A stretch of 64,000 nt of DNA, from contig NZ_MVBC01000011.1 in NCBI RefSeq assembly GCF_002007105.1, positions 62,001 to 126,000 on the forward strand, written 5' to 3'. The position numbers and the translations under genes were made by a program. The stretch comes from Hymenobacter sp. CRA2 (GTDB taxonomy: Bacteria > Bacteroidota > Bacteroidia > Cytophagales > Hymenobacteraceae). This document shows positions 1-64,000 of this stretch, in pieces. Every line of letters starts with the position of its first letter. The stretch's first letter is position 1. The notes under the pieces are model-generated. The model saw nothing but the letters and a program-made list of their open reading frames with translations. It was not told the DNA's origin and did no database searches.

Positions 1-300
1 AACGTGGGCATCGGTACCAACAACCCCCAGCGCACCCTCGACGTGAACGGCACCATCCGCCAAACCACCTACTCCCAAAACCTGAACCTGGGCGCCGGCA
101 TCCAGGGCCACTTCCCCTGGACGCACAACCTGGGCTACAAGCCTAACCTGATGTTGAGCGTCGAGGACTCCGGGAACGGAGGCGCGGGCATGTACATCAC
201 CCTCAGCTACGAGCACGTCGACAACAACGTGACCAATATCTGGGTCCGTAACACCGGATCCGCGGCCACCTTTCGCGTCCGCTGGATTCGCGTCGATTAA
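1..300 (+). CDS. C-terminal part of a surface or tail-fibre-like protein (5' end outside window)
   Basis: The open frame enters from the left edge and ends with TAA at 298-300, so only about 99 C-terminal residues are seen. The first residues, VGIGTNNPQRTLDVNG, match the motif that recurs in long Bacteroidota surface proteins and phage-tail-like proteins just before a C-terminal domain. The rest is rich in Gly, Asn and aromatic residues (GYKPNLMLSVED, WVRNTGSAATFRVRWIRVD) and looks like a beta-rich end domain. There is no T9SS sorting domain and no S74-type autoprotease. The GTG at position 4 is an internal Val, not a credible start. The parent gene's function cannot be told from this fragment. 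Confidence 0.6.
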   Translation, partial: NVGIGTNNPQRTLDVNGTIRQTTYSQNLNLGAGIQGHFPWTHNLGYKPNLMLSVEDSGNGGAGMYITLSYEHVDNNVTNIWVRNTGSAATFRVRWIRVD

Positions 301-567
301 GAGCCGTTCCGGAAAGCCGCCTGAAAGGGCAAAAACGCCGTCATGCTCCATCTGGCGTCCGCGAAGTCGAACCGAAGGAAGGCGTAGCCAAGCATCTCTA
401 CCACGTCGTCTGGCTCCCCCTCTCCTTTTCGGAGCGGGAGATGAGGCGCAACGAAGCGCGGACGCCCGATGAGCATAACGGTCTGGGTTTGCCGGCTACG
501 CACCAAGCGGCTACTGGCTTTCGGCGGTCCGGCCCAGCGGGGCTGATGCCCAAGCGGCGAACCAGCT
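301..567. other. Intergenic stretch with decayed repeat-like sequence
   Basis: I see no convincing gene here. The stretch contains CGTCATGCTCC near 339 and AAGCATCTCTACC near 390, which resemble worn ends of the intergenic repeats seen elsewhere in the window. A small hairpin with a TTTT loop lies at about 414-440. It is read as degraded repeat DNA, by inference only. Confidence 0.3.
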
Positions 568-629
568 GCCCCACGACCAACGCGCCCCACCTGGTTGAGG
601 AACCGGGTGGGGCGCGTTGGTCGTGGGGC
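568..629. terminator. Very long near-perfect hairpin
   Basis: The arms 568-591 and 606-629 are exact reverse complements (24 bp). The stem continues through a G-T wobble and four more pairs to a GAGG loop at 597-600, giving about 29 bp. There is no T-run on either side. It lies just downstream of the minus-strand remnant that ends at 654, so it may be that gene's transcription stop. It could also be a REP-type element. Confidence 0.5.
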
Positions 630-653
630 CGGATGGGCAGCCGGAAGCCCGCC

Positions 654-1018
654 TCAGCTTGTGGCGGCCTCGGGCGCGGCCTTACCGGCCGTAGCCGCCT
701 CTGGGGCAGGCGCGTCATAAATCACGTAGCGCCGTGCCGCACCACGTCCGTTTGCACGAAGGCCGACTTGCCGGCCTCGCAGAGGGCCGCCAACTCGTCG
801 TACAGGGCGTTGCCGGCCGTCAGGCGCTGCTGCGTGGCCGTAACCGCCGCCGATTCGGCGTCGTGCTGCTTGCCCACGGCCGCGAGCAGAGCCGCGTTCT
901 GCGCTTCGAGCTGATCCAGCAGCGAAGCCGTCAGGCCCTTGGCCGCGTAGGTGGCCAAGCCGGCCCGGCCCCGCGCTACCTGGTCGTGCTGGCCCCGGCC
1001 TGCGACGGGTGGCTGCAC
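654..1018 (-). pseudogene. Remnant of an Ala-rich helical protein, frameshifted near its 3' end
   Basis: Read on the minus strand, the frame from 1018 gives a plausible helical protein (LLDQLEAQNAALL, ALYDELAALCEAGKSAF) with GC-rich third positions. It stops abruptly at 722. A one-base shift there continues as RYVIYDAPAPEAATAGKA and ends naturally at a TGA at 654-656, directly before the large hairpin. The tail therefore belongs to the same gene and a single indel has broken it. The N-terminus is also missing, because coding character fades beyond about 1000. I do not recognise the family. The alternative is a sequencing error combined with an unusual start. Confidence 0.45.
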
Positions 1019-1234
1019 GCCGTAGCGTCGGCGGCGGGCTTGGAGCTGCCGGCGTTTGGCTTGCCAGTGGCCCTGCCGGCGTTCCTGGATTTTACCAAGC
1101 AGAAGGGCGTTGAAAACAAGTCGGAGCTGAAGCGGCTATTGCGGGCCATCGGGGCGGCCAGCCCAGCGGCCTACCGCGAGCTGGCCGACTTCGTGGCCGG
1201 GGTCATGGGGCTGCCATCCGCGCACCGGCCCTGA
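986..1234 (+). pseudogene. 3' fragment of an unidentified plus-strand gene
   Basis: From about 986 the plus strand reads a coding-like sequence with GC-rich third positions: LELPAFGLPVALPAFLDFTK, then KSELKRLLRAIGAASPAAYR and ELADFVAGVMGLP, ending with TGA at 1232-1234. Upstream, this frame runs antisense to the minus-strand remnant, so its own 5' part is absent. The two fragments abut at about 985-1018. I do not recognise the family. It may be nothing more than a chance frame in a decayed region. Confidence 0.3.
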
Positions 1235-1436
1235 GGCATCGACGTGAAAATCCGGACTCTTTACTCCGGACCGGGTGAGGTATCAGCCGCCGCAAGTCCT
1301 GCTATAAAGCCCGGGGATGCCGTTTGAGCCCAAAAACCCGTACCTTGCCCGTCTTAGCGGTGCTGTACCTGATCTGTCCGCTGAGCTTTAAGGCGTGAGG
1401 CCGCTGCTCGCCCTGTCCGTTGTTGCCAACCTTCCT

Positions 1437-3167
1437 ATGACCGCTGCCTCCGCGCTGCCCCAATTACCCAAAGCCCCTACGGGCATCGATGGCCTCGATG
1501 AAATAACCAACGGCGGCTTGCCCAAGGGCCGGCCTACGCTCATCTGCGGTTCGGCCGGCTGCGGCAAGACGCTGATGAGCGTGGAGTTTCTGGTGCGCGG
1601 CATCCTGGAGCACGACGAGCCCGGCGTGCTCATGGCCTTCGAAGAAACCGCCGACGAGCTGTCTTCCAACGTCACCTCGCTGGGCATCGACCTGAAGCAG
1701 CTGGTAGCCGACAAGAAGCTGCGGCTCGACCACGTGCACGTCGACCGCTCCGAAATCGAAGAAACCGGCGAGTACGACCTGGAAGGCCTGTTTATCCGGC
1801 TGGGCTACGCCATCGACAGCATCGGGGCCAAGCGCGTGGTACTCGATACCATCGAGTCGTTGTTTTCGGGCTTCACCAACCAGGCCATTCTGCGTTCCGA
1901 AATCCGGCGCCTGTTTCGCTGGCTCAAGGACAAGGGCGTCACCACCATCATCACCGCCGAGCGGGGCGAAGGCCAGCTGACGCGCCAGGGACTGGAAGAG
2001 TACGTGTCGGACTGCGTGATTCTGCTCGACAACCGGGTCATCAACCAGATTACCACCCGCCGCCTGCGCATCGTGAAGTACCGCGGCAGCACCCACGGCA
2101 CCAACGAATACCCGTACCTGATTACCGAGGACGGCATTTCGGTGCTGCCCGTCACGAGCCTGAAGCTGGAGCACAACGTCTCCAACGATATAGTGTCGAC
2201 GGGCGTACCGGAGCTCGACGAGATGTTTACCCGTGGCGGCCTGTACCGGGGCAGCAGCGTGCTCATTACCGGCACGGCCGGCACCGCCAAAACCACGCTG
2301 GCCGCCTTCTTCGCCGCCGCCGCCTGCCGCCGCGGCGAGCGGTGCCTGTTCTTTGCCTTCGAGGAGTCGCCGCAGCAGCTGATTCGCAACATGCTGTCGG
2401 TGGGCCTGGATTTGCAACCCTTCGTGGAGCAGGGCCTGCTCTACATCGAAGCCTCGCGGCCCACGCTCAACGGGCTGGAGCAGCACCTGGTGACCATTCA
2501 CAAGCTGATCGGCCAGCACCGGCCGCAAGCCGTCGTCATCGACCCGATCAGCAACCTCGTGTCGGTGGGCAGCATCACGGAAGTGCGCGGCATGCTTACC
2601 CGCCTCATCGATTACCTGAAAGTGCAGGGTATCACGGCCCTGTTTACGGCCTTGGTAAACGGACGCAACGCCAACCAGGAAATGACCGAAGAAGGCGTCT
2701 CGTCCTTGGTGGATACCTGGCTGCATGTGCGCGACCTGGAAGGCATCGGGGAGCGAAACCGCGGCGTGAGCATCCTCAAGGCCCGCGGTATGTCCCACTC
2801 CAACCAAGTGCGCGAGTTCCTGGTCACCGACGCGGGCATCCGCCTGCTCGACGTGATTATTGGCCCGAGCGGCATCGTGACGGGGGCCAGCCGCCACACC
2901 CAGTTTTTGCAGGAGCAGTCTGTGGCCCTGGCCGCCCAGCAGGAAATCGAGCGCCGCGAGCGGGAACTGGAGCGCAAGCGCCGGGTGCTGGAAGCCACCA
3001 TTGCCAACCTGCGCACTGAGTTCGAGTCGGTGGAGGAGGAGCTGCGCTTCACCAACCGGGAAGAGGAGCGCCAGCACCAGGAACTGTCGCAGGCCCGCCG
3101 CCAAATTGCCGCCGGCCACGGCGCGCGTTCGGCCAACAATTCGGCCGCCGCGCCTACCAATTCGTAA
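1437..3167 (+). CDS. kaiC: KaiC-like RecA-fold ATPase / autokinase
   Basis: This 576-residue protein has the double RecA-fold layout of the cyanobacterial clock ATPase KaiC. CI has Walker A GSAGCGKT (residues 38-45) and the EE pair in AFEETADE. CII has Walker A GTAGTAKT (about 279-286) and FAFEESPQQ. The CII segment GVSSLVDTWLHV aligns with the region of the KaiC phosphosites, with S422 and S423 in the place of the Ser/Thr pair, so autophosphorylation is plausible. After the family motif RGMSHSNQVREF comes a charged coiled-coil tail of about 85 residues (about 490 onward) that cyanobacterial KaiC lacks. The ATG at 1437 is preferred; a GTG at 1395 would add 14 residues. It is the first gene of a kaiC-kaiB-kaiB-kinase-receiver operon. 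Confidence 0.93.
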   Translation: MTAASALPQLPKAPTGIDGLDEITNGGLPKGRPTLICGSAGCGKTLMSVEFLVRGILEHDEPGVLMAFEETADELSSNVTSLGIDLKQLVADKKLRLDHVHVDRSEIEETGEYDLEGLFIRLGYAIDSIGAKRVVLDTIESLFSGFTNQAILRSEIRRLFRWLKDKGVTTIITAERGEGQLTRQGLEEYVSDCVILLDNRVINQITTRRLRIVKYRGSTHGTNEYPYLITEDGISVLPVTSLKLEHNVSNDIVSTGVPELDEMFTRGGLYRGSSVLITGTAGTAKTTLAAFFAAAACRRGERCLFFAFEESPQQLIRNMLSVGLDLQPFVEQGLLYIEASRPTLNGLEQHLVTIHKLIGQHRPQAVVIDPISNLVSVGSITEVRGMLTRLIDYLKVQGITALFTALVNGRNANQEMTEEGVSSLVDTWLHVRDLEGIGERNRGVSILKARGMSHSNQVREFLVTDAGIRLLDVIIGPSGIVTGASRHTQFLQEQSVALAAQQEIERRERELERKRRVLEATIANLRTEFESVEEELRFTNREEERQHQELSQARRQIAAGHGARSANNSAAAPTNS

Positions 3168-3176
3168 ACGTCCAGT

Positions 3177-3494
3177 ATGGAGATGCCACTGGCCCCCACC
3201 CAATCAATCATGGACGAGGAAACATGGGAACTGCGCCTGTACGTCGCCGGTCAGACCGTCAAGTCCGTTACGGCGCTAGCTAACCTGAAAAAATACTGCG
3301 AAGAACACCTGCAGGGACGCTACCGCATCGAAATTATTGACCTGCTGGAAAACCCCCAGCTGGCCGAGGGCGACCAGATTCTGGCCATTCCGACCTTGGT
3401 GCGCAAGGTGCCTTCCCCAATCCGCAAAATCATCGGCGACCTGTCGAACCAGGAACGCGTGCTGGTGGGCTTGGACATTCGGCCGGGCCACTAG
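3177..3494 (+). CDS. kaiB: KaiB-like protein 1
   Basis: KaiB is a small thioredoxin-like protein that switches fold to bind KaiC and shifts the balance between KaiC autophosphorylation and dephosphorylation. The hallmarks are here: LRLYVAGQT at the N-terminus, [18 protein letters not shown] in the middle, and [19 protein letters not shown] at the end. The GDLS motif falls in the fold-switch region. The gene starts 9 nt after the kaiC stop. An internal ATG at 3210 gives a 94-residue protein with the usual KaiB N-terminal length and may be the real start. It is followed after 11 nt by a second kaiB. Confidence 0.92.
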
Positions 3495-3505
3495 CAGCTG
3501 AGCTT

Positions 3506-3835
3506 ATGGAACCAGAGCAGGGCCAACCAGCCCCCGACGCCGAGTACGTGCTGCACCTCTACATTGCCGGTGCCACGCCCAATTCGGCCCAGGCCGTGCG
3601 CAACCTCCATGACATTTGCCAGCGCTACCTTCCCGGGCGCTGCGAAGTGCAGATTGTGGATATCTACCAGCAGCCCGAGCTGGCGCGGCAGCAGCGCATC
3701 GTGGCTGCTCCCACGCTGGTCAAGAAAGAGCCAGGCTTGATGCGTTACCTGGTGGGCGACCTATCGGACCGCCGCCGGGTGCTGAACGTGCTCGGGCTCA
3801 AGCCCGATCCTAACGACCCTTACCTCCATGACTGA
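3506..3835 (+). CDS. kaiB: KaiB-like protein 2
   Basis: This second KaiB-fold protein (109 residues) has LHLYIAGATPNSAQAVRNL, VDIYQQPELARQQRIVAAPT and LVGDLSDRRRVLNVLGL. It is clearly diverged from its neighbour: it has a Pro/Gln-rich N-terminal tail, MRYLVGDLSD instead of [10 protein letters not shown], and a C-terminal extension ending in PNDPYLHD. The stop TGA (3833-3835) lies inside the start of the kinase gene, whose ATG begins at 3828, so the two genes overlap by 8 nt and are probably translationally coupled. Two diverged KaiB proteins beside one KaiC suggest different partners or conditions, which is inference. Confidence 0.9.
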   Translation: MEPEQGQPAPDAEYVLHLYIAGATPNSAQAVRNLHDICQRYLPGRCEVQIVDIYQQPELARQQRIVAAPTLVKKEPGLMRYLVGDLSDRRRVLNVLGLKPDPNDPYLHD

Positions 3836-5552
3836 TAGCCGGCCGCTGACCGCCGCCGAACTAGCCGCGGAAAATGCCCACCTGCGTCAGCAGCTGCAGG
3901 AAGCCGAGGAGCTCATTACGGCCATTCGCACCGGCACCATCGATGCATTGGCCGTGCAGGCCCCCGGCGGGCCGCGCATTTTCACCCTCGAAGGGGCCGA
4001 CCAAAGCTACCGCACCCTCATCGAGCAGATGAACGAGGGCGCATTGCTGCTGAGCCAGAGCGGCACGGTGCTCTACTGCAACGCCTGCCTGGCTGGCCTG
4101 CTGGCTATTCCCTTGGAAAGCATGATGGGCGTGGCCTTTCACGACTTCGTGCCCCTCGACTACCACGCGTACTGGCAGGGGCTGCTGACCACGGGCTGGA
4201 GCGGCAAGAGCAAGGGCGAAATGCCCCTGATCAGCACCGATGGCCGCATGCACCCCTTTGCCGTGGCGCTGAACGTGCTCACGTTCGAGCACACGCCCGT
4301 GCTGGCCGTCATCGTCACGGACGTATCGGCCCAGCGCGAAATCAGCGACATTCAGGCCCAGGTAGCTGAGCAGAATGCCCTGCTGGAGCGCCAAAACGAA
4401 ACCCTGCGTAGCCAGGCCCAGGCCCAGCGCGAGGCTGAGCAAGCCGCCGCCGAAACCACCCGCATCCTGGAGGGCATTCCGCACATTGCCTGGACCGCCA
4501 ACCCCGAAGGCCACAATACTTACCTCAACCGCCGCTGGTTTGACTACACCGGCGAAGACGCGCAATCGAAGGCCCAGCACCAGTTCGGCGCCCTGATTCA
4601 CCCCGAGGACCTGCCGGGGGCGCTTCAGCATTGGAGCCAATGCATCGGGAGCGGGCAGGCGCTGGAAATCGAGTGCCGCATTCGAAACGCGGCAGGGGAG
4701 TACCGTTGGATGCTCGGCCGGGCCTTGCCCTCGCGCAACGAACAGGGCGAGATTATCCAGTGGATTGGGGCGTATACCGACATCCACGAGCACAAACTGG
4801 CCCAGCAGCGGGTGGCCGAGACCCAGCAGCAGCTCCGCGAAAACTACGAGCAGCTCACGCGTATCAACCGCGACCTGGACAACTTCATCTACACGGCCTC
4901 GCACGACCTGAAAGCCCCGATCAACAACATCGAGGGGCTGTTGCAGGCCTTATTGCCGGAGCTACCCGCCGAGCTGGCCGCCAGCCCGTCGGTGCAGCCC
5001 ATTCTGGCCATGATGCAGCAGTCGGTGGACCGCTTCAAGCGCACGATCGAGCATTTGACGGAGGTCATCAAGCTGCAGAAGGAGCATGAACAGCCGGCCG
5101 CACTGGTCGACATGAGCGTGGTCATTCACGAAGTAAGCCTAGACCTGGCACCCCTGATCCAGGCCACCGGCGCGCAGCTGGAGGTGAGCTTAGGCACGTG
5201 CCCGCACATCTCGTTTTCCGAGAAAAACCTGCGCAGCATTGTCTACAACCTCGTCAGCAACGCCATCAAATACCACGCGCCTAACCGGCCGCCCCGCGTG
5301 CAGGTGCGCTGCCACCACGAGGATGGTATCACGGTACTTGAGGTGCAGGATAATGGCCTGGGGCTGAATCTGGCCAATACTCAACGGTTGTTTAGCATGT
5401 TCCAGCGCTTCCACGACCACGTCGAAGGCTCCGGTATCGGGCTGTACATGGTGAAGCGCATCGTGGAAAATGCCGGCGGCCGGATCGAGGTAGCGAGTGA
5501 AATTGGTGTTGGATCAAAGTTTTCTGTCTACTTCCGCCGCGAAAACGCGTAA
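3828..5552 (+). CDS. PAS-domain sensor histidine kinase of the Kai operon
   Basis: This 574-residue protein has no membrane segments, so it is a soluble kinase. In order it has a short N-terminal coiled coil (AENAHLRQQLQEAEELI), PAS 1 (about 55-170), a coiled coil, PAS 2 (about 210-325, ending in the WIGAYTDIHEHK motif), a DHp helix with the phosphoacceptor His359 in ASHDLKAPINN, and a HATPase domain (N box NLVSNAIKYH, G1 VQDNGLGL, G2 GSGIGLYMV). Unlike cyanobacterial SasA it has no KaiB-like N-terminal domain, so any link to KaiC would be indirect. It overlaps kaiB-2 by 8 nt and is followed by a receiver gene, its probable substrate. Confidence 0.9.
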   Translation: MTDSRPLTAAELAAENAHLRQQLQEAEELITAIRTGTIDALAVQAPGGPRIFTLEGADQSYRTLIEQMNEGALLLSQSGTVLYCNACLAGLLAIPLESMMGVAFHDFVPLDYHAYWQGLLTTGWSGKSKGEMPLISTDGRMHPFAVALNVLTFEHTPVLAVIVTDVSAQREISDIQAQVAEQNALLERQNETLRSQAQAQREAEQAAAETTRILEGIPHIAWTANPEGHNTYLNRRWFDYTGEDAQSKAQHQFGALIHPEDLPGALQHWSQCIGSGQALEIECRIRNAAGEYRWMLGRALPSRNEQGEIIQWIGAYTDIHEHKLAQQRVAETQQQLRENYEQLTRINRDLDNFIYTASHDLKAPINNIEGLLQALLPELPAELAASPSVQPILAMMQQSVDRFKRTIEHLTEVIKLQKEHEQPAALVDMSVVIHEVSLDLAPLIQATGAQLEVSLGTCPHISFSEKNLRSIVYNLVSNAIKYHAPNRPPRVQVRCHHEDGITVLEVQDNGLGLNLANTQRLFSMFQRFHDHVEGSGIGLYMVKRIVENAGGRIEVASEIGVGSKFSVYFRRENA

Positions 5553-5595
5553 ACGGTCAAGCTTGCGCTATTCTCGCGTCGGCGCGTATTTCTGT

Positions 5596-6000
5596 ATGCC
5601 CAAACTTTCCCGCATCCTGCTCGTCGACGACGATCAGACGACCAACTACCTGAATCAGCTATTACTGAAGCGGCTGGATGTGGCCGAGCAGCTACAAGTG
5701 GCGCTGAACGGCCAGGAAGCCCTCAACCTGATGCAGGACTACGGCGAAACCGCGGCTACGCCGCAGCCCATGCTCGTGCTGCTCGACGTCAAAATGCCCG
5801 TCATGGACGGGTTTGAGTTCCTGCAGGCCTACGCCGAGCTGCCCGTGTCGCACCGTGAGGATGTTGTTATCGTCATGCTTACCACTTCGCTGCATCCCCA
5901 GGATGTGGAGCGTGTACAGCAGCTCAACATTGCTGGCTTCTTGAATAAGCCTCTTACATCAGAGAAAATCAACGATATTCTCCAGCAATACTTTCACTAG
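5596..6000 (+). CDS. Single-domain response regulator of the Kai operon
   Basis: This is a 134-residue CheY-like receiver without an output domain. It has the acidic pair in LVDDDQTTN, phospho-acceptor Asp64 in LLDVKMPVMDG, the conserved Thr in MLTTSLH, and Lys in FLNKPLTSEK. The start is the ATG at 5596; an in-frame upstream start at 5497 would lie inside the kinase gene and lacks family similarity. It begins 43 nt after the kinase stop and closes the operon, with a strong terminator 28 nt downstream. Without a DNA-binding domain it must act by protein contact or phosphotransfer. This receiver type (TTN, LPVSHRED) is common in Bacteroidota next to PAS kinases. Confidence 0.92.
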   Translation: MPKLSRILLVDDDQTTNYLNQLLLKRLDVAEQLQVALNGQEALNLMQDYGETAATPQPMLVLLDVKMPVMDGFEFLQAYAELPVSHREDVVIVMLTTSLHPQDVERVQQLNIAGFLNKPLTSEKINDILQQYFH

Positions 6001-6027
6001 CTGACTGGTATTGCCTCGCTGTGGGCT

Positions 6028-6068
6028 AACGGCCTCCATTGCCTTTAAAGGCAATGGAGGCCGTTTTG
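6028..6068 (+). terminator. Terminator of the Kai operon
   Basis: A perfect 19-bp stem (6028-6046 with 6047-6065, hinged at TTTAAA) is followed by TTGCTT. It lies 28 nt after the receiver gene. Confidence 0.8.
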
Positions 6069-6526
6069 CTTGGATAATTATCAAGTCTGGGTAGAACATA
6101 TTAACTGATTAATCTTTGAGCTATTCGCATACGCAGTCATTTGCTAACCTTGTTAGTATACATACTGGTTGTGACTAACATAGAGTACCTTGTACGCGGG
6201 GTGAAGATAATCTGTATCAGGAAAACGCGGATTTGACTAAAAAAATTAGGAACTTTATGGGCGCCGATGGTCTTGGCAATTGTTGTGCTCTGCCCGGCAA
6301 GCGGTATTTTTGAAGGTCGCAGGCAGGAGCGGGGCCCCAAGGCACTGTTAGCTGCAACGCTTAAGAAGTGCCACCGTTTGAGCCGGCTTTCATTTTCTCC
6401 GTAGCTTTTGCGTCCTGCCGATGAGATAGTATTACGTTTAGTCTTCGCACCAAACGCGTGCGAGACTTGTTTTGAGGAGCCTTCGGCGGTGCGTTTGCCG
6501 CCGAGGAGAGGTACAAGAACATAACC
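6069..6526. promoter_or_regulatory. Long AT-rich leader upstream of the topoisomerase gene
   Basis: This intergenic stretch of about 460 bp is much richer in A and T than its flanks. It holds TACCTTG at 6187-6193, which resembles a Bacteroidota -7 box, and a short GC hairpin (6483-6489 with 6498-6504) just before the coding start. It probably carries the promoter and a long 5' UTR. A minus-strand frame at 6137-6340 has no protein-like character. I cannot exclude a small RNA. Confidence 0.35.
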
Positions 6527-9526
6527 GTGGCTTACGCCACCCTGCGAGTGTCAAACGACCACCACACCCCCGACGAGCAGAACCTTAACGGCCAGGACCC
6601 CGAGTTGTTCGGCGTCGGAGACACCATTGATTTTGGGGCCGCACCCGCCGCGGCCAACGACCCCGCCGATGCCCTGGCGGCCGATGCCATTGGCGTCGGT
6701 CCCGACGGGGAGTTGATTCCCATGGCCAGCGAGTCCCCCGAGCATAGCGAGGAGCTGGACGGCGAAATCCTCGCGGCTGAGACCCAGCCCGAAGAATCGG
6801 ATTTCCGCCCCGGCGAAACCATTCACGACATCAGCTCCATCGGCGGCATGTACCAGAGCTGGTTTCTGGAATATGCCTCGTACGTGATTCTGGAGCGCGC
6901 CGTGCCCGCCATCGAGGACGGCCTCAAGCCCGTGCAGCGCCGTATCCTGCACGCCATGAAAGAGATGGACGATGGCCGCTTCAACAAGGTGGCCAACGTC
7001 ATCGGGCAGACTATGCAGTACCACCCCCACGGTGACGCCTCCATCGGCGACGCCATCGTGAACCTGGGCCAGAAGGACCTGCTGATCGAAACCCAGGGCA
7101 ACTGGGGCGACGTGCGCACCGGGGACGGCGCGGCGGCTCCGCGTTACATCGAAGCCCGCCTGTCGAAGTTTGCCCTCGACGTGGTCTTCAACCCCGATAC
7201 CACCGATTGGCAGGCCAGCTACGACGGCCGCAAGCGCGAGCCCGTGACCTTGCCAGTGAAGTTTCCGCTGCTGCTCGCGCAGGGCATCGAGGGCATTGCC
7301 GTGGGCTTGTCCACGAAGATCATGCCCCACAACTTCCGCGAGTTGTGCAAGGCCAGCATCGACGTGCTCAAAGGGCGCGACATCGTGCTCTACCCCGACT
7401 TCCCCACCGGCGGCCTCTGCGACATCACCAACTACAACGGTGGCCTGCGCGGGGGCAAGCTGCGCCTGCGCGCCAGCATTGAGAAGGTCGACAAAACCAT
7501 GCTCATCATCCGCGACGTGCCCTACGGCACGACCACCACGGGCGTGATGGAGAGCATCGTGAAGGCCTCGGAGGCCAACAAAATCAAGATCAAGAAGGTG
7601 GTGGACAACACCGCCGCCGCGGTTGAAATTCAGGTGCACCTGCCCGCAGGCGTGTCGCCGGATTTGACCATGGACGCGCTCTACGCCTTCACCGACTGCG
7701 AAATCAGCCTCTCGCCCAACACCTGCGTCATCATCGAGGAGAAGCCGCGCTTCGTGGCGGTGGAGGACATGCTGCGCCTGAGCACCAGCAAGACGGTGCG
7801 CCTGCTGGAGCGCGAGCTGGAAATCCGCCAGGACGAGCTGCAGGAGCGTTGGCACTCGGCTTCGCTGGAGAAAATCTTCATCGAAAACCGCATCTACCGC
7901 AAAATCGAGGAGTGCGAAACCTGGGAGCAGATCCTGGAAACCATCGATGCCGGGCTGAAGAAGTACGTGCGCATCGACGGGGAGAAGCCCAAGGCCAACG
8001 ATACCCGCTTGGTGCTGCGCCGCGCCATCACGGAGGATGACCTCACGCGCCTGACGGAAATCCGCATCAAGCGCATCTCGAAGTACGACGGCTTCAAGGC
8101 CGACGAGTACATTCAGAAGTTGGAGGCGGAGCTCGAAGAAGTGGCCGACAACCTGGCCAACCTCACGCGCTACGCCATCCGTTACTTCGAGGGTCTGCTC
8201 AAGAAGTACGGCGACGGCAAGGAGCGCAAAACCGAGCTGCGCACCTTCGACGTGGTGACGGCCCAGAAAGTGGCCGTGGCCAACCAGAAGCTCTACGTGA
8301 ACTACCAGGACGGCTTCGTGGGCTACGGCCTGAAGAAGGGCGGGGGTGACGAAAACGTGAAAGAGGTCTGCGCCTGCTCCGACCTCGACGACATCATTGC
8401 CATCAAGCGCGACGGCTCGTTCGTGGTGACCAAGATTGCGGAGAAAACCTTCGTGGGCAAGGACATCCTGTACGCCGGCGTCTACAACAAAAACGACGAC
8501 CGGCTGGTGTACAACATGATCTACGTGGACGGCCCCTCCCAGATCAGCTACGCCAAGCGTTTCCTCGTCACGGGCATCACCCGCGACAAGTCCTACGACC
8601 TGACCAAGGGCGGCAAGAACTCCAAGGTGCTCTACCTGACGGCCAACCCCAACTCTGAATCGGAAACCGTGGCGGTGGAGCTGTCGGACAAGGCCCCAGC
8701 GCGCGTCAAGAAGTTCGACTTCGATTTTGCCGAACTGGCCATCAAGGGCAAAGGCTCGATGGGCAACATCGTGACCAAGCAGCCGGTGAAGAAAATCACC
8801 TTCAAGGAGCGCGGCGACTCGACGCTGGGCGGCCGCGAGGTGTTCTTCGACGAAGTGGTGGGCCGCCTCAACAACGCTGGCCACGGCCGCTTCATTGGCA
8901 CCTTCGATACGGACGAGACCGTGCTGGCTGTGTACAAGGACGGGTCGTACGAGCTCACGGCGCCCGACCCGGCCATTCACTTCGAGATGCGCAACCTGGT
9001 GCTGCTGCGCAAGTTCGAGGCCGATACGGTCATCAACGCGGTGTACGTGGAAGGCGAGTCGAAAACCCACTACGTGAAGCGGTTCCGCATCGAAACCAGC
9101 ACCGTGGCCAAGCGTTTCCTGTTCATCCCCGAAACCAAGGGTACGCACCTGCTGTGCGCCACCTGCGGCCTGATTCCGGAAATTGAGGTGAAGGTGCAGA
9201 AGGAGAAGAAAGGGGAGAAGCTCACCGAGCGCATCCACCTGCACGAGTTCATCGACGTGAAAGGGTGGAAGGCCATGGGCAACAAGCTCAACTACTTCAA
9301 GATCCACTCCGTGGAGCTGCTCACCGACGAAGGCCCCGAGCCGGAACGCAAGGCTCAGATCAAGAAAAAAGGTCCGGCTACGATTCCGCGTCCGCAGGCC
9401 GCAACGCCCGCTGATGAGGAGCCGCTGCCCGAACACGACGGGCCGGTGGAAATATCGGCGGAGGAGGTGGCCCAGGCGCAGGCTTTGCTGCAGCGCAAGC
9501 CCAAGTCGCAGATGACCTTGTTTTAG
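6527..9526 (+). CDS. parC: DNA topoisomerase IV (type IIA) subunit A
   Basis: This subunit cleaves and religates DNA and works with ParE to decatenate chromosomes. The breakage-reunion core starts at about residue 105 (MYQSWFLEYASYVILERAVP), with VQRRILHAM, YHPHGDASIG and the catalytic Tyr207 in APRYIEARL. A coiled-coil and gate region follows (about 420-560), then a beta-pinwheel C-terminal domain. No GyrA box (QRRGGKG type) is visible, which favours ParC over GyrA. The first 95 residues are an acidic, low-complexity extension. The start GTG at 6527 follows GAGGAGAGG; a downstream ATG at 6722 would remove most of the extension and cannot be ruled out. No parE is adjacent. Confidence 0.9.
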   Translation: MAYATLRVSNDHHTPDEQNLNGQDPELFGVGDTIDFGAAPAAANDPADALAADAIGVGPDGELIPMASESPEHSEELDGEILAAETQPEESDFRPGETIHDISSIGGMYQSWFLEYASYVILERAVPAIEDGLKPVQRRILHAMKEMDDGRFNKVANVIGQTMQYHPHGDASIGDAIVNLGQKDLLIETQGNWGDVRTGDGAAAPRYIEARLSKFALDVVFNPDTTDWQASYDGRKREPVTLPVKFPLLLAQGIEGIAVGLSTKIMPHNFRELCKASIDVLKGRDIVLYPDFPTGGLCDITNYNGGLRGGKLRLRASIEKVDKTMLIIRDVPYGTTTTGVMESIVKASEANKIKIKKVVDNTAAAVEIQVHLPAGVSPDLTMDALYAFTDCEISLSPNTCVIIEEKPRFVAVEDMLRLSTSKTVRLLERELEIRQDELQERWHSASLEKIFIENRIYRKIEECETWEQILETIDAGLKKYVRIDGEKPKANDTRLVLRRAITEDDLTRLTEIRIKRISKYDGFKADEYIQKLEAELEEVADNLANLTRYAIRYFEGLLKKYGDGKERKTELRTFDVVTAQKVAVANQKLYVNYQDGFVGYGLKKGGGDENVKEVCACSDLDDIIAIKRDGSFVVTKIAEKTFVGKDILYAGVYNKNDDRLVYNMIYVDGPSQISYAKRFLVTGITRDKSYDLTKGGKNSKVLYLTANPNSESETVAVELSDKAPARVKKFDFDFAELAIKGKGSMGNIVTKQPVKKITFKERGDSTLGGREVFFDEVVGRLNNAGHGRFIGTFDTDETVLAVYKDGSYELTAPDPAIHFEMRNLVLLRKFEADTVINAVYVEGESKTHYVKRFRIETSTVAKRFLFIPETKGTHLLCATCGLIPEIEVKVQKEKKGEKLTERIHLHEFIDVKGWKAMGNKLNYFKIHSVELLTDEGPEPERKAQIKKKGPATIPRPQAATPADEEPLPEHDGPVEISAEEVAQAQALLQRKPKSQMTLF

Positions 9527-9701
9527 GGTGTTAGGAAGCTGGGCGAAGACGTTGTAGCTCTGATACCAGCTACCTGATACCTGTTCACGGCCCGGTACTG
9601 CGGTCCAGCTTCGGCGGACGGCGGTGCCGGGCCGTCGTGTTTGCAGCCTTTTCGTGCCAAAAACGTATCTTACCTCTGCCTATTCAGTCTACGGCTTTGG
9701 T

Positions 9702-10523
9702 ATGCTGACCTCCACTTTCCGTTTTCTCATCCCCCGCCGGCTCCTGCTTGGGCTGGCGTGTTGGTGCGCAACCGGTTCGGTAGCGCTGGCCGATGACCCC
9801 AAGGATGCGCCCGGCACCTTGGATGTACCCGCCTTGCTGAAGGAAGCTAAAGTGCTACAGCTGCAGTACCGTGAATCGGCCGCGCTGGCGCGCTACGAGC
9901 AGATTCTGGGCGCCTTCCCGCGCAATTACGACGCTCTGTGGCAGGCGGCCGTGCTAAGCGTGAACATCGGCGCGCGCTACACCGATGAGAGCCGCCGCGG
10001 GGCCTACTACACCTCGGCCCGGCAATACGCCGACCGGGCCTACGCCGTGAACCCCAAAGGCGGCGAGGCCAACTACGCCGTGGCGCTGACCCTGGCGCAG
10101 CAGGCCACCATCCGCAGCGCCCGCGACCGGCTGAGTCTCTACAAGAGCATGAAGCCGTACGTGTACCGCGCCGTGGAGTACAGCCCCGGCTTCTCCGATG
10201 CCTGGCAGGTGCTGGGGCGCTGGAATTATCGCGTGGCGCACCTGAACCTGATCGAGCGGGCCTACTGCCGTCTGTTTTTGGGCGGCCCGCCCACCGGCGC
10301 ATCCAATACCAAAGCCATGGAAGCCCTGCGCCGGGCCCATTTCCTCGATCAGTGCCGCATTCAGTATTGCTACGATTTGGCGCGGGTGTACCAGAATCAG
10401 CGCTTGCACGGCCACGCCGTAGAGCTGCTTAAGCAGGCCGCCGAACTGCAACCTATGACCAGCGAAGAGTTGGAAATGAGCCGCCGCTGCCGCAAGCTGC
10501 TCGAGCAACTGGAAAAGTCATAG
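9702..10523 (+). CDS. Secreted TPR-repeat protein
   Basis: This 273-residue protein has an N-terminal signal peptide (RRLLLGLACWCATGSVALAD), so it is exported, probably to the periplasm. The mature part is helical and TPR-like (ALARYEQILGAFPRNYDALW, AYAVNPKGGEANYAVALTLA, YDLARVYQNQRLHGHAVELL). The layout resembles the family with TPRs similar to regulator-of-microtubule-dynamics proteins that is common in Bacteroidota. The ATG at 9702 is chosen because it places the signal sequence at the N-terminus; an upstream start at 9624 would bury it. A terminator follows. The molecular role is unknown. Confidence 0.75.
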   Translation: MLTSTFRFLIPRRLLLGLACWCATGSVALADDPKDAPGTLDVPALLKEAKVLQLQYRESAALARYEQILGAFPRNYDALWQAAVLSVNIGARYTDESRRGAYYTSARQYADRAYAVNPKGGEANYAVALTLAQQATIRSARDRLSLYKSMKPYVYRAVEYSPGFSDAWQVLGRWNYRVAHLNLIERAYCRLFLGGPPTGASNTKAMEALRRAHFLDQCRIQYCYDLARVYQNQRLHGHAVELLKQAAELQPMTSEELEMSRRCRKLLEQLEKS

Positions 10524-10553
10524 AAGCCGCTTCTGGCTAATACCCTTATACCG

Positions 10554-10583
10554 CCGAGCTGGCAGATGCCAGCTCGGTTTTTC
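10554..10583 (+). terminator. Rho-independent terminator
   Basis: The 10-bp stem CCGAGCTGGC / GCCAGCTCGG with loop AGAT is followed by TTTTT. It ends transcription of the TPR gene. Confidence 0.85.
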
Positions 10584-10666
10584 TTTGACCTGACTCGGCT
10601 GATTGCGGCGGGAGAGTGTTAACTTAAGTACCCGGCGAAGCTACCCAAGTGCTTGGCCGCTAAGCT

Positions 10667-12092
10667 ATGAGCTCATTTACTCGTGCCTGGCTGTGGGGAA
10701 GTTTGCTGACGGGCTGGAGCGCCGCGCCGGCCGTGGGGCAAACGGACGTGGTAGTGGCCGAGCAGCTGCGGGCCGGCGTGGTGGCGCAACGGGCAGACTC
10801 CTCGGTGCTCAGTGCGCAAATCCAGCGTTTCTACGCCAGCGTAGGCTGCGCCTGCCTGGACCGCGCCCACGGGCCCGCTGCCAGCTGCCATCAAGGGCGC
10901 CGCCCTGCTGCGCCGCGCCGCAGAGTTCGGACTGCAGCCGACGAGCTTTCGGGCCCCGCTTATTCAAGCCAGCCTTGATTCCTTACGGGCAGGTGATGCT
11001 GCCGCGCTCAGCCGCCGGGCCGCTACGGAAATTCGGCTGACTGCAGCCCTACTGGAGTTTGCCAGTCAGCTGCGGCGCGGGCCGCTCGTGCCCGAAACGC
11101 TGGCCCTCACGTCTTGCGCGCCCGATTCGGCATTCGATCCGGTAATGTGGCTGCACGCAGCCCGGCGCAGCAAGGACTTCGCCCAGGCGTTGCTGGCCGC
11201 CCAGCCGCAGAGTCGCAGCTACGTGCGCCTGCTCTGGGCCTGGCAGCGCCTGTTGCGCGCCGACACTGCCACCGCACGCCGCTCGGCCTGGCTGGTGGCT
11301 GCCAACCTGCAGCGCCTGCGCTGGGAGCCTGCCGCCGATTCGCTGTACCTCGCGGTGAACATTCCGGCGTATGAGTTGCAAGTGGTGCGCGGGGCGGCCA
11401 TCACACGTACCTTTCGGGTAGTAGTGGGCGGCCCCGCTACCCCCACGCCCGAGCTTTGTAGCCGCGTGCGTTTTTTTCAGACCTCGCCCGAGTGGAAAGT
11501 GCCCCGGAGCATTGCCACTCGCGAAATGCTGCCGCAGCTGCGCCGTAACCCGGGTTACCTCGCGGCCAACAACTACGTGCTCTACGACCGGCACGGACGC
11601 GTGTCCAACCCGCGCAGCATTGATTGGAAAGGTGTCTCCGCAGAGGCATTTCCGTACGTCATCCGCCAGGCCGCCACCAACGATAACGCCCTCGGAAACG
11701 TGGTATTTCGGTTCCCGAATGCCCATGACATCTTCCTGCACGACACTCCCGCGCGTAAACTGTTTACTAAACCTATGCGGGCCCTCAGCCACGGCTGTAT
11801 CCGGGTGGAAAGGCCCTTGCAGCTGGCCGTATTCTTACTGCGCCACGACCTAGCCGACAAACCCGAGCGTGCTCAACGCAACGTAGAGCGAATGTGGGAC
11901 AGCGTGTACGGTGGCTACAGCAAGTACTTCCCCCTTCGCTACCCCGTACCGATTTACATCCGCTACCTCACCTGTCACGCCGACGACGGACCGGACCTGC
12001 GCCGCCTGCCCGACGTGTACCACCGCGACGCGGCGCTGATTGCTGCTTTGCAGAGCGCAACTGCAGGCTCGGAGCGTGTAGCGGTAGATTAG
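10667..12092 (+). pseudogene. L,D-transpeptidase (YcbB-like), interrupted by a frameshift
   Basis: L,D-transpeptidases make 3-3 peptidoglycan cross-links or anchor proteins to the wall. The ATG at 10667 opens a signal peptide and the start of the N-terminal domain (IQRFYASVG). Near 10847 the coding frame jumps: the reading continues one frame over as APAWTAPTGPLPAAIKGAAL, then LLRRAAEFGLQP and on to the YkuD catalytic domain with SHGCIRVE (Cys codon at 11796). The jump equals one extra or two missing bases at a codon that would probably be Tyr (FYASVGY-APAW). Both halves keep full coding character, so this is a recent mutation or a sequence error. Read through, the protein would be about 475 residues. 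A truncated start at GTG 11088 would lose the N-terminal domain. Confidence 0.8.
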
Positions 12093-12175
12093 AGTCAATG
12101 AGCAGACTAATTGCCGCTTTTCGGGGCGAACCAGCACTAGAGCCTCCGCAACTGGCACAACGGCGCCTGCGGGTG

Positions 12176-12183
12176 TACCTTTG
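12176..12183 (+). promoter_or_regulatory. Promoter -7 box before the TPR lipoprotein
   Basis: TACCTTTG matches the Bacteroidota TAnnTTTG element and lies 24 nt before the GTG start at 12208. No clear -33 TTG is seen. Confidence 0.5.
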
Positions 12184-12207
12184 TAGCGTTCTGCTGTCTT
12201 TCGCGCC

Positions 12208-13386
12208 GTGTCACCCCGTTTCTCCCGTTTCCTGCCCTGGCTGTTAGGGCCCTTGCTGCTGGCCTGCGGCGAAGCCGAGCCCGGTACCGAGCAGCCCGAC
12301 ACCATGGTCAATCTGCGCACCGTGCGCAGCGGACCCGATATTCAGGCCGCCGAGCTGAATGGTGCCATTGCCCGCCAACCGCGCAACCCCGTGTTGTACG
12401 CGCGCCGGGCCTCCTTTCGGGTGCAGGACGGCCAGCTTGACGCCGCCCTGCAGGACATCGACCGCGCTATTGAGCTCGACGACGCGCCGGGAGAGTTTTA
12501 CCTGACCAAGGCGCGGGTACTGCGGGCCCAGGGTAAGCTCCAGGCGGCCATTGATGCCGCCGCCGAGGCCCAGCAACGCGGCTATAACCCGCCCGAGCTG
12601 CACTTGCTGTTGGGCGAAACCAATCTGGCTGCCCGGCGCTACAGTACCGCCGTAGACTACCTCGACCGCGTGCTGCGCGACGACCCGAACAGCGCCCCCG
12701 CGTTGTTCTACAAGGGCTTGGTGTATTCGGCGCTGCGCGACACCGCTCAGGCCATCGACTATCTGCGCGCCAGCGCCGTCCGGGCGCCACGCATGCCCGA
12801 GGTGCTGCACCAGACGGCTTACCTGCTCAACGCCAACCGCCAGCCCCTGGTAGCCGCGCCCTACATCGAAAGCGGCCTGCGCGCCGACCGCAGCTACGCC
12901 GCCCTCTGGTACGACCGCGGCCGCGTCTTCGACTTCGCCGGCCAGCCCGACAGTGCCGCCCGTCAGTACGCCCGCGCCACCCGCCTCGACTCGACGCTCT
13001 ACCGCGCTGACTACCGCCTCGGGCTTTACCACTACAAAAACAAGCGCTACGCCCAGGCCATTCGTCCGCTGAGCCGGGCCCGCCGCCGCAGCCAGTATCT
13101 ACCCGACGTAGGCCTGATGCTGGCCGAGAGCTACGAGTGGGTAGGGCAGACCCAAGCCGCCTGGATTGCTTACCGGGCCCTGGTAAAGCAGTTTCCCGGC
13201 AACCGCCACTACACCTACAAAGTCTGGAAAGTAGGCCAGCGCCTGCCCGACCGGCAACTTGATTCGCTTAAGCTGGTGTACGGGGCGCCGCCCTTGCCCC
13301 AGCCGCGCCGTGTGCCCGCCGCAGCGCCCACGGCCATTGAGCCGCTGGAGGTGAAGCCGCCCACGTTGCTCACGCCCTCCAACTAA
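12208..13386 (+). CDS. TPR-repeat lipoprotein
   Basis: This 392-residue protein begins with a lipoprotein signal (FLPWLLGPLLLACGE; Cys in the lipobox LLLAC), so it is probably anchored in the outer or inner membrane on the periplasmic side. Consecutive TPR motifs fill residues about 45-340 (LYARRASFRVQDGQLDAALQ, LLLGETNLAARRYSTAVDYL, YRLGLYHYKNKRYAQAIRPL). The C-terminal 40 residues are Pro-rich. The GTG start at 12208 places the signal correctly and sits 24 nt after a promoter box. It follows the broken L,D-transpeptidase. TPR lipoproteins of this type are often assembly or gliding-machinery scaffolds, but nothing here shows a specific role. Confidence 0.8.
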   Translation: MSPRFSRFLPWLLGPLLLACGEAEPGTEQPDTMVNLRTVRSGPDIQAAELNGAIARQPRNPVLYARRASFRVQDGQLDAALQDIDRAIELDDAPGEFYLTKARVLRAQGKLQAAIDAAAEAQQRGYNPPELHLLLGETNLAARRYSTAVDYLDRVLRDDPNSAPALFYKGLVYSALRDTAQAIDYLRASAVRAPRMPEVLHQTAYLLNANRQPLVAAPYIESGLRADRSYAALWYDRGRVFDFAGQPDSAARQYARATRLDSTLYRADYRLGLYHYKNKRYAQAIRPLSRARRRSQYLPDVGLMLAESYEWVGQTQAAWIAYRALVKQFPGNRHYTYKVWKVGQRLPDRQLDSLKLVYGAPPLPQPRRVPAAAPTAIEPLEVKPPTLLTPSN

Positions 13387-13478
13387 GCCCGGCGTGAATC
13401 AATGCAGCTGAGCCGGCGTTACCAGCTCAGCAATGCCCATTTATCGGCTGCTCGCGTGGTTTGTGCCCGCGAAGCTGC

Positions 13479-13485
13479 TAACTTG
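13479..13485 (+). promoter_or_regulatory. Probable promoter box of thrS
   Basis: TAACTTG is a variant of TAnnTTTG. It lies 32 nt before the thrS ATG, with TTTG at 13460-13463 upstream. Confidence 0.4.
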
Positions 13486-13517
13486 CGGGCTACCGCAATT
13501 TTTTGCACGTTTCTCTA

Positions 13518-15479
13518 ATGATTAACATCACGCTCCCCGACGGCTCCGTGCGTCAGTTCGAAGCGGGTGTGAGCGGCTACGACGTAGCCGCCAGCATCAG
13601 CGAAGGCTTGGCCCGCAACGCCTTGGCCGTGCGCGTCAACGGCGAAGTCCGCGACCTGCACCGCCCCATCCAAGACTCCGCCAACCTGGAGATTCTCACA
13701 TGGAACGACGAGGCGGGGAAGAATACATTCTGGCACTCTTCGGCCCACTTGCTGGCCGAGGCGCTGGAAGCCCTGTACCCTGGCATTAAATTCGGCATCG
13801 GCCCGCCCATCGAAAACGGCTTCTACTACGACGTGGACCTGGGCGAAGGCCGCAGTATCGGCCCCGACGACTTTGCCAAGATCGAGCAGAAAATGCTGGA
13901 ACTGGCCAAGAACAAGAGCCGTTACGAGCGCCGTGAGGTGTCGAAAGCCGACGCCATTGCCTACTTCGCCGAGAAAGGGGACCCGTACAAGCTGGATTTG
14001 CTGGATGGCCTCGAAGACGGCAGCATCACCTTCTACGAGCAGGGCAACTTCACCGACCTTTGCCGCGGCCCGCACATTCCGGATACCTCCACCATCAAGG
14101 CGGCCAAGTTGCTGAACGTGGCCGGGGCCTACTGGCGCGGCAACGAGAAGAACAAGCAGCTCACCCGCATCTACGCCATTACCTTCCCCAAGGACAAGGA
14201 GCTGAAGGAGTACCTGCACAAGCTGGAGGAAGCGCGCAAGCGCGACCACCGCAAGCTGGGCAAGGAGCTGGAGCTGTTTGCGTTTTCGGAACGGGTAGGA
14301 GCGGGGCTGCCGCTGTGGCTGCCCAAGGGCACCGCCCTGCGCGAGCGTCTGGAGCAGTTTATGCGCCGCGCGCAGGTGAAGGCCGGCTACCAGCCCGTCG
14401 TCACGCCGCACATCGGCGCCAAGGAGCTGTACGTCACCTCGGGCCACTACGAGAAGTACGGCGCCGACTCCTTCCAGCCTATCAAGACGCCGAACCCGGG
14501 CGAGGAGTTCTTCCTCAAGCCCATGAACTGCCCGCACCACTGCGAAATTTACAAGACCAAGCCACGTTCCTACCGCGACCTGCCCCTGCGCCTGGCCGAG
14601 TTCGGTACGGTGTACCGCTACGAGCAGTCGGGCGAGCTGCACGGCCTGACCCGCGTGCGCGGCTTCACGCAGGACGACGCCCACATCTTCTGCCGCCAGG
14701 ACCAGGTTAAGGAGGAGTTCATCAAGGTGATTGACCTGGTGCTGTACGTGTTCCGCGCCCTCGGCTTCGAGGACTACACCGCCCAGATTTCGCTGCGCGA
14801 CCCGGAAAACAAGCAGAAGTACATCGGCACCGACGAGAACTGGGCGGCTGCCGAATCGGCTATCCAGGAAGCGGCCCAGGAGCGCGGCCTGCGCACCGTC
14901 ACGGAGCTGGGCGAGGCGGCCTTCTACGGCCCCAAGCTCGACTTCATGGTGCGCGACGCCCTCGGCCGCAAGTGGCAGCTCGGTACCATTCAGGTCGACT
15001 ACAACCTGCCCGAGCGCTTCGACTTGGAGTACGTCGCCCCGGACAACTCGCGTCAGCGCCCGGTGATGCTGCACCGCGCCCCGTTTGGCTCGTTGGAGCG
15101 CTTCGTGGCCGTGCTCATCGAGCACTGCGCCGGCAACTTCCCGCTGTGGCTGGCTCCCGAGCAGTTTATCATCCTGCCGATTTCGGAGAAGTACCACGAC
15201 TACGCCCAGCAGGTGCTGGCCCAGCTCCAACAGGCCGACCTGCGCGGCAGCACGGATGAGCGCGACGAGCGAATTGGCCGCAAAATCCGCGACGCCGAGA
15301 TGCAGAAGATTCCCTACCTGCTGGTGGTGGGCGAGAAGGAAGCCGAAAATGGCATCGTCTCGGTGCGCCGCCACGGCGAAGGCGACTTGGGCTCTATGCC
15401 CATCGACGCCTTTGTCCGGAACTTCCAGGAGCAAGTGGAGGAAATGATGAGCGGCCGCGCCGTGGCCGCGCACTCGTAA
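13518..15479 (+). CDS. thrS: Threonyl-tRNA synthetase
   Basis: This enzyme charges tRNA-Thr with threonine using ATP. The 653-residue protein has the full family layout: TGS domain (residues 1-62, [20 protein letters not shown]), editing domain with [11 protein letters not shown], class II core with motif 2 region [20 protein letters not shown], the zinc-site Cys in [12 protein letters not shown], and motif 3 at [11 protein letters not shown], then a C-terminal anticodon-binding domain ([16 protein letters not shown]). The ATG at 13518 begins the TGS domain directly; a TTG 15 nt earlier is unlikely. It lies upstream of infC-rpmI-rplT, an order common in many bacteria, with a large inverted repeat between. 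Confidence 0.97.
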
Positions 15480-15487
15480 TCCATCCG

Positions 15488-15592
15488 TCATCCGGAGCCA
15501 AAAGCAAAGGGCCTTATTCCGTCAGAACAAGTCGTTGCAGCGACAATCGTTCGAGCGGGGTAAGGCCCTTCGCTTTTAGCTCCGGATGACGT
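15488..15592. repeat. Long imperfect inverted repeat between thrS and infC
   Basis: The 34-nt arms 15488-15521 and 15559-15592 pair at 30 Watson-Crick and 2 G-U positions with 2 mismatches, across a 37-nt loop. Both ends carry the stem GTCATCCGGAGC / GCTCCGGATGAC. It begins 9 nt after the thrS stop. It could be a terminator-like structure for thrS, part of the infC leader, or a miniature repeat. Confidence 0.6.
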
Positions 15593-15804
15593 TCCTGTTT
15601 TCTGCCAGCACGGGAATAGAACTAATCCCGCCCCGCGCCCGTTAAAACCCATGCAGCCCGCCGGAAACACGGTTTTCGGTGGGCTGAATTTTGTCATTCG
15701 GGAAAATTGCCGGATATTCGCCCGCTCAAATAGTTGGCGACGCTGATTTACAGTTGCTTTCCGGCGTTTGGCTCGACCCCGTTTCACCTAAACTCTGAAG
15801 TCTT
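15593..15804 (+). promoter_or_regulatory. Leader region of the infC-rpmI-rplT operon
   Basis: There is no gene in this stretch. IF3/L35/L20 operons in other bacteria are autoregulated through their leader by L20 or IF3. I cannot identify the known L20-binding fold by eye. Confidence 0.3.
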
Positions 15805-16452
15805 ATCAGAACCCCTAACCGCCGCCTCCCTCCGCGCCAAGTGGAGGAGCCGTTCAAAATCAATGGCAAGATTACGGCCCGCGAAGTTCGCCTGGTAGGC
15901 GAAAACGTGGAGCAGGGCATTTACCCCACCGACCAGGCGCGCCGCATGGCCGAGCAGCAGGGTCTGGACCTCGTGGAGATTTCTCCCACGGCTGTACCGC
16001 CGGTATGCCGCGTTATCGACTACTCGAAATTTAAGTACGAGCAGAAGAAGCGCACCCGCGAGATGAAGGCCAAGCAGACGAAGGTGGTGGTCAAAGAAAT
16101 TCGTTTCGGCCCCAACACCGACGACCACGACTTCGCCTTTAAGCTCAAGCACGCGCAGGAGTTTCTGCGCGAAGGCGCTAAGATCAAGGCCTACGTGCAC
16201 TTCGTAGGTCGTTCTATCGTCTTCAAAGAGCGCGGCGAAATCCTGCTGCTCAAGTTTGCCCAGGCTCTCGAGGATCTGGCCAAAGTAGAGCAGCTGCCCA
16301 AGCTCGAAGGCAAGCGCATGTTCCTCTACCTGGCCCCGAAAGCAGTGGTAGTGAAGCCTGCCGGTACCTCTGCTCCGAAGCCTGCCGCCCCGAAGGAGGA
16401 AGGCAAGGCTCCGGCCCCGAAAGCCGCCGCTTCCAACGAAGCGGCCGAATAA
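15805..16452 (+). CDS. infC: Translation initiation factor IF-3
   Basis: IF-3 binds the 30S subunit and checks start codon pairing. The N domain ([36 protein letters not shown]) and C domain ([38 protein letters not shown]) are intact. The first ordinary start codon in frame is GTG at 15841, but this leaves almost no N-terminal tail. Upstream the frame stays open from a TGA at 15796 with a typical basic sequence ([16 protein letters not shown]) that begins after an ATC at 15805. Because infC uses AUU or similar rare starts in several bacteria, I place the start at this ATC, as inference. An Ala/Pro/Lys-rich tail of about 35 residues closes the protein. Confidence 0.85.
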
Positions 16453-16545
16453 GCTACTCCAGCGCGGCGTGAGCCGCTCCGTTGTTCAGGCGAGCCGGCC
16501 CTAGGCAGCCGGCCGCCGATGTTTTACCCTTCAACCTTTCTCACA

Positions 16546-16740
16546 ATGCCGAAAATGAAAACCAAGTCCGGCGCCAAGAAGCGTTTCTCGCTGACCGGCA
16601 CGGGCAAAGTAAAGCGCAAGCATGCGTACAAGTCGCACATTCTGACCAAGAAGAGCACGAAGCGTAAGCGCGCCCTGACCCATGTCACCCTGGTTAGCTC
16701 TGCTGACATGAACCGGGTGAAGGACATGCTGGTCCTCTAA
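16546..16740 (+). CDS. rpmI: Ribosomal protein bL35
   Basis: This small basic 64-residue protein of the large subunit begins [20 protein letters not shown] and has [20 protein letters not shown], both classic for bL35. The ATG at 16546 is the family start; the frame extends upstream to 16519 without similarity. It lies between infC and rplT, the standard operon order, with 93 nt to infC and 107 nt to rplT. Confidence 0.97.
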
Positions 16741-16847
16741 GCGGCGGCCCCCGGCTCCCGCAGAATATTTTTTTCAACCCGGCGTCCGGTTATTCGCCAA
16801 GCCGCTTGAGTAGCAAGCAGGCACCGGCCGCCAAAAACAAGTAGGTT

Positions 16848-17195
16848 ATGCCAAGAAGCGTCAATAACGTGGCCTCGCGCCACCGTCGCAAAAAGGTAAT
16901 GCGCCTGGCCAAAGGTTACTTCGGCCGCCGCAAGAATGTCTGGACCGTTGCCAAAAACGCGGTTGAGAAAGGTCTCCTGTACGCTTACCGCGACCGGAAA
17001 GCCAAAAAGCGCGACTTCCGTGCCCTGTGGATCCAGCGTATCAACGCCGGCGCCCGCATCCACGGCCTGTCGTACTCGCAGTTCATGGGCGGCCTGAAGA
17101 AGGCTGGCATCGACCTGAACCGTAAAGTTCTGGCCGACCTCGCCCTGAACCACCCCGAAGCTTTCCGCGGTATCGTAGAGAAAGTAAAAGCGTAG
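16848..17195 (+). CDS. rplT: Ribosomal protein bL20
   Basis: This 115-residue basic protein is needed for early 50S assembly and, in other bacteria, represses its own operon. Family motifs are [20 protein letters not shown] at the start, [20 protein letters not shown], and [20 protein letters not shown] followed by [11 protein letters not shown]. It is the last gene of the infC-rpmI-rplT group and is followed 20 nt later by a terminator. Confidence 0.98.
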
Positions 17196-17215
17196 TTTTC
17201 TAAACTCTGCTTTAC

Positions 17216-17250
17216 AAAAAAGCCTGGCCTAACCGGTCAGGCTTTTTTAT
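17216..17250 (+). terminator. Terminator after rplT
   Basis: The stem AAAAAAGCCTG / CAGGCTTTTTT (17216-17226 with 17238-17248) has a T-run on the plus strand and would also work for the convergent minus-strand gene. Confidence 0.85.
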
Positions 17251-17260
17251 TGCCGTTTGC

Positions 17261-17692
17261 TCAGGCGCAACGGAGCCAGAAATCTGCCTCCGAAATGTTG
17301 TCGAAGTGCCGTATGGTAAGGGGCAGATGGCGTTGCCGTACGACTTCAGTCGTGCCAGCGCGGTTTTGCGAATCGTAGGCATCGACCACGGCGCAGTATT
17401 GGTACCCCGCTTCGGTAACGGCCCGTTGAATCCATTCCTCTGACAACCAATGTTGGTCCTCTGGATGAATAGGGGGCATAAACCGGTGGTTGGTCAGTAC
17501 TTTGGTCAGGTGTTGCTGTTGCAGGACCTGCAGAGCGGCGTTGTAGACGTCTCGCAGGTCATGGCTGCGCATAGGCGCCGGATGCCAATCGATACGGACA
17601 TAGTTGCGGTGGACAACAACGTCCGCTAAGTCGTTCTGAAAGTGAAGACTTTCATCCGTAGGCAAGCAGTAAGTACTCATAACATTAGCCAT
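17261..17692 (-). CDS. STAS-like (SpoIIAA-like fold) hypothetical protein
   Basis: This 143-residue soluble protein resembles a large Bacteroidota family with a STAS/SpoIIAA-like fold: a beta-rich start (VVVHRNYVRIDWHPAPMRSH), the central phrase TKVLTNHRFMPPIHPEDQHW, and an end in ISEADFWL. The phrase for a protein position in which a segment of the chain is moved or changed (here DNISEADFWL) is common near the family's end. The function is unknown; many members may be partners of signalling proteins. The start may be the ATG at 17692 or at 17680. It stands alone, convergent with rplT. Confidence 0.6.
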   Translation of the reverse strand: MANVMSTYCLPTDESLHFQNDLADVVVHRNYVRIDWHPAPMRSHDLRDVYNAALQVLQQQHLTKVLTNHRFMPPIHPEDQHWLSEEWIQRAVTEAGYQYCAVVDAYDSQNRAGTTEVVRQRHLPLTIRHFDNISEADFWLRCA

Positions 17693-17758
17693 ATAAAAGC
17701 AGCAACGGCCGGTGCCAGCTTGGGCGTTGCCGTTGAGTTATAAATACGCGTTAAAAGC

Positions 17759-17795
17759 AAAAACCGCCTTCCCGTGTTGGGAAAGGCGGTTTTTA
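17759..17795 (-). terminator. Terminator after tRNA-Met (symmetrical)
   Basis: The stem AAAAACCGCCTTCCC / GGGAAAGGCGGTTTTT has a short GTGTT loop. It is symmetrical and sits 12 nt beyond the 3' end of the minus-strand tRNA. Confidence 0.85.
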
Positions 17796-17806
17796 TTTTG
17801 ACACTG

Positions 17807-17880
17807 TAGCGGGGACGAGAGTTGAACTCGTGACCTCAGGGTTATGAATCCTGTGCTCTAACCAACTGAGCTACCCCGCC
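17807..17880 (-). tRNA. tRNA-Met (anticodon CAT)
   Basis: Read on the minus strand, this 74-nt gene folds as a cloverleaf. The acceptor GGCGGGG pairs with CCCCGCT (a G-U first pair), the D-arm is AGCTCAGTTGGTTAGAGC, the anticodon loop has CAT within ATTCATAAC, and the T-arm is ACGAGTTCAACTCTCGT. CCA is not encoded. A CAT anticodon can also belong to initiator tRNA or to tRNA-Ile2 with lysidine. The G1-U72 pair and the D-arm favour elongator Met as usual in Bacteroidota, but by eye this is not certain. Confidence 0.9.
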
Positions 17881-17894
17881 CTGTTTTGGTGGTG

Positions 17895-17926
17895 CAAAGG
17901 TAAAGCGAAGATTTAACCCGACGCAA
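17895..17926 (-). promoter_or_regulatory. Promoter of the tRNA gene
   Basis: On the minus strand TTG (17926-17924) and TACCTTTG (17902-17895) are separated by 21 nt, a full Bacteroidota -33/-7 promoter. It ends 14 nt before the tRNA. Confidence 0.7.
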
Positions 17927-18020
17927 CCTTTGATGAAAAAAAAACCCGTGTATCTTGCCGCAAGTCGCCAATCTGGCTGAGGACCAGTGGTGCTAATTTT
18001 TTCGCTTACCTAGCTTTCCT

Positions 18021-18434
18021 ATGCCCGTTTCCGCTACTCGCTCCAAGCATCGCTTCGTTCAGGAGTACCCCATCAATGCCTCGGCCAAGATTCTTTATCC
18101 CTACTTAGCCTCCGCCACGGGCCTTCGGCAGTGGTTTTGTCAGGATGTGCAGATGGCTGGCCCTCATACCTTCAATTTCGTGTGGGATAACCAACCGCAC
18201 CTGGCTGAACTGACTTCCCAACGGACCAACCGTTCGGCGCGCTTCGTATTCCTGGGGCCTGACCGCCGGCACATGCCCGATGCCAATTACCTCGACTTTA
18301 CGATTGAATCATCGGAGCTGACCCAAGAGGTATTCCTGCGGGTGGTCGATTACTCAGAAGAGACCGACGACATAGAGCTGCAGGAGATGTGGGATAATCT
18401 GGTGCAGACCTTGCGTGAGTTGGTAGGCGGCTAG
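18021..18434 (+). CDS. START-like / SRPBCC (AHSA1-type) domain protein
   Basis: This 137-residue protein has the helix-grip lipid-binding fold pattern: KHRFVQEYPINASAKILYPY at the start, ATGLRQWFCQDV, an acidic beta-rich centre, and a long C-terminal helix (ELQEMWDNLVQTLRELVGG). Bacteroidota carry a conserved START-like protein of this size, usually next to LptF/LptG-type permease genes, as here (the permease follows at 18597). A TATCTTG box lies at about 17951. The ligand is unknown. Linkage to the lipopolysaccharide export gene hints at a role at the envelope, which is inference. Confidence 0.8.
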   Translation: MPVSATRSKHRFVQEYPINASAKILYPYLASATGLRQWFCQDVQMAGPHTFNFVWDNQPHLAELTSQRTNRSARFVFLGPDRRHMPDANYLDFTIESSELTQEVFLRVVDYSEETDDIELQEMWDNLVQTLRELVGG

Positions 18435-18465
18435 GCGACTTTTTTTCGTGCCAGCGTGTTCTGAG

Positions 18466-18503
18466 AGGAGCAGCTACCGCTTTCAAGTAGCGGTGGCTGC
18501 TCC
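18466..18503 (+). terminator. Terminator after the START-like gene
   Basis: The hairpin AGGAGCAGCTACCGC / GCGGTGGCTGCTCCT has one G-T wobble and is followed by TTTTG. Confidence 0.75.
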
Positions 18504-18541
18504 TTTTGCGCTTTTACCTCACCCGGTGCGCCAAGGCCACG

Positions 18542-18549
18542 TACCTTTG
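18542..18549 (+). promoter_or_regulatory. Promoter -7 box before the LptF/LptG permease
   Basis: TACCTTTG lies 47 nt before the ATG at 18597. It shows that the permease has its own promoter behind the terminator. Confidence 0.5.
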
Positions 18550-18596
18550 CGGCCGCTTTCAGCGTTTGACGCTGACTGGATAGGTTGCCCTTACGC

Positions 18597-20042
18597 ATGA
18601 AGAAACTCGATAAGCTGATCTTGCGGGCCTTTTTCGGGCCGTTCTTACTCACGTTTGCAGTGGTGGAATTCGTATTCCTGACGCAGACGATGATGAAATA
18701 CATGGATGACTTGGTCGGCAAGGACTTGGGGACCGGTGTTATCCTGCAGCTGCTGATGTATTTCAGCGTGCTCATCGTGCCCATTTCGCTGCCACTGGCC
18801 GTGCTGCTCTCCTCGCTGATGACCTATGGCAACCTGGGCGAACACCACGAACTGACGGCTATCAAAACCTCAGGAGTATCGTTGGTGCGCATTCTGCGGC
18901 CGATCATGGTGTTTAGCGTGTTGCTGGCCGGGTTTGCGTTCTGGTTCAACAATACCATTGTGCCCAAGGCAAATCTGGAAGCATACAGCCTGCTTTGGGA
19001 CGTGCGGCAGCAGAAACTGGCCCTAGACATTCGAGAAGGGGTATTTTATAACGGCATTCCTGGCTACACCATCAAGGTCAACCGCAAGGGCGGCGAAAAT
19101 GGGGAAAAGCTCTACGGCGTTATCATTTACGACCACAACGGCAGCAGCGGCAACATGGCCATGGTGCTGGCCGACTCGGGACGCATGGCCACGCGCTACA
19201 ACGGGCAGTATTTGGGCCTGGAGTTGTTCAGCGGCCGCAAGTACGTGGATCAGCCGAGCGCGCGCGACCGAACCGGGGCAGGGTTTCTGCAACAGCGCTT
19301 CGACCGCACCGACATCGTATTCTCGCTAGCCTCCTTTGCTATGGACCGCACCAAAAAGGAGCTGTTTGCCGACAATAAAATCATGCTCACGCTGCCCCAG
19401 TTGCACGGTTTTGTGGATTCCGTCCACACGCAGCTCAACAAAGAGCGGAAGCAGCTGGCCGTGCAGATGAACCCGTATTTCCTCTACCAGCGCTTTGATA
19501 CGACCGGGCAAACGCAGGCGCGCCGCACGGCCAACTGGCAAGTGCCCGCCAACCGCCTGCCCGCGGCTAACGCTTCCATGGCGCAATCGGCTGCGAACCG
19601 TGCCCGCAACATGCGCGCATTCCTCAGCAGTTATTCCGAACGATTGGCCAGCACGGCCCGCGAAGCCGGCAACTACCGTATCGAGGTATTTCGTAAATAC
19701 ACGCAGTCGGTGGCCATCCTGGTTATGTTCCTGATAGGTGCCCCCCTAGGCTCTATTATCAAGAAAGGCGGCTTGGGCGTGCCGGTGCTGGTGTCCATAC
19801 TTTTCTTCATTATTTTCTACGTCGTGTCCATCATCGGCGAGAAGTATGGCCGCGAGGCCGTGATGCCCGTGGGGCTGGGCATGTGGATGTCGAACGTAGT
19901 CTTACTACCTGCGGGGCTGTTTTTCCTCTACCAAGCCCGCCGTGATTCCAGCTTGTTTGAAGTGGATTTCTGGTTGCGGCTCTCGCGCAAGCTGCCAACG
20001 TGGCTTAGACGTAAACCAGCGGTGGTCGCCTCAGCTGGTTAG
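18597..20042 (+). CDS. LptF/LptG (YjgP/YjgQ) family permease
   Basis: This is a 481-residue inner-membrane subunit of the ABC exporter that pulls lipopolysaccharide out of the membrane. The family start is clear: MKKLDKLILRAFFGPFLLTF, then transmembrane helices at about 10-35 and 50-80. A third helix (VFSVLLAGFAFWFNNTIVP) leads into a large periplasmic jellyroll domain (about 125-365). Three helices close the protein, including the conserved MFLIGAPLGSIIKKGGLGVP. The jellyroll holds an additional Ala/Arg-rich stretch (about 300-340). The ATG at 18597 gives the family N-terminus. No partner permease or LptB is in the window. Confidence 0.9.
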   Translation: MKKLDKLILRAFFGPFLLTFAVVEFVFLTQTMMKYMDDLVGKDLGTGVILQLLMYFSVLIVPISLPLAVLLSSLMTYGNLGEHHELTAIKTSGVSLVRILRPIMVFSVLLAGFAFWFNNTIVPKANLEAYSLLWDVRQQKLALDIREGVFYNGIPGYTIKVNRKGGENGEKLYGVIIYDHNGSSGNMAMVLADSGRMATRYNGQYLGLELFSGRKYVDQPSARDRTGAGFLQQRFDRTDIVFSLASFAMDRTKKELFADNKIMLTLPQLHGFVDSVHTQLNKERKQLAVQMNPYFLYQRFDTTGQTQARRTANWQVPANRLPAANASMAQSAANRARNMRAFLSSYSERLASTAREAGNYRIEVFRKYTQSVAILVMFLIGAPLGSIIKKGGLGVPVLVSILFFIIFYVVSIIGEKYGREAVMPVGLGMWMSNVVLLPAGLFFLYQARRDSSLFEVDFWLRLSRKLPTWLRRKPAVVASAG

Positions 20043-20069
20043 CACGCTGCTTTGGAAGCATAGGATATA

Positions 20070-20099
20070 GTTTGGCCGGGTATACCCGGCCAAACGCTT
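20070..20099 (+). terminator. Terminator after the permease
   Basis: The perfect stem GTTTGGCCGGG / CCCGGCCAAAC with loop TATA is followed by GCTTTT. Confidence 0.8.
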
Positions 20100-20159
20100 T
20101 TAAGGCAATGCTAAGGAGTGGCCGACTCAGGCAACTGTCCATGCAGTCGAATATTTTCT

Positions 20160-20167
20160 TACCTTTG
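20160..20167 (+). promoter_or_regulatory. Promoter -7 box of rpsO
   Basis: TACCTTTG lies 80 nt before the rpsO ATG, leaving room for a regulatory 5' UTR. Confidence 0.55.
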
Positions 20168-20247
20168 CGCCACGCCTTGCTAAGTTGCCGGCGTATACCC
20201 TTTTTCACACTTCTTAATCCAAGACGGGGCTTTCTCCCTATCTGCCG

Positions 20248-20523
20248 ATGAAACTCACCACCGAGGCCAAGCAGGCCATCTTCGAACAGCACGGCGTTGC
20301 CAAGACCAAAACCGACACCGGTTCGGCCGAATCGCAAATCGCACTGTTCACCACCCGGATTAACCACCTGACGGAGCACCTGAAAGTCAACAAGAAAGAC
20401 TTCTCGACCCGTCTGGGCCTGCTCAAGCTGGTAGGTAAGCGTCGCCGTCTGCTCAACTACCTGCAGAACCGCGAAATCAACCGCTACCGCGCCATCATCA
20501 AGGAGCTGGGCATCCGTAAGTAA
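20248..20523 (+). CDS. rpsO: Ribosomal protein uS15
   Basis: This 91-residue protein is a primary 16S rRNA binder of the small-subunit platform. Family motifs are [39 protein letters not shown] and [19 protein letters not shown]. It has its own promoter and terminator and is followed by pnp, the classical rpsO-pnp pair, where transcripts and regulation are often shared. Confidence 0.98.
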
Positions 20524-20533
20524 CCCACTCCAG

Positions 20534-20573
20534 AAAAGCAGGGAGCCCGCCGGCCGGGTTCCCTGCTTTTTTT
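20534..20573 (+). terminator. Terminator after rpsO
   Basis: The stem AAAAGCAGGGAGCCCG / CGGGTTCCCTGCTTTT (one G-T) is followed by TTT. Confidence 0.85.
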
Positions 20574-20700
20574 GCGCTGCCCGGCACACCTTGTTGGCCG
20601 GGCGCGTTGTTTTACAAAAGTGCCGGATTCGCCGGCTGGCCCCCAGCGGCCCCGGCTTCGCTGCCCTCGCTGTCAATCATCCAAAGCTACCCCCGAAGGA

Positions 20701-22965
20701 ATGCCTCCTTACAACGCGGTTACCAAACACATTACTCTGCCGGACGGCCGGCAGATTTCCCTCGAAACCGGCAAGCTGGCCAAATTCGCTGACGGCGCCG
20801 TTGTGGTCCGCCTCGGCGATGCAATGCTGCTGGCCACGGTGGTGTCGCAGCCCAGCTCGCGCCCCGACGTGGACTTCCTGCCGCTGTCGGTGGACTACCA
20901 GGAGAAATTCGGCGGTGCCGGCAAGATTCCTGGCTCGTTCCAGCGCCGCGAAGGCCGCCTTTCTGACTACGAAGTGCTCGTGTCGCGCCTTGTAGACCGC
21001 ATCCTGCGCCCGATGTTCCCCAAGGACTATCACTACGAGGTGCAGGTAATGATTACCCTGATTTCGGCCGATAAGGACGTACAGCCCGATGCTCTGGCCG
21101 CCTTGGCCGCTTCGGCCGCCCTGTCGGTTTCTGATATTCCCTTTGCCGGCCCCATCTCGGAAGTGCGCGTAGCGCGCATCGATGGTCAGCTGCAGATTAA
21201 CCCCAAGACCTCGGACATCGAGCGTGCCGACATCGACCTCATCGTAGGTGCGACCATCGACTCGGTGGCCATGGTGGAAGGGGAGATGAACGAAGTGAGC
21301 GAAGAGGAGATGGTAGAAGCCATTGCCTACGCCCACGAAGCCATCAAAGAGCAAGTACGCGTGCAGCAGGAACTCGGCCAGGCCGTAGAGAAGTCGCACG
21401 TGAAACGCGAGTACCCCAAGTACGACGAGAACGACGATCTGAAGCAGCGCATCACCGAAGCCGTGTACCAAAAGGCCTACGAAGTAGCCAAATCGGGTAA
21501 CACGAGCAAGGCGGGCCGCAAGGAGTCGTTCGGCGCCATCAAGAAGCCCCTACTGGAAGAGCTGCAGGCCGAAAACCCGGAGCTGGACCTGAAAATGTTT
21601 GGCCGCTACTACGGTTCGGCTGAGAAGAAGGCTATCCGCGACATGATGATCAAGGAGCGCACCCGCCTCGATGGTCGTCAGCTGACGGAAATCCGCCCTA
21701 TCTGGTCGGAGGTGAACTACCTGCCCGGTGCCCACGGCTCGGCCCTGTTTACCCGCGGCGAAACCCAGTCGCTGACTTCGGTGGCCCTGGGTACCAAGCT
21801 CGACGAGCAGATCGTGGACTCGGCCATGGTGTCGGGCTACAACAAGTTCCTGCTGCACTACAACTTCCCGGCCTTCTCGACCGGTGAGGTGAAGCCCAAC
21901 CGCGGCCCTGGTCGTCGCGAAGTAGGCCACGGCAACCTGGCCATGCGCTCCATCAAGAAGGTGCTGCCCGGCGAGGACGAAAACCCCTACACCATCCGCG
22001 TGGTGTCGGACATCCTGGAGTCGAACGGCTCCTCGTCGATGGCTACCGTCTGCGCCTCTTCCATGGCCCTGATGGACGCTGGCATCAAGCTTAAGGCGGC
22101 CGTTTCGGGCATTGCCATGGGTCTGGTGCAGGACAAGGAAACCGGTGAGTACGCTGTACTGTCCGACATCCTTGGCGACGAAGACCACCTTGGCGACATG
22201 GACTTCAAAGTCACGGGCACCGAGAAAGGTATTGTGGCTTGCCAGATGGACATCAAAATCCAGGGCCTGTCGCACGAAATCCTCACCAAGGCACTGCACC
22301 AGGCTCGTGAGGGCCGCCTGCACATCCTGGGCGAGATGAACAAGACCATCAGCGCCCCGGCTGCTGACCTGAAGCCCCACACCCCGCGCTCCACGAAGAT
22401 TCTGGTCGACAAGGAGTACATCGGCGCCATCATCGGCCCGGGCGGCAAAGTGGTGCAGCAGATCCAGAAGGACACCAACGCGACCATCACCATCGAGGAG
22501 AAGGACGAGAAGGGCCACGTGTACATCTACACCTCCAACGCCGACGATATGGCGGCTGCCGTAGGTCGTATCCGCGGTATCGCGGCCACGCCGGAAGTGG
22601 GCGAGACCTACAGCGGTACCGTTCGCTCGATCCAGGCTTACGGTGCGTTCGTGGAGTTCATGCCGGGCAAAGACGGCCTGCTGCACATCTCCGAAGTGAG
22701 CTACGACCGTCTGCCCTCGCTGGAAGGCGTGCTGACGGTAGGCCAGGAAGTGAAGGTGCAATTGGTGGAGGTAGACAAGAAAACGGGCAAGTTCCGTTTG
22801 TCGATGAAGAGCCTGATGCCGAAGCCGGAGGGCTACGTGGAGCCGGCCGAGCGCCCCGAGCGGGGTGACCGGCCCGAGCGCGGCGACCGTCCGGATCGGG
22901 GCCCACGCCCCGACCGCGGTCCGCGTCCCGAGCGTGGCGAACGTCCGGAGCGTTTCAACCGCTAA
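20701..22965 (+). CDS. pnp: Polyribonucleotide nucleotidyltransferase (PNPase)
   Basis: PNPase degrades RNA from the 3' end using phosphate and is a core part of RNA turnover. The 754-residue protein has two RNase PH domains (LPLSVDYQEKFGGAGKIPGS in the first; FTRGETQSLTSVALGTK, NFPAFSTGEVKPNRGPGRRE and GDEDHLGDMDFKVTGT in the second), a KH domain with GAIIGPGGKVVQQIQ (about residue 575-590), and an S1 domain (YSGTVRSIQAYGAFVEFMPG). The C-terminus adds an Arg/Gly/Asp/Pro-rich tail made of repeats like ERGDRP, which could bind RNA. The ATG at 20701 starts the conserved region; the frame is open upstream into the rpsO terminator without similarity. Confidence 0.97.
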   Translation: MPPYNAVTKHITLPDGRQISLETGKLAKFADGAVVVRLGDAMLLATVVSQPSSRPDVDFLPLSVDYQEKFGGAGKIPGSFQRREGRLSDYEVLVSRLVDRILRPMFPKDYHYEVQVMITLISADKDVQPDALAALAASAALSVSDIPFAGPISEVRVARIDGQLQINPKTSDIERADIDLIVGATIDSVAMVEGEMNEVSEEEMVEAIAYAHEAIKEQVRVQQELGQAVEKSHVKREYPKYDENDDLKQRITEAVYQKAYEVAKSGNTSKAGRKESFGAIKKPLLEELQAENPELDLKMFGRYYGSAEKKAIRDMMIKERTRLDGRQLTEIRPIWSEVNYLPGAHGSALFTRGETQSLTSVALGTKLDEQIVDSAMVSGYNKFLLHYNFPAFSTGEVKPNRGPGRREVGHGNLAMRSIKKVLPGEDENPYTIRVVSDILESNGSSSMATVCASSMALMDAGIKLKAAVSGIAMGLVQDKETGEYAVLSDILGDEDHLGDMDFKVTGTEKGIVACQMDIKIQGLSHEILTKALHQAREGRLHILGEMNKTISAPAADLKPHTPRSTKILVDKEYIGAIIGPGGKVVQQIQKDTNATITIEEKDEKGHVYIYTSNADDMAAAVGRIRGIAATPEVGETYSGTVRSIQAYGAFVEFMPGKDGLLHISEVSYDRLPSLEGVLTVGQEVKVQLVEVDKKTGKFRLSMKSLMPKPEGYVEPAERPERGDRPERGDRPDRGPRPDRGPRPERGERPERFNR

Positions 22966-23001
22966 TTCCGTAGGAAGGCCATAATTGCTTGGCGCGAACT
23001 T

Positions 23002-23036
23002 TCGGTCAGATGCGGGTGTTAGCCCCATCTGACCGA
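23002..23036 (+). promoter_or_regulatory. Hairpin between pnp and rpoD
   Basis: The 10-bp stem TCGGTCAGAT / ATCTGACCGA, with further pairing inside, has no T-run. It lies 37 nt after pnp and 65 nt before rpoD, so it could limit read-through or protect a processed end. Confidence 0.45.
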
Positions 23037-23100
23037 GGTTCCTACCAAGAAACTCTCTCAAAGACCAACCTGCACCTTTTACCCTTCGCGCCCGTCTACA

Positions 23101-23964
23101 ATGAGACAGCTAAAAATCAGCAAGCAGATTACCAACCGCGAAAGCCAGTCGCTGGACAAGTACCTCCAGGAGATTGGTAAGGTAGATCTGCTCACTCCCG
23201 ACGAGGAGGTAACGCTGGCGCAACGCATCAAGGAAGGCGACCAGCAGGCGCTGGAAAAGCTCACCAAGGCCAACCTCCGTTTCGTGGTGTCGGTGGCCAA
23301 ACAATACCAGAACCAAGGTCTGTCGCTGGGCGACCTGATCAACGAGGGCAACCTCGGCCTGATCAAAGCTGCCAAGCGCTTCGACGAAACCCGCGGCTTT
23401 AAGTTCATCTCCTACGCCGTATGGTGGATTCGCCAGTCCATCCTGCAGGCGTTGGCCGAACAGTCGCGCATCGTGCGTCTGCCCCTGAACCGCGTCGGTT
23501 CGCTGAACAAAATCAGCAAGTCCTTCTCGGAACTGGAGCAGAAGTTTGAGCGCGAGCCCTCGCCCGAGGAAATTGCCGAAGTGCTGGAACTGACCACCTC
23601 GGAAGTGGTGGATACGCTCAAGATTTCGGGCCGCCACGTGTCGGTGGACGCGCCGTTCGTGCAGGGCGAGGAAAACCGCCTGCTCGACGTGCTCGAAAAC
23701 GAAGACGAAGAGTCGCCCGACATGGGCCTGATGAACGACTCGCTGCGCAAAGAAGTGCAGCGCGCCCTCTCCACGCTCACCAAGCGCGAGGCGGACGTTA
23801 TTACGCTGTACTTCGGCCTCAACGGCGAGCATTCGCTCACGCTGGAGGAAATCGGCGAGAAGTTCAACCTGACCCGCGAGCGGGTACGTCAGATCAAGGA
23901 AAAAGCTATCCGCCGCCTGCGCCATACCTCGCGCAGCAAGGCCCTGAAGCCTTACCTGGGCTAA
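23101..23964 (+). CDS. rpoD: Primary RNA polymerase sigma factor (sigma-70 / SigA)
   Basis: This is the housekeeping sigma of Bacteroidota, a short form of 287 residues without region 1.1. Regions are clear: 1.2 ([20 protein letters not shown]), 2.1-2.4 ([36 protein letters not shown]), 3 ([20 protein letters not shown]) and 4.2 ([20 protein letters not shown]). This sigma recognises TTG-N(19-21)-TAnnTTTG promoters, and TACCTTTG boxes are found throughout the window. The gene follows pnp after 135 nt and ends at a terminator. Confidence 0.98.
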
Positions 23965-23992
23965 TTACCTTCCTGGTTTTTGCCAGTATCAG

Positions 23993-24020
23993 AAACCCCG
24001 GCCCTATGGTCGGGGTTTTT
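23993..24020 (+). terminator. Terminator after rpoD
   Basis: The stem AAACCCCGGCC / GGTCGGGGTTT with loop CTAT is followed by a T-run. Confidence 0.85.
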
Positions 24021-24138
24021 GTTTGACCAAGTGGCAGCCCTTCGTTCGGATGCTCTGCCACAATGTTACTATTCGGCCATTCAGCCGCATCCTGACGCGG
24101 GTAGTACGAGTTTTGACTAGTACTTCCGCGGCGGACCT

Positions 24139-24146
24139 TACCTTTG
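24139..24146 (+). promoter_or_regulatory. Promoter -7 box of trxB
   Basis: TACCTTTG lies 30 nt before the ATG at 24177, which also rules out starts upstream of it. Confidence 0.55.
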
Positions 24147-24176
24147 CCGCTCCTTACGGAATTCGCTTTGCAACTC

Positions 24177-25124
24177 ATGGAAACTATTGCCGCAGAACAC
24201 GTCAAGTGTCTGATCATTGGCTCGGGTCCGGCCGGCTACACCGCCGCCATCTACGCCGCTCGTGCTAACATGCAACCCGTCATGTACCAAGGCCTGCAGC
24301 CCGGCGGGCAGTTGACTATTACCAACGACGTCGAGAACTTCCCCGGCTACCCCGACGGCATTATGGGGCCGGAAATGATGGAGGACCTCAAGAAGCAGGC
24401 CACCCGCTTCGGCACGGATATTCGCTACGGCCTGGCTACCTCGGTGGACTTTTCGGGCCATCCGCACCGCGTTACCATCGACGAGAAGCACACCATCACC
24501 GCCGACGCCGTCATCATTGCTACCGGCGCCTCGGCCAAGTGGCTGGGACTTGAATCGGAGGCCCGGCTGAACGGCTCGGGTGTATCGGCCTGCGCCGTGT
24601 GCGACGGGTTCTTCTACCGCGGCAAGGACGTGGCCATTGTGGGCGCCGGCGACACGGCGGCCGAGGAAGCTACTTACCTAGCCAACCTGTGCAACAAGGT
24701 GTACATGCTGGTGCGGAAAGGGGAGATGCGCGCTTCCAAAATCATGCAGAAGCGCGTGCTTGACAACCCCAAAATCGAGGTGCTGTTTGATACGGCTACC
24801 GACGAAATCCTTGGGGAGCACGCCGTGGAAGCCGTGCGGGTGAAAAATATCCTGACCCACGAAACGCGCGAAATTGCTGTTGAGGGTTTCTTCGTGGCCA
24901 TTGGGCACGAGCCGAACTCCGCCATTTTCCGCGAGTACCTGCACCACGACGAGCAGGGCTACCTCAAGACCATTCCGGGCACGAGCAAGACCAACGTCGA
25001 CGGCGTGTTTGCCTGCGGCGACGTGCAGGACTTCGTGTACCGGCAGGCCGTGACGGCGGCGGGCACCGGCTGCATGGCCGCGCTGGACGCCGAACGGTAT
25101 CTGGCGGCGCTGGGCGTACACTAG
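24177..25124 (+). CDS. trxB: Thioredoxin-disulfide reductase
   Basis: This FAD enzyme passes electrons from NADPH to thioredoxin. The 315-residue protein has the FAD-binding GSGPAGYTAAIYAARA (residues 14-29), the redox pair in SACAVCDGFFY (CAVC, the usual CxxC), the NADPH-binding GAGDTAAEEATYLA, and the C-terminal FAD motif VDGVFACGDVQD. The ATG at 24177 is preferred because a promoter box lies at 24139; a frame starting at 24144 would begin inside it. It is a single-gene unit followed by a hairpin. Confidence 0.97.
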   Translation: METIAAEHVKCLIIGSGPAGYTAAIYAARANMQPVMYQGLQPGGQLTITNDVENFPGYPDGIMGPEMMEDLKKQATRFGTDIRYGLATSVDFSGHPHRVTIDEKHTITADAVIIATGASAKWLGLESEARLNGSGVSACAVCDGFFYRGKDVAIVGAGDTAAEEATYLANLCNKVYMLVRKGEMRASKIMQKRVLDNPKIEVLFDTATDEILGEHAVEAVRVKNILTHETREIAVEGFFVAIGHEPNSAIFREYLHHDEQGYLKTIPGTSKTNVDGVFACGDVQDFVYRQAVTAAGTGCMAALDAERYLAALGVH

Positions 25125-25281
25125 GGCGCTGCTAAAACGGCATGCCAGGCTGGTCGAGGGATTCCGCGTGCTGACGTCGGATAGAAAATTCTATCAGGCA
25201 AGATGCCTAGGTCGCCTCGGCAGGACGCTCTTAGGGCCTGCGCTCCTGATAGAATACTAAAAATTGGATTTGGCCGTTGCA

Positions 25282-25317
25282 ACGGGCCGTCTTGCCTTTC
25301 GGGCGAGGCGGCCCGTT
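25282..25317 (+). terminator. Terminator-like hairpin between trxB and the M23 peptidase
   Basis: A 15-bp stem with two G-U pairs and loop TTTC is followed by TTTTG. A second structure lies upstream: GATAGA/TCTATC at 25180-25195 and a matching CTGATAGAAT near 25246. The tract 25125-25281 holds no gene. Confidence 0.6.
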
Positions 25318-25331
25318 TTGCTACGCTTCCG

Positions 25332-25339
25332 TACCTTTG
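25332..25339 (+). promoter_or_regulatory. Promoter -7 box of the M23 peptidase gene
   Basis: TACCTTTG lies 63 nt before the TTG start proposed at 25403. Confidence 0.5.
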
Positions 25340-25402
25340 CGGGCTCCCGAGGGCTGCGCCACCCAGCGTGGCCCGCGGGGCCTCCACCCATTCATATTGC
25401 AC

Positions 25403-26515
25403 TTGTCAAACGCATTCAAACTCTGGCTGCTTGGATTGCTGGCTCTGCTGTTGAGCTTCAGTCCTGATGCGGCCCAGGCGCAACGGCGCCGCGCCGGTCA
25501 GCCCAAGGCAAAGGCCGGCACTCCGAAGGATTTCTTCAAGATCCGAGCCCCTAAAATTCGCTACGTACGCCCCGATACGTCGGTGGTCGTGGAAACCGAA
25601 GAGCTGCCCGACGACAACTCGGAAGCCGCCAAATCGGTGTTTAAGCCGGCCAAACCGCTGAGTATTGTCAGCGAGGACACCAGCACGCTCAACCTGGGGC
25701 AGCAGAGCATCGTCGAAATGTCCGAGGAAGTACTCATCGACTCCTCCTGGATCAAGGTGGCCGGCTACTACGCCATCTGGGACACGCGCTACGTGAACCC
25801 CTACCGCCGCGACCCCAGCCGCTACCGCGACACGCTCACGCTGCACCTGACCGACCCGGCCCGGCAGCGCATGGCCCGTATGCCGCTGAACACGACCCCG
25901 GTTACTTCCGGCTTCCGCTTCCGCGGCTACCGCTGGCACTACGGCGTGGACCTGGACCTGGAAACCGGCGACTCGGTGAAGGCCGCTTTCGACGGCGTGG
26001 TGCGCGTGGTGAACTGGGATGGTGGCGGCTACGGCAACTACATCGTGGTGCGGCACTACAACGGCCTGGAGACGGTGTACGGCCACCTAAGTAAGCAACT
26101 GGTGAAACCCGGCACCTTCGTGAAGGCCGGGCAGCTCATCGGCAAGGGCGGCAGCACGGGGCGCAGCACCGGCTCGCACCTGCATTATGAAGTGCGCTAC
26201 GAGGGCAACCCCATCAACCCGGAGGAGATTTACGATTTCCCGGAGTACCAGCTGCGCAAGGAAAACCTGGCCATTACGGCGGCGCTGTTTAACTACGCCG
26301 GGCAGGCGGCCCGCATGAAAGCCGCCGTGCAGGCCCGCGCCAGCCGCGGTCAGCCCACGGCGGCCCGGCGCACGGTGTCGCACCGCATCCGCTCGGGCGA
26401 CACGCTCTCGGAAATTGCCGACAAATACGGGGTTTCCCAGGCCCAGATTCGCCGGCTAAACAACATCACCGGCAAAACCACGCTGCGGCCCGGCCGTACG
26501 CTGCGGATCAAGTAA
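25403..26515 (+). CDS. Secreted M23 metallopeptidase with C-terminal LysM domain
   Basis: This is a cell-wall peptidase or peptidoglycan-binding regulator. The 370-residue protein starts with a signal peptide (FKLWLLGLLALLLSFSPDAA, then AQAQ). The M23 (LytM-type) domain lies at about 170-280, with the zinc ligands H-x3-D in WHYGVDLD and HxH in SHLHYEVRY, and the loop VYGHLSKQLVKPG. A LysM domain closes the protein (HRIRSGDTLSEIADKYGVSQ, then TLRPGRTLRI). The start is set at TTG 25403 because the signal peptide begins there and the promoter box lies at 25332. Full zinc ligands suggest an active endopeptidase. Confidence 0.88.
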   Translation: MSNAFKLWLLGLLALLLSFSPDAAQAQRRRAGQPKAKAGTPKDFFKIRAPKIRYVRPDTSVVVETEELPDDNSEAAKSVFKPAKPLSIVSEDTSTLNLGQQSIVEMSEEVLIDSSWIKVAGYYAIWDTRYVNPYRRDPSRYRDTLTLHLTDPARQRMARMPLNTTPVTSGFRFRGYRWHYGVDLDLETGDSVKAAFDGVVRVVNWDGGGYGNYIVVRHYNGLETVYGHLSKQLVKPGTFVKAGQLIGKGGSTGRSTGSHLHYEVRYEGNPINPEEIYDFPEYQLRKENLAITAALFNYAGQAARMKAAVQARASRGQPTAARRTVSHRIRSGDTLSEIADKYGVSQAQIRRLNNITGKTTLRPGRTLRIK

Positions 26516-26528
26516 GTAGCTGAATTGG

Positions 26529-26588
26529 TGAATGGCTAAATGGTTGAGTGTTCTTGCCCTGTGAGAACAGCCAGCCATTTAGCCATTT
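26529..26588. terminator. Long inverted repeat after the M23 gene
   Basis: AATGGCTAAATGGTT near 26530 is mirrored by AGCCATTTAGCCATT near 26572, and TTTTTG follows. It is a plausible terminator or a small repeat, and it sits directly before bshB1. Confidence 0.5.
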
Positions 26589-26609
26589 TTGCCATTTGAC
26601 AATCCAAGT

Positions 26610-27332
26610 ATGATGAAACTCGACATTCTGGTCCTGGCTTCGCACCCCGACGACGCGGAGCTGTGCGCCGGCGGCACTATTGCCGCAGCCATTGCGCAAG
26701 GCAAAAAAGTAGGCGTGGTAGACCTTACCCGCGGCGAGCTGGGCACCCGCGGTACCCCCGAAACCCGGGCGCAGGAAGCCGCCGCCGCCGCCGAGCTGCT
26801 GGGCCTGAGCGCGCGCGAAAACCTGGGCCTGCCCGACGGCTTCTTCCGTAACGACCGGGAGCATCAACTGCCCATCATTGCCGCCGTGCGCCGCTACCAA
26901 CCCGATATCGTCCTCTGCAACGCCATTCACGACCGGCACCCCGACCACGGCCGCGGCTCGCAGCTCTCGTCGGAGTCCTGCTTTCTGGCCGGGCTACGGA
27001 TGATTGAAACCATCGGCGAGGATGGGCAGCCGCAGGCGGCGTGGCGCCCTAAGCAGGTGTACCACTTCATCCAGGACCGCTACATCAAGCCCGACTTCGT
27101 GGTCGACATCTCGGCGCACTGGGGAACCAAGCGCGCCTCGGTGGCCGCCTACGGGTCGCAGTTCAACGTGGCCGCGGATGGGCAGCCGCACACCCACATT
27201 TCCTCGCCGGAGTTCTGGCACTTCATGGAAGGCCGGGCGCGTGAGTTTGGCCACGCCATCGGGGTGGAGTTCGGGGAAGGCTTCACTGTGGAGCGGCCCA
27301 TCGGGGTGCGCGACCTGAGCCAGCTGTTCTAA
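26610..27332 (+). CDS. bshB1: Bacillithiol biosynthesis deacetylase BshB1
   Basis: BshB1 removes the acetyl group from N-acetylglucosaminyl malate in bacillithiol synthesis. The 240-residue LmbE-family protein has the zinc motif ASHPDDAELCAGGT and HPDHGRGSQ with the third ligand, TRGELGTRGTPETR, and the family end FGEGF-VERPIGVRDL. It starts MMKLDILVLASHPDD at the ATG 26610 (or the next ATG at 26613). The other bacillithiol genes (bshA, bshC) are not in the window. Confidence 0.93.
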   Translation: MMKLDILVLASHPDDAELCAGGTIAAAIAQGKKVGVVDLTRGELGTRGTPETRAQEAAAAAELLGLSARENLGLPDGFFRNDREHQLPIIAAVRRYQPDIVLCNAIHDRHPDHGRGSQLSSESCFLAGLRMIETIGEDGQPQAAWRPKQVYHFIQDRYIKPDFVVDISAHWGTKRASVAAYGSQFNVAADGQPHTHISSPEFWHFMEGRAREFGHAIGVEFGEGFTVERPIGVRDLSQLF

Positions 27333-27812
27333 GCCCGTGGGCTGCGGGAGAAAAGGACAGGACGAGCTAAGACTCAAAAATTGATTATTCGAGCGGGGCG
27401 CTTGCCTGGACAAACGTCCGGGCTGGCGCTTTCAGCACTGCGACACATCTGTTCAACCCTAAAATCCCCCGGCCATGGGGCAGAAGGTGCTTGTGACCAA
27501 CTACCACGTGAGTGAAGTCACGCATGCATCAATCAGCGAAATGGCGGAGACGCATTAGGGCGTAGACGAACCTGAACAAAACCGGCCGCTTCGCGTCGAG
27601 TACGAGATGCACACGACGAAGCGACCGGTTATTTTGTGGCCTGAATAAGCCTGGTAAAAGTCCATTCGAAAGGCCTCCCCTGATGATTTGAGCAGTTTAT
27701 ACTCTGCCCAAAGCGTCGGACCTGTATTTTCCGGCCGGCGCCAACTGGCATTGCGCTATATTTTCGCGGTGTTGTTCGGCCCGCGCTGCACTACTGTCCC
27801 CAATCCCTTCCC
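27333..27812 (+). other. Intergenic stretch with a possible gene relic
   Basis: This gap of 480 bp has no confident gene. A 27-codon frame at 27475-27558 (MGQKVLVTNYHVSEVTHASI then SEMAETH) has some protein-like character and may be a relic or a micro-ORF. It is followed by a hairpin at about 27579-27635 (AACCGGCCGCTTCG with CGAAGCGACCGGTT). The rest is likely the promoter region of map. Confidence 0.3.
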
Positions 27813-28577
27813 ATGTCCATTACCTCCCAAGCCGACCTCAACGGCCTTCAGCAAATCAGTGCCGCCGTGGCCGCCACCCTGCAGCAGATGCGCGAATACG
27901 CCCAGCCAGGCATGAGTACCCAGGAGCTGGACGAGTACGGCGGCCGTCTCTTGACCGCGCTGGGCGCCCGCTCGGCTCCGCGCCTGACCTACGGCTTTCC
28001 GGGCTGGACCTGCATCAGTGTCAACCAGGAGGTGGCCCACGGCGTCCCCACCCCGCACAAAGTGCTGCGGGAAGGAGACCTGATCAACATCGACGTGTCG
28101 GCGGAGAAGGATGGCTTTTGGGCCGACAACGGCGGCTCGTTTGTGCTCGGCGCCGATGTGCACCAGCACCAGCCCTTGGTCGACGCCTCCCGGCAGATTC
28201 TGCGCACGGCCATCAGCCGCATCCGGGGCGGCGTGCGCATCGCCGACATTGGCGGGCTGATTGAGGCGGAAGCCCGCAAAGCCGGCTTCCGCGTTATCAA
28301 GAACCTCGTCGGGCACGGGGTGGGCCGCAGCCTGCACGAGGAGCCCAAAGAAATTCCCAACTACTACGACCGCCACAACCTGAAGCGCTTCAAAAAGAAC
28401 TCGGTGGTGGCCGTGGAAACGTTCATCTCCACCCGCGCCAGCCTGGCCCATCAGCTCAGCGACGGGTGGACGCTGAGCACCAAGGACGGCAGCTTCGTGG
28501 CCCAGCACGAGCACACGCTGGTCGTCACCGACGGCCAACCGTTGATTCTGACCGCGGCCAACGGCATCTGGGACTAA
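27813..28577 (+). CDS. map: Methionine aminopeptidase type I
   Basis: This enzyme removes the initiator Met from new proteins. The 254-residue protein holds all five metal ligands in family context: Asp in DLINIDVSA, Asp in GFWADNGGSFV, His in GHGVGRSLHEEP, Glu in VVAVETFIS, and Glu in QHEHTLVVT. The substrate-pocket phrase SVNQEVAHGVP is present. There is no N-terminal zinc-finger extension, so it is the short bacterial form. It ends at a bidirectional terminator shared with the convergent accC. Confidence 0.96.
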   Translation: MSITSQADLNGLQQISAAVAATLQQMREYAQPGMSTQELDEYGGRLLTALGARSAPRLTYGFPGWTCISVNQEVAHGVPTPHKVLREGDLINIDVSAEKDGFWADNGGSFVLGADVHQHQPLVDASRQILRTAISRIRGGVRIADIGGLIEAEARKAGFRVIKNLVGHGVGRSLHEEPKEIPNYYDRHNLKRFKKNSVVAVETFISTRASLAHQLSDGWTLSTKDGSFVAQHEHTLVVTDGQPLILTAANGIWD

Positions 28578-28610
28578 GGCCAGCCCCAACCCAAGCCACG
28601 AAGTAGCAAT

Positions 28611-28643
28611 AAAAAAAGCCCGGCTGCGAAGCCGGGCTTTTTT
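28611..28643. terminator. Bidirectional terminator between map and accC
   Basis: The stem AAAAAAGCCCGGCT / AGCCGGGCTTTTTT with loop GCGA has a T-run on both strands. Confidence 0.9.
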
Positions 28644-28660
28644 GCTAAAGCCAGATAGGG

Positions 28661-30181
<1,521 letters not shown>

Positions 30182-30573
30182 GCCAGATGGGGGCAAGGGG
30201 AGGGAGCAGGGTTAGGAAGGCCGAAAGTAATAAGCTCGGGCCGAACGCGCGGCGCTATGCCATTGGCAAGGGCGAAGCAGGCTGCCCGCTGGGCCTGGGT
30301 TGGAAGCCATTCAGACGGTGTTTTACGGGCAATCAGCGGACTTGAGCCGACCTCTATCAACCTCGGCTTGCGCCACCGAATACACTTTGCGAGCCAAGTG
30401 AATCTGAAAATTATGCAAGGTAAATATATGATATTCAGCTTTTTTGCCTGTATTTGCGTGCAGCCCATTTCGACTTCGGTGGTGCGCCTACAGTAAGCGG
30501 CGCGTCGTGTTCGGTGTACCCTCTGCCTTTGGGCCCTGCGGCCGACTCACCCAGCAAGCCTCCCAGAACCATT
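30182..30573. promoter_or_regulatory. Divergent intergenic region between accC and the glycoside hydrolase
   Basis: This stretch of about 390 bp has no confident gene. On the minus strand TACCTTG (30422-30416) is a possible -7 box for accC with a long leader. On the plus strand, TGTACCCTCTGCCTTTGG at about 30518 may serve the hydrolase gene. Confidence 0.3.
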
Positions 30574-32238
30574 ATGCGTATCCGCTTTGCTACCCGTTGG
30601 GTGGCGGTGGCCGCCTTGTGGCTACCCGCTACTGCCGCCGGGCTGACCGGTGCCCTGGTGCCCGCCTGCACCGAAGCTTCCCGGCCGCCCGCGCCGCCGC
30701 TGCCGCACTCGGCCCAAAGCTACGTGCGGCCCTACACGGCGCCGTTTGGCTACGGCTGTAACCTGGGCTACTACGGCCCCGCCTGGCCGGATGAGCAGTT
30801 GGCTGCCGCGGCCCGGGGGGCCGGGGTCAGCACCATCCGCTTGACGCTGCCCGAGCAGTTTCTGGCGCAGTGGGGCTGGGGCATACGCCGCGGCACCTTC
30901 GCTTACTACGCCGATTCGCTGGACCTCCGCGAGCTGGTGTGCTTCGTGGGGGAGCCCAGCCCCGCCCACCGCGACCCGGTGACCTACCCGGGCAGCCCGG
31001 AGCAGTCGAAGCTGTTTGCCAACCTCTATGAGCCGATCTGGCAGCCGGATGGGAGTGTTAACCCCCACAATTACTATGCGCAGTACCTCTACCAAGTGCT
31101 GCGGCGCTACGGCGGGCGGGTGCGCTTTTGGGAAGTGATAAATGAGCCGGACTTCATCACCGACCGCAGCAACCGGGAGTGGCTGGCGCGGGCGCCCACG
31201 CCGGCCGAGACGCCCAACGTGCGGGCGCCCATCTACCGCTACATCCGCACCTTGCGCATCACCTGGGAAGTGGTGAAAAAATACCAGCCGGACGCCTATG
31301 TGACGCCCGGCGGCCTAGGCTACCCCGAGTACCTGGATGCCTTACTGCGCTACTCCGACAACCCCCGCGACGGGCGCGTAACCAGCCAGTACCCGGCCAC
31401 GGGGGGCGCTTATTTCGACGCACTGGATTACCACGTGTACCCGGCCTACGACCTGCGCCGGCGCGAGTGGCGGCGGGCGGGGCAGTTTGCCTATTCGCAC
31501 CACTCCGACGCCGCCGCCGCGCAGGTGGTGGCGCACAAAAATGCCATGGAAGCCGTGCTGCACCGCTACGGCTACGACGGGCGCACATACCCGCGAAAGC
31601 CGGCCATCGTGACGGAAACCAACCTGAGCCGGCGCCCGGCCGACTGGCGCTACGGCTCCGACGAGCTACAGCGCAATTTCGGCATGAAGGCGTTGGTGCT
31701 GGCGCAGAAAAGCGGCATCCGCCAGCTGCACTTCTACCACCTGGCCGAAACGGCCCCGGCCCCGCCAGCGGGCAGCGCGGTGGATGGCACCACGGAATTT
31801 CAGCTCATGGGGCTCTACGAACAGCTGCCGGAGGCTACCGCTGGCCAGCCCAGGCTGACGCCGCTGGGTATGGGCGTGCGTGCTACGGCCAAATTGCTCG
31901 GAGGCCTCGCCTACGATGCGGCGCGGACGGCGGGGCTACAGCTGCCAGTCAGTGTGGAAGGCGCGGCCTTTGCCGATGCCCGGCGGGTGGTGTACGTGCT
32001 CTGGGCGCGCACCGCGCAGGATCGAAGCGAACAGGCCTCTGCTGCCTATTCCTTCCCGGCGGCGCTAAAAATCGGGCGGGTGCGGCAGTACGCCTGGGAT
32101 GATGAGGCTGCAATGCAGAAGCCTGTGATACGCACAGCTCAGGACATCCTGCTCACCGGTACCCCTGCTTTCTTCGAGCCAGTGCCCGTTGGCAAGCCTC
32201 GGGTATTGATGGCAAAGGTTCATTTATGGCGAAGGTGA
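30574..32238 (+). CDS. Secreted glycoside hydrolase (clan GH-A type)
   Basis: This 554-residue exported protein has a signal sequence near the start (TRWVAVAALWLPATAAGLTG; Cys in VPACTEAS may be a lipidation site). The catalytic domain is a TIM barrel typical of retaining clan GH-A hydrolases: RFWEVINEPDFITDRS has the acid/base Glu after Asn, and AIVTETNLSRR has the nucleophile Glu. DYHVYPAYD and HFYHLAETA fit strands of the barrel, and the C-terminal beta domain is typical of GH39-like enzymes. The ATG at 30574 places the signal correctly. There is no T9SS domain, unlike its downstream neighbour. The substrate is unknown. Confidence 0.82.
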   Translation: MRIRFATRWVAVAALWLPATAAGLTGALVPACTEASRPPAPPLPHSAQSYVRPYTAPFGYGCNLGYYGPAWPDEQLAAAARGAGVSTIRLTLPEQFLAQWGWGIRRGTFAYYADSLDLRELVCFVGEPSPAHRDPVTYPGSPEQSKLFANLYEPIWQPDGSVNPHNYYAQYLYQVLRRYGGRVRFWEVINEPDFITDRSNREWLARAPTPAETPNVRAPIYRYIRTLRITWEVVKKYQPDAYVTPGGLGYPEYLDALLRYSDNPRDGRVTSQYPATGGAYFDALDYHVYPAYDLRRREWRRAGQFAYSHHSDAAAAQVVAHKNAMEAVLHRYGYDGRTYPRKPAIVTETNLSRRPADWRYGSDELQRNFGMKALVLAQKSGIRQLHFYHLAETAPAPPAGSAVDGTTEFQLMGLYEQLPEATAGQPRLTPLGMGVRATAKLLGGLAYDAARTAGLQLPVSVEGAAFADARRVVYVLWARTAQDRSEQASAAYSFPAALKIGRVRQYAWDDEAAMQKPVIRTAQDILLTGTPAFFEPVPVGKPRVLMAKVHLWRR

Positions 32239-32762
32239 AGCCGTGGTAGTTGCATGAATAAGTTATAGTATAGGCTGTAATCAGGGAGGTGATAATTGTT
32301 TTATAGCAATAGTATTAAAGCAATAAGTGTGCGCAGCGGGCTGACGCCTGTTTTGAATCGTAAGCAAATCAGGCGGGCCTTGGATTTGTGGATGTTGCGG
32401 TGAATTTAATTGCGGCGCTTAGGTAGGTACACGCAGTGCTATGAGTAACTTAGCTTCTGTTGAGCGGGTAGCAGCTTTGGCTTGTCTGCGGTAATTGTAA
32501 ATTGTGAAGGAGGTGTTGAAGATGTTGAAGGTTCGCTTTGTTGAAAAAAGTGCTATTGATGGCTTCGCTTAGCGGTTGCACTTCCCGTGCTGGCGAAGCT
32601 GCTTCGTCAGCCTGATAGCTCAGCCGGAGTGCCCCGCACCGCCGGCCCCACGCCCAACCCCGACAGCCGCGTGGCTGCGCACCCACCGCCCCGATTGAAG
32701 ATGGCTGCTTTGCTTGGAGTGCAAAGCATGCAGACGCGGACCAACCCCTGTTTACCAACCTT
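32239..32762. other. AT-rich intergenic region before the modular hydrolase
   Basis: This gap of 524 bp has no confident gene. Its first half is AT-rich (TTTTATAGCAATAGTATTAA) and its second half GC-rich. It must hold the promoter of the gene at 32763, but I see no clear TAnnTTTG box. A minus-strand frame at 32450-32758 does not look coding. Confidence 0.3.
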
Positions 32763-35700
32763 ATGCGGACACTTCTAACCCGCCGTTGCAGCCTGGCAAC
32801 GGTGCTCGGCTACTGCCTGGCCGTGGCGGCTCACGCCCAAAATCCTGCTCCCGGAGAGCAGCAAGTTGCCATTGTGGCGGCCTCGCCCAGCGTAAACACC
32901 GGCCAGGACTACTCGGCCTGGCTGGACAACGACCCCGCGCACCTGGTGCCGGATTACTGGATGCCCGCCAACTTCCAGTACATCGATGTGACCTTGCCGC
33001 TGAGCCAGGCCACCACGCTCACGCGGCTGGCGCTGTTTGATTACCAGGGCTCTTTTCCCAGCCAGCCGGCCACGCTCTACGCCGTCAGCGGCGGGCAGCG
33101 GGTGCTGCTGGGCACCTTCGATGGCGCGCAGTACAACCAATGGGTGGACCTGCCGGTAAGCGGCAACATCACGGCCGAAGCCATTGTCGTTCACAAGTAC
33201 TGCAACAACCTGCCGGTCAAGATCAAGGTGTTTGGGCGCAGCGGCAGCACGCCGCCGACCACTCCGCCCGCGCCGGTGCCCGCTGTCGTGAGCCTGGCCG
33301 CGCTGCCGACGCTCACGGCGGGCGGCGCGGCGTACGCGCTGTCGGCCAGCAGCACCAACACTGCCACGCCCATCACCTTCAGCTCCTCCAACCCCGGCGT
33401 GGCCGCGGTGACGCAGAGCGGCGGGCAGTGGCTGCTGACGCCGGTGGGAGCGGGCACGGCTACCGTTACGGCTTCGCAGGTGGCCGGCAGCGGCTACCTG
33501 GCGGCCTCAGCCAGCCAGACGGTGCAGGTGCAGGCGGCTCCGGCGGGCGGCAACGGCGGGGGCGGTACTGCGCCGCCTTCGGCGGCCGGGCGCATTCCGC
33601 TCGACCCCAGTCGTTGGTACATCCAGAACAACGTGGGCAACGGCATTGCGGCCCTGTTTGACGGGCAAACCAGCACCGGCGCCAGCACGGGCTGGGGCAA
33701 GATCCTGCCCACTTACGACACGTACTACGCCCTGCACCCGGGCGAGGCCATGAGCATCGAGAGCATCCGTTTCTTCGACGGCGAAGGCAGCAACCCCAAC
33801 GACCCGATGACGCTGTCGGTCATCACCGATACCTGGCAGCGCATTCCGGTGGCCACCTTCACGGGCGGGCAGTACCAGCAGTGGGTGGGGCCCGACCCCG
33901 CGCAGCCCGGCAACTTCCGGCTGAGCGCGCCCATCAACAACGTGCGCTACCTGGTCATCACCGCCTCGTGGGCGTACCCGACGGAAATCGAGCTGTACGG
34001 GCCCTACGTGGCCGGCACCTCGCCGGCCGCCGCCGATCCGGCGGCGCTGGCCCGGCAAAAGCAGATCAAGCTGCGCCAGCAGCTCGGGGTCAATGCCTTT
34101 GAGTGGGACATTGAAGACCCCAACCGACCCTATGAAGTGGACGAAACGCGGCTGGCAGCGGCCCGGAACTTCCGCGGCATCCGGCACTACGTCGACTGGG
34201 AGAAGCTGGAGCTGACCGAAGGCAACTACACCTTCAACCCCACCCACAGCGGGGGCTGGAACTACGACGCCCTGTATCAGCGCCTGAAGCAGGAGGGCAT
34301 CGAGGTGCTGGCTTGCCTGAAGACGCTGCCGCCGTGGATGCTGGCTAGCTACCCAGGCCCGGAGCGGGATATGGAAAACGTGCCCGTACGCTACGGCCGC
34401 GACTTCAGCAGCCCGCAGTCCTACCTGGAGCAGGCCAAGGTGGGCTTTCAGTTTGCGGCGCGCTACGGGGCCAACGCCGGCGTAAATCCGGCGCTGGTGC
34501 GCGTGAACCCGGCCACCCGCTGGGGCGGCGACGGCGTCAACCAGGTGCGCATCGGGCTGAACCTGATTAAGTACATCGAGTGCGACAACGAGCGGGACAA
34601 GTGGTGGAAGGGCCGCAAAGCCTACCAGACCGGCCGCGAGTACGCCGCCAACCTCTCGGCTTTCTACGACGGGCACAAGGGCACGATGGGCCCCGGTGTG
34701 GGCGTGAAGAACGCCGACCCCGCTATGCAGGTGGTCATGGCCGGGCTGGCCTCGCCCAACCCCGACTACGTGCGCGGCATGATAGACTGGTGCCGCCAGT
34801 ACCGCGGGCTGAAGGCCGACGGCTCGGTGAACCTGTGCTGGGACGTCATCAACTACCACCTGTACTCCAACGACGCCCGCACCTCGCAGGGCGGCAACTC
34901 CACCCGCGGGGCGGCCCCGGAGGTGTCGGAAGCCGGGGAAGTAGCGCGGGCCTTCGTGCAGATGGCCCATCAATACGCCGGCGACATGCCCGTCTGGATT
35001 ACCGAAACCGGCTACGACGTGAATCAGGGCAGCCCGCTCAAGGCCGTGGCTATCGGCGGCCGCTCGGTGCTCGAAACCCAAGCCGACTGGCTGCTGCGCA
35101 CGGCGCTGCTGTATGCCCGCTGGGGCGTGGAGCGGGTGTTCTTCTACCAGATGTACGACGACAACCCTGGCAGCAGCCAGCAGTTTGCCTCTTCGGGGCT
35201 GATCAACCAGGACAAGACGCCCAAGCCCGCGGCCGATTTCATCCGCCAGGCCGGGCAGCTGCTGGGCGACTACACCTACCAGAACACGCTCAGCCAGGAC
35301 CCCATTGTGGACCGCTACACCAACGGCAGCCGCACGGCTTACGCCCTGGTGGTGCCGGATGAGCGCGGCCGCACCGCCAGCTACACGCTCAGCGTGGGCG
35401 CCGATTCGGCCCGCATCTACCGCCCGCAGGCGGGGCAGGCCACGATGAGCCTGACGCGGGTGCGCACCCAGGGCGGCAACCTGCAACTGACCGTGACCGA
35501 GACGCCGCAGTTTGTGGTGGTGGGCGGCGGCGGTACCAGCTCGGCGCCGCCGGCTACCACGGGCTGCGCCGGCACGGGCTCGATTCAGCTGGAGCAGTGG
35601 ACGAACGTAGGCGGTACGGCCATCAGCGCCATTCCGCTGCAAACGTTCCCCACCAGCACCAGCACGCTCAGCAAGCTGGAAAGCCCCCGCAACCTGGGCG

Positions 35701-36371
35701 ACAACTACGGCGTGCGCATCCGCGGCTACCTCTGCCCGCCGCAGAGCGGTAGCTACACCTTCCGCCTCGCCGGCGACGATGACTGCGAGCTGTGGCTCAG
35801 CCCCGACGCCGACCCGGCCCACAAGGTGCGCATTGCCGGCTTCGCGGGCTATACCGACTACGGCCAGTGGGACAAGTACGCCGGGCAGCAATCGGCGCCG
35901 GTGACGCTGCAGAGCGGGCAGCGCTACTACGTGGAGGCGCTGATGAAGGAAGCCGGCGGCCAGGACTTCGTGGCCGTGGCCTGGACCCTGCCCAACGGGC
36001 AAACCGAAGCCCCCATTGCCGGCTCCCACCTGATTCCGTTCGGCCCCACGGCCAGCCGCAGCGCTGCGGCTTCGGCTACCGCCACGGCCGCGACTTCACG
36101 AACGGGCGCGGAAGCCGAGGTAGTGGCTTTCCCCAACCCCTTCACCGACGAAACCCGCATCAGCCTGCGCCTGCCCACGGCCGGCCCGGTGATGCTGGCC
36201 CTGTACGACGCGCAAAACCGCCTGGTGCGGCGGCTGTACCAGGGCACGCTAAGCGCCGGAGAGCAGAAGCAGGTGACGCTCGGCCGCGAAGGACTGAGCA
36301 CGGGCATCTACATCCTGCGTCTTTCGACCAAGGATCAGGTGCTGACCCGGCGCGTGTCGTTTGTGCCCTGA
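32763..36371 (+). CDS. Modular secreted glycoside hydrolase with PA14 and T9SS sorting domains
   Basis: This 1202-residue protein is exported by the type IX system. In order: signal peptide (LATVLGYCLAVAAHAQ), a beta-sandwich discoidin-like domain (about 30-160), an Ig-like repeat (about 165-255), a Gly linker, a second sandwich (about 270-425), and a clan GH-A barrel (about 435-770). The barrel has acid/base Glu in IECDNERDKWW and nucleophile Glu in VWITETGYDVNQ. A short beta domain and a PA14 domain follow (about 935-1090, RGYLCPPQSGSYTFRLAGDD). The T9SS sorting domain is last (about 1118-1202, VVAFPNPFTDETRISL; end RRVSFVP). Its substrate is unknown; it lies next to a simpler hydrolase and the polysaccharide locus. 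Confidence 0.9.
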   Translation: MRTLLTRRCSLATVLGYCLAVAAHAQNPAPGEQQVAIVAASPSVNTGQDYSAWLDNDPAHLVPDYWMPANFQYIDVTLPLSQATTLTRLALFDYQGSFPSQPATLYAVSGGQRVLLGTFDGAQYNQWVDLPVSGNITAEAIVVHKYCNNLPVKIKVFGRSGSTPPTTPPAPVPAVVSLAALPTLTAGGAAYALSASSTNTATPITFSSSNPGVAAVTQSGGQWLLTPVGAGTATVTASQVAGSGYLAASASQTVQVQAAPAGGNGGGGTAPPSAAGRIPLDPSRWYIQNNVGNGIAALFDGQTSTGASTGWGKILPTYDTYYALHPGEAMSIESIRFFDGEGSNPNDPMTLSVITDTWQRIPVATFTGGQYQQWVGPDPAQPGNFRLSAPINNVRYLVITASWAYPTEIELYGPYVAGTSPAAADPAALARQKQIKLRQQLGVNAFEWDIEDPNRPYEVDETRLAAARNFRGIRHYVDWEKLELTEGNYTFNPTHSGGWNYDALYQRLKQEGIEVLACLKTLPPWMLASYPGPERDMENVPVRYGRDFSSPQSYLEQAKVGFQFAARYGANAGVNPALVRVNPATRWGGDGVNQVRIGLNLIKYIECDNERDKWWKGRKAYQTGREYAANLSAFYDGHKGTMGPGVGVKNADPAMQVVMAGLASPNPDYVRGMIDWCRQYRGLKADGSVNLCWDVINYHLYSNDARTSQGGNSTRGAAPEVSEAGEVARAFVQMAHQYAGDMPVWITETGYDVNQGSPLKAVAIGGRSVLETQADWLLRTALLYARWGVERVFFYQMYDDNPGSSQQFASSGLINQDKTPKPAADFIRQAGQLLGDYTYQNTLSQDPIVDRYTNGSRTAYALVVPDERGRTASYTLSVGADSARIYRPQAGQATMSLTRVRTQGGNLQLTVTETPQFVVVGGGGTSSAPPATTGCAGTGSIQLEQWTNVGGTAISAIPLQTFPTSTSTLSKLESPRNLGDNYGVRIRGYLCPPQSGSYTFRLAGDDDCELWLSPDADPAHKVRIAGFAGYTDYGQWDKYAGQQSAPVTLQSGQRYYVEALMKEAGGQDFVAVAWTLPNGQTEAPIAGSHLIPFGPTASRSAAASATATAATSRTGAEAEVVAFPNPFTDETRISLRLPTAGPVMLALYDAQNRLVRRLYQGTLSAGEQKQVTLGREGLSTGIYILRLSTKDQVLTRRVSFVP

Positions 36372-36394
36372 AGCACCAAGCCGACCGGCCAGGA

Positions 36395-36451
36395 CCACCT
36401 GGTTCGGGAGTCCCTGGCCGCAGATAGGCCAGGGACTCCCGAACCAGGTGG
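36395..36451. terminator. Perfect 25-bp hairpin after the modular hydrolase
   Basis: Arms 36395-36419 and 36427-36451 are exact reverse complements with a 7-nt loop. No T-run follows. The right arm ends inside the first unit of the 21-bp array, which shares its GAACCAGGTGG core, so the structure may have arisen from that repeat. Confidence 0.6.
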
Positions 36452-36734
36452 CTGCCGCAGCGAACCAGATGGGGCCCTATCCGAACTCACTTGGCGCTTG
36501 GCCGAACCAGTTTAGGGCTACTATGAGATGTTTTGGGCGGAATGCGGCTCGTATTTGGACAAGACCGGGCCAGTTCGGTTAGTAACCGGCTTAGTTCTGG
36601 TCAAACGCGAGCCAGCTTGTGTCTGGTTGGGCCTGATTTAGGTCAGGTGTGAGCCAGTTTGGGCACGAAGCGGCCCAGTTTGGCTCGGCTCCGAACCAGT
36701 TAAGGCCCGCGCTGAGCCCGTTGGGCTACCCCGG
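36441..36734. repeat. Degenerate 21-bp tandem array, about 14 units
   Basis: From 36441 the sequence can be cut into 14 consecutive 21-nt units without a single gap. Most begin GAACCAG, GAGCCAG, GGCCCAG or similar, continuing with TTTGGGC (examples at 36462, 36504, 36567, 36609, 36651, 36672, 36693). Units differ from each other at many positions yet length is exact. In one plus-strand frame the units read as heptads with the pattern (P/A)-(N/S)-Q-(F/L)-(G/R), for example PNQFRAT, VSQFGHE, AAQFGSA and PNQLRPA, but stops occur in the middle (TAG TAA at 36580-36585). See findings. Confidence 0.8.
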
Positions 36735-36807
36735 TGGCTCCTGCGGGCGTCGTGCCGCCTGGGGCAATACGAGCAACTGTCGGAGAGGCGGTCGGGCGAA
36801 ACCCGGT

Positions 36808-37806
36808 CTATGCTTGGGCCGCGGTGCCGCCGCGCAGGGTGTGCAGTACCTGCCGGGGAAAACTCAGGTCCAGCGGCGCCTGCAGCAGGGCTTTGGCGGC
36901 GTACCGGGCCCCGGTCAGCAGCTGTCCTTTGCCGAAGGCGTAAAGCGCCCCTTCGCGCATCCGGTCCAGCTCCAGCTGCCGGCGCCAGCGTGCCGTAAGG
37001 GGCCGCACGGCCGCCAGACGCGCCGGCAGCGGCAAGTGAGCGAAAGTAGCCGTCAGCAGGTGGGCCAGCCGGGCGTCCATCAGCTCTTTCTGGCGCGGGC
37101 CCCAGTAGTGAAACACGTACTGGTCGCTGCGCAGCAGGGGAAACTGCAGCGGCAGAGCTACCGAAAACGCCAGCTGCTCGGCCGTAAACCAGCCCGTGGC
37201 GGCGTAGAAGGCGTCGGTCAGCGCATACACGTCGGGCAGGAGCGGGGCGGCTGTGGCGGGCAGGCCCAGCACGCCCGAGTTCCAGGCCTGCTGGGTGCGC
37301 AGCAACTGCCGCGCCCGGCCCGCCACGCGGAAGGTGCAGCCGGCAATCAGCTCCAGAAAGCGGCGCGGGTACTCGGCCTGATCGAAGCTGGCGTAGATGC
37401 CCGGGGCTTCCTCGAACGTGTACTCCGGCTGGTGCATGAAGGCCGTGCCGGCGGCCAGCCAGCGCAGCAGCGGCCCGGGGTCCGACTGGAAAAACGTGTC
37501 GGAGTCGCAGTAGAGCAGGCTGCGGCCGGGGTACACCTGCTGCACCTCGTCGAGCACGGCCACCTTCACGCGATGCACGTAGTGGTGCGGCCCCTGCATG
37601 GCCCGCCGCTGCTCCACCTCGAGGGGTACGTAGTCGACGGGCAGGCCGGCGAGATAGGGCTCGAAGAAGGCCGGGCAGTCGGTGAAGACGAGGGTGCGCA
37701 CGGCCTGCTGCGGGCCGCGGTAGCGGGCCCAGAAGCTGAGCGCCGCGAACAGGGCACGGCGGTATTCGGCCTCGCGGCCGTAAGAAAGCAACACAAGGTA
37801 CTGCAT
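36808..37806 (-). CDS. GT8-like glycosyltransferase of the polysaccharide locus
   Basis: This 332-residue soluble protein has a nucleotide-sugar transferase fold. It has the start MQYLVLLSYGREAEYRRALF, the acidic motif LLYCDSDTFFQSDPGP (a DxD-type metal site), the acceptor-side phrase QAWNSGVLGLPATAAPLLPD, and FHYWGPRQKELM near the end. Such proteins add a hexose in lipopolysaccharide and exopolysaccharide synthesis. It is the last gene of the minus-strand locus, 190 nt beyond the flippase, so it may be a separate unit. The sugar donor is unknown. Confidence 0.75.
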   Translation of the reverse strand: MQYLVLLSYGREAEYRRALFAALSFWARYRGPQQAVRTLVFTDCPAFFEPYLAGLPVDYVPLEVEQRRAMQGPHHYVHRVKVAVLDEVQQVYPGRSLLYCDSDTFFQSDPGPLLRWLAAGTAFMHQPEYTFEEAPGIYASFDQAEYPRRFLELIAGCTFRVAGRARQLLRTQQAWNSGVLGLPATAAPLLPDVYALTDAFYAATGWFTAEQLAFSVALPLQFPLLRSDQYVFHYWGPRQKELMDARLAHLLTATFAHLPLPARLAAVRPLTARWRRQLELDRMREGALYAFGKGQLLTGARYAAKALLQAPLDLSFPRQVLHTLRGGTAAQA

Positions 37807-37910
37807 GAGAAAAGCGGACTGGGTGGTGGAAAAAGCCAGTCGGGTGGGGAGCGGCGCTGCAGTCTGACGTCAAAAGCGGGGCGGAAAAGCTAGTGCGGGA
37901 ACAACCTGGG

Positions 37911-37992
37911 TAACCGGTACCGGGCGGACGCTGCGCCCGCCGCCGCACATGGCCACAAGGCGGCTGCGGACGGCCTGCCCGGTGCCGGTTAC
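37911..37992. repeat. Imperfect inverted repeat between flippase and last transferase
   Basis: GTAACCGGTACCGGGCGGAC at 37911 is mirrored by GCCTGCCCGGTGCCGGTTAC at 37973-37992 (17 of 20 pair), enclosing a GC-rich loop with further pairing. It is probably a transcription stop of the flippase gene or a small REP-like element. Confidence 0.5.
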
Positions 37993-37996
37993 CGCT

Positions 37997-39331
37997 TTAG
38001 GAGCGCGTGGGAAGCAACTTGTGGAACAGCAGCGTGCCGCGGCGCAGCACGTCGTCAAAGGCCAAAGGCAGCATGCTTTGCAGGTGCAGCGGCAGGTAGC
38101 GCCCCAGCACCACGTAGCCGTAGATCAGGCTGCTGAGCACCGTGAGCACCGAGGCCAGCGCCGCGCCGTACACGTTGCCGGTGAGGCGGATGAGCAGCAC
38201 GTCGGCCGCCACGTTGACGGCCAGGGCCAGCAGCACCTTCACCAGGTTCAGCTGCGGGCGGCCGATGATGTCGAGCGTGACGCCCAGAAAGCGCTCCACC
38301 GGGTAGAGCAGCGCGCTGGCCAGCATCAGGCGGTAGAGCATGGCCGCTTCGGTGCCCACGTACTTGCCCCCGCCGATCAGGCCCACAAACACATCGGCCA
38401 GCAGCAGGCACCCGAGAATGATGGGCACGAACAGCAGGGTCAGGAAGCCCGCGTACTTGCTCAGCAGGGCCGCTACTTCCTGCTCGCGGCCGCGGTTCAC
38501 GGCTTCCGACATGCTGGGCATGGCCGTGGCCAGGCCGCTGCGCAGTGGGATTTCCAGGATTTCGAGCAGGCGCTGGGGCAGGTTGTACACGGCCAGCGCG
38601 GCCGGCCCGAGCATGAACTTGATGAGGAAGCTGTCGGAGCTGCGCAGCAGGTTGGCGCACAGATAGGTGCCGAAGCTGTACTTGCCGAAGTGAAACAGCT
38701 CGGCCACCGTGGCGCGGGTGCGGCGGGGCAGGGCCGCGAGCTGCGCCCACCCGGCCGCTACGGCCACCGCGCTGGTCACCAGCGCCCCGAACAGGAAGGC
38801 GTACATCACGCTGAGCAAACTCAGCTGCCCGAAGAAGTACGTGCCGAAAATGAGCACGATGAAGGAGCCCTGGTTGAGCAGGCGGATGTAGAGAATCCGG
38901 TCGAAGCGCTGCTCGGCCTGCAGCACCCAGGTGGCTACGTTGAAGGGCAAGGTCAGCAGCAGCGCCACCCCGAACCAGCGCAGCAGCATCAGCACGCCCG
39001 CGTCGGTGACGTAGCGCGCGAGCGGCAGGACCAGCAAATTCAGCCCCACGAAGGCGGCCGTGACCAGCAGGCCCAGGTACCAGGCCGAGCCGGCCACGCA
39101 GCGCTGCCGCGCGGCGTCGGCGCCGGCGTAAAACTTCACCAGGGCCGTCTGGAGCAGGCCGGTGCGGAAGGTGTCGAGCAGCAGAAAGGCGAACTGGAAG
39201 AACACCCAGTTGCCCATGTCGGCCTCGGGCAGCAGGCGGTAGAGCAGGCTGTAGCTGAGCACGCTGAACACGGCCATGACGCCGTTGCCGCTCAACGACA
39301 GAAAGTGACGGTTGTGGAGCAGCTGCCTCAT
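37997..39331 (-). CDS. Wzx-like oligosaccharide flippase (polysaccharide biosynthesis protein)
   Basis: This 444-residue inner-membrane protein has about 12 hydrophobic segments and the layout of the MATE/Wzx superfamily. It starts MRQLLHNRHFLSLSGNGVM and includes LYRLLPEADMGNWVFFQFAF, ELFHFGKYSFGTYLCANLLR and RSSDSFLIKFMLGPAALAVY, followed by NLPQRLLEILEIPLRSGLAT. Its job would be to move the lipid-linked repeat unit across the membrane for the Wzy-like polymerase at 45231. The ATG at 39331 overlaps the upstream TGA (39328-39330) in ATGA, so it is translationally coupled to the glycosyltransferase before it. The same frame is open far upstream, but that part is out of frame with its neighbour and not real. 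Confidence 0.88.
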   Translation of the reverse strand: MRQLLHNRHFLSLSGNGVMAVFSVLSYSLLYRLLPEADMGNWVFFQFAFLLLDTFRTGLLQTALVKFYAGADAARQRCVAGSAWYLGLLVTAAFVGLNLLVLPLARYVTDAGVLMLLRWFGVALLLTLPFNVATWVLQAEQRFDRILYIRLLNQGSFIVLIFGTYFFGQLSLLSVMYAFLFGALVTSAVAVAAGWAQLAALPRRTRATVAELFHFGKYSFGTYLCANLLRSSDSFLIKFMLGPAALAVYNLPQRLLEILEIPLRSGLATAMPSMSEAVNRGREQEVAALLSKYAGFLTLLFVPIILGCLLLADVFVGLIGGGKYVGTEAAMLYRLMLASALLYPVERFLGVTLDIIGRPQLNLVKVLLALAVNVAADVLLIRLTGNVYGAALASVLTVLSSLIYGYVVLGRYLPLHLQSMLPLAFDDVLRRGTLLFHKLLPTRS

Positions 39332-40590
39332 GCCGACAGGCGCGTGAAGTGACGCAGGGCCCGGGCCGGGGGCGTGAGCAGGGCAGCCGCGCGGCGGGCG
39401 TAGCAGCTCTCGATGGCCGCGTAAATCTTCGCCACGCTGTTTTCCCAGGTGTGCGTGGCCGCCAGGGCCCGGCGCTGGGCCTGCCGGGCCGGGCTGTCCT
39501 GCCGCAGGGCCAGGGCAATGAACTCCACGTACTCGCCGGCCGAGTCGGCCAGGTAGCAGCAGTCCTCGAAGGCCGCCATGGCCTCGGTGCGGGTGGCCAC
39601 CACGGGCTTGCCTAGGGCCAGGTACTCGTCCACCTTGCGCGGGTAGTTGCCGATGGTCATGGGGTTGATGAGCTGCGGGTTCAGGCACACGTCGAAGTGC
39701 TGCACGTAGCCGGCCAGCTGCTCGGGGGGCCGAGGGCCGAGAAAGTGCACGTTGGGCTGCTGGTGCAGGGCGCTGGCGCGGAAGGCCTCGTCCTCGGGCC
39801 CGACGAGCACCAGCTGCCAGCCCGGCCGCTGCCGGCTGATGGCAAGCAGCGCGTCCACATCGAGGCGCCGGCTGGTGAGGGCGCCCACGTAGCCGATGCG
39901 CGGCCCCTCGGGCAGCCCCAGCAACTCGAAGGGTACGGGGGCCGGAGCGGTCGGGGCGAGCAGGGCCGCGTCGCAGCCCTGGCCCACGTCGAAGGCCTGG
40001 GCGTTGTAGCGGCGGCAGTAGTCGGCCAGGTAGCCGGAGTTGGCCACGCACACGTCGCTCTGGGCAATGAGCCGGGGCTCGAGGCGGCGGCCGTGCTTCT
40101 GCCAGTAGTCGGTAGCCAGCAGGTTGTCGCGCGAGTAGTACACGCTCACCTCGGGCTGCAGCAGCTCCTTGAGGTAGAAGCTGCGGAAGATGTCGCCGTC
40201 GTTGAAGAGAATGAAGTGCTCGAAGCGCAGCGTGTTCAGCCCCTCGCGGATGCAGCGGGCTAAGCGGCGGTTGTTGCGCTTATTCAGCGCGTTGTACAGC
40301 TCCGAGGCCGGCAGCCAGTTGATGGATTCGATAAGCCGGTCCGGCGTGAGCACCCACAGATTGGGCCCTACCGCCTGCAAGGCCGGGGCCTCGCCGCGAA
40401 TCACCCGCCGCCGCTGCTGCACGGCCGGCTCGTGGCGCTGGCGCAGCAGGGTGTTGCGGTCCAGCGGGGCGTTTACGTACAGCACGCGGTTGTGGCGGCT
40501 GAATTCCAGCGCAATGTCCTTGCAGTTGCTGCCGATGCTGGTGTCCCAGGGCTGCTGCCCCACGATGACGATGTCGCGGCCATGAATCAT
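39328..40590 (-). CDS. Glycosyltransferase, GT-B fold (GT4-like)
   Basis: This 420-residue cytosolic protein begins MIHGRDIVIVGQQPWDTSIG and has the two Rossmann halves of GT-B enzymes. The C-terminal half has PRIGYVGALTSRRLDVDALL, VLVGPEDEAFRASALHQQPN, VHFLGPRPPEQLAGYVQHFD, VCLNPQLINPMTIGNYPRKV and DEYLALGKPVVAT with the donor-binding Glu region. This fits a GT4/GT1-family transferase in polysaccharide assembly. The ATG at 40590 is chosen over 40608 because conservation begins there. The stop overlaps the flippase start. Donor and acceptor are unknown. Confidence 0.88.
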   Translation of the reverse strand: MIHGRDIVIVGQQPWDTSIGSNCKDIALEFSRHNRVLYVNAPLDRNTLLRQRHEPAVQQRRRVIRGEAPALQAVGPNLWVLTPDRLIESINWLPASELYNALNKRNNRRLARCIREGLNTLRFEHFILFNDGDIFRSFYLKELLQPEVSVYYSRDNLLATDYWQKHGRRLEPRLIAQSDVCVANSGYLADYCRRYNAQAFDVGQGCDAALLAPTAPAPVPFELLGLPEGPRIGYVGALTSRRLDVDALLAISRQRPGWQLVLVGPEDEAFRASALHQQPNVHFLGPRPPEQLAGYVQHFDVCLNPQLINPMTIGNYPRKVDEYLALGKPVVATRTEAMAAFEDCCYLADSAGEYVEFIALALRQDSPARQAQRRALAATHTWENSVAKIYAAIESCYARRAAALLTPPARALRHFTRLSA

Positions 40591-40656
40591 ACGGGGAAAG
40601 GTTGGCACCCCGGCCGCGCGGCGGGTAGAAGGCAGCGGACTGGGGCGGTTGAGGTT

Positions 40657-41565
40657 TCAAGAGAAAGCGACGGAAGGTGGCGCCGCCGCGCCGGCCGGCG
40701 CCAGGCCCAGCAGTTCCGCGTCGATGCGGTCCAGCACGGCCGCGTCCTGCTCGGCGTCGAACTTGCGGGCGAAGAGCTTGGGCGAGCGGGCCAGCTGTTC
40801 GAAGTCGACCGTGGTGAGCACCTTGGGCCGCGCCCCGCCCGCCGACCAGTCGATGTAGCGGTAGTTGTCGTTGATGATACCGGCGCGCAGCGGCGAGTTC
40901 AGCAGGATGGTAGCCGGCAAAAACTCGTCGGAGCCCCAGGTGAAGCGGCCGAAGCGGCTGAGCTGCGGGTGCTCGTCGAAAAAGCGCACCAGGTAAGCCG
41001 CGCACGCCGGGCTCAGCATCCACCAGGAGCTGTCGGAGCTGCCGTGCAGGCGGTAGGGCAAGGGGAAGCGCCGCTTGGGCAACACCGCGTTGATGATGGT
41101 CTGCAGCCGGTATTGCCCCCGAAACTGGTAGTAAGTGGTGTGGTACTGCTCGATGCGCGTGCGGGCTTGCTGCCACCAGGGCGAGCCCTCGGCCTCAAAC
41201 GACATAAACGACTGGCCCCGGTGCTCGCCCAGAAAGGCGTGAACGGCTGCCGCGGGCCGCAGCGGGTAGTCCTGGCCACTGAGCAGGTTGATGAAGTCGT
41301 ACGGCCGGCCGGCGGCCAGCACGTCGCGGGTGCATTCGAGGATGGCCTCGGTAAAGCGAAACGAGGCCCAGCGCACCACAAAGCGCCGGGGCGTGAAGTA
41401 CACCCGCGGCAGCGCCGCCAGGTGCGCAAAGGCGCTGAAGTCAGCGTTGTGGCTCAGGTGCAGGTAGATGTCGGCGTTTGGGTGCGCCAGGGCCGCAATG
41501 AGCCGCTCCAGCTGCGCCGGCTGCTGGTGCGCCATGATTAGGTGAGCAATGCGGGCGTTGGTCAT
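40657..41565 (-). CDS. GT14 family beta-1,6-N-acetylglucosaminyltransferase-like protein
   Basis: This 302-residue protein belongs to the Core-2/I-branching enzyme family, which adds a branch N-acetylglucosamine (or xylose) without a metal DxD. Family features include ARIAHLIMAHQQPAQLERLI, YLHLSHNADFSAF, the stretch FNLLSGQDYPL-type (DFINLLSGQDYPLRP), and GSSDSSWWMLSPACAAYLVR with FTWGSDEFLPATILLNSPL. It is a soluble form typical of Bacteroidota polysaccharide loci. It may add side branches to the polymer made by this locus. It starts at 41565 and is followed after a 66-nt gap by the GT-B transferase. Confidence 0.88.
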   Translation of the reverse strand: MTNARIAHLIMAHQQPAQLERLIAALAHPNADIYLHLSHNADFSAFAHLAALPRVYFTPRRFVVRWASFRFTEAILECTRDVLAAGRPYDFINLLSGQDYPLRPAAAVHAFLGEHRGQSFMSFEAEGSPWWQQARTRIEQYHTTYYQFRGQYRLQTIINAVLPKRRFPLPYRLHGSSDSSWWMLSPACAAYLVRFFDEHPQLSRFGRFTWGSDEFLPATILLNSPLRAGIINDNYRYIDWSAGGARPKVLTTVDFEQLARSPKLFARKFDAEQDAAVLDRIDAELLGLAPAGAAAPPSVAFS

Positions 41566-41625
41566 GCGGAGGAGAAAAGAGCGGCGTGGTGGCCAACCAA
41601 GCAGGAAAGAGCAAATGGCGCCGGG

Positions 41626-42816
41626 CTACACCGCCGGGTTCGGTACCGCCGCGGCCCTGGGCTGGCGACGAGCCTTTTCCCAGGCCGCCGGCTGTGCGCG
41701 GCGCAGAAAGCGCCGGAAACCCACAAATGCGGCCGCGTTCATCATGCACAAGTACAGGGCCACCACCAGGAGCTTGGAGCCGCGGCCGGTAGCGGCCGTT
41801 TGCCAGCCCAGGGCCGCCGCGAGGTAGAAGAGCACCTGTCCGGCCAGTGCCAGCGCATACACGCCGCCGTGGAGGCCGGCCAGCACCGCGCTCAGCGGCA
41901 GCAGCAGGGCCAGGGCCAGCGGGGCCAGGCTCCAGCGCAGCACCCGGTGCGAGACGTACAGAAAGGTCACCAGCGGACGGCGCGGGTTCAGCAAGGAGGT
42001 CAGCCGGCTCATGGCCTGCCAGGCGCCCGCGCAGATGCGCACCTTGCGCTTCCACTCCTCCCGCAGGTCAGCCGAGGGCTCCTCGCTGGCGTAGGCCCGC
42101 GGCTCGTACACCACGCGGTAGCCCTGCTCCACGATGCGCAAGGACTGCACGAAGTCGTCGAGCACGGTATCGGGCTCCAGGGGCTGAAACAAGTCGGTGC
42201 GGAACGAAACCAGCTCCCCGGCGGCGCCCATGAGCGAGTAGATCCGCGAGTCGCAGCGCTTCAGGAAGGACTCGTAGCGCCAGTACAGCCCCTCGCCGGC
42301 GCCGGGCGCGGAGTGCTGGCTGCGGATTTTCTTTTCGCCCGATACGGCGCCCACGCGCGGGTCCTGGTAGTGCCGCACCAGCGCACGGATGGCGCCGGGG
42401 TTGAGGTCGGTGTTGCAGTCGGTGAAGACGACGTAGGGCGTGCCGACGTGCTGCATGGCCCGGTTTTCGGCTGCCGACTTGCCTCCGCGCGGCGCCGCGT
42501 GCAGGTGCTGCACCCGCGGAAACTGCGCCAGCACCTGGGCCGGGTTGTCCGTCGAGCCGTCGGTGATGAAGAGCAGGTGTAGCTTGTCGGCGGGGTAGTC
42601 CAGCGCCAGGCAGTTGCGCACCTTGGCCGCGAGAATGTCGGCCTCGTTGTAGGCGGGCACCACCAGCGTCACGGCGGGCTCGTAGGCGGGCAGCGGCCGC
42701 GGCGGGCGCAGGCGGCCCAGCACCCGGGCCCACGCACCCACAAGCACCGCGTAGCCCACATACGTGTAGCCGACGACGGCCAGCGCGGCCCAGAAAAGGA
42801 AGGGGAGTACAGTCAT
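41626..42816 (-). CDS. Membrane-bound family 2 glycosyltransferase
   Basis: This 396-residue protein has an N-terminal helix (LFWAALAVVGYTYVGYAVLV), then a GT2 domain with LVVPAYNEADILAAKVRNCL, LFITDGSTDNPAQVL, the DxD-like FTDCNTDLNPGAI and the acceptor region VLDDFVQSLRIVEQGYRVVY. The QxxRW-like part is KRKVRICAGAWQA. Three or four C-terminal helices follow (WSLAPLALALLLPLSAVLAG). This build is that of processive or lipid-linked GT2 enzymes. The ATG at 42816 is preferred; 42837 would add 7 residues. It is one of the chain-building enzymes of the locus. Confidence 0.87.
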   Translation of the reverse strand: MTVLPFLFWAALAVVGYTYVGYAVLVGAWARVLGRLRPPRPLPAYEPAVTLVVPAYNEADILAAKVRNCLALDYPADKLHLLFITDGSTDNPAQVLAQFPRVQHLHAAPRGGKSAAENRAMQHVGTPYVVFTDCNTDLNPGAIRALVRHYQDPRVGAVSGEKKIRSQHSAPGAGEGLYWRYESFLKRCDSRIYSLMGAAGELVSFRTDLFQPLEPDTVLDDFVQSLRIVEQGYRVVYEPRAYASEEPSADLREEWKRKVRICAGAWQAMSRLTSLLNPRRPLVTFLYVSHRVLRWSLAPLALALLLPLSAVLAGLHGGVYALALAGQVLFYLAAALGWQTAATGRGSKLLVVALYLCMMNAAAFVGFRRFLRRAQPAAWEKARRQPRAAAVPNPAV

Positions 42817-42900
42817 GGCGCGGAGCAGGCGGGGCACTGAAAAGCGGCCCCTCGTATGGTGAATCAGACAAAAGCCGGATGGGCCTACCGGCCGATGCAG

Positions 42901-42996
42901 CTAGGCGGTCGGCGGCTTTTCGCTGGCTTTCAGCCCGCGCAGAAAGCCCCAGGCCAGGCAGACCAGCACGGGCAGGGCAATGAGGTCGAAGGGCAT
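42901..42996 (-). CDS. Small membrane protein, 31 residues (candidate)
   Basis: On the minus strand a 31-codon frame reads MPFDLIALPVLVCLAWGFLR and then GLKASEKPPTA, stopping with TAG at 42901-42903. It has one hydrophobic helix (LIALPVLVCLAWGFL) followed by a basic and Pro-containing tail, the topology of a single-pass small protein. It fits exactly in the gap between the two GT2 genes, 10 nt after the upstream one. It is too short for ordinary gene finding. It may be real, but codon evidence is thin. The N-terminal PFDLIALP phrase is typical of small proteins translated beside envelope genes, which is inference. Confidence 0.45.
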   Translation of the reverse strand: MPFDLIALPVLVCLAWGFLRGLKASEKPPTA

Positions 42997-43006
42997 GGCG
43001 AGGCAA

Positions 43007-44242
43007 TCAGGAGTGCAGCGGCAGCGAGGAATTCGACGCCTTGTGCGGAGTGGCCAGAAAGGCCGTTTTGGTGCGGTTCACGCGCAGCAAGGCCAAAAAC
43101 ATGCACCCGATGGCGTAGGGCAGGCGCGTGAGGGCACGTACCAGTTGCTGGTTGTAGAGCCGGGCCGGCAGCGACAGAAACAGCGTGGCGGCCAGCAGCC
43201 CGAGCAGGCCCAGCCAGAACAGCAGCGGCGGGCCCACCGGCGCGGGCACAAGCAGCGTTAGCACGGCCGAAAGCAGCCCGAAGAAGCCCAGTACGGCCAT
43301 CAGTAGGGAGCGGGGCACCAGGAAGGTTTGCACCACTTTGTTGAAGAACTCCACATTGCCGCGGCGCAGCAGCTCGCCCAGGCCCTGGCCGGCGTACTTG
43401 CGCAAAAACTCCAGCTGCGAGGCCAGCCAGCGGGTGCGCTGCTGGGTAAAGACCTGCGCGTTGTCAATCTTCTCGTCGTAGACGAACACCCCGTCGAGGT
43501 AGCAGATCTTGTGCTGGTCGCGGGCAATGCGGAAGTCCAGCTCCTTGTCTTCGCCCACCGTCTCGCCGATGCCGGTGAGCAGCTGGCGCAGGTAGGCAAA
43601 GTCGAAGGCCATGCCCGAGCCGATCAGCGCCGCCGAGAGGCCCACCGCAAACGGCCCCTTGCGGTAGATGTGGTTGTTGATTTCCTCGTTGCAGGCATCC
43701 AGGAAGGCAAAGGCGGTATCCTGGTTTTTGGCGGTGCGGTGGGCCTGCACCACCCGGTAGCCCGCCGCGTAAGCCGCGTTGATGGCCGTCAGGCAATCCG
43801 GCCCCATCACGTTGTCGGCGTCGAGCACCACAGCCACGTCGTAGCGGGCAGCGGGCAGCGCCTCGAGGGCGTGCAGCAGGGCCTTGCCCTTGGTGCTGCG
43901 CTCGAAGCTCACCACGACGACGCGCGCCCCCAGCCGCTCCAGCGCCTGCACGGTGGCCGCCTGCAGCCCGTCGGCAATGACTACCACCTCGCGGAAGCCG
44001 GCGTAGCGGTGGCGCAGCGCGGCCCGGGCGGATTCCAGAATCACCGTGTCTTCGCGGTAAGCCGGGATGAGCACGCACAGGCGGTGCAGGGGCACGGCCG
44101 CCAGCCGGCGTTTGTGGAGAAAGGGCAGGCGCACGCGCCGGTGGCCGGCCAGGGCGAAAAAGAGCAGGTAGAGGCAGTTTAGCAGCAGAAAGCCGCCGAC
44201 TGCGTACAGGGCGCCGTGGAGCAGGGAGTAGAGTAAGTGCAT
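43007..44242 (-). CDS. Membrane glycosyltransferase family 2 (hyaluronan/chitin synthase-like)
   Basis: This 411-residue protein has an N-terminal helix, a GT2 domain with LCVLIPAYREDTVILESARA, VVVIADGLQAATVQAL and the metal motif VVLDADNVMGPDCL, the acceptor-site GEDKELDFRIARDQHKI, and the signature QQRTRWLASQLEFL (QxxRW), followed by C-terminal helices (VLTLLVPAPVGPPLLFWLGL). The QxxRW motif points to a processive enzyme that extends a chain at the membrane. It lies directly before the small ORF and after the rhamnosyltransferase-like gene. The polymer is not identified. Confidence 0.88.
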   Translation of the reverse strand: MHLLYSLLHGALYAVGGFLLLNCLYLLFFALAGHRRVRLPFLHKRRLAAVPLHRLCVLIPAYREDTVILESARAALRHRYAGFREVVVIADGLQAATVQALERLGARVVVVSFERSTKGKALLHALEALPAARYDVAVVLDADNVMGPDCLTAINAAYAAGYRVVQAHRTAKNQDTAFAFLDACNEEINNHIYRKGPFAVGLSAALIGSGMAFDFAYLRQLLTGIGETVGEDKELDFRIARDQHKICYLDGVFVYDEKIDNAQVFTQQRTRWLASQLEFLRKYAGQGLGELLRRGNVEFFNKVVQTFLVPRSLLMAVLGFFGLLSAVLTLLVPAPVGPPLLFWLGLLGLLAATLFLSLPARLYNQQLVRALTRLPYAIGCMFLALLRVNRTKTAFLATPHKASNSSLPLHS

Positions 44243-44285
44243 AGCCGCGCAGGATGTTGGTTCAACCGTTCGGAGAAGCCGGGGC

Positions 44286-45164
44286 TCAGTGCTGCAGATT
44301 CCACTGCAGGCCGCGGCCCAGGGCTTTGAGGTGGTGCCACTCGCGCTGCAGGGCGTGCAGCAGGGCCTTTTTGGGCAGGGCGGCCGCCACGAATACCAGC
44401 ATGCTGGTCAGCCGGGCCCAGCCGCGGGCGTTGCGCCGGATGAAGAGCAGGCGGTTGCGGTTCATGTAGTAGGTCTTGAGCACCGAGGCCTTGCCCACCG
44501 ACATCGACTCCTTGTGGTACACCGTGGAGCCGGCCACGTAGTGACAGCGGTAGCCGGCGCGCTTGATCATCTCGCACCAGTCCAGCTCCTCGTAGTAGAG
44601 AAAGTACATTTCCGGCATCAGGCCCACTGCGTCCACCACGCGGCGGGGCACCATCATGGCCGCCCCGTCGGCCAGCTCGGTCACAGCCGAGTGATTGTGC
44701 TGGCCGTGGTCCGGCTCGTACTGGCCGATGGTGATGCTGCGGCCCGTCCACGGGTTGATGCCCCGCGAGCCGGCGTACTGAATCACGTTGCCCGGGGGGC
44801 CGTGGAAGATGATTTTGGGCGAGGCCACGCCCGCCTGCGGGTCCTGCTCGAAGAGCTGCACCAGCGGTTCCAGAAAGTCCGGGGCTACTTCCGTGTCGTT
44901 GTTCAGAAACAGCAGGTACTCGCCCGCCGCGTGCCGGAGGCCCAGGTTGTTGCCGCCGGCAAAGCCCAGGTTTTCGGCCGAGCGCACCAGCTGCACCTCC
45001 GGAAACCGTTCGGCAATGATGCCCGGGTCGTCGGTCGGCGAGGCGTTGTCCACCACGATGACTTCCACCCGCGGGTAGGTCAGCTGGCGCAACGAGGCCA
45101 GCAGCTCGCAGGTGACAGCGGCCTGGTTGTAGTTGATGGAAATGATGGAAACGAGAGGCGGCAT
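44286..45164 (-). CDS. Family 2 glycosyltransferase (rhamnosyltransferase-like)
   Basis: This 292-residue cytosolic GT2 enzyme starts MPPLVSIISINYNQAAVTCE. It has VEVIVVDNASPTDDPGIIAE, ENLGFAGGNNLGLRHAAGEY, LLFLNNDTEVAPDFLEPL (the NNDxE motif of the rhamnosyltransferase group), and FLYYEELDWCEMIKRAGYRC, which is typical of this subfamily. It probably adds a deoxyhexose to the repeat unit. The ATG at 45164 is where similarity begins; an upstream start at 45200 adds a segment derived from intergenic repeat DNA. It follows the Wzy gene after the repeat element at 45176-45352. Confidence 0.9.
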   Translation of the reverse strand: MPPLVSIISINYNQAAVTCELLASLRQLTYPRVEVIVVDNASPTDDPGIIAERFPEVQLVRSAENLGFAGGNNLGLRHAAGEYLLFLNNDTEVAPDFLEPLVQLFEQDPQAGVASPKIIFHGPPGNVIQYAGSRGINPWTGRSITIGQYEPDHGQHNHSAVTELADGAAMMVPRRVVDAVGLMPEMYFLYYEELDWCEMIKRAGYRCHYVAGSTVYHKESMSVGKASVLKTYYMNRNRLLFIRRNARGWARLTSMLVFVAAALPKKALLHALQREWHHLKALGRGLQWNLQH

Positions 45165-45175
45165 AGGCTTGGGGA

Positions 45176-45352
45176 GCCTCACCCCCGACCCTCTATCCAA
45201 AAGAGAGGGAGCCGAGGCGGTGCAGGCGTTTTAGGATGGTAGTAGTTCGCTTGGGCGGGGCCGCGCAGCGCGAGCGGAGCGGCCCCGCGGCGTCCGGGCG
45301 TCGTTGCTGACGTTCGGCTCCTCCTCTCCACGGGAGCGGGGGCCGGGGTGGG
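45176..45352. repeat. MITE/REP-like element overlapping the 3' end of the Wzy gene
   Basis: The two ends are imperfect inverted copies of one pattern, CCTC-CCCCG-CCCTC-N-GAG-GGAGCCGA: GCCTCACCCCCGACCCTC at 45176 on the plus strand, and on the minus strand CTCCCACCCCGGCCCCCG ending at 45352. Each end contains a small nested hairpin (GACCCTCTATC AAAA GAGAGGGA type). The centre holds a GC-rich palindromic stretch (GGGGCCGCGCAGCGCGAGCG region at 45259). The element covers the gap before the rhamnosyltransferase gene and the last 40 codons of the Wzy gene. Confidence 0.6.
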
Positions 45353-46757
45353 AGGTGTCCAGCTGCGGGCCCATGAAGAGAAAGGCCCAGGAGACGTACA
45401 CAATCAGGGCCGAGGGCATGAAGTTGATGACCTCGTTGCCGTAGCTGCAGAGCAGGCTGCCCGCCGCTCCGGCCAGCAGGGCCAGCAGCTTCACTTTCAG
45501 GGCCGGGTCGCGGGTGCGCCACACCACGGCGCCGCCGTAGCCCAGGATGTACACCATGATGCCCAGCCACAGCACCAGCCCCGCCACACCGTACATGGCC
45601 CAGACCTTCACCCAGTAGCTGTCGGGCGGGATGCTGGCCAGGTACTTGCCGGGGTTGTAGTGGATGCCGGTGTTGCCGATGATGCCCACGCCGCCGCCCC
45701 AGGGCCGGCTTTTGAGGTAGTCGGCCAGGGCCAGCTGGTTTTGCAGGCGCACGTTGAAGGAGGCGTCCTGCGGATCCAGGCCCGTGCGCAGGCGGTAGAT
45801 GCTGTAGTTCTGGTTGCCGATGGTGGTGTATTTCAGCAGGCCGAAAGCCGCCAGGGCCAGCATGCCGCCGATGACGAGCGCCTTGATGTTCTTGCTCACT
45901 AGCAGCGCCACCGCTATGCCCGTGCCCAGTGCAAACAGTGCCCCGCGCGTGCCCGATATCAGCATGCCCACCAGCAGCAGGGCGGCGGCCACGCCCAACA
46001 ATACGCGCTTCCAGGGCGCAAACGGCCCCAGCGCCAGCACCAAGGCCACCACCAGGATGTGCGCCTGCGCCGCCCCGAACTGCCCCGCGTCGCTGTAGAA
46101 GGAGAAAACGCGCAGCTTGCCCCAGAGCAGGTGGGTTTTGGTGTTTTCGTTGAGGAAGGCTTGCTCGCCCGGCGAGAGGCCGAGGAGTTGCTGCTTGAGC
46201 CCGTTCAGCGCCCCCAGCACCGACAGGCCGATGATGAGGTAGAGAAACAGGTTCAGGTCGCGGCGCTGGTGGAAGAGCAGCAGCACCAGCGGCACCAGCA
46301 GGGCCCAGTACAGCGCCGTGCTGCGCATTTCCTGAAACCAGCCCGACACGCTGGCGCCCTCGGGGTTGCCCAGCTCCAGCACGTTGTAGCCCATCCACAG
46401 CAGCGTGGCCAGGCCCAGGTCGTTGCGCAGGCGGTGCCACTGGTACCGCTCGTACTGCAGGGCCACGGCCACCCAGGTCAGCACCAGCAGCCCGTCCACG
46501 GCCATGCCGTAGGGCGCCCCACCGACTTCCCGCACCGGGATGAAGAGCACGAAGCAGTACACGATCAGCCCGATGATGCCCAGCCGCGGCTGGTGAAACA
46601 AGGCCAGCAGGAAGGGCACGGCCACGGCCAGCGTCATCAGCAGCCCCGGCACCAGCAGGCCCCCGTGCGCCGTGAGCCAGCCCAGGGCCACGGCCAAGAG
46701 CAGGCCCAGCGGCAGCAGGCGGGCGCGAAGCACGGGGGAAGAAAGCAGTTGGCTCAT
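45231..46757 (-). CDS. O-antigen ligase / Wzy-type polymerase
   Basis: This 508-residue inner-membrane protein has 11-12 hydrophobic segments and the Wzy_C/O-antigen ligase layout. It starts MSQLLSSPVLRARLLPLGLL, has a long periplasmic loop (about 320-385, containing RLRTGLDPQDASFNVRLQNQ and PPDSYWVKVWAMYGVAGLVL), and VFSFYSDAGQFGAAQAH before it. The conserved Arg-rich loop ISGTRGALFALGTG is present. It would polymerise repeat units brought over by the Wzx-like protein. The last 42 residues (from about 467, DTSHPGPRSRGEEEPNVSN onward) do not look like membrane-protein sequence and coincide with a repeat element. Confidence 0.86.
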   Translation of the reverse strand: MSQLLSSPVLRARLLPLGLLLAVALGWLTAHGGLLVPGLLMTLAVAVPFLLALFHQPRLGIIGLIVYCFVLFIPVREVGGAPYGMAVDGLLVLTWVAVALQYERYQWHRLRNDLGLATLLWMGYNVLELGNPEGASVSGWFQEMRSTALYWALLVPLVLLLFHQRRDLNLFLYLIIGLSVLGALNGLKQQLLGLSPGEQAFLNENTKTHLLWGKLRVFSFYSDAGQFGAAQAHILVVALVLALGPFAPWKRVLLGVAAALLLVGMLISGTRGALFALGTGIAVALLVSKNIKALVIGGMLALAAFGLLKYTTIGNQNYSIYRLRTGLDPQDASFNVRLQNQLALADYLKSRPWGGGVGIIGNTGIHYNPGKYLASIPPDSYWVKVWAMYGVAGLVLWLGIMVYILGYGGAVVWRTRDPALKVKLLALLAGAAGSLLCSYGNEVINFMPSALIVYVSWAFLFMGPQLDTSHPGPRSRGEEEPNVSNDARTPRGRSARAARPRPSELLPS

Positions 46758-46815
46758 CGGCGAAGCAGCAGGTGAAAGAGAGGTAGCAGCGAAGAAGCGG
46801 AAGCCAACCGGCGCG

Positions 46816-49047
46816 TCAGGCCAGCAACGCCTGCTGCGGGTGCTCGGGCAGGGTGTGCCGTTGCGCAGGCCCGGCCGGCCGGGCCTGCTTGCCGATGAAG
46901 TCCGTCACGTGCTCGGGCAGCACCCCGTTGAGCACCAGCTCGATGGGCGCCTCCGTGACGCGCTTGATGTTCTCAAACAGGGCGCGGTCGGCCTGGTGCC
47001 AGGCCCGGTCGGCGCGCACGGCCACCAGCACCAGGTCCAGCTCGGGCAGCAGGCCAGCCGGGTAGGTGGCTTCCAGCAAGGCTGGGAATTCGATGATGAT
47101 GACCGTGTCGGTGCGAGCCGCCTTGCCGGCAAAATCGGCTACTGTGGCGCCCGGCGTCACGCCCAGCACCGGCAGGTAAAAGCGCGTGTTCTGGTCGGCC
47201 CCGAACTGCACCGAGTGGTCGTTGGGAAACAGCGACATAGTCTTGATATTCATCTCGCTCAGGCTGCCGGCCAGGCTGGCGCACAGGGCCGTTTTGCCTT
47301 CCCCGTTCTGGCTGCTGAGCACGCCTATCACGTAGGGCTGGTCGGGGCGGTGGTGCTGCTGAAACTTGAGCAGCAGCTGCCGGCCCAGGTGCTCCTCGGC
47401 GCGGCGGGCGTCCAGCCGCTGCTGCGCGTTCAGGTCGGTGGGGCGGGCCAGCACCCCGGCCACCGGCAGGCGCGTGATTTTGGCCGCCACGGCCGGCTGC
47501 TGCAGCGTGCGGTCCAGCATGCCGCGCGTTACCAGCGTGGCCCCGAGCAGCAGAAACGTGCCCAGAAAGCCGGCCACCATCAGGAGCAGCGTCTTGGTGC
47601 TGTTGGCCTGCAGGGGCAGGTAAGGCGGGTCTACCACCCGCAGCTGCGAGGCCAGCACGCCGTTCTGCTCCGATAGCTTGCTTTGCTTGAGGCCCTCCAT
47701 CTGCGAGAGGTATTCCTTTTCAGCCACCTCCACTTCGCGCCGGATCTTGCGCACTTCGGCCCCCAGCGGCACCAGCTCGTTGTACTGGGCGGCGGCCGCG
47801 TCGCGCTGCTGGCGCATCAGCCCCACCTGGCCGCGCAGGTCGGCGGCCAGCTGCTCGTTCTTGGCGTAGTCGGTCAGCAGGTCCTTGGCGGCCACGCCCT
47901 GCGCCGAGCGGGTGCCCGCGTAGTAGCTGTTCACCGTCTCGCCGATGCGGTCCGTGAGCTGGTCGGCCTCGCGCTTGAGCGCCGCCAGCCGCGCCGCGCC
48001 GCTGGCCCCGGGCTGGGCCTGATTGAGCAGTTCCGTTTCCGAAATCTGCTGGTTCACGTCGGCCAGCCGGTCGCGCAGCCGGATGATTTCCTGGCTTTTC
48101 AGGTTGGTAGCCCCGCGTTTGCTGAGCGTGCCTTCCACCGATTTCAGCGAGGCGGCCACCCCGGCGTACTGCGTCTGCAGCTGGCTGTACTTGTCCTGGG
48201 CCAGCTGCCGCTCCTCCGTCGAGGCCACGATCTGCTTGTCGTAGTCCACGATGTTGTGCTTCTGGTGAAAGGCCAGCAGCTTCTGCTCGGCCGCCTGCAG
48301 CCGCTCGTGCGCCTTGCGCGCCGATTCGGAAAAGTAGCCGATGACCGACTCGTTCTGCCCCGTAAACAGCGCCTGGTGCTTGCGGATAAACACCTCGGTC
48401 AGGATTTCCAGCGTCTTCTGGCACAGGGCCGCATCGGGGGCGTTGTACTCTACCCGCAGCAGGTCGCTGTCTTTCACCCGGCTGGCCGCGATGCGCCACA
48501 ACGCTTCTTCCGAGAACATGGGGTCCTTGGAGTTGATGAGCTGGTACAGGGCGTTGTCAGGCGTGGTGCGGTAGTAAGCCAGCACGCGGCGGGTGGTTTC
48601 GTCCAGCGTGGGGCCGGTCAGCCGGGCTTTCAGCGTGGCCGGGAGCAGCTGCTGGTAGGGCGTTTCGGCCTCCGCGCGCTGGGCGCCGAAGCTGGCCAGC
48701 AGCCCTTTGACGGGCGCCACGGGCCGGGCGGGCTGGGCGCGTGCATCGGCCATCAGCTGCCAGGCCAGCAGGCGCAGGCACACCTCCTGCCGCGTGTCGC
48801 GGGCGTTGATGAGCGTGAGTAGGTTGTCGAAGGCCGTGGCCGCAGCGTTCCAGCCGCCGGTGTTGTCGTTGTTGCCGCCCTGAATCTTGTAGCCTGAGGC
48901 AATGCCGGTGTAAATCACCGTGTCGGAGGTGTAGCTGCGGGGCTTGGAGCGCGTGAAGAAGTAAATGGAGCCGGCCGTCGTCACCGGGACGAGTAAGAGC
49001 AGCAGCCAGTGCCGCCGCAGCAGCCGGAAAAAGTCGCGTGCGTTCAT
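46816..49047 (-). CDS. Wzc-like polysaccharide co-polymerase with degenerate kinase domain
   Basis: This 743-residue inner-membrane protein controls polymer length and export. It has a Wzz-type N-terminal part with TM1 (HWLLLLLVPVTTAGSIYFF), a long periplasmic coiled coil (about 220-470), TM2 (TLLLMVAGFLGTFLLLGATL), and a cytoplasmic BY-kinase-like domain (about 545-715). Walker A is SSQNGEGKTALCAS. Walker A' and B are weak: TVIIIEFPALLE has Glu instead of the usual Asp in the VDTPP-like segment, and no Tyr-rich C-terminal cluster is present, so tyrosine autophosphorylation is doubtful. The ATG overlaps the TolC-like stop in ATGA. The start is at 49047. Confidence 0.88.
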   Translation of the reverse strand: MNARDFFRLLRRHWLLLLLVPVTTAGSIYFFTRSKPRSYTSDTVIYTGIASGYKIQGGNNDNTGGWNAAATAFDNLLTLINARDTRQEVCLRLLAWQLMADARAQPARPVAPVKGLLASFGAQRAEAETPYQQLLPATLKARLTGPTLDETTRRVLAYYRTTPDNALYQLINSKDPMFSEEALWRIAASRVKDSDLLRVEYNAPDAALCQKTLEILTEVFIRKHQALFTGQNESVIGYFSESARKAHERLQAAEQKLLAFHQKHNIVDYDKQIVASTEERQLAQDKYSQLQTQYAGVAASLKSVEGTLSKRGATNLKSQEIIRLRDRLADVNQQISETELLNQAQPGASGAARLAALKREADQLTDRIGETVNSYYAGTRSAQGVAAKDLLTDYAKNEQLAADLRGQVGLMRQQRDAAAAQYNELVPLGAEVRKIRREVEVAEKEYLSQMEGLKQSKLSEQNGVLASQLRVVDPPYLPLQANSTKTLLLMVAGFLGTFLLLGATLVTRGMLDRTLQQPAVAAKITRLPVAGVLARPTDLNAQQRLDARRAEEHLGRQLLLKFQQHHRPDQPYVIGVLSSQNGEGKTALCASLAGSLSEMNIKTMSLFPNDHSVQFGADQNTRFYLPVLGVTPGATVADFAGKAARTDTVIIIEFPALLEATYPAGLLPELDLVLVAVRADRAWHQADRALFENIKRVTEAPIELVLNGVLPEHVTDFIGKQARPAGPAQRHTLPEHPQQALLA

Positions 49048-49805
49048 TGGCGGGGCATAATCGAGGTGATGGGCTGGCCGATGATTTCTTCGAGCAGCAG
49101 CTGGGCCGTCACGTATTTGTTTTGGGCTTCCTGCAGGGCCAGCAGGGCTTTGCCGTAGTACTCCGAGGCGGCCATCTGCTCATCCACCTGAATGTCGCCG
49201 TCCTTGAAGCGGCGCTCGGCGATTTTGCGGCTCACCGTGGCCGACTGCAGCGCGTCCTGGTAGTGCTGCACGGCCGCGCGGGCCAGCACCAGCTCCTGGT
49301 AGCGCACGATGACGAGCTGGCGCACCTCGCTTTCCTTGTGCTTTTGCTCGGCCGTGGCCCGGCTTACCGCCAGCTCCTGGCGGTGCACGGTGTTGCGCCG
49401 GCTCAGCAGCACGTCGAGCGGCGCTACCAGGTTCAGCCCGGTGGAGTACTGGGCCCGGGCGCCCTGGTTGAAGGCATTGAACTGGTAGCGCTGCTGCCCG
49501 CCCTCCGGCGAGGCGAAAAAGGGCACCGTGCCGTAGTTGTAGCTGGCCGCGAAAGCCAGCATGTTCAGCGGCTTTTTGCGCACCAGGCGCAGGTCTTCGC
49601 CCGCCATCTGCCGGCTGGCTTCCAGCTGCTCCACCTCGGCCGAGTGGCCGATGGCCGCTTCGAAGAGGCGCGGCAGCACCAGGTCCGGGGAGCTGAAAAA
49701 CTCGGCCGGCACCACCGTGCCCGGTTTGGGGCCCAGCGGCGCGGCTAGCTGCGCGGCGGCGGGCCTGGCGGCCGCCAGCGCCAGTAGGAGTAGGGCTGTT
49801 TTCAT
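49044..49805 (-). CDS. TolC-family outer-membrane protein, half length
   Basis: This 253-residue protein starts with a signal peptide (MKTALLLLALAAARPAAAQ) and contains the helical-hairpin pattern of TolC-type channels: RLFEAAIGHSAEVEQLEASR, LNLVAPLDVLLSRRNTVHRQ, and helix ends such as VIVRYQELVLARAAVQHYQD and QMAASEYYGKALLALQEAQN. TolC protomers usually have two such repeats in about 420 residues or more; this protein has about one, so it is a half-length form. Its gene overlaps both neighbours by ATGA (stop with the Wzc start; ATG 49805 with the sugar transferase stop). It may replace a Wza-type export channel, which is absent here. Confidence 0.75.
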   Translation of the reverse strand: MKTALLLLALAAARPAAAQLAAPLGPKPGTVVPAEFFSSPDLVLPRLFEAAIGHSAEVEQLEASRQMAGEDLRLVRKKPLNMLAFAASYNYGTVPFFASPEGGQQRYQFNAFNQGARAQYSTGLNLVAPLDVLLSRRNTVHRQELAVSRATAEQKHKESEVRQLVIVRYQELVLARAAVQHYQDALQSATVSRKIAERRFKDGDIQVDEQMAASEYYGKALLALQEAQNKYVTAQLLLEEIIGQPITSIMPRQ

Positions 49806-50671
49806 CACACGTTGGCTTGCTGAAACAGGGCCGGCAGCGTGCGCAGCAGAATGCTTAGATCCTGCGGCAGCGAGTAGCTGCGGGCGTAGCTCACGTCCAG
49901 GGCAATGCGTTCTGCTTCCGACATGTCGCCCTTGCCGCGCTTGCTCACCTGCCAGAGGCCGGTGATGCCCGCCGGGGCCGCAAAGCGCGCCGCAAACTGA
50001 TCGGTGGTCAGCTTTTCGGCCTCGTAGAGCGGCAGCGGGCGGTTGCCCACGATGCTCATATCGCCCATTAGTACGTTCCAGAGCTGCGGCAGCTCGTCGA
50101 TACTGGTGTTGCGCATGAAGCGCCCGATGCGCGTCACGCGCGGGTCGTTGGCAATCTTGACGAAGGCTGGGCCGCTGCTGGCCTTGCGCCGCAACCGGTA
50201 CTGCTGCTCGCACACCCAGCGGCCGTGCTTGTCAATGAGCCGGCTGCGGCACTCGCCGCCGCACGCGCACTGCTGCTCGTCGGCCGGGGCCTCCGGCTCG
50301 GGCGCCGCGGCGTATTGGTTCTGGCTTTTCATGGTAGCCAGCAGCCGGTCGGCGTCGGGGCGCATGGAGCGGAACTTCCAGAACTTAAACACCTTGTAGC
50401 CCGTGCCCACGCGGTAGGAGAAGTAGAACACCGGCCCGCGCGACTGCAGCTTGATCAGCAAGGCCACCAGGGCAAACAGCGGCAGCAGGCACAGCAGCCC
50501 CACAGCGGCCACCACGATATCAAACAGGCGTTTGCCCAGCGGGACATGGCGCGCTACCGGCGCCCCATGGGCCGGCCTGGGCGCGGGCCGGGCGGGGCGC
50601 CACGAAAAAACCCAGCGGGGCCATAATCTGGCCTTCTCCGCCGGATAAGCGGGGGTGAGAAGAGCTTCCAT
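49805..50671 (-). CDS. Undecaprenyl-phosphate sugar transferase (bacterial sugar transferase family)
   Basis: This initiating enzyme loads the first sugar phosphate on the lipid carrier. The 288-residue form has a basic Pro-rich N-terminus, one membrane helix (LFDIVVAAVGLLCLLPLFAL), and the catalytic part with FWKFRSMRPDA, IGRFMRNTSIDELPQLWNVL, GDMSIVGNRPLPLYEAE and GITGLWQVSKRGKGDMSEAE. An unusual Cys-rich insert (CACGGEC, then VCEQQ) lies within the catalytic half. It is the first gene of the locus and its TGA overlaps the TolC-like ATG. A TACCTTG box lies 24 nt upstream (50701-50695). Confidence 0.92.
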   Translation of the reverse strand: MEALLTPAYPAEKARLWPRWVFSWRPARPAPRPAHGAPVARHVPLGKRLFDIVVAAVGLLCLLPLFALVALLIKLQSRGPVFYFSYRVGTGYKVFKFWKFRSMRPDADRLLATMKSQNQYAAAPEPEAPADEQQCACGGECRSRLIDKHGRWVCEQQYRLRRKASSGPAFVKIANDPRVTRIGRFMRNTSIDELPQLWNVLMGDMSIVGNRPLPLYEAEKLTTDQFAARFAAPAGITGLWQVSKRGKGDMSEAERIALDVSYARSYSLPQDLSILLRTLPALFQQANV

Positions 50672-50694
50672 AACAACGAATGGTTGTGTTTTTC

Positions 50695-50701
50695 CAAGGT
50701 A
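50695..50701 (-). promoter_or_regulatory. Probable promoter of the polysaccharide locus
   Basis: On the minus strand, TACCTTG lies 24 nt before the start of the sugar transferase gene, with TTG at 50720-50718 (16-nt spacing, shorter than usual). Confidence 0.4.
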
Positions 50702-50771
50702 GAGTTAGGGGCGCAGGCAACCAGGCCCCCTTTGGCAGGGGCAACTGGGACAGCCGGAAGTAAGGGAGGCG

Positions 50772-51188
50772 CTAAGCTGCGTGCAGCCGGTTCCTGACCT
50801 TCTCGATGCGGATTTCCAACTCCTCCGGGTTAAAGGGTTTGACGAGGTAGTCGTCCGCGCCCTGGCGCAGGCACAGAATCTTGTTACTGGTCTCGTCGGT
50901 GCCGGACAGCACCAAAATGGGCGTGTTTTCGTGCCGCGGGTATGCCCGCACCTGCTTGATGAAGTCCAGGCCGTTCATTTCGGGCATTTCATAATCCAGC
51001 ACGATGGCAGCCGCAGCATGGCCTTGCTGTAGCCAAGCCAAGGCTTCGAATCCGTCGGCGGCCAAAATAACGTGGTATTCTGTGGCGAAATAATGTTCCA
51101 GAATCAAGCGGATTGCTGGTTCGTCGTCCACCACGAGCAGGTGTTTCGTCCGCACAGACGAAGGTTGTTGCGTTGAGGTAAGCTGCAT
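50772..51188 (-). CDS. Single-domain response regulator
   Basis: This 138-residue CheY-like receiver has a Ser/Thr/Gln-rich N-terminal tail of 15 residues. It has the acidic pair in VVDDEPAIRL, phospho-acceptor Asp65 in IVLDYEMPEMNG, the Ser/Thr position in LVLSGTDETSN, and Lys117 in DYLVKPFNPEE. No output domain follows. The ATG at 51188 is preferred over the longer frame to 51341, whose sequence is not family-like. It lies upstream of the sugar transferase gene and in the same direction, so it could regulate the polysaccharide locus through protein contacts. The hybrid kinase at 51785 is a likely partner, by proximity only. Confidence 0.88.
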   Translation of the reverse strand: MQLTSTQQPSSVRTKHLLVVDDEPAIRLILEHYFATEYHVILAADGFEALAWLQQGHAAAAIVLDYEMPEMNGLDFIKQVRAYPRHENTPILVLSGTDETSNKILCLRQGADDYLVKPFNPEELEIRIEKVRNRLHAA

Positions 51189-51784
51189 GGGTAAGGGTTT
51201 TGGTTCAACATCACAAGGACCATATTCCTCAGCTTCGCAGCTGGGCTGCGAAGACTGAAAATCAACCTGATAGGAATGCATGCTGACTAAACCAACGGAA
51301 CCTTTCGGCCAACGATATGCAACACTAACCGTCCATAGCATAGCAGCGCACCTAAGTGCCTTGTTATGTTATTTCTTGGTTAAGACATGTAGTTGAGCCT
51401 TTAAAACAGGTTTGGCTTGCCGGCGGAGGCAAACAAGCGCGGGTCAGCTCGGGTGGGGGTGGAGCTACGCGCCAGCGGGTGGCTGCTGGCAAAAGGTGCG
51501 GCGGGAACTATCGCTAGGGTAATTCGGCGCACTCCACGGGTGGGGCCTGGAGCACTGGGCTAGGTCGTCAGCGGAGTGTACGCTACTAATCTACAAACTG
51601 TTTGCATGGTATAAAACACGGAATCGTTTGCAGTAAAAATTGTTGGTCGTTTATTTTCGGCTAACGAGCGGTAGTTGTCTGGTTCTGACCGCAGCCGCAA
51701 AACAACGACCAGCCAGGTTTAACTGCTCGGCAGTAAAGTGGCCTGAAAAGACGTTTTCAAGCTACCCGGCGGCTTTTTAGGTGG
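51189..51784. promoter_or_regulatory. Intergenic region between the hybrid kinase and the receiver
   Basis: This stretch of about 600 bp is locally AT-rich (51350-51420 and 51590-51670). It should carry the terminator of the kinase gene and the promoter of the receiver, both read on the minus strand. I could not pick a convincing TAnnTTTG box and see no gene or strong hairpin. Confidence 0.3.
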
Positions 51785-54403
51785 TTAGCTTTGCAGCTGC
51801 CGGGCAAATACCTCGCTCATCCGTAAGGCTACTTCCTCGACCCCACGGAAGAGCTGAATCAGCAGATTGGCGTCCGGATTTTTTTTCAGCAGCTCCTCCA
51901 TTTTTTTTACTCCCGCCAGCGCTTCGCCAAGCTGCAGGTTGCCAAAAGTCGACTTCAGGTTGTGACTCAGGCGGCTGCCGGTGGCCCAGTCTCCGGCGCG
52001 CAATGCCGCGTCGAGCTGCGCCAACTGCCGGGGCACATTGTCGACGTACAACTGTTGGAGCTTGCGGATAAACGCCGGGTCGTTGGCCAGCTTGCCCAGT
52101 CCCTCGAAGCCGTAAGCCGGTGGCGGCGCTGCGGCCGCAGCGCTGCGACCCGTGTTGCGCGCCAGCACCAGGTACAGGCTGTGCTCGTGGTAGGGCTTGA
52201 CGAGCCAGTCCGAGAAACCGGCGTGCGGGTACGTATCCACGTCCGTTTTGAGGGCGTTGGCCGTCAGGGCCACGATGGGCGTGTGCTGGTTGGGGCCCGC
52301 CTCGCGGCGCAGTGCGGCCGTTACGTCCAGCCCGCTCATGCCCGGCATCTGAATGTCCATCAGGATTACGTCGTAGCGCTTGGCCCGGGCCCGCTGCAGG
52401 GCTTGTTCGCCGTCGGTGGCCACCTCCGTCGGGGCTTGCCACTCCTGCAGCAGCGAGCAGGCCAGCAGTTGGTTTACGGGGTTGTCTTCCACCAGCAGCA
52501 CCTGCACGCCTCGCAGCAGACCGGGGGGCAGGCCCGGTGAGGTTTCGGGTGGGGCTTGCGGCGCCAGCTCCGTGGGCGGGTAGCTCACGGTGAAGTGAAA
52601 GCAACTGCCGCGGCCCGGTTCGCTCTCGACCCCGATGATGCCGCCCTGCAGCTCCACCAGGTGGCGGCAAATGGCCAGCCCGAGCCCGGTGCCGCCGTAC
52701 AGACGGGCCGTGTTGCTGCTGGCCTGCGCGAAGCTCTGAAACACCTGCTCCAGCTTGTCCGGGCTGATGCCGATGCCGGTATCGGTGATGCTGAAGCGCA
52801 GTTGCACGGCGCCCGCGGCACCTTCAGCAGCGGGCACGGCCGTCACGGCCACGGTGATGCCGCCGGTGGGGGTGAATTTGATGGCGTTGTTGATCAGGTT
52901 GACCAACACCTGCCGCAGGCGCACCGCGTCGCCGAGTACGATGGGCAGCGGCGCGGGGGGCAGCTCGGTGCGCAGCCGCAGGCCCTTGCCCGCTGCCGTC
53001 AGGGCCAGGGGGCGCACCAGGTCCTGCACCGTGGCCGCTACGTCGAAGGGGCGGGCTTCCAGTTCCAGGTGGCCAGCTTCCATCTTCGCAAAGTCGAGAA
53101 TGTCGTTGATGACCACCAGCAGGTGGCTGGCGTTGCTCAGGATCAAATCCAGGTATTCGGCTTGCTCGGCCGATACAGGCGTTTTTTTCAGCAGCCGGGC
53201 CAGGCCCACCACGCCGTGCATCGGCGTGCGGATTTCGTGGCTCATGTTGGCCAGGAATACCTCCTTGGCCCGCGCCGATTCCTCGGCCGCCTGCCGGGCG
53301 CGTTTCAGCTCGGTGACATCGGTGGAGCTGCTGAGCAGGTAATGCCGGCCGTCGGGGCCCGCAAAGGCTTTCTTGACCGTGTGGTACCACGCGGGCACTG
53401 CGCCATCCTGGTGGCGCTCTTCCAGGCTCACGGTGGCTCCGCTGGCAAGTAAGGCCGCTTCGGCGGGCGGCAGTTCCGGCCGGGCCGATGGCGCCAGCAG
53501 CTCGGCCACGCTTTGGTGGCGCAGGCGGGCGTAAGCGGCGTTGGCGAGCAGGCCCTGCCCCGTGTCGTCCTGCACGAAGATGGGGCTCGGGCTGGCTTCC
53601 ACCACCTGGCGCACCAGTTCCTGCTGCCGCGCCAACTCCTGCTCCGTGGCCTTTCGCCGGCTGATATCCACGCTGTAGCCAATTACGTAGGCCACGCGCT
53701 GCTGCGCGTCGAGCACGGGCAGAAACTTGCGCAGGTAACAGGCCGCCGGTGCCCCGGCCGGTTGGGCCAGGGTTTCTTCCCAGGCCACTTCCTGGCGGTG
53801 GTGCACCGCGTGGCGGAACTCGGCGGCGCGGCGGCCGTGCCGCAGCTTGCCGGCCCGTTGGTTGGCGTAGCGCCGCCGCTGCTCGGGCCCAAAGACGGTG
53901 ATGCCGGCCGGAAGATTGTCGAGCACAGCCGCATAAAAAGCAGTACGCTGGCGAGCGGCCCGTTCGGCGCCAATGTCGTGCAAGGTGCCCAGCCAGCGCC
54001 GGGGCGCCGCGCTGTCAGCGGCAGGGGGCAGCAGCGTGTGCTCCGCCCGGTACCAGTGCCAACTGCCATCCCCGGCCCGTAGCCGCAGCTCGACGGGCTT
54101 CGCGGCCCCTGCTGCCCGTAGCCCGGCGTAGTGGGTGCGTAGCCGGCGGCGGTCGGCCGGGTGCACCAGCGCTGCGAGCGAGCCGCAGGCGGCTGACTCC
54201 GCGGGGCCGTAGCCCAGGCGCCGGTGCAGGTGCTCATTCAAGAAGACGTCCGCCTGCTCGGCATCGAAGTGCAGGAACAGGGGCACCGGCGCCGCCTGCA
54301 CCACTTGGCACCACAGGGCCGCATCGAGCGGCGGAGTGGCCGTGCTGGCACGTACGGACCCCTCTGCCCGGGGGCAGGTCGTACTTTCGTCGTAGGGCTG
54401 CAT
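51785..54403 (-). CDS. Hybrid sensor histidine kinase (PAS-HisKA-HATPase-REC-HPt)
   Basis: This 872-residue soluble kinase carries a full internal phosphorelay. It has three PAS-type domains (about 30-150, 155-250, 260-365) and DHp with His389 in [15 protein letters not shown]. The HATPase domain has [25 protein letters not shown] and [11 protein letters not shown]. The receiver has [10 protein letters not shown], Asp in [12 protein letters not shown] and VKPYHEHS. The HPt domain has His in [13 protein letters not shown]. The start is set at ATG 54403 (MQPYDESTT); the frame continues to 54712, but that part is unlike any domain and overlaps the promoter of the plus-strand gene. Its likely output is the receiver at 50772. 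Confidence 0.88.
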
Positions 54404-54747
54404 GAGCTGATAGCTTAGGCTCTCAGATTGGTTGAAGACCACGGGGTGGGAGCCGGGGCGCAGTTCAGCCGGCGAATCATCGCCTGACAAAGGGAGGAAC
54501 GTACGGGGCCACAGCCGCGTACCTGCTTGGAAGGTACGGAGCAATTCGGCGGATGCCAGCCCGCCGGTAGCAAAAATTCCCGGTTCCGCGGCGGCGAATC
54601 CATTCCGTGCGCTAGTCAGCATGCCGAATATCAGCCGGCCTAACGAGCGTTGGCTGAACGGCGTTTCGTAACTTGCGCCGCATTGGGCGTATTCCTTTCC
54701 GGAATGGCCCATCCTTTTTCCGCTTAATCACCCAAAAGCATCCCCGC
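54404..54747. promoter_or_regulatory. Divergent region between the hybrid kinase and the PLP enzyme
   Basis: If the kinase starts at 54403, this stretch of about 340 bp is a shared promoter region. TAACTTG at 54669-54675 on the plus strand resembles a -7 box, 73 nt before the GTG start of the PLP enzyme. A minus-strand frame stays open throughout but has no domain-like sequence. Confidence 0.35.
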
Positions 54748-55986
54748 GTGGACATTTTTGAGAGAATTGCCGCCAACCGCGGCCCGCTCGGCAGCCACTC
54801 GCACTACGCTCACGGCTACTTTACCTTCCCCAAGCTCGAAGGCGAAATCAAGCCGCGCATGATTTTTCGTGGCAAAGAAGTTCTGACCTGGAGCCTGAAC
54901 AACTACCTCGGACTGGCCAATCACCCCGAGGTGCGCAAGGCCGACGCCGATGCCGCCGCTGAGTTTGGCATGGCCCTGCCGATGGGCGCCCGCATCATGA
55001 GCGGCAACTCCAACTACCACGAGCAGCTGGAGCAGGAACTGGCCGACTTCATTAAGAAGGAGGACGTGCTGCTGCTCAACTTCGGCTACCAGGGCGTGGT
55101 GTCCATCATCGACGCGCTGGTCTCGCGCCACGACGTGATTGTGTACGACGCCGAGTCGCACGCCTGCATCATCGACGGCGTACGCCTGCACGCGGGCAAG
55201 CGCTTCGTGTTTCCGCACAACGACATGGCCAACCTGGAAAAGCAGTTGGAGCGCGCCAAGCGCATCACTGACGAAACCGGGGGCGGCATCCTCGTGATTA
55301 CCGAGGGCGCCTTCGGCATGTCGGGCAACCAGGGCAACCTGAAGGACATCGTGGCGCTGAAGAGCAAGTGGAACTTCCGCCTGTTCGTCGACGACGCGCA
55401 CGGCTTCGGCACGATGGGCGCCACGGGTGCCGGTACGGGCGAAGAACAGGGCGTGCAAGACGGTATCGACCTTTATTTTTCGACGTTTGCCAAGTCCATG
55501 GCCAGCATCGGCGCCTTCGTAGGCGGCCCTGAGCCGGTAATTGAATATTTGCGCTACAACATGCGTAGCCAAATCTTCGCCAAATCCCTGCCCATGCCGC
55601 TGGTGGTGGGCGCGCTGAAGCGTTTGGAGCTGCTGCGCACCAAGCCCGAGCTGAAGGAAAACCTGTGGATCATCGTGCGTGCCCTGCAATCGGGCCTGCG
55701 CGAGAAGGGCTTCAACATCGGCACCACCACCACCCCGGTGACGCCGGTGCTGCTGAACGGCCAAATCCCCGATGCCACGGCCCTAACCTTCGATTTGCGA
55801 GAGAATTACGGCATTTTCTGCTCCATCGTGGTGTACCCGGTGGTGCCGAAGGGCGTGATTATGCTGCGCCTCATCCCGACGGCCGTGCACACGCTCGACG
55901 ACGTGAACGAGACCATCGCGGCCTTCGAAGCCATTTCGGCCAAGCTCGACAAGGGCCTGTACTCAAAACAGCCTGCTACGGCCTAA
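54748..55986 (+). CDS. Alpha-oxoamine synthase (serine palmitoyltransferase-like PLP enzyme)
   Basis: This 412-residue PLP enzyme joins an amino acid with an acyl-CoA or acyl-ACP and releases CO2. The start is GTG 54748 (VDIFERI); it has LEGEIKPRMIFRGKEVLTWS, LNNYLGLANHPEV, NSNYHEQLEQELADFIKKED and FVDDAHGFGTMGATGAG. The PLP lysine is in FSTFAKSMASIG. The length and the NYLGL/YHEQLE features place it near serine palmitoyltransferase, 8-amino-7-oxononanoate synthase and Kbl. In Bacteroidota this group includes the enzymes that start sphingolipid or sulfonolipid (capnine) synthesis. No biotin genes and no threonine dehydrogenase gene are nearby. The exact amino acid substrate cannot be told. 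Confidence 0.82.
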   Translation: MDIFERIAANRGPLGSHSHYAHGYFTFPKLEGEIKPRMIFRGKEVLTWSLNNYLGLANHPEVRKADADAAAEFGMALPMGARIMSGNSNYHEQLEQELADFIKKEDVLLLNFGYQGVVSIIDALVSRHDVIVYDAESHACIIDGVRLHAGKRFVFPHNDMANLEKQLERAKRITDETGGGILVITEGAFGMSGNQGNLKDIVALKSKWNFRLFVDDAHGFGTMGATGAGTGEEQGVQDGIDLYFSTFAKSMASIGAFVGGPEPVIEYLRYNMRSQIFAKSLPMPLVVGALKRLELLRTKPELKENLWIIVRALQSGLREKGFNIGTTTTPVTPVLLNGQIPDATALTFDLRENYGIFCSIVVYPVVPKGVIMLRLIPTAVHTLDDVNETIAAFEAISAKLDKGLYSKQPATA

Positions 55987-56010
55987 AAGCCCGTTTCGGC
56001 CGCAAGAGCC

Positions 56011-56047
56011 AACCGCCCGTTGCTAACGCAGCGGGCGGTTTTATTTT
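56011..56047 (+). terminator. Terminator after the PLP enzyme
   Basis: The stem AACCGCCCG / CGGGCGGTT (56011-56019 with 56032-56040) is followed by TTATTTTTG. Confidence 0.8.
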
Positions 56048-56235
56048 TGTACTTATCGAAGAGAATCGGGCAAGGGCGAAAAAACTAAAATGCAGATTTT
56101 GGGTAGCGAAATAGCCCCATACGAGCTGCAATCGGCCTTGAAAAATTTTTTTGAAAATTAGCTTTGATTTGAAATGCTCGTATATTAGACCCGGTCAAAC
56201 CCTTGTTTCACACCACTAACCCCCTCTCTTTTCTC

Positions 56236-56529
56236 ATGGCTAACAATTTTGGCAAGCTGCGTGACCTCGTAATGTCGCTGGAAGGTGATTTCGAGAAGTT
56301 CTACGATAAGAGCAACTCTGCTGCCGGCACCCGCGTGCGCAAAGGCATGCAGGAACTGAAGAACCTGGCCCAGGAAATCCGCGCCGAGGTGCAGAACACC
56401 AAGAACAGCGCCGCTGGCGACAAAGGTGCTTCGAACGGCGCTGCCACCAAGGCTGCTCCGGCTAAGAAAGCTGCTGCCGGCGCCGCCGGTGGTGCTGCTA
56501 AGAAAGCTGCTCCGGCTAAGAAGAAGTAA
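56236..56529 (+). CDS. Histone H1-like protein (Hc1 type)
   Basis: This 97-residue DNA-binding protein has two parts. The N-terminal 55 residues form a helical domain (MANNFGKLRDLVMSLEGDFE, then KFYDKSNSAAGTRVRKGMQE and LKNLAQEIRAEVQNTKN), as in Bacteroidota histone H1-like proteins. The C-terminal 40 residues are a Lys/Ala/Pro tail with repeats like KKAAPAKK, which binds DNA without sequence choice. The ATG at 56236 is the conserved start. Upstream, TTTGATTTG and TATATTAG at about 56164-56189 suggest a promoter in an AT-rich stretch. It is likely an abundant nucleoid protein. It ends at a terminator shared with tyrS. Confidence 0.9.
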   Translation: MANNFGKLRDLVMSLEGDFEKFYDKSNSAAGTRVRKGMQELKNLAQEIRAEVQNTKNSAAGDKGASNGAATKAAPAKKAAAGAAGGAAKKAAPAKKK

Positions 56530-56575
56530 TGGCTAGGGGCGGCCCGGTCACGCCGCTCCGCATTGCTCCCTAACG

Positions 56576-56609
56576 AAAAGGGCGCCTGGTGCAAACCAGG
56601 CGCCCTTTT
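56576..56609. terminator. Bidirectional terminator between the H1-like gene and tyrS
   Basis: The perfect stem AAAAGGGCGCCTGGT / ACCAGGCGCCCTTTT has loop GCAA. Confidence 0.92.
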
Positions 56610-56628
56610 CACGTTTTCGGCCAGTTGT

Positions 56629-57930
56629 TTACTCCGTCAGCTTGATCAGGTAGTAGTTCTTCTTGCCCTTCTGGGCCACGATGTACTTATTGAGCAGCAG
56701 CGGCACGTCCGTAGCCTGCTGTTCGATAGTTGCCTTTTCGCGGTTGAGGCTCACGCCGCCCCCCTGAATCATCTTGCGGGCCTCGCCTTTGCTCGGGAAA
56801 ATGCTGCTGCCGGTGGCTTCGCTGAGCAGGCCCACCACGTTCTGCTCGGCCAGCGCGGCGCGCGGGACTTCTACCTGCGGCGAGCCGGCAAACACGTCGA
56901 GCAGGGTGGCTTCGTCGAGCGAGGCCAGGTCGCCGCCCCCGAACAGCACCTGCGAGGCGGATACGGCCGCTTCGTAGGCCTGCTGGCCGTGCACGCGGAT
57001 GGTCACGTCCTGGGCCAGGGCTTTCTGCAGGGTGCGCAGGTGCGGAGCTTGGGCGTGCTCAGCCTCCAGGGCTTCGATTTCCGGCTGCGTGAGCAGCGTG
57101 AACACGCGGATGAGGCGCGGCACGTCAGCGTCGGCCGCGTTGAGGAAGAACTGGTAGAACTGGTAGGGCGAGGTCATGGCGGCGTTGAGCCACACGGTGC
57201 CCGTCTCGCTCTTGCCGTACTTGGTGCCGTCGGCCTTGGTGATGAGCTGGCCGGTGAGGGCGTAGGCTTTGCCTTCGCCGCCCGTCATACGGCGGATCAG
57301 CTCGGTGCCGGTGGTGATATTGCCCCACTGGTCGCTGGCGCCCATCTGCAGCGTCACGCCCAGCTCTTTGTAGAGGTGGTAGAAATCGTAGCCCTGCAGC
57401 AGCTGGTAGCTGAACTCGGTGTAGCTGATGCCGTCGGTGCCGGAATCTTCGTTGCCGCCGATACGGCGCTTCACCGAATCCTTGGCCATCATGTAGTTTA
57501 CGGTCAGGTGCTTGCCCACTTCGCGCAGAAACTGCAGGAAGCCGAACTCCTTGAACCAGTCGTAGTTGTTGACCACCAGCGCCCCGGTGGGCGAGTCGTC
57601 GAAGGTCAGGAACTTCTCCAGCTGGGCCCGGATGCCGGCCTGGTTGGCGCGCAGGGTGGTTTCGTCGAGCAGGTTGCGCTCCGCCGACTTACCCGACGGG
57701 TCGCCGATCATGCCGGTGGCGCCGCCCACCAGGGCCACGGGGCGGTGGCCGGCGCGCTGCAGGTGCACCAGCAGCATGATGGTGGCCAGGTTGCCGATGT
57801 GCAGCGAGGCGGCCGTGGGGTCGAAGCCGATGTAGCCGGAGACGGGCGCGTGGTTTTGCAGCTGCTCGTCGGTGCCGGGCATCATGTCGTGAAACATGCC
57901 GCGCCAGCGCAGTTCGTCGATAAGGTTCAT
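56629..57930 (-). CDS. tyrS: Tyrosyl-tRNA synthetase
   Basis: This enzyme charges tRNA-Tyr. The 433-residue protein has the class I HIGH motif in [14 protein letters not shown], the tyrosine pocket phrase [54 protein letters not shown], and the KMSKS-type [17 protein letters not shown]-terminal S4 RNA-binding domain follows ([20 protein letters not shown]). The ATG at 57930 gives the family N-terminus ([15 protein letters not shown]). A promoter box TACCTTTG lies on the minus strand at 58031-58024, 94 nt upstream. Confidence 0.97.
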
Positions 57931-58023
57931 TCAGTTGTCAGTTGCGAGTTGTCGGCTATCAGTACCGGGGCAGTCAGAACAGACTGACAACCCGCCACTG
58001 GCAGCGGCCAACGGTATTTGGCG

Positions 58024-58031
58024 CAAAGGTA
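58024..58031 (-). promoter_or_regulatory. Promoter -7 box of tyrS
   Basis: On the minus strand, TACCTTTG lies 94 nt before the tyrS ATG. It is preceded by the 3' end of the GT39 gene. Confidence 0.5.
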
Positions 58032-58062
58032 AGCGGCGGGACTGCTGCGGCGCGCATCGGGC

Positions 58063-59616
58063 TTACTCAAAGCCGCGCTGAGCTTCGCCGATGCGGGTGC
58101 GCAGAAAGCCCAGGAACTCCGGCTTGGGATGCCGGTACAGGATGACCTCGCTGCCTTGAATGCGGGCGTAAGGACTCCGGACGCGCCCAATGACTGCGCT
58201 TTGCCCGAACATCCGGGGCAGGTTGTCATCCGGGCCGCCTTCGTTGGCATACACGATGGCGCTGACCGTATCGGGCCGGGGCATCCAATAGGAGTTGGAG
58301 CCGTTCAGGGAGTAGCAGCGGGGTAGGCCCAGTGCCGGGCCGTACCAGTTCAGGGCGCCGGCCTGCCCGTAATTGTCGCCGTAGACGAGGCAGTGGGCGC
58401 GCTCTTGCGGCGGCAGCTGGGCCAAGGCCCGTTGCACCAGCGGGGCGTACTCGTCCCAGCCGTGCATGTCGGCCGCGTCTTGCGGCAGGTTGTGCTGCTT
58501 GCCGTCTTCCCAGCGCGTGAGGGCGTCCACGGGCAGCTTCTTGGCGTAGCTGGCCAGCTGCTCGACGGAAAGAACCGGCAGCAGCGCCGGCACCACGGGC
58601 ACGGTCAGCAGCACGCCCACGGCCAGTGTGCCGAGCAGCACGGCGCGGCTTTTACCCTCCAGGTACACGGCGCCCAGCGCCATCAGCGGCGGGTACACGG
58701 CGGCGGCGTAGTAGTTTTTGCCGCGGCTGAGCACCAGCAGCGTGATGACGAAAAAGTAGGCCAGGGCCAGCGGGCGGTAGGCTTTGCCGGCCGGTGTGAA
58801 GCAGAACCAGAGCCCGGCCAGCCAGAGCAGGGCCCCGGCCAGCGTCATGGGCAGCTGATCAACGAGGAAATTAACCGGCGACACGTGCGTAAGCTGGGTT
58901 TCCTGTAGCGTGTGCATGTGCCCGAGCACCGGCCAGTTATGCGTGGCCTGCCAGACGAGGTTGGGTAGAAATATCAGGGCGGCGAGGCCCACGGCGCCCC
59001 AGAACCAGCGCGTCAGCAGCCAGGGCCGCTCGGCGGGCGTCAGGAGCAGGGCCAGCAGCAAGGCCAGCACGTAGAAGGCCGTGGTGTACTTGGCCAGCAA
59101 CCCCAGCCCAATGGCTGCTCCCAGCCACAGCAGCAGGCGCGGCTCGTGGCGGCGCACGAAGCGGACAAGCAGGTAGCCATAGAGCGTCCAGCAAAACACG
59201 TCGAGAAAGTTGGGCTGGAACAAGCCGTGCATGGCCAGATACACCGGCCCGAGGGCCACACCCAGGCCCGCAGCCAGCTGAGCGACACGGCCGCCCCCGG
59301 CTTCGCGCGCGACGAGGCCGGTGAGCAGCACCGTCAGGCCGCCAAACAGGGCCGGGAAAAACTTCACCCCGATGACGCTGTGGCCAAACACGGCCTGCGC
59401 CAGCCACGAGAAAGGCACCAGCAGCGGCGGAATCTCCTTGTAGCCCCAGGCCAGGTGGTGAGCCATGTCGAGGTAGAGGTACTCGTCGCGGTGCAGGCCG
59501 TAGCGGCCCGAGAGCAGCAGCTGCGCCAGGAACTTGGCGGCGGCCAGGGCGAGCAGCCAGGCGTCGAGGCGAACCGGGTGAAGCGTGCGGGGCGGAACGG
59601 AAACGGGGGGAGGCAT
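58063..59616 (-). CDS. GT39-family membrane glycosyltransferase (ArnT/PMT-like)
   Basis: This 517-residue inner-membrane protein uses a lipid-linked sugar donor and modifies a lipid or protein on the periplasmic side. The first periplasmic loop has HRDEYLYLDMAHHLAWGYKE with the Asp-Glu pair of the catalytic site, followed by PPLLVPFSWLAQAVFGHSVI. About 11-12 hydrophobic segments follow, and a C-terminal periplasmic domain of about 150 residues (SVEQLASYAKKLPVDALTRW, ALNWYGPALGLPRCYSLNGS). The start is ATG 59616. Its promoter (TACCTTG at 59643-59637, minus) overlaps that of holA. It is distant from the polysaccharide locus. The donor and acceptor are unknown. Confidence 0.85.
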   Translation of the reverse strand: MPPPVSVPPRTLHPVRLDAWLLALAAAKFLAQLLLSGRYGLHRDEYLYLDMAHHLAWGYKEIPPLLVPFSWLAQAVFGHSVIGVKFFPALFGGLTVLLTGLVAREAGGGRVAQLAAGLGVALGPVYLAMHGLFQPNFLDVFCWTLYGYLLVRFVRRHEPRLLLWLGAAIGLGLLAKYTTAFYVLALLLALLLTPAERPWLLTRWFWGAVGLAALIFLPNLVWQATHNWPVLGHMHTLQETQLTHVSPVNFLVDQLPMTLAGALLWLAGLWFCFTPAGKAYRPLALAYFFVITLLVLSRGKNYYAAAVYPPLMALGAVYLEGKSRAVLLGTLAVGVLLTVPVVPALLPVLSVEQLASYAKKLPVDALTRWEDGKQHNLPQDAADMHGWDEYAPLVQRALAQLPPQERAHCLVYGDNYGQAGALNWYGPALGLPRCYSLNGSNSYWMPRPDTVSAIVYANEGGPDDNLPRMFGQSAVIGRVRSPYARIQGSEVILYRHPKPEFLGFLRTRIGEAQRGFE

Positions 59617-59636
59617 AGGCGGTAGAATGTGCGGCG

Positions 59637-59649
59637 CAAGGTACCTTTG
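59637..59649. promoter_or_regulatory. Overlapping divergent promoter boxes (GT39 gene and holA)
   Basis: TACCTTTG at 59642-59649 on the plus strand and TACCTTG at 59643-59637 on the minus strand share the TA dinucleotide, giving the near-palindrome GCAAGGTACCTTTGC. The minus box lies about 20 nt before the GT39 ATG, the plus box 136 nt before holA. Confidence 0.55.
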
Positions 59650-59784
59650 CGGCTGGTGAAATGCTGAGACGGTGACATAGTGAGTATCGTGCTGCCTGCG
59701 CAAGTGGCGCAGTACCGGTCTCGCGGACATCAAACTCACCACCTCGCCATTTCACCACCTCACCGCTTCACCATCTCCCCAAAG

Positions 59785-60840
59785 ATGCCCGCTCTCAGCC
59801 CGGATCAGATCATGCAGCAGCTCCAGAAGGGGCAGTACCAGCCGGTGTACTTTCTGCAGGGCGAGGAGCCGTACTACATCGACCTGGTTTCGGACTTCAT
59901 CGAGAAAAACGCCCTGAGCGAGCTGGATAAGGGCTTCAACCAGGTGGTGCTCTACGGCAAGGATACCGACATTCCAACGGTGCTGGGACAGGCGCGGCGC
60001 TTCCCGATGATGGCCGAGCGCACGGTGGTCATCGTGAAGGAAGCCCAGAACCTGCCGGGGCTGGACGCCGACGCGGGCCAGACCATGCTCGAAGCCTACC
60101 TGAAAAACCCGCTGCCGAGCACCGTGCTGGTTTTCGCCCACAAGCACAAGTGCCTCGACGGGCGCAAGAAGCTGGGCAAGGCCGTGACCGAGCACGCCGT
60201 GCTGATGACCTCCGACAAGCTGCGCGACTACCAGATGCCGCAGTGGCTGCAGGCCACCATGAAGCAGCGCCAGCGCCCCATCCACGACGACGCGGTGCAG
60301 CTGCTGAGCGAGTACATCGGCCCTGACCTGGCCCGCCTGCTCGGCGAAATCCAGAAAATCGAGCTGAACCTGCAGCCCGGCCAGCCTATCGACGCGGCCA
60401 CGGTGCAGCGCATGGTGGGCATCAGTAAGGATTACAACATCTTCGAGCTGCAGAAGGCACTGATCATGCGCGACGTGCTCAAGGCCAACCGCATCATCCA
60501 GCACTTCGCGCTGAACCCCAAGGACAACCCGCTCATCCCGAATCTGACCATCCTGTTCAACTTCTTCCTGCGCCTCTTGCAACTGCACACGCTGCCGAAC
60601 CCCTCGCCGGCCGACTGGAAGAAAATCGGGGTGAACAACAGCTACGCCCAAAAGGAGTACCAGCAGGCGCTGAAGGTGTTTCCGTACCAGCGCACCCGCG
60701 ACATCATTCGCCTCATCCGCCGGGCCGATCTGCAGAGCAAAGGCGTCGAATCGGGCTCCATGTCGGATGCCGATATCCTGCAGGAACTGGTATTCATGGT
60801 GCTGCATCCGCAGGTGCCCGTGGCAGCGGTGCTGGGGTAG
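59785..60840 (+). CDS. holA: DNA polymerase III delta subunit
   Basis: This subunit opens the sliding clamp as part of the clamp loader. The 351-residue protein begins MPALSPDQIMQQLQKGQYQP and has the family phrase PVYFLQGEEPYYIDLVSDFI, followed by VVLYGKDTDIPTVLGQARRF, PMMAERTVVIVKEAQNLPGL and LPSTVLVFAHKHKCLDGRKK. The delta-specific part RLLGEIQKIELNLQPGQPID and a C-terminal helical domain (NYNIFELQKA region, NLTILFNFFLRLLQLH) follow. The ATG at 59785 is preferred; upstream codons are made of a CACC-rich simple repeat (59736-59780). The other clamp-loader subunits are not in the window. Confidence 0.92.
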   Translation: MPALSPDQIMQQLQKGQYQPVYFLQGEEPYYIDLVSDFIEKNALSELDKGFNQVVLYGKDTDIPTVLGQARRFPMMAERTVVIVKEAQNLPGLDADAGQTMLEAYLKNPLPSTVLVFAHKHKCLDGRKKLGKAVTEHAVLMTSDKLRDYQMPQWLQATMKQRQRPIHDDAVQLLSEYIGPDLARLLGEIQKIELNLQPGQPIDAATVQRMVGISKDYNIFELQKALIMRDVLKANRIIQHFALNPKDNPLIPNLTILFNFFLRLLQLHTLPNPSPADWKKIGVNNSYAQKEYQQALKVFPYQRTRDIIRLIRRADLQSKGVESGSMSDADILQELVFMVLHPQVPVAAVLG

Positions 60841-60916
60841 GAGCCTGACTTTAAAGGCAAAGGCAGGCAACCCTGCCGAGCGCCACCGAAACAGCTCCCT
60901 CAGGTGGTATGCCGCT

Positions 60917-61180
60917 CGTTGAACGGCTCATTCAGCCCGTCATGTCGAGCGTAGTCGAGACATCTCGCCGGATAGTAATCTGCTCGTTGAAGTTGAATAA
61001 GTGAGGATACTATCAGGCGTCAGCACGCGAGATGTCTCGACAAGCTCGACATGACGGGCTGAATTGTCGCCCTGACGTCAGCACGCGAGATGTCTCGACT
61101 ACGCTCGACATGACGGGCTGAATGAGCCGTTCAACGACGCCCACAAGATACCTCGACACGCTCAACTGGAAGGGCTGATT
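60917..61180. repeat. Cluster of REP-like palindromic repeats
   Basis: The 52-bp segments 60917-60968 and 61085-61136 are exact reverse complements. A third, slightly shorter copy in the same direction as the second lies at about 61027-61064 (GAGATGTCTCGACAAGCTCG, then ACATGACGGGCTGAAT), and a worn fourth near 61145-61180. Each copy has the inner palindrome TGTCGAG/CTCGACA with a variable loop and the flank GACGGGCTGAAT. The gap 60841-61203 holds no gene. These are intergenic repeats with hairpin structure. No transposase or RAYT gene is within the window. Confidence 0.85.
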
Positions 61181-61203
61181 TCGGCCCTGAACGCACAACC
61201 TAG

Positions 61204-61764
61204 ATGACGCATCACTACAGCTTAGAGCATTTGCAGCGCCACCTGGAAGGGCAATGGCAAGCGCCCGGCCGCCGCATCCGCTGGGAGCAGGGCCCCACGA
61301 GCAAGCTGCACCCGGACTTTCGGGTGGTGGAATTCGAGCCCGGCGACAAGCACGATTTCTGGATCTACTCTACGCTGGGCATGTCGCTCGACCTGGAAGG
61401 CCGGCCAATCGAGCTGCACCTGTTTGCGCCCCAGCAGAATCTGAACCTGGTGGAGCTGCTGGTAGCCGCGGCCGCCTTCCACCGCACCGAGGCGCCGCTG
61501 GCCCTGCACCATACCCTGAACCTTGGCCGGCCCTGGCTGCCGGGTTCCGCCTGCGACCATGGCCTCATTGCCGTGCCCTACCTCGACGGCCCCGACCTGG
61601 AGCTGCTGCGCACCCCGCAGGGCGTGGTGTCGAATTACTGGCTGATTCCCATAACCGAGTCCGAACGCGACTTTAAGGTGCGTATGGGCTGGGAAGAGCT
61701 GGAAGACATGTTCGAAGTCAGCGGCTTGGACTACCTCGACCCCAACCGGCCCGCCTGCGTGTAG
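61204..61764 (+). CDS. Suppressor-of-fused (SUFU) domain protein
   Basis: This 186-residue protein is a single SUFU domain. Family marks are FWIYSTLGMSLDLEGRPIEL, LHLFAPQQNLNLVELLVAAA, LNLGRPWLPGSACDHGLIAV and PITESERDFKVRMGWEELED, followed by the end LDPNRPACV. Bacterial SUFU proteins are widespread and often act as immunity proteins of polymorphic toxins or as uncharacterised singletons. No toxin gene is adjacent here. The ATG at 61204 lies 24 nt beyond the repeat cluster, and the gene ends at a bidirectional terminator. Function unknown. Confidence 0.88.
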   Translation: MTHHYSLEHLQRHLEGQWQAPGRRIRWEQGPTSKLHPDFRVVEFEPGDKHDFWIYSTLGMSLDLEGRPIELHLFAPQQNLNLVELLVAAAAFHRTEAPLALHHTLNLGRPWLPGSACDHGLIAVPYLDGPDLELLRTPQGVVSNYWLIPITESERDFKVRMGWEELEDMFEVSGLDYLDPNRPACV

Positions 61765-61853
61765 TGGCGCCCCGCCCGAAGCCAGGCGTCCGGTCGGGCG
61801 TTCGTGGAGCCGCGGGAGCCGCGCCCAACCGCCTGGCGTGTAGCTATAGCGCG

Positions 61854-61891
61854 AAAACGCCCTCCTGGCCTTACGGCCGGGAGGGCGTTTT
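61854..61891. terminator. Bidirectional terminator
   Basis: The stem AAAACGCCCTCCTGGCC / GGCCGGGAGGGCGTTTT (one G-T) lies between the SUFU gene and the convergent minus-strand gene. Confidence 0.9.
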
Positions 61892-61936
61892 GAGTAGTGG
61901 CCGGGGCGCGGGAGCGGCCGGCGGCCGCCCCCGCAG

Positions 61937-62356
61937 TTAGGCGGTGAGGGTGGCGCGGTGGGCGGTGATGCCGGCCAGCGCGGCCGTCAGGATATCTACC
62001 TGGCCTTGCACCTGCGCCGCGTCGAGGGTACTGAGGAAGCGGTCGGTGCCGGCGCTGGCGCGGTTGTCGCGCACGATTTTTTTGCGCTGGTACTGCAGCA
62101 GCTCCAGCGCGTCGTTGGCGTCCTGCTGCTGCTGGGCTGTGAGGCCGCCCGCGTCGGCGTCGCGTTGGGCGGCCATGATTTCCTTGTCTTTTTTGGCCAG
62201 GGCGGCCGCGCCGGCGGCCTGGCTGCGGGTGGCCCGCTTGCCCGCCAGGTCGAGGCCGGAGTCGCGGTAGGAATAGGTTTCCAGTTCGAAGGTCACGTCG
62301 GCCGCGGCGGCGTCGCACTCGGCCCAGGTGGTAAGTAGGGAGTAATCGGGATTCAT
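61937..62356 (-). CDS. Hypothetical Ala/Gln-rich helical protein
   Basis: This 139-residue protein has no signal peptide and no membrane segment. It is helical, with heptad-like Ala and Leu (AAGAAALAKKDKEIMAAQRD, ALELLQYQRKKIVRDNRASA) and a short N-terminal start (MNPDYSLLTTWAECDAAAAD) with the phrase FELETYSYRDSG. A Gln run (QQQQ) sits in the middle. It lies 63 nt downstream of an XRE-type regulator and may be co-transcribed. The composition resembles the remnant at 654-1018, but the sequences are not clearly alike. I do not recognise the family. Confidence 0.65.
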   Translation of the reverse strand: MNPDYSLLTTWAECDAAAADVTFELETYSYRDSGLDLAGKRATRSQAAGAAALAKKDKEIMAAQRDADAGGLTAQQQQDANDALELLQYQRKKIVRDNRASAGTDRFLSTLDAAQVQGQVDILTAALAGITAHRATLTA

Positions 62357-62419
62357 GGGAAAGAAGGAAATAAACGATTAGGAAATCAGCACACTACTGC
62401 CTCCAATGTAGCTACGCGG

Positions 62420-63070
62420 CTATGACATTTCCAAGAGCATTGGAGCCTGGTCGGGAGCCAGCGCGGCGGCCTCGGCCAGCAGCCCGGCCGCTTGGGCGCG
62501 CAGGCGGCGGTAGCGCGTCACTTCCTCCACCGACAAGGGCCGGGCGCGGTGCCGGAGCCAGCCGCGCAGCCAGCGGGCGTGGTCCGCGGCACGGTTGGGG
62601 TCGTCGGGGTCGGCGGCCTGGGCTAGGGCGTCGGCCAGCGCCTGCCCGGCCGGGGTAGTGGGCAGCGCGGCGCCGTCTTCGGGCGGGAGCAGGGCCGGCA
62701 GCGCCGCGGCCCAGCGGGCGGCTACGTGGGCGCGGGTGGCTAGCTGCTCGGCCTCGCGCAGCAGGCGCTCGGCCCGGTGCAGGCACTCCCGCCGCCGCAA
62801 GTCGAGGTCGGCCGCATCGGGTGCAGGCGTGGCCGGCGGCAGCGGAGCCTCGGGGTCCGGCACGGCGGGCTCCTCGGGCGGAGGCAGCTGAAGCAGCAGC
62901 GGTAGCAGAGCCACGCGCACGGGGTGGGTTATGGAACGTTGGCCGGTTTCAATAGCATGGGTAAGGGTCTTACTCACTCCCAGGTAAAGAGCCAACTCAT
63001 CAAGGTGCAGGCCGAACCAAGCCCTTATGCGGGCTAGTAATGAATCGGTAGTAGCAGGTCGCCGAGGCAC
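62420..63070 (-). CDS. XRE-type helix-turn-helix regulator with long helical tail
   Basis: This 216-residue protein starts at GTG 63070. Residues about 8-62 form a HTH domain of the Cro/C1 type (LLARIRAWFGLHLDELALYL, GVSKTLTHAIETGQRSI). A Pro-rich linker (PPPEEPAVPDPEAPLPPATP) leads to an Ala/Arg-rich helical domain (about 90-216) with no known fold. The upstream region has two palindromes that resemble operators. The domain layout is unusual for a phage repressor. It could sense a ligand or bind the small protein encoded next to it, which is inference. Confidence 0.75.
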   Translation of the reverse strand: MPRRPATTDSLLARIRAWFGLHLDELALYLGVSKTLTHAIETGQRSITHPVRVALLPLLLQLPPPEEPAVPDPEAPLPPATPAPDAADLDLRRRECLHRAERLLREAEQLATRAHVAARWAAALPALLPPEDGAALPTTPAGQALADALAQAADPDDPNRAADHARWLRGWLRHRARPLSVEEVTRYRRLRAQAAGLLAEAAALAPDQAPMLLEMS

Positions 63071-63261
63071 GGCTAATTAAGGGTATTATGTGTGAACTAC
63101 TTTATAAAAGTAGAATAATAGTTCACATAAGAAGTTTCTGTAAGCGTGGACTATTTTATTTTTTTACGAAAATAGTCCACAAGATGACGAGTGCCCGCTA
63201 AAGCAACCGGTAGTCCGGAGTAGCTGGGGCGGCCGAGGAGCGGAGGATGCTGTTGGCGTGA
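63071..63261. promoter_or_regulatory. Promoter region with two related palindromes
   Basis: The AT-rich region upstream of the regulator holds two inverted repeats. The first, 63092-63126, has ends GTGAACTA / TAGTTCAC with an inner CTACTTTATAAAAGTAG. The second, 63146-63180, has GTGGACTATTTT / AAAATAGTCCAC. Both share GTGrACTA ends and are 35 nt long, with starts 54 nt apart. They are likely operators for the XRE-type regulator. Confidence 0.6.
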
Positions 63262-63789
63262 CTAGTCAGATGCATTCTGCTTTAAAATCTCCTCAACCTC
63301 TTTTTCTGCTTTATCAAGACGCTTTTTAGTGTCAACCTCCGCCCACTTGTTGTAATTGTCGAAAGCACGGACGCACACGTAAAGAGCACCAAGAATTGCA
63401 ATGAGGGCCACGTACAGGTCACCATTTGTTGCCAAGCGGTTTAAGGCAATATATGCTGTTGCAGCAGCCGCGCCTAGTTCAATGCTGGCGTAGATAAAGC
63501 GCGCTTTTTCACGCAGAACGTAGAATAGAAAACCAGTAATCATAAGAGTGCCTACAATTCCTAATCTGCCTGCTACGGTAGTAGCAAGGGTAACATCTCC
63601 TGATGTTACCTTTTGGAAAAGTATATAGCAAGTGCCCGCAGCGGTGGCGACAACCAAGCATGCTGCAAGGATGGATATAAATAATAGCGTACCGTCTATG
63701 TGCCCATCGAATGATTTCAGGTATGCCATTACAACCTTTTGGCCCTTCTCAGGCAAGTCATCTATTGTAACGTAGTCCTCGATCTTCAT
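63262..63789 (-). CDS. Hypothetical four-helix membrane protein
   Basis: This 175-residue protein has no signal peptide and about four membrane segments (TLLFISILAACLVVATAAGT, VAGRLGIVGTLMITGFLFYV, IELGAAAATAYIALNRLA, LYVALIAILGALYVCVRAFD), with a short acidic N-terminus and a charged C-terminal helix (KKRLDKAEKEVEEILKQN). Codons are clearly less GC-rich than in the rest of the window, which suggests later arrival by transfer. The ATG at 63789 starts a clean frame. It stands beyond the palindromes of the regulator. I do not recognise the family. Confidence 0.7.
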   Translation of the reverse strand: MKIEDYVTIDDLPEKGQKVVMAYLKSFDGHIDGTLLFISILAACLVVATAAGTCYILFQKVTSGDVTLATTVAGRLGIVGTLMITGFLFYVLREKARFIYASIELGAAAATAYIALNRLATNGDLYVALIAILGALYVCVRAFDNYNKWAEVDTKKRLDKAEKEVEEILKQNASD

Positions 63790-63951
63790 TGATTTATTTT
63801 TTCACTAGAGGTGATTTTACTCCAATACTAAGCAAAGACTGGAAGGACTTGGAAATCCAAAACCACTCTAGCCGCGCCGCTCTGCACACCACATTTCCCC
63901 TAATCCACGTTGAAAGCAGCCAAAAGCCCGCAACCCGCGGGCATTTTTCCC

Positions 63952-63959
63952 TACTTTTG
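63952..63959 (+). promoter_or_regulatory. Promoter -7 box for a gene beyond the right edge
   Basis: TACTTTTG fits the TAnnTTTG pattern 41 nt from the window end, pointing right. The stretch 63790-63951 has no confident gene. Confidence 0.35.
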
Positions 63960-64000
63960 ACCAGACCCGGTCCCACCCAGGCCCGGCTTTCCCGCAACGC

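Follow-up and report, generated by a model that had tools for sequence, protein, structure and literature searches.

The window analysed here, a stretch of 64,000 nucleotides on contig 2 of the 5.9-Mb genome of Hymenobacter sp. CRA2, contains a tandem array of 21-bp units that we read, with a probability of about 45%, as an orphan of a class of 21-bp arrays whose units are most likely binding sites for the proteins of two families, here called A and B. Arrays of this class that adjoin the genes for these proteins lie on a fixed side of them, downstream of A genes and upstream of B genes, and they divide by symmetry, with mostly palindromic units behind A and non-palindromic units before B. In its unit sequence the window array resembles the arrays linked to A.

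The array occupies positions 36441..36734 on the plus strand, as delineated by autocorrelation and unit alignment. The first-pass annotation had described about 14 units of exactly 21 bp, free of indels, and had staked this on a 21-nt autocorrelation peak over randomised controls. The peak is present: identity at lag 21 is 0.480, against 0.262 ± 0.028 in 5,000 first-order Markov randomisations, whose maximum was 0.370 at this lag and 0.402 at any lag from 3 to 79, and identities at lags 42 and 63 are 0.504 and 0.459. When the 64 kb were scanned in 10-base steps, the 294-base stretch from 36441 gave the top lag-21 score. The 14 units stand in register without an indel, although freedom from indels does not hold as a rule for the class, given that a 1-nt slip is visible in the relative L281. 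Aligning the units, as had been proposed, gives a gap-free consensus of about GRNCCAGTTTGGGnnnnnnnC, with G at column 1 and T at column 9 invariant in 14 of 14. Mean pairwise identity is 0.47, and because the units are only 47% alike the array is absent from TRF output at score 30. We count in the period-21 class arrays of at least four units with a fundamental period of 21 outside predicted genes, and the window array is one. By blastn the window locus was not found in 57 other genomes (E <= 0.01), and in a plasmid collection it gave just two Azospirillum matches, at E 0.9. A known RNA family was rejected, given that the sole Rfam 15 match in the whole window at gathering score is a tRNA at 17807-17880, with none at the array. 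Two other repeats were noticed in the window, a 58-bp tandem repeat at 61021-61178 (2.7 copies, 79% matches) and a period-18 repeat region at 22784-22952 with a lag-18 identity of about 0.55.

The hairpin reported beside the array is real. An inverted-repeat search finds a perfect 25-bp inverted repeat with arms at 36395-36419 and 36427-36451 and 7 nt between them, the right arm overlapping the start of unit 1; this is the sole inverted pair of at least 12 nt within 36370-36800, at the left edge of the array. L249, an array linked to an A gene in the same genome, also has a perfect 25-bp inverted repeat close to its start. According to gene calls and Pfam, the upstream neighbour (32763..36371, plus strand) encodes a 1,202-aa protein that matches PA14 and GLEYA and, at a score under the curated cut-off, Por_Secre_tail; it stops 70 bp ahead of the array. 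The downstream neighbour (36808..37806, minus strand), convergent with it, encodes a 332-aa protein without a Pfam match at E <= 0.001 and ends 74 bp past the array. Neither is a family A or B gene, and it is because the neighbours are a PA14-domain protein and this 332-aa protein that we call the array an orphan. A type III toxin-antitoxin locus was rejected, given that the array lies between two converging genes with no toxin gene directly downstream, and so was CRISPR, given head-to-tail units that are 47% alike and no cas match in Pfam for the two adjacent genes.

A PWM of the window units led to a second array in the same genome, L003, which adjoins a gene that we take from its sequence to be chorismate-synthase-like. 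A sequence-only model of 84-mers from the window array and L003 was used to reach more arrays, and the wider model, a gap-free alignment of 18 rows from six arrays, matches five of eight genomes of the genus at E <= 0.1 and 16 of 150 family genomes at E <= 0.02. The search of related genomes for the same period, suggested in the first-pass annotation, was thus productive: lag-21 autocorrelation is found in 27 of 28 fetched Hymenobacter loci, the window itself among them. Neither these sister arrays nor the linked protein families were within view of that annotation. Most array rows (33 of 39) lie outside the genes predicted by a simple ORF-based caller, mostly filling the intergenic gap. One palindromic array form is carried by Hymenobacter edaphi, H. 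ruricola and H. daecheongensis; the palindrome pattern was not seen in the viral contigs searched.

A model-free scan of 400-kb samples found two period-21 places in the host genome (G000) and five in a second carrier genome, G028, one of which is coding (in L236, at 16842, an orthologue of the ORF-borne L171). Period 21 was the commonest short period in both samples, which hold period-41 places too. In G005 and G007, in which neither A nor B was detected, there was no period-21 place in 400 kb each; absence here refers to profiles A4 and A5 at E <= 1e-5, which could miss more diverged members. Period-41 arrays were noted in the two carrier genomes sampled (L222:7754-7958, L234:16273-16477, and L237:8365-8569 and 6496-6618), and the samples of G005 and G007 had none that passed the threshold; the B-linked L307 also has period 41, and this period is possibly a 20+21 variant of the period-21 class. 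Separately, dispersed repeats of about 40-50 bp occur at L107:9490-9600, with similar copies in L172, L165, L235, L095 and L225; they reach 98% identity across genomes, stand in both orientations, and in one case lie near the L107 array.

The array could be what is left of a gene for a heptad-repeat protein, given that 21 bp are seven codons and that two of the 27 period-21 loci, L171 and L174, lie inside strong ORFs. We give this almost no credence. The stops that had been said to interrupt the reading frame are there in all six frames of the window array (2, 4, 4, 4, 4 and 4), none of which is open throughout. Over 71 arrays an open frame occurs in 60, about as many as permuting the units by column would give (56.2), and no orthologous array was seen with a single long open frame under purifying selection. 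The rows are also largely extragenic, as given above. Period-21 places that code for heptads, namely L171, L174 and the one in L236, were flagged by gene overlap and excluded as linked or orphan arrays; L163, L164, L165 and L177 also overlap ORFs of the simple caller, and all of these four but L164 enter some of the counts.

Two protein families recur as neighbours of the arrays, family A of about 160 aa (alignments A4 and A7) and family B of about 230 aa (alignments A5 and A6). Neither has a match near the cut-off in Pfam, NCBIfam, PADLOC or PHROGs, and their profiles, run over an 800-kb genome sample, gave no match at E <= 1e-3. Predicted models of both are all-helical (mean pLDDT 83 for A and 79 for B), and Foldseek found nothing for them in the PDB at E <= 0.001; a PDB sequence search with B gave a best E of 0.0086. 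A proteins are slightly acidic, with pI 5.2-6.7 in 11 and just the last 40 residues basic, and B proteins are mostly basic, with pI above 9 in 10 of 13. A tblastn search of the plasmid collection with one A and one B protein found nothing, nor did one of the phages with the B protein. In a phylum sample of 296 genomes, A occurs in 26 and B in 14. A family B gene of the host genome (L265/L273, G000:C22:174452-175095) is split in two pieces and has a weak upstream array with a lag-21 score of 0.16. Two further unassigned small proteins with an upstream 21-bp array, at L094:4138-4899 and L236:810-1769, are candidate families C and D; protein C was found in a genus search in its source genome, G003, only, and the orphans L158 and L159 bear the L094 unit.

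The link between genes and arrays is clear in both families. At 41 family A loci from 33 genomes, a lag-21 array lies downstream in 23, upstream in none and on neither side in 18; at 48 family B loci from 23 genomes, it lies upstream only in 37, on both sides in one, downstream only in none and on neither side in 10. The lag score threshold of 0.2 behind these counts is our choice, and L255 and L259, which are fragments of a single gene, are entered separately among the 41. The search seeds were array neighbours in Hymenobacter, so close A and B orthologues are not independent, and the fair controls are the opposite gene flank and distant families. A protein-based search at the family level gave lag-21 arrays at 9 of 15 A loci and 17 of 23 B loci, and among distant Bacteroidota of the phylum sample at 17 of 30 A loci and 23 of 30 B loci. 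The A tally of the phylum sample misplaces L320 and L339 (contig edge, gene fragment), and the geometry count over 41 and 48 loci corrects contig edges. Control loci from the host genome had a lag-21 array in 3 of 57 cases, equal to the number of loci overlapping the window array (L031, L032 and L038). Of 60 genomes searched, A is in 10 and B in 11, and all six of those with R2 array matches (E <= 0.02) have both. Repeat hits on one locus were dropped (L273, L284, L285, L309, L311, L315, L316, L330 and L341), as were three B-search and nine A-search matches in the phylum sample that had no fetched locus; delineation of arrays covered 23 A loci out of 41 and 34 B loci out of 48. A search for a TANNTTTG promoter in the gap that separates a B array from its gene did not demonstrate one, with four matches where 2.1 are expected and none to the strict form.

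The period is as constant as the geometry. With the best lag sought within 16-26, 21 came first at 26 of 34 A loci (22 at one, none over threshold at seven) and at 38 of 39 B loci (20 at one). The tally drew on 34 A loci out of 41 and 39 B loci out of 48; those omitted mostly lack an array, apart from the array-bearing L296, L297, L320 and L339. The unit sequences of the linked arrays differ widely, so the proposal that constant unit length reflects a constraint is upheld. Constant period with widely different units likewise fits the suggested "phased DNA structure or binding array". Intrinsic curvature is unsupported: power at 10.5 bp in A/T content relative to permuted units, the one test applied, stands at chance in the three classes (mean percentile 0.50-0.53, the window array alone reaching 0.925), and on this test curvature is an unlikely cause of the period. 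An old minisatellite decaying neutrally by point mutation would agree with the low identity of the window units and with the failure to find the locus in any of the 57 other genomes, but not with a single period over divergent sequences, a fixed gene side in two protein families and empty samples from the two genomes without detected A or B. We regard neutral decay as very unlikely for the window array, and for the class the fixed gene-array geometry rules against it.

Symmetry separates the two kinds of linked array. Judged by a dyad z above 2 against column-permuted units, 16 of 19 A arrays are palindromic, as are 1 of 33 B arrays and 5 of 19 orphans; arrays whose delineation score did not exceed 11 were dropped from the symmetry and fold tests, four from A (L249 of the host genome among them) and one from B. 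RNA folding follows the same division: A arrays have a mean fold z of -6.6 on both strands against 20 shuffles per array, and 17 of 19 have a strand, or both, with z under -3; B arrays, at -0.3 and -0.1, have no fold signal. A serious rival to binding of double-stranded DNA is therefore, although on balance still unlikely, that A-type arrays work as hairpin strings, formed either in RNA (the 3' UTR of A genes) or in single-stranded DNA and partnered by the A protein, the window array being an orphan copy. It has the palindromes and the fold on its side. Sense-strand GC skew is also positive, with more G than C, in 16 of 19 A arrays (mean absolute skew 0.14), a strand bias that RNA action explains better than our main reading does, and A proteins are not basic overall. 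At p < 0.01, L246, L321 and L323 among the A arrays and L172, L092 and L159 among the orphans pair more than their column shuffles do, the count for L172 being inflated by its internal duplication, and the window array folds somewhat better than its shuffles (z -2.6 and -3.4). However, the excess is limited to 3 of 19 A arrays and is shared by the B array L291, and the window array has none (z -0.4); with so few arrays, selection on pairing is not established throughout. Above all, B arrays have the 21-bp period and the tight gene link without a fold signal, so RNA structure cannot explain the period. They have no fixed strand composition either (GC skew positive in 18 and negative in 13 of 33), which together with the missing fold signal favours double-stranded DNA as the acting form for B.

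By unit resemblance, the window array looks like an orphan A-type array. Its PWM scores z > 3 in 5 of 27 A-linked arrays (L165, L168, L247, L318 and L249) and in none of 33 B-linked arrays, where the maximum is 1.7; the loci of L165, L168 and L247 had been retrieved by a profile containing window units, and L249 and L318, the latter from a genome of another family, were reached via the protein alone. A second ranking, over 57 linked arrays and excluding L165 and L168, places L318, L249 and L247, all A-linked, at the top for the window array, so the A-linked array of its own genome ranks second. Both comparisons dropped arrays with a delineation score of 8 or less, one from each family. The window array itself is not significantly palindromic (dyad z 1.3), and with so weak a dyad signal the A-type label rests on the resemblance of its units.

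For 7 of 13 orphans, a linked array of the orphan's own genome, which supplies 3 to 5 of the 57, comes first or second in the ranking, and the remaining six have theirs at ranks 4th to 17th. Such resemblance would also be expected of selfish or mobile repeats spread by the A and B proteins in the manner of RAYT and REP, with orphans as dispersed copies. Within one genome L094, L158 and L159 have a common unit and no common flanks, and L163 (which overlaps a predicted ORF) and L177 are similar arrays at separate loci of one genome whose blastn similarity is confined to the array. That the two congeners without detected A or B had no period-21 place points the same way. However, all-against-all blastn finds the same family A gene with differing array units at L165, L168, L169, L173, L175, L178 and L184, and matching flanks on both sides with differing units between them in the pairs L169/L173, L178/L184 and L166/L172. 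Units that differ at the same gene or between the same flanks across species suit a maintained function; the copies compared have no common flanks, and neither A nor B matches a nuclease or transposase. We hold spread by these proteins to be improbable, if far from negligible.

We favour sites for bound protein: the best explanation of a two-turn period that spans divergent sequences and both symmetry classes, on a side of the gene that depends on the family, is a protein reading one face of DNA. In favour also stand the tendency of orphans to resemble linked arrays of their own genome, the co-occurrence of arrays with A and B, and the mostly basic B proteins. In such a model each 21-bp unit would be one binding site for the cognate protein, one for every two helical turns, with the protomers aligned along one face of the helix. 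The A protein would act as a dimer on palindromic units and the B protein directionally on non-palindromic ones. Autoregulation or nucleation might be the task of an array next to its gene; orphans, the window array among them, would be bound in trans and may affect neighbouring genes. The slightly acidic A proteins speak against plain DNA binding, and no recognised DNA-binding fold appears for A or B in the four databases or in the Foldseek comparison named above. It also counts against the model that no lag-21 array passes the threshold at 18 A loci out of 41 and at 10 B loci out of 48, some of which have periods of 22, 41 or 43, and that no promoter could be demonstrated ahead of the B genes. 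Among these, the A loci L249-L252 fall short of the threshold at lag 21 (0.16-0.20) and reach 0.22-0.25 at lag 63, the A genes L319, L325, L327 and L329 of other Bacteroidota have downstream arrays of period 43 or 22/44, and upstream of their B genes L307 has its period of 41 and L310 a lag of 63.

Several known systems combine short repeats with a protein. REP/BIME mosaics have palindromic units in arrays, associated RAYT proteins and orphan copies; the REP unit is longer, its length is not fixed at 21 bp, and RAYTs are tyrosine transposases. A arrays are likewise palindromic, tied to a protein family and accompanied by orphan copies elsewhere, but the A and B models are all-helical and give no tyrosine transposase match. 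ParR-parC centromeres and Rep-iteron arrays are built of short direct repeats, spaced by roughly two turns and adjoining the gene for their binding protein; they serve plasmid partition or replication and involve known folds, whereas the A and B arrays are chromosomal, with several per genome, and their proteins are unassigned. In type III toxin-antitoxin systems such as ToxIN, tandem repeats stand directly upstream of a small-protein gene, as they do in family B; the antitoxin repeats are longer and form pseudoknots, whereas B arrays lack a fold signal and a fixed strand composition and A arrays lie downstream. The nearest printed case that we found is BrickBuilt of Porphyromonas gingivalis, described in the parts of Klein et al. 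2015 (PMC4596501) used here as a 23-nt minisatellite/MITE at 19 places in one genome and thought to be noncoding. It resembles the present arrays in belonging to Bacteroidota, in being intergenic and in mixing conserved and variable unit columns (PMC4596501). As presented in those parts, it differs in being one element family with a 23-nt unit and 0-6% insertions or deletions within the element, in having a leader and tail, terminal inverted repeats and target-site duplications, and in that no linked protein family is reported (PMC4596501). A BrickBuilt MITE was rejected for the window array, whose strongest short lag is 21 (with multiples 42 and 63) and not 23 nt, and which has no leader or tail with terminal inverted repeats. 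The same parts of PMC4596501 and those used of PMC5771137 contain no 21-bp arrays linked to A- or B-like proteins, and no account of the system was found in the PMC literature, a scope that takes in few subscription papers and no preprints.

The gene-array link suggests a protein-and-DNA-array system in many Bacteroidota that has gone unrecognised. We see an even chance that family A, acting on its own palindromic arrays 3' of its genes, family B, acting on its own directional arrays 5' of its genes, and orphan arrays elsewhere in the genomes make up, across Bacteroidota, a new class of protein-DNA or protein-hairpin array system whose role lies in the nucleoid, in regulation or in genome defence; its units would turn over fast under a fixed period, symmetry class and side. 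Should the link hold, one system with a simple design rule, a unit for every two helical turns, palindromic behind A and directional before B, would take in many Bacteroidota "hypothetical proteins" and intergenic repeats. The constant unit length of some minisatellites, an old question, would then become directly testable.
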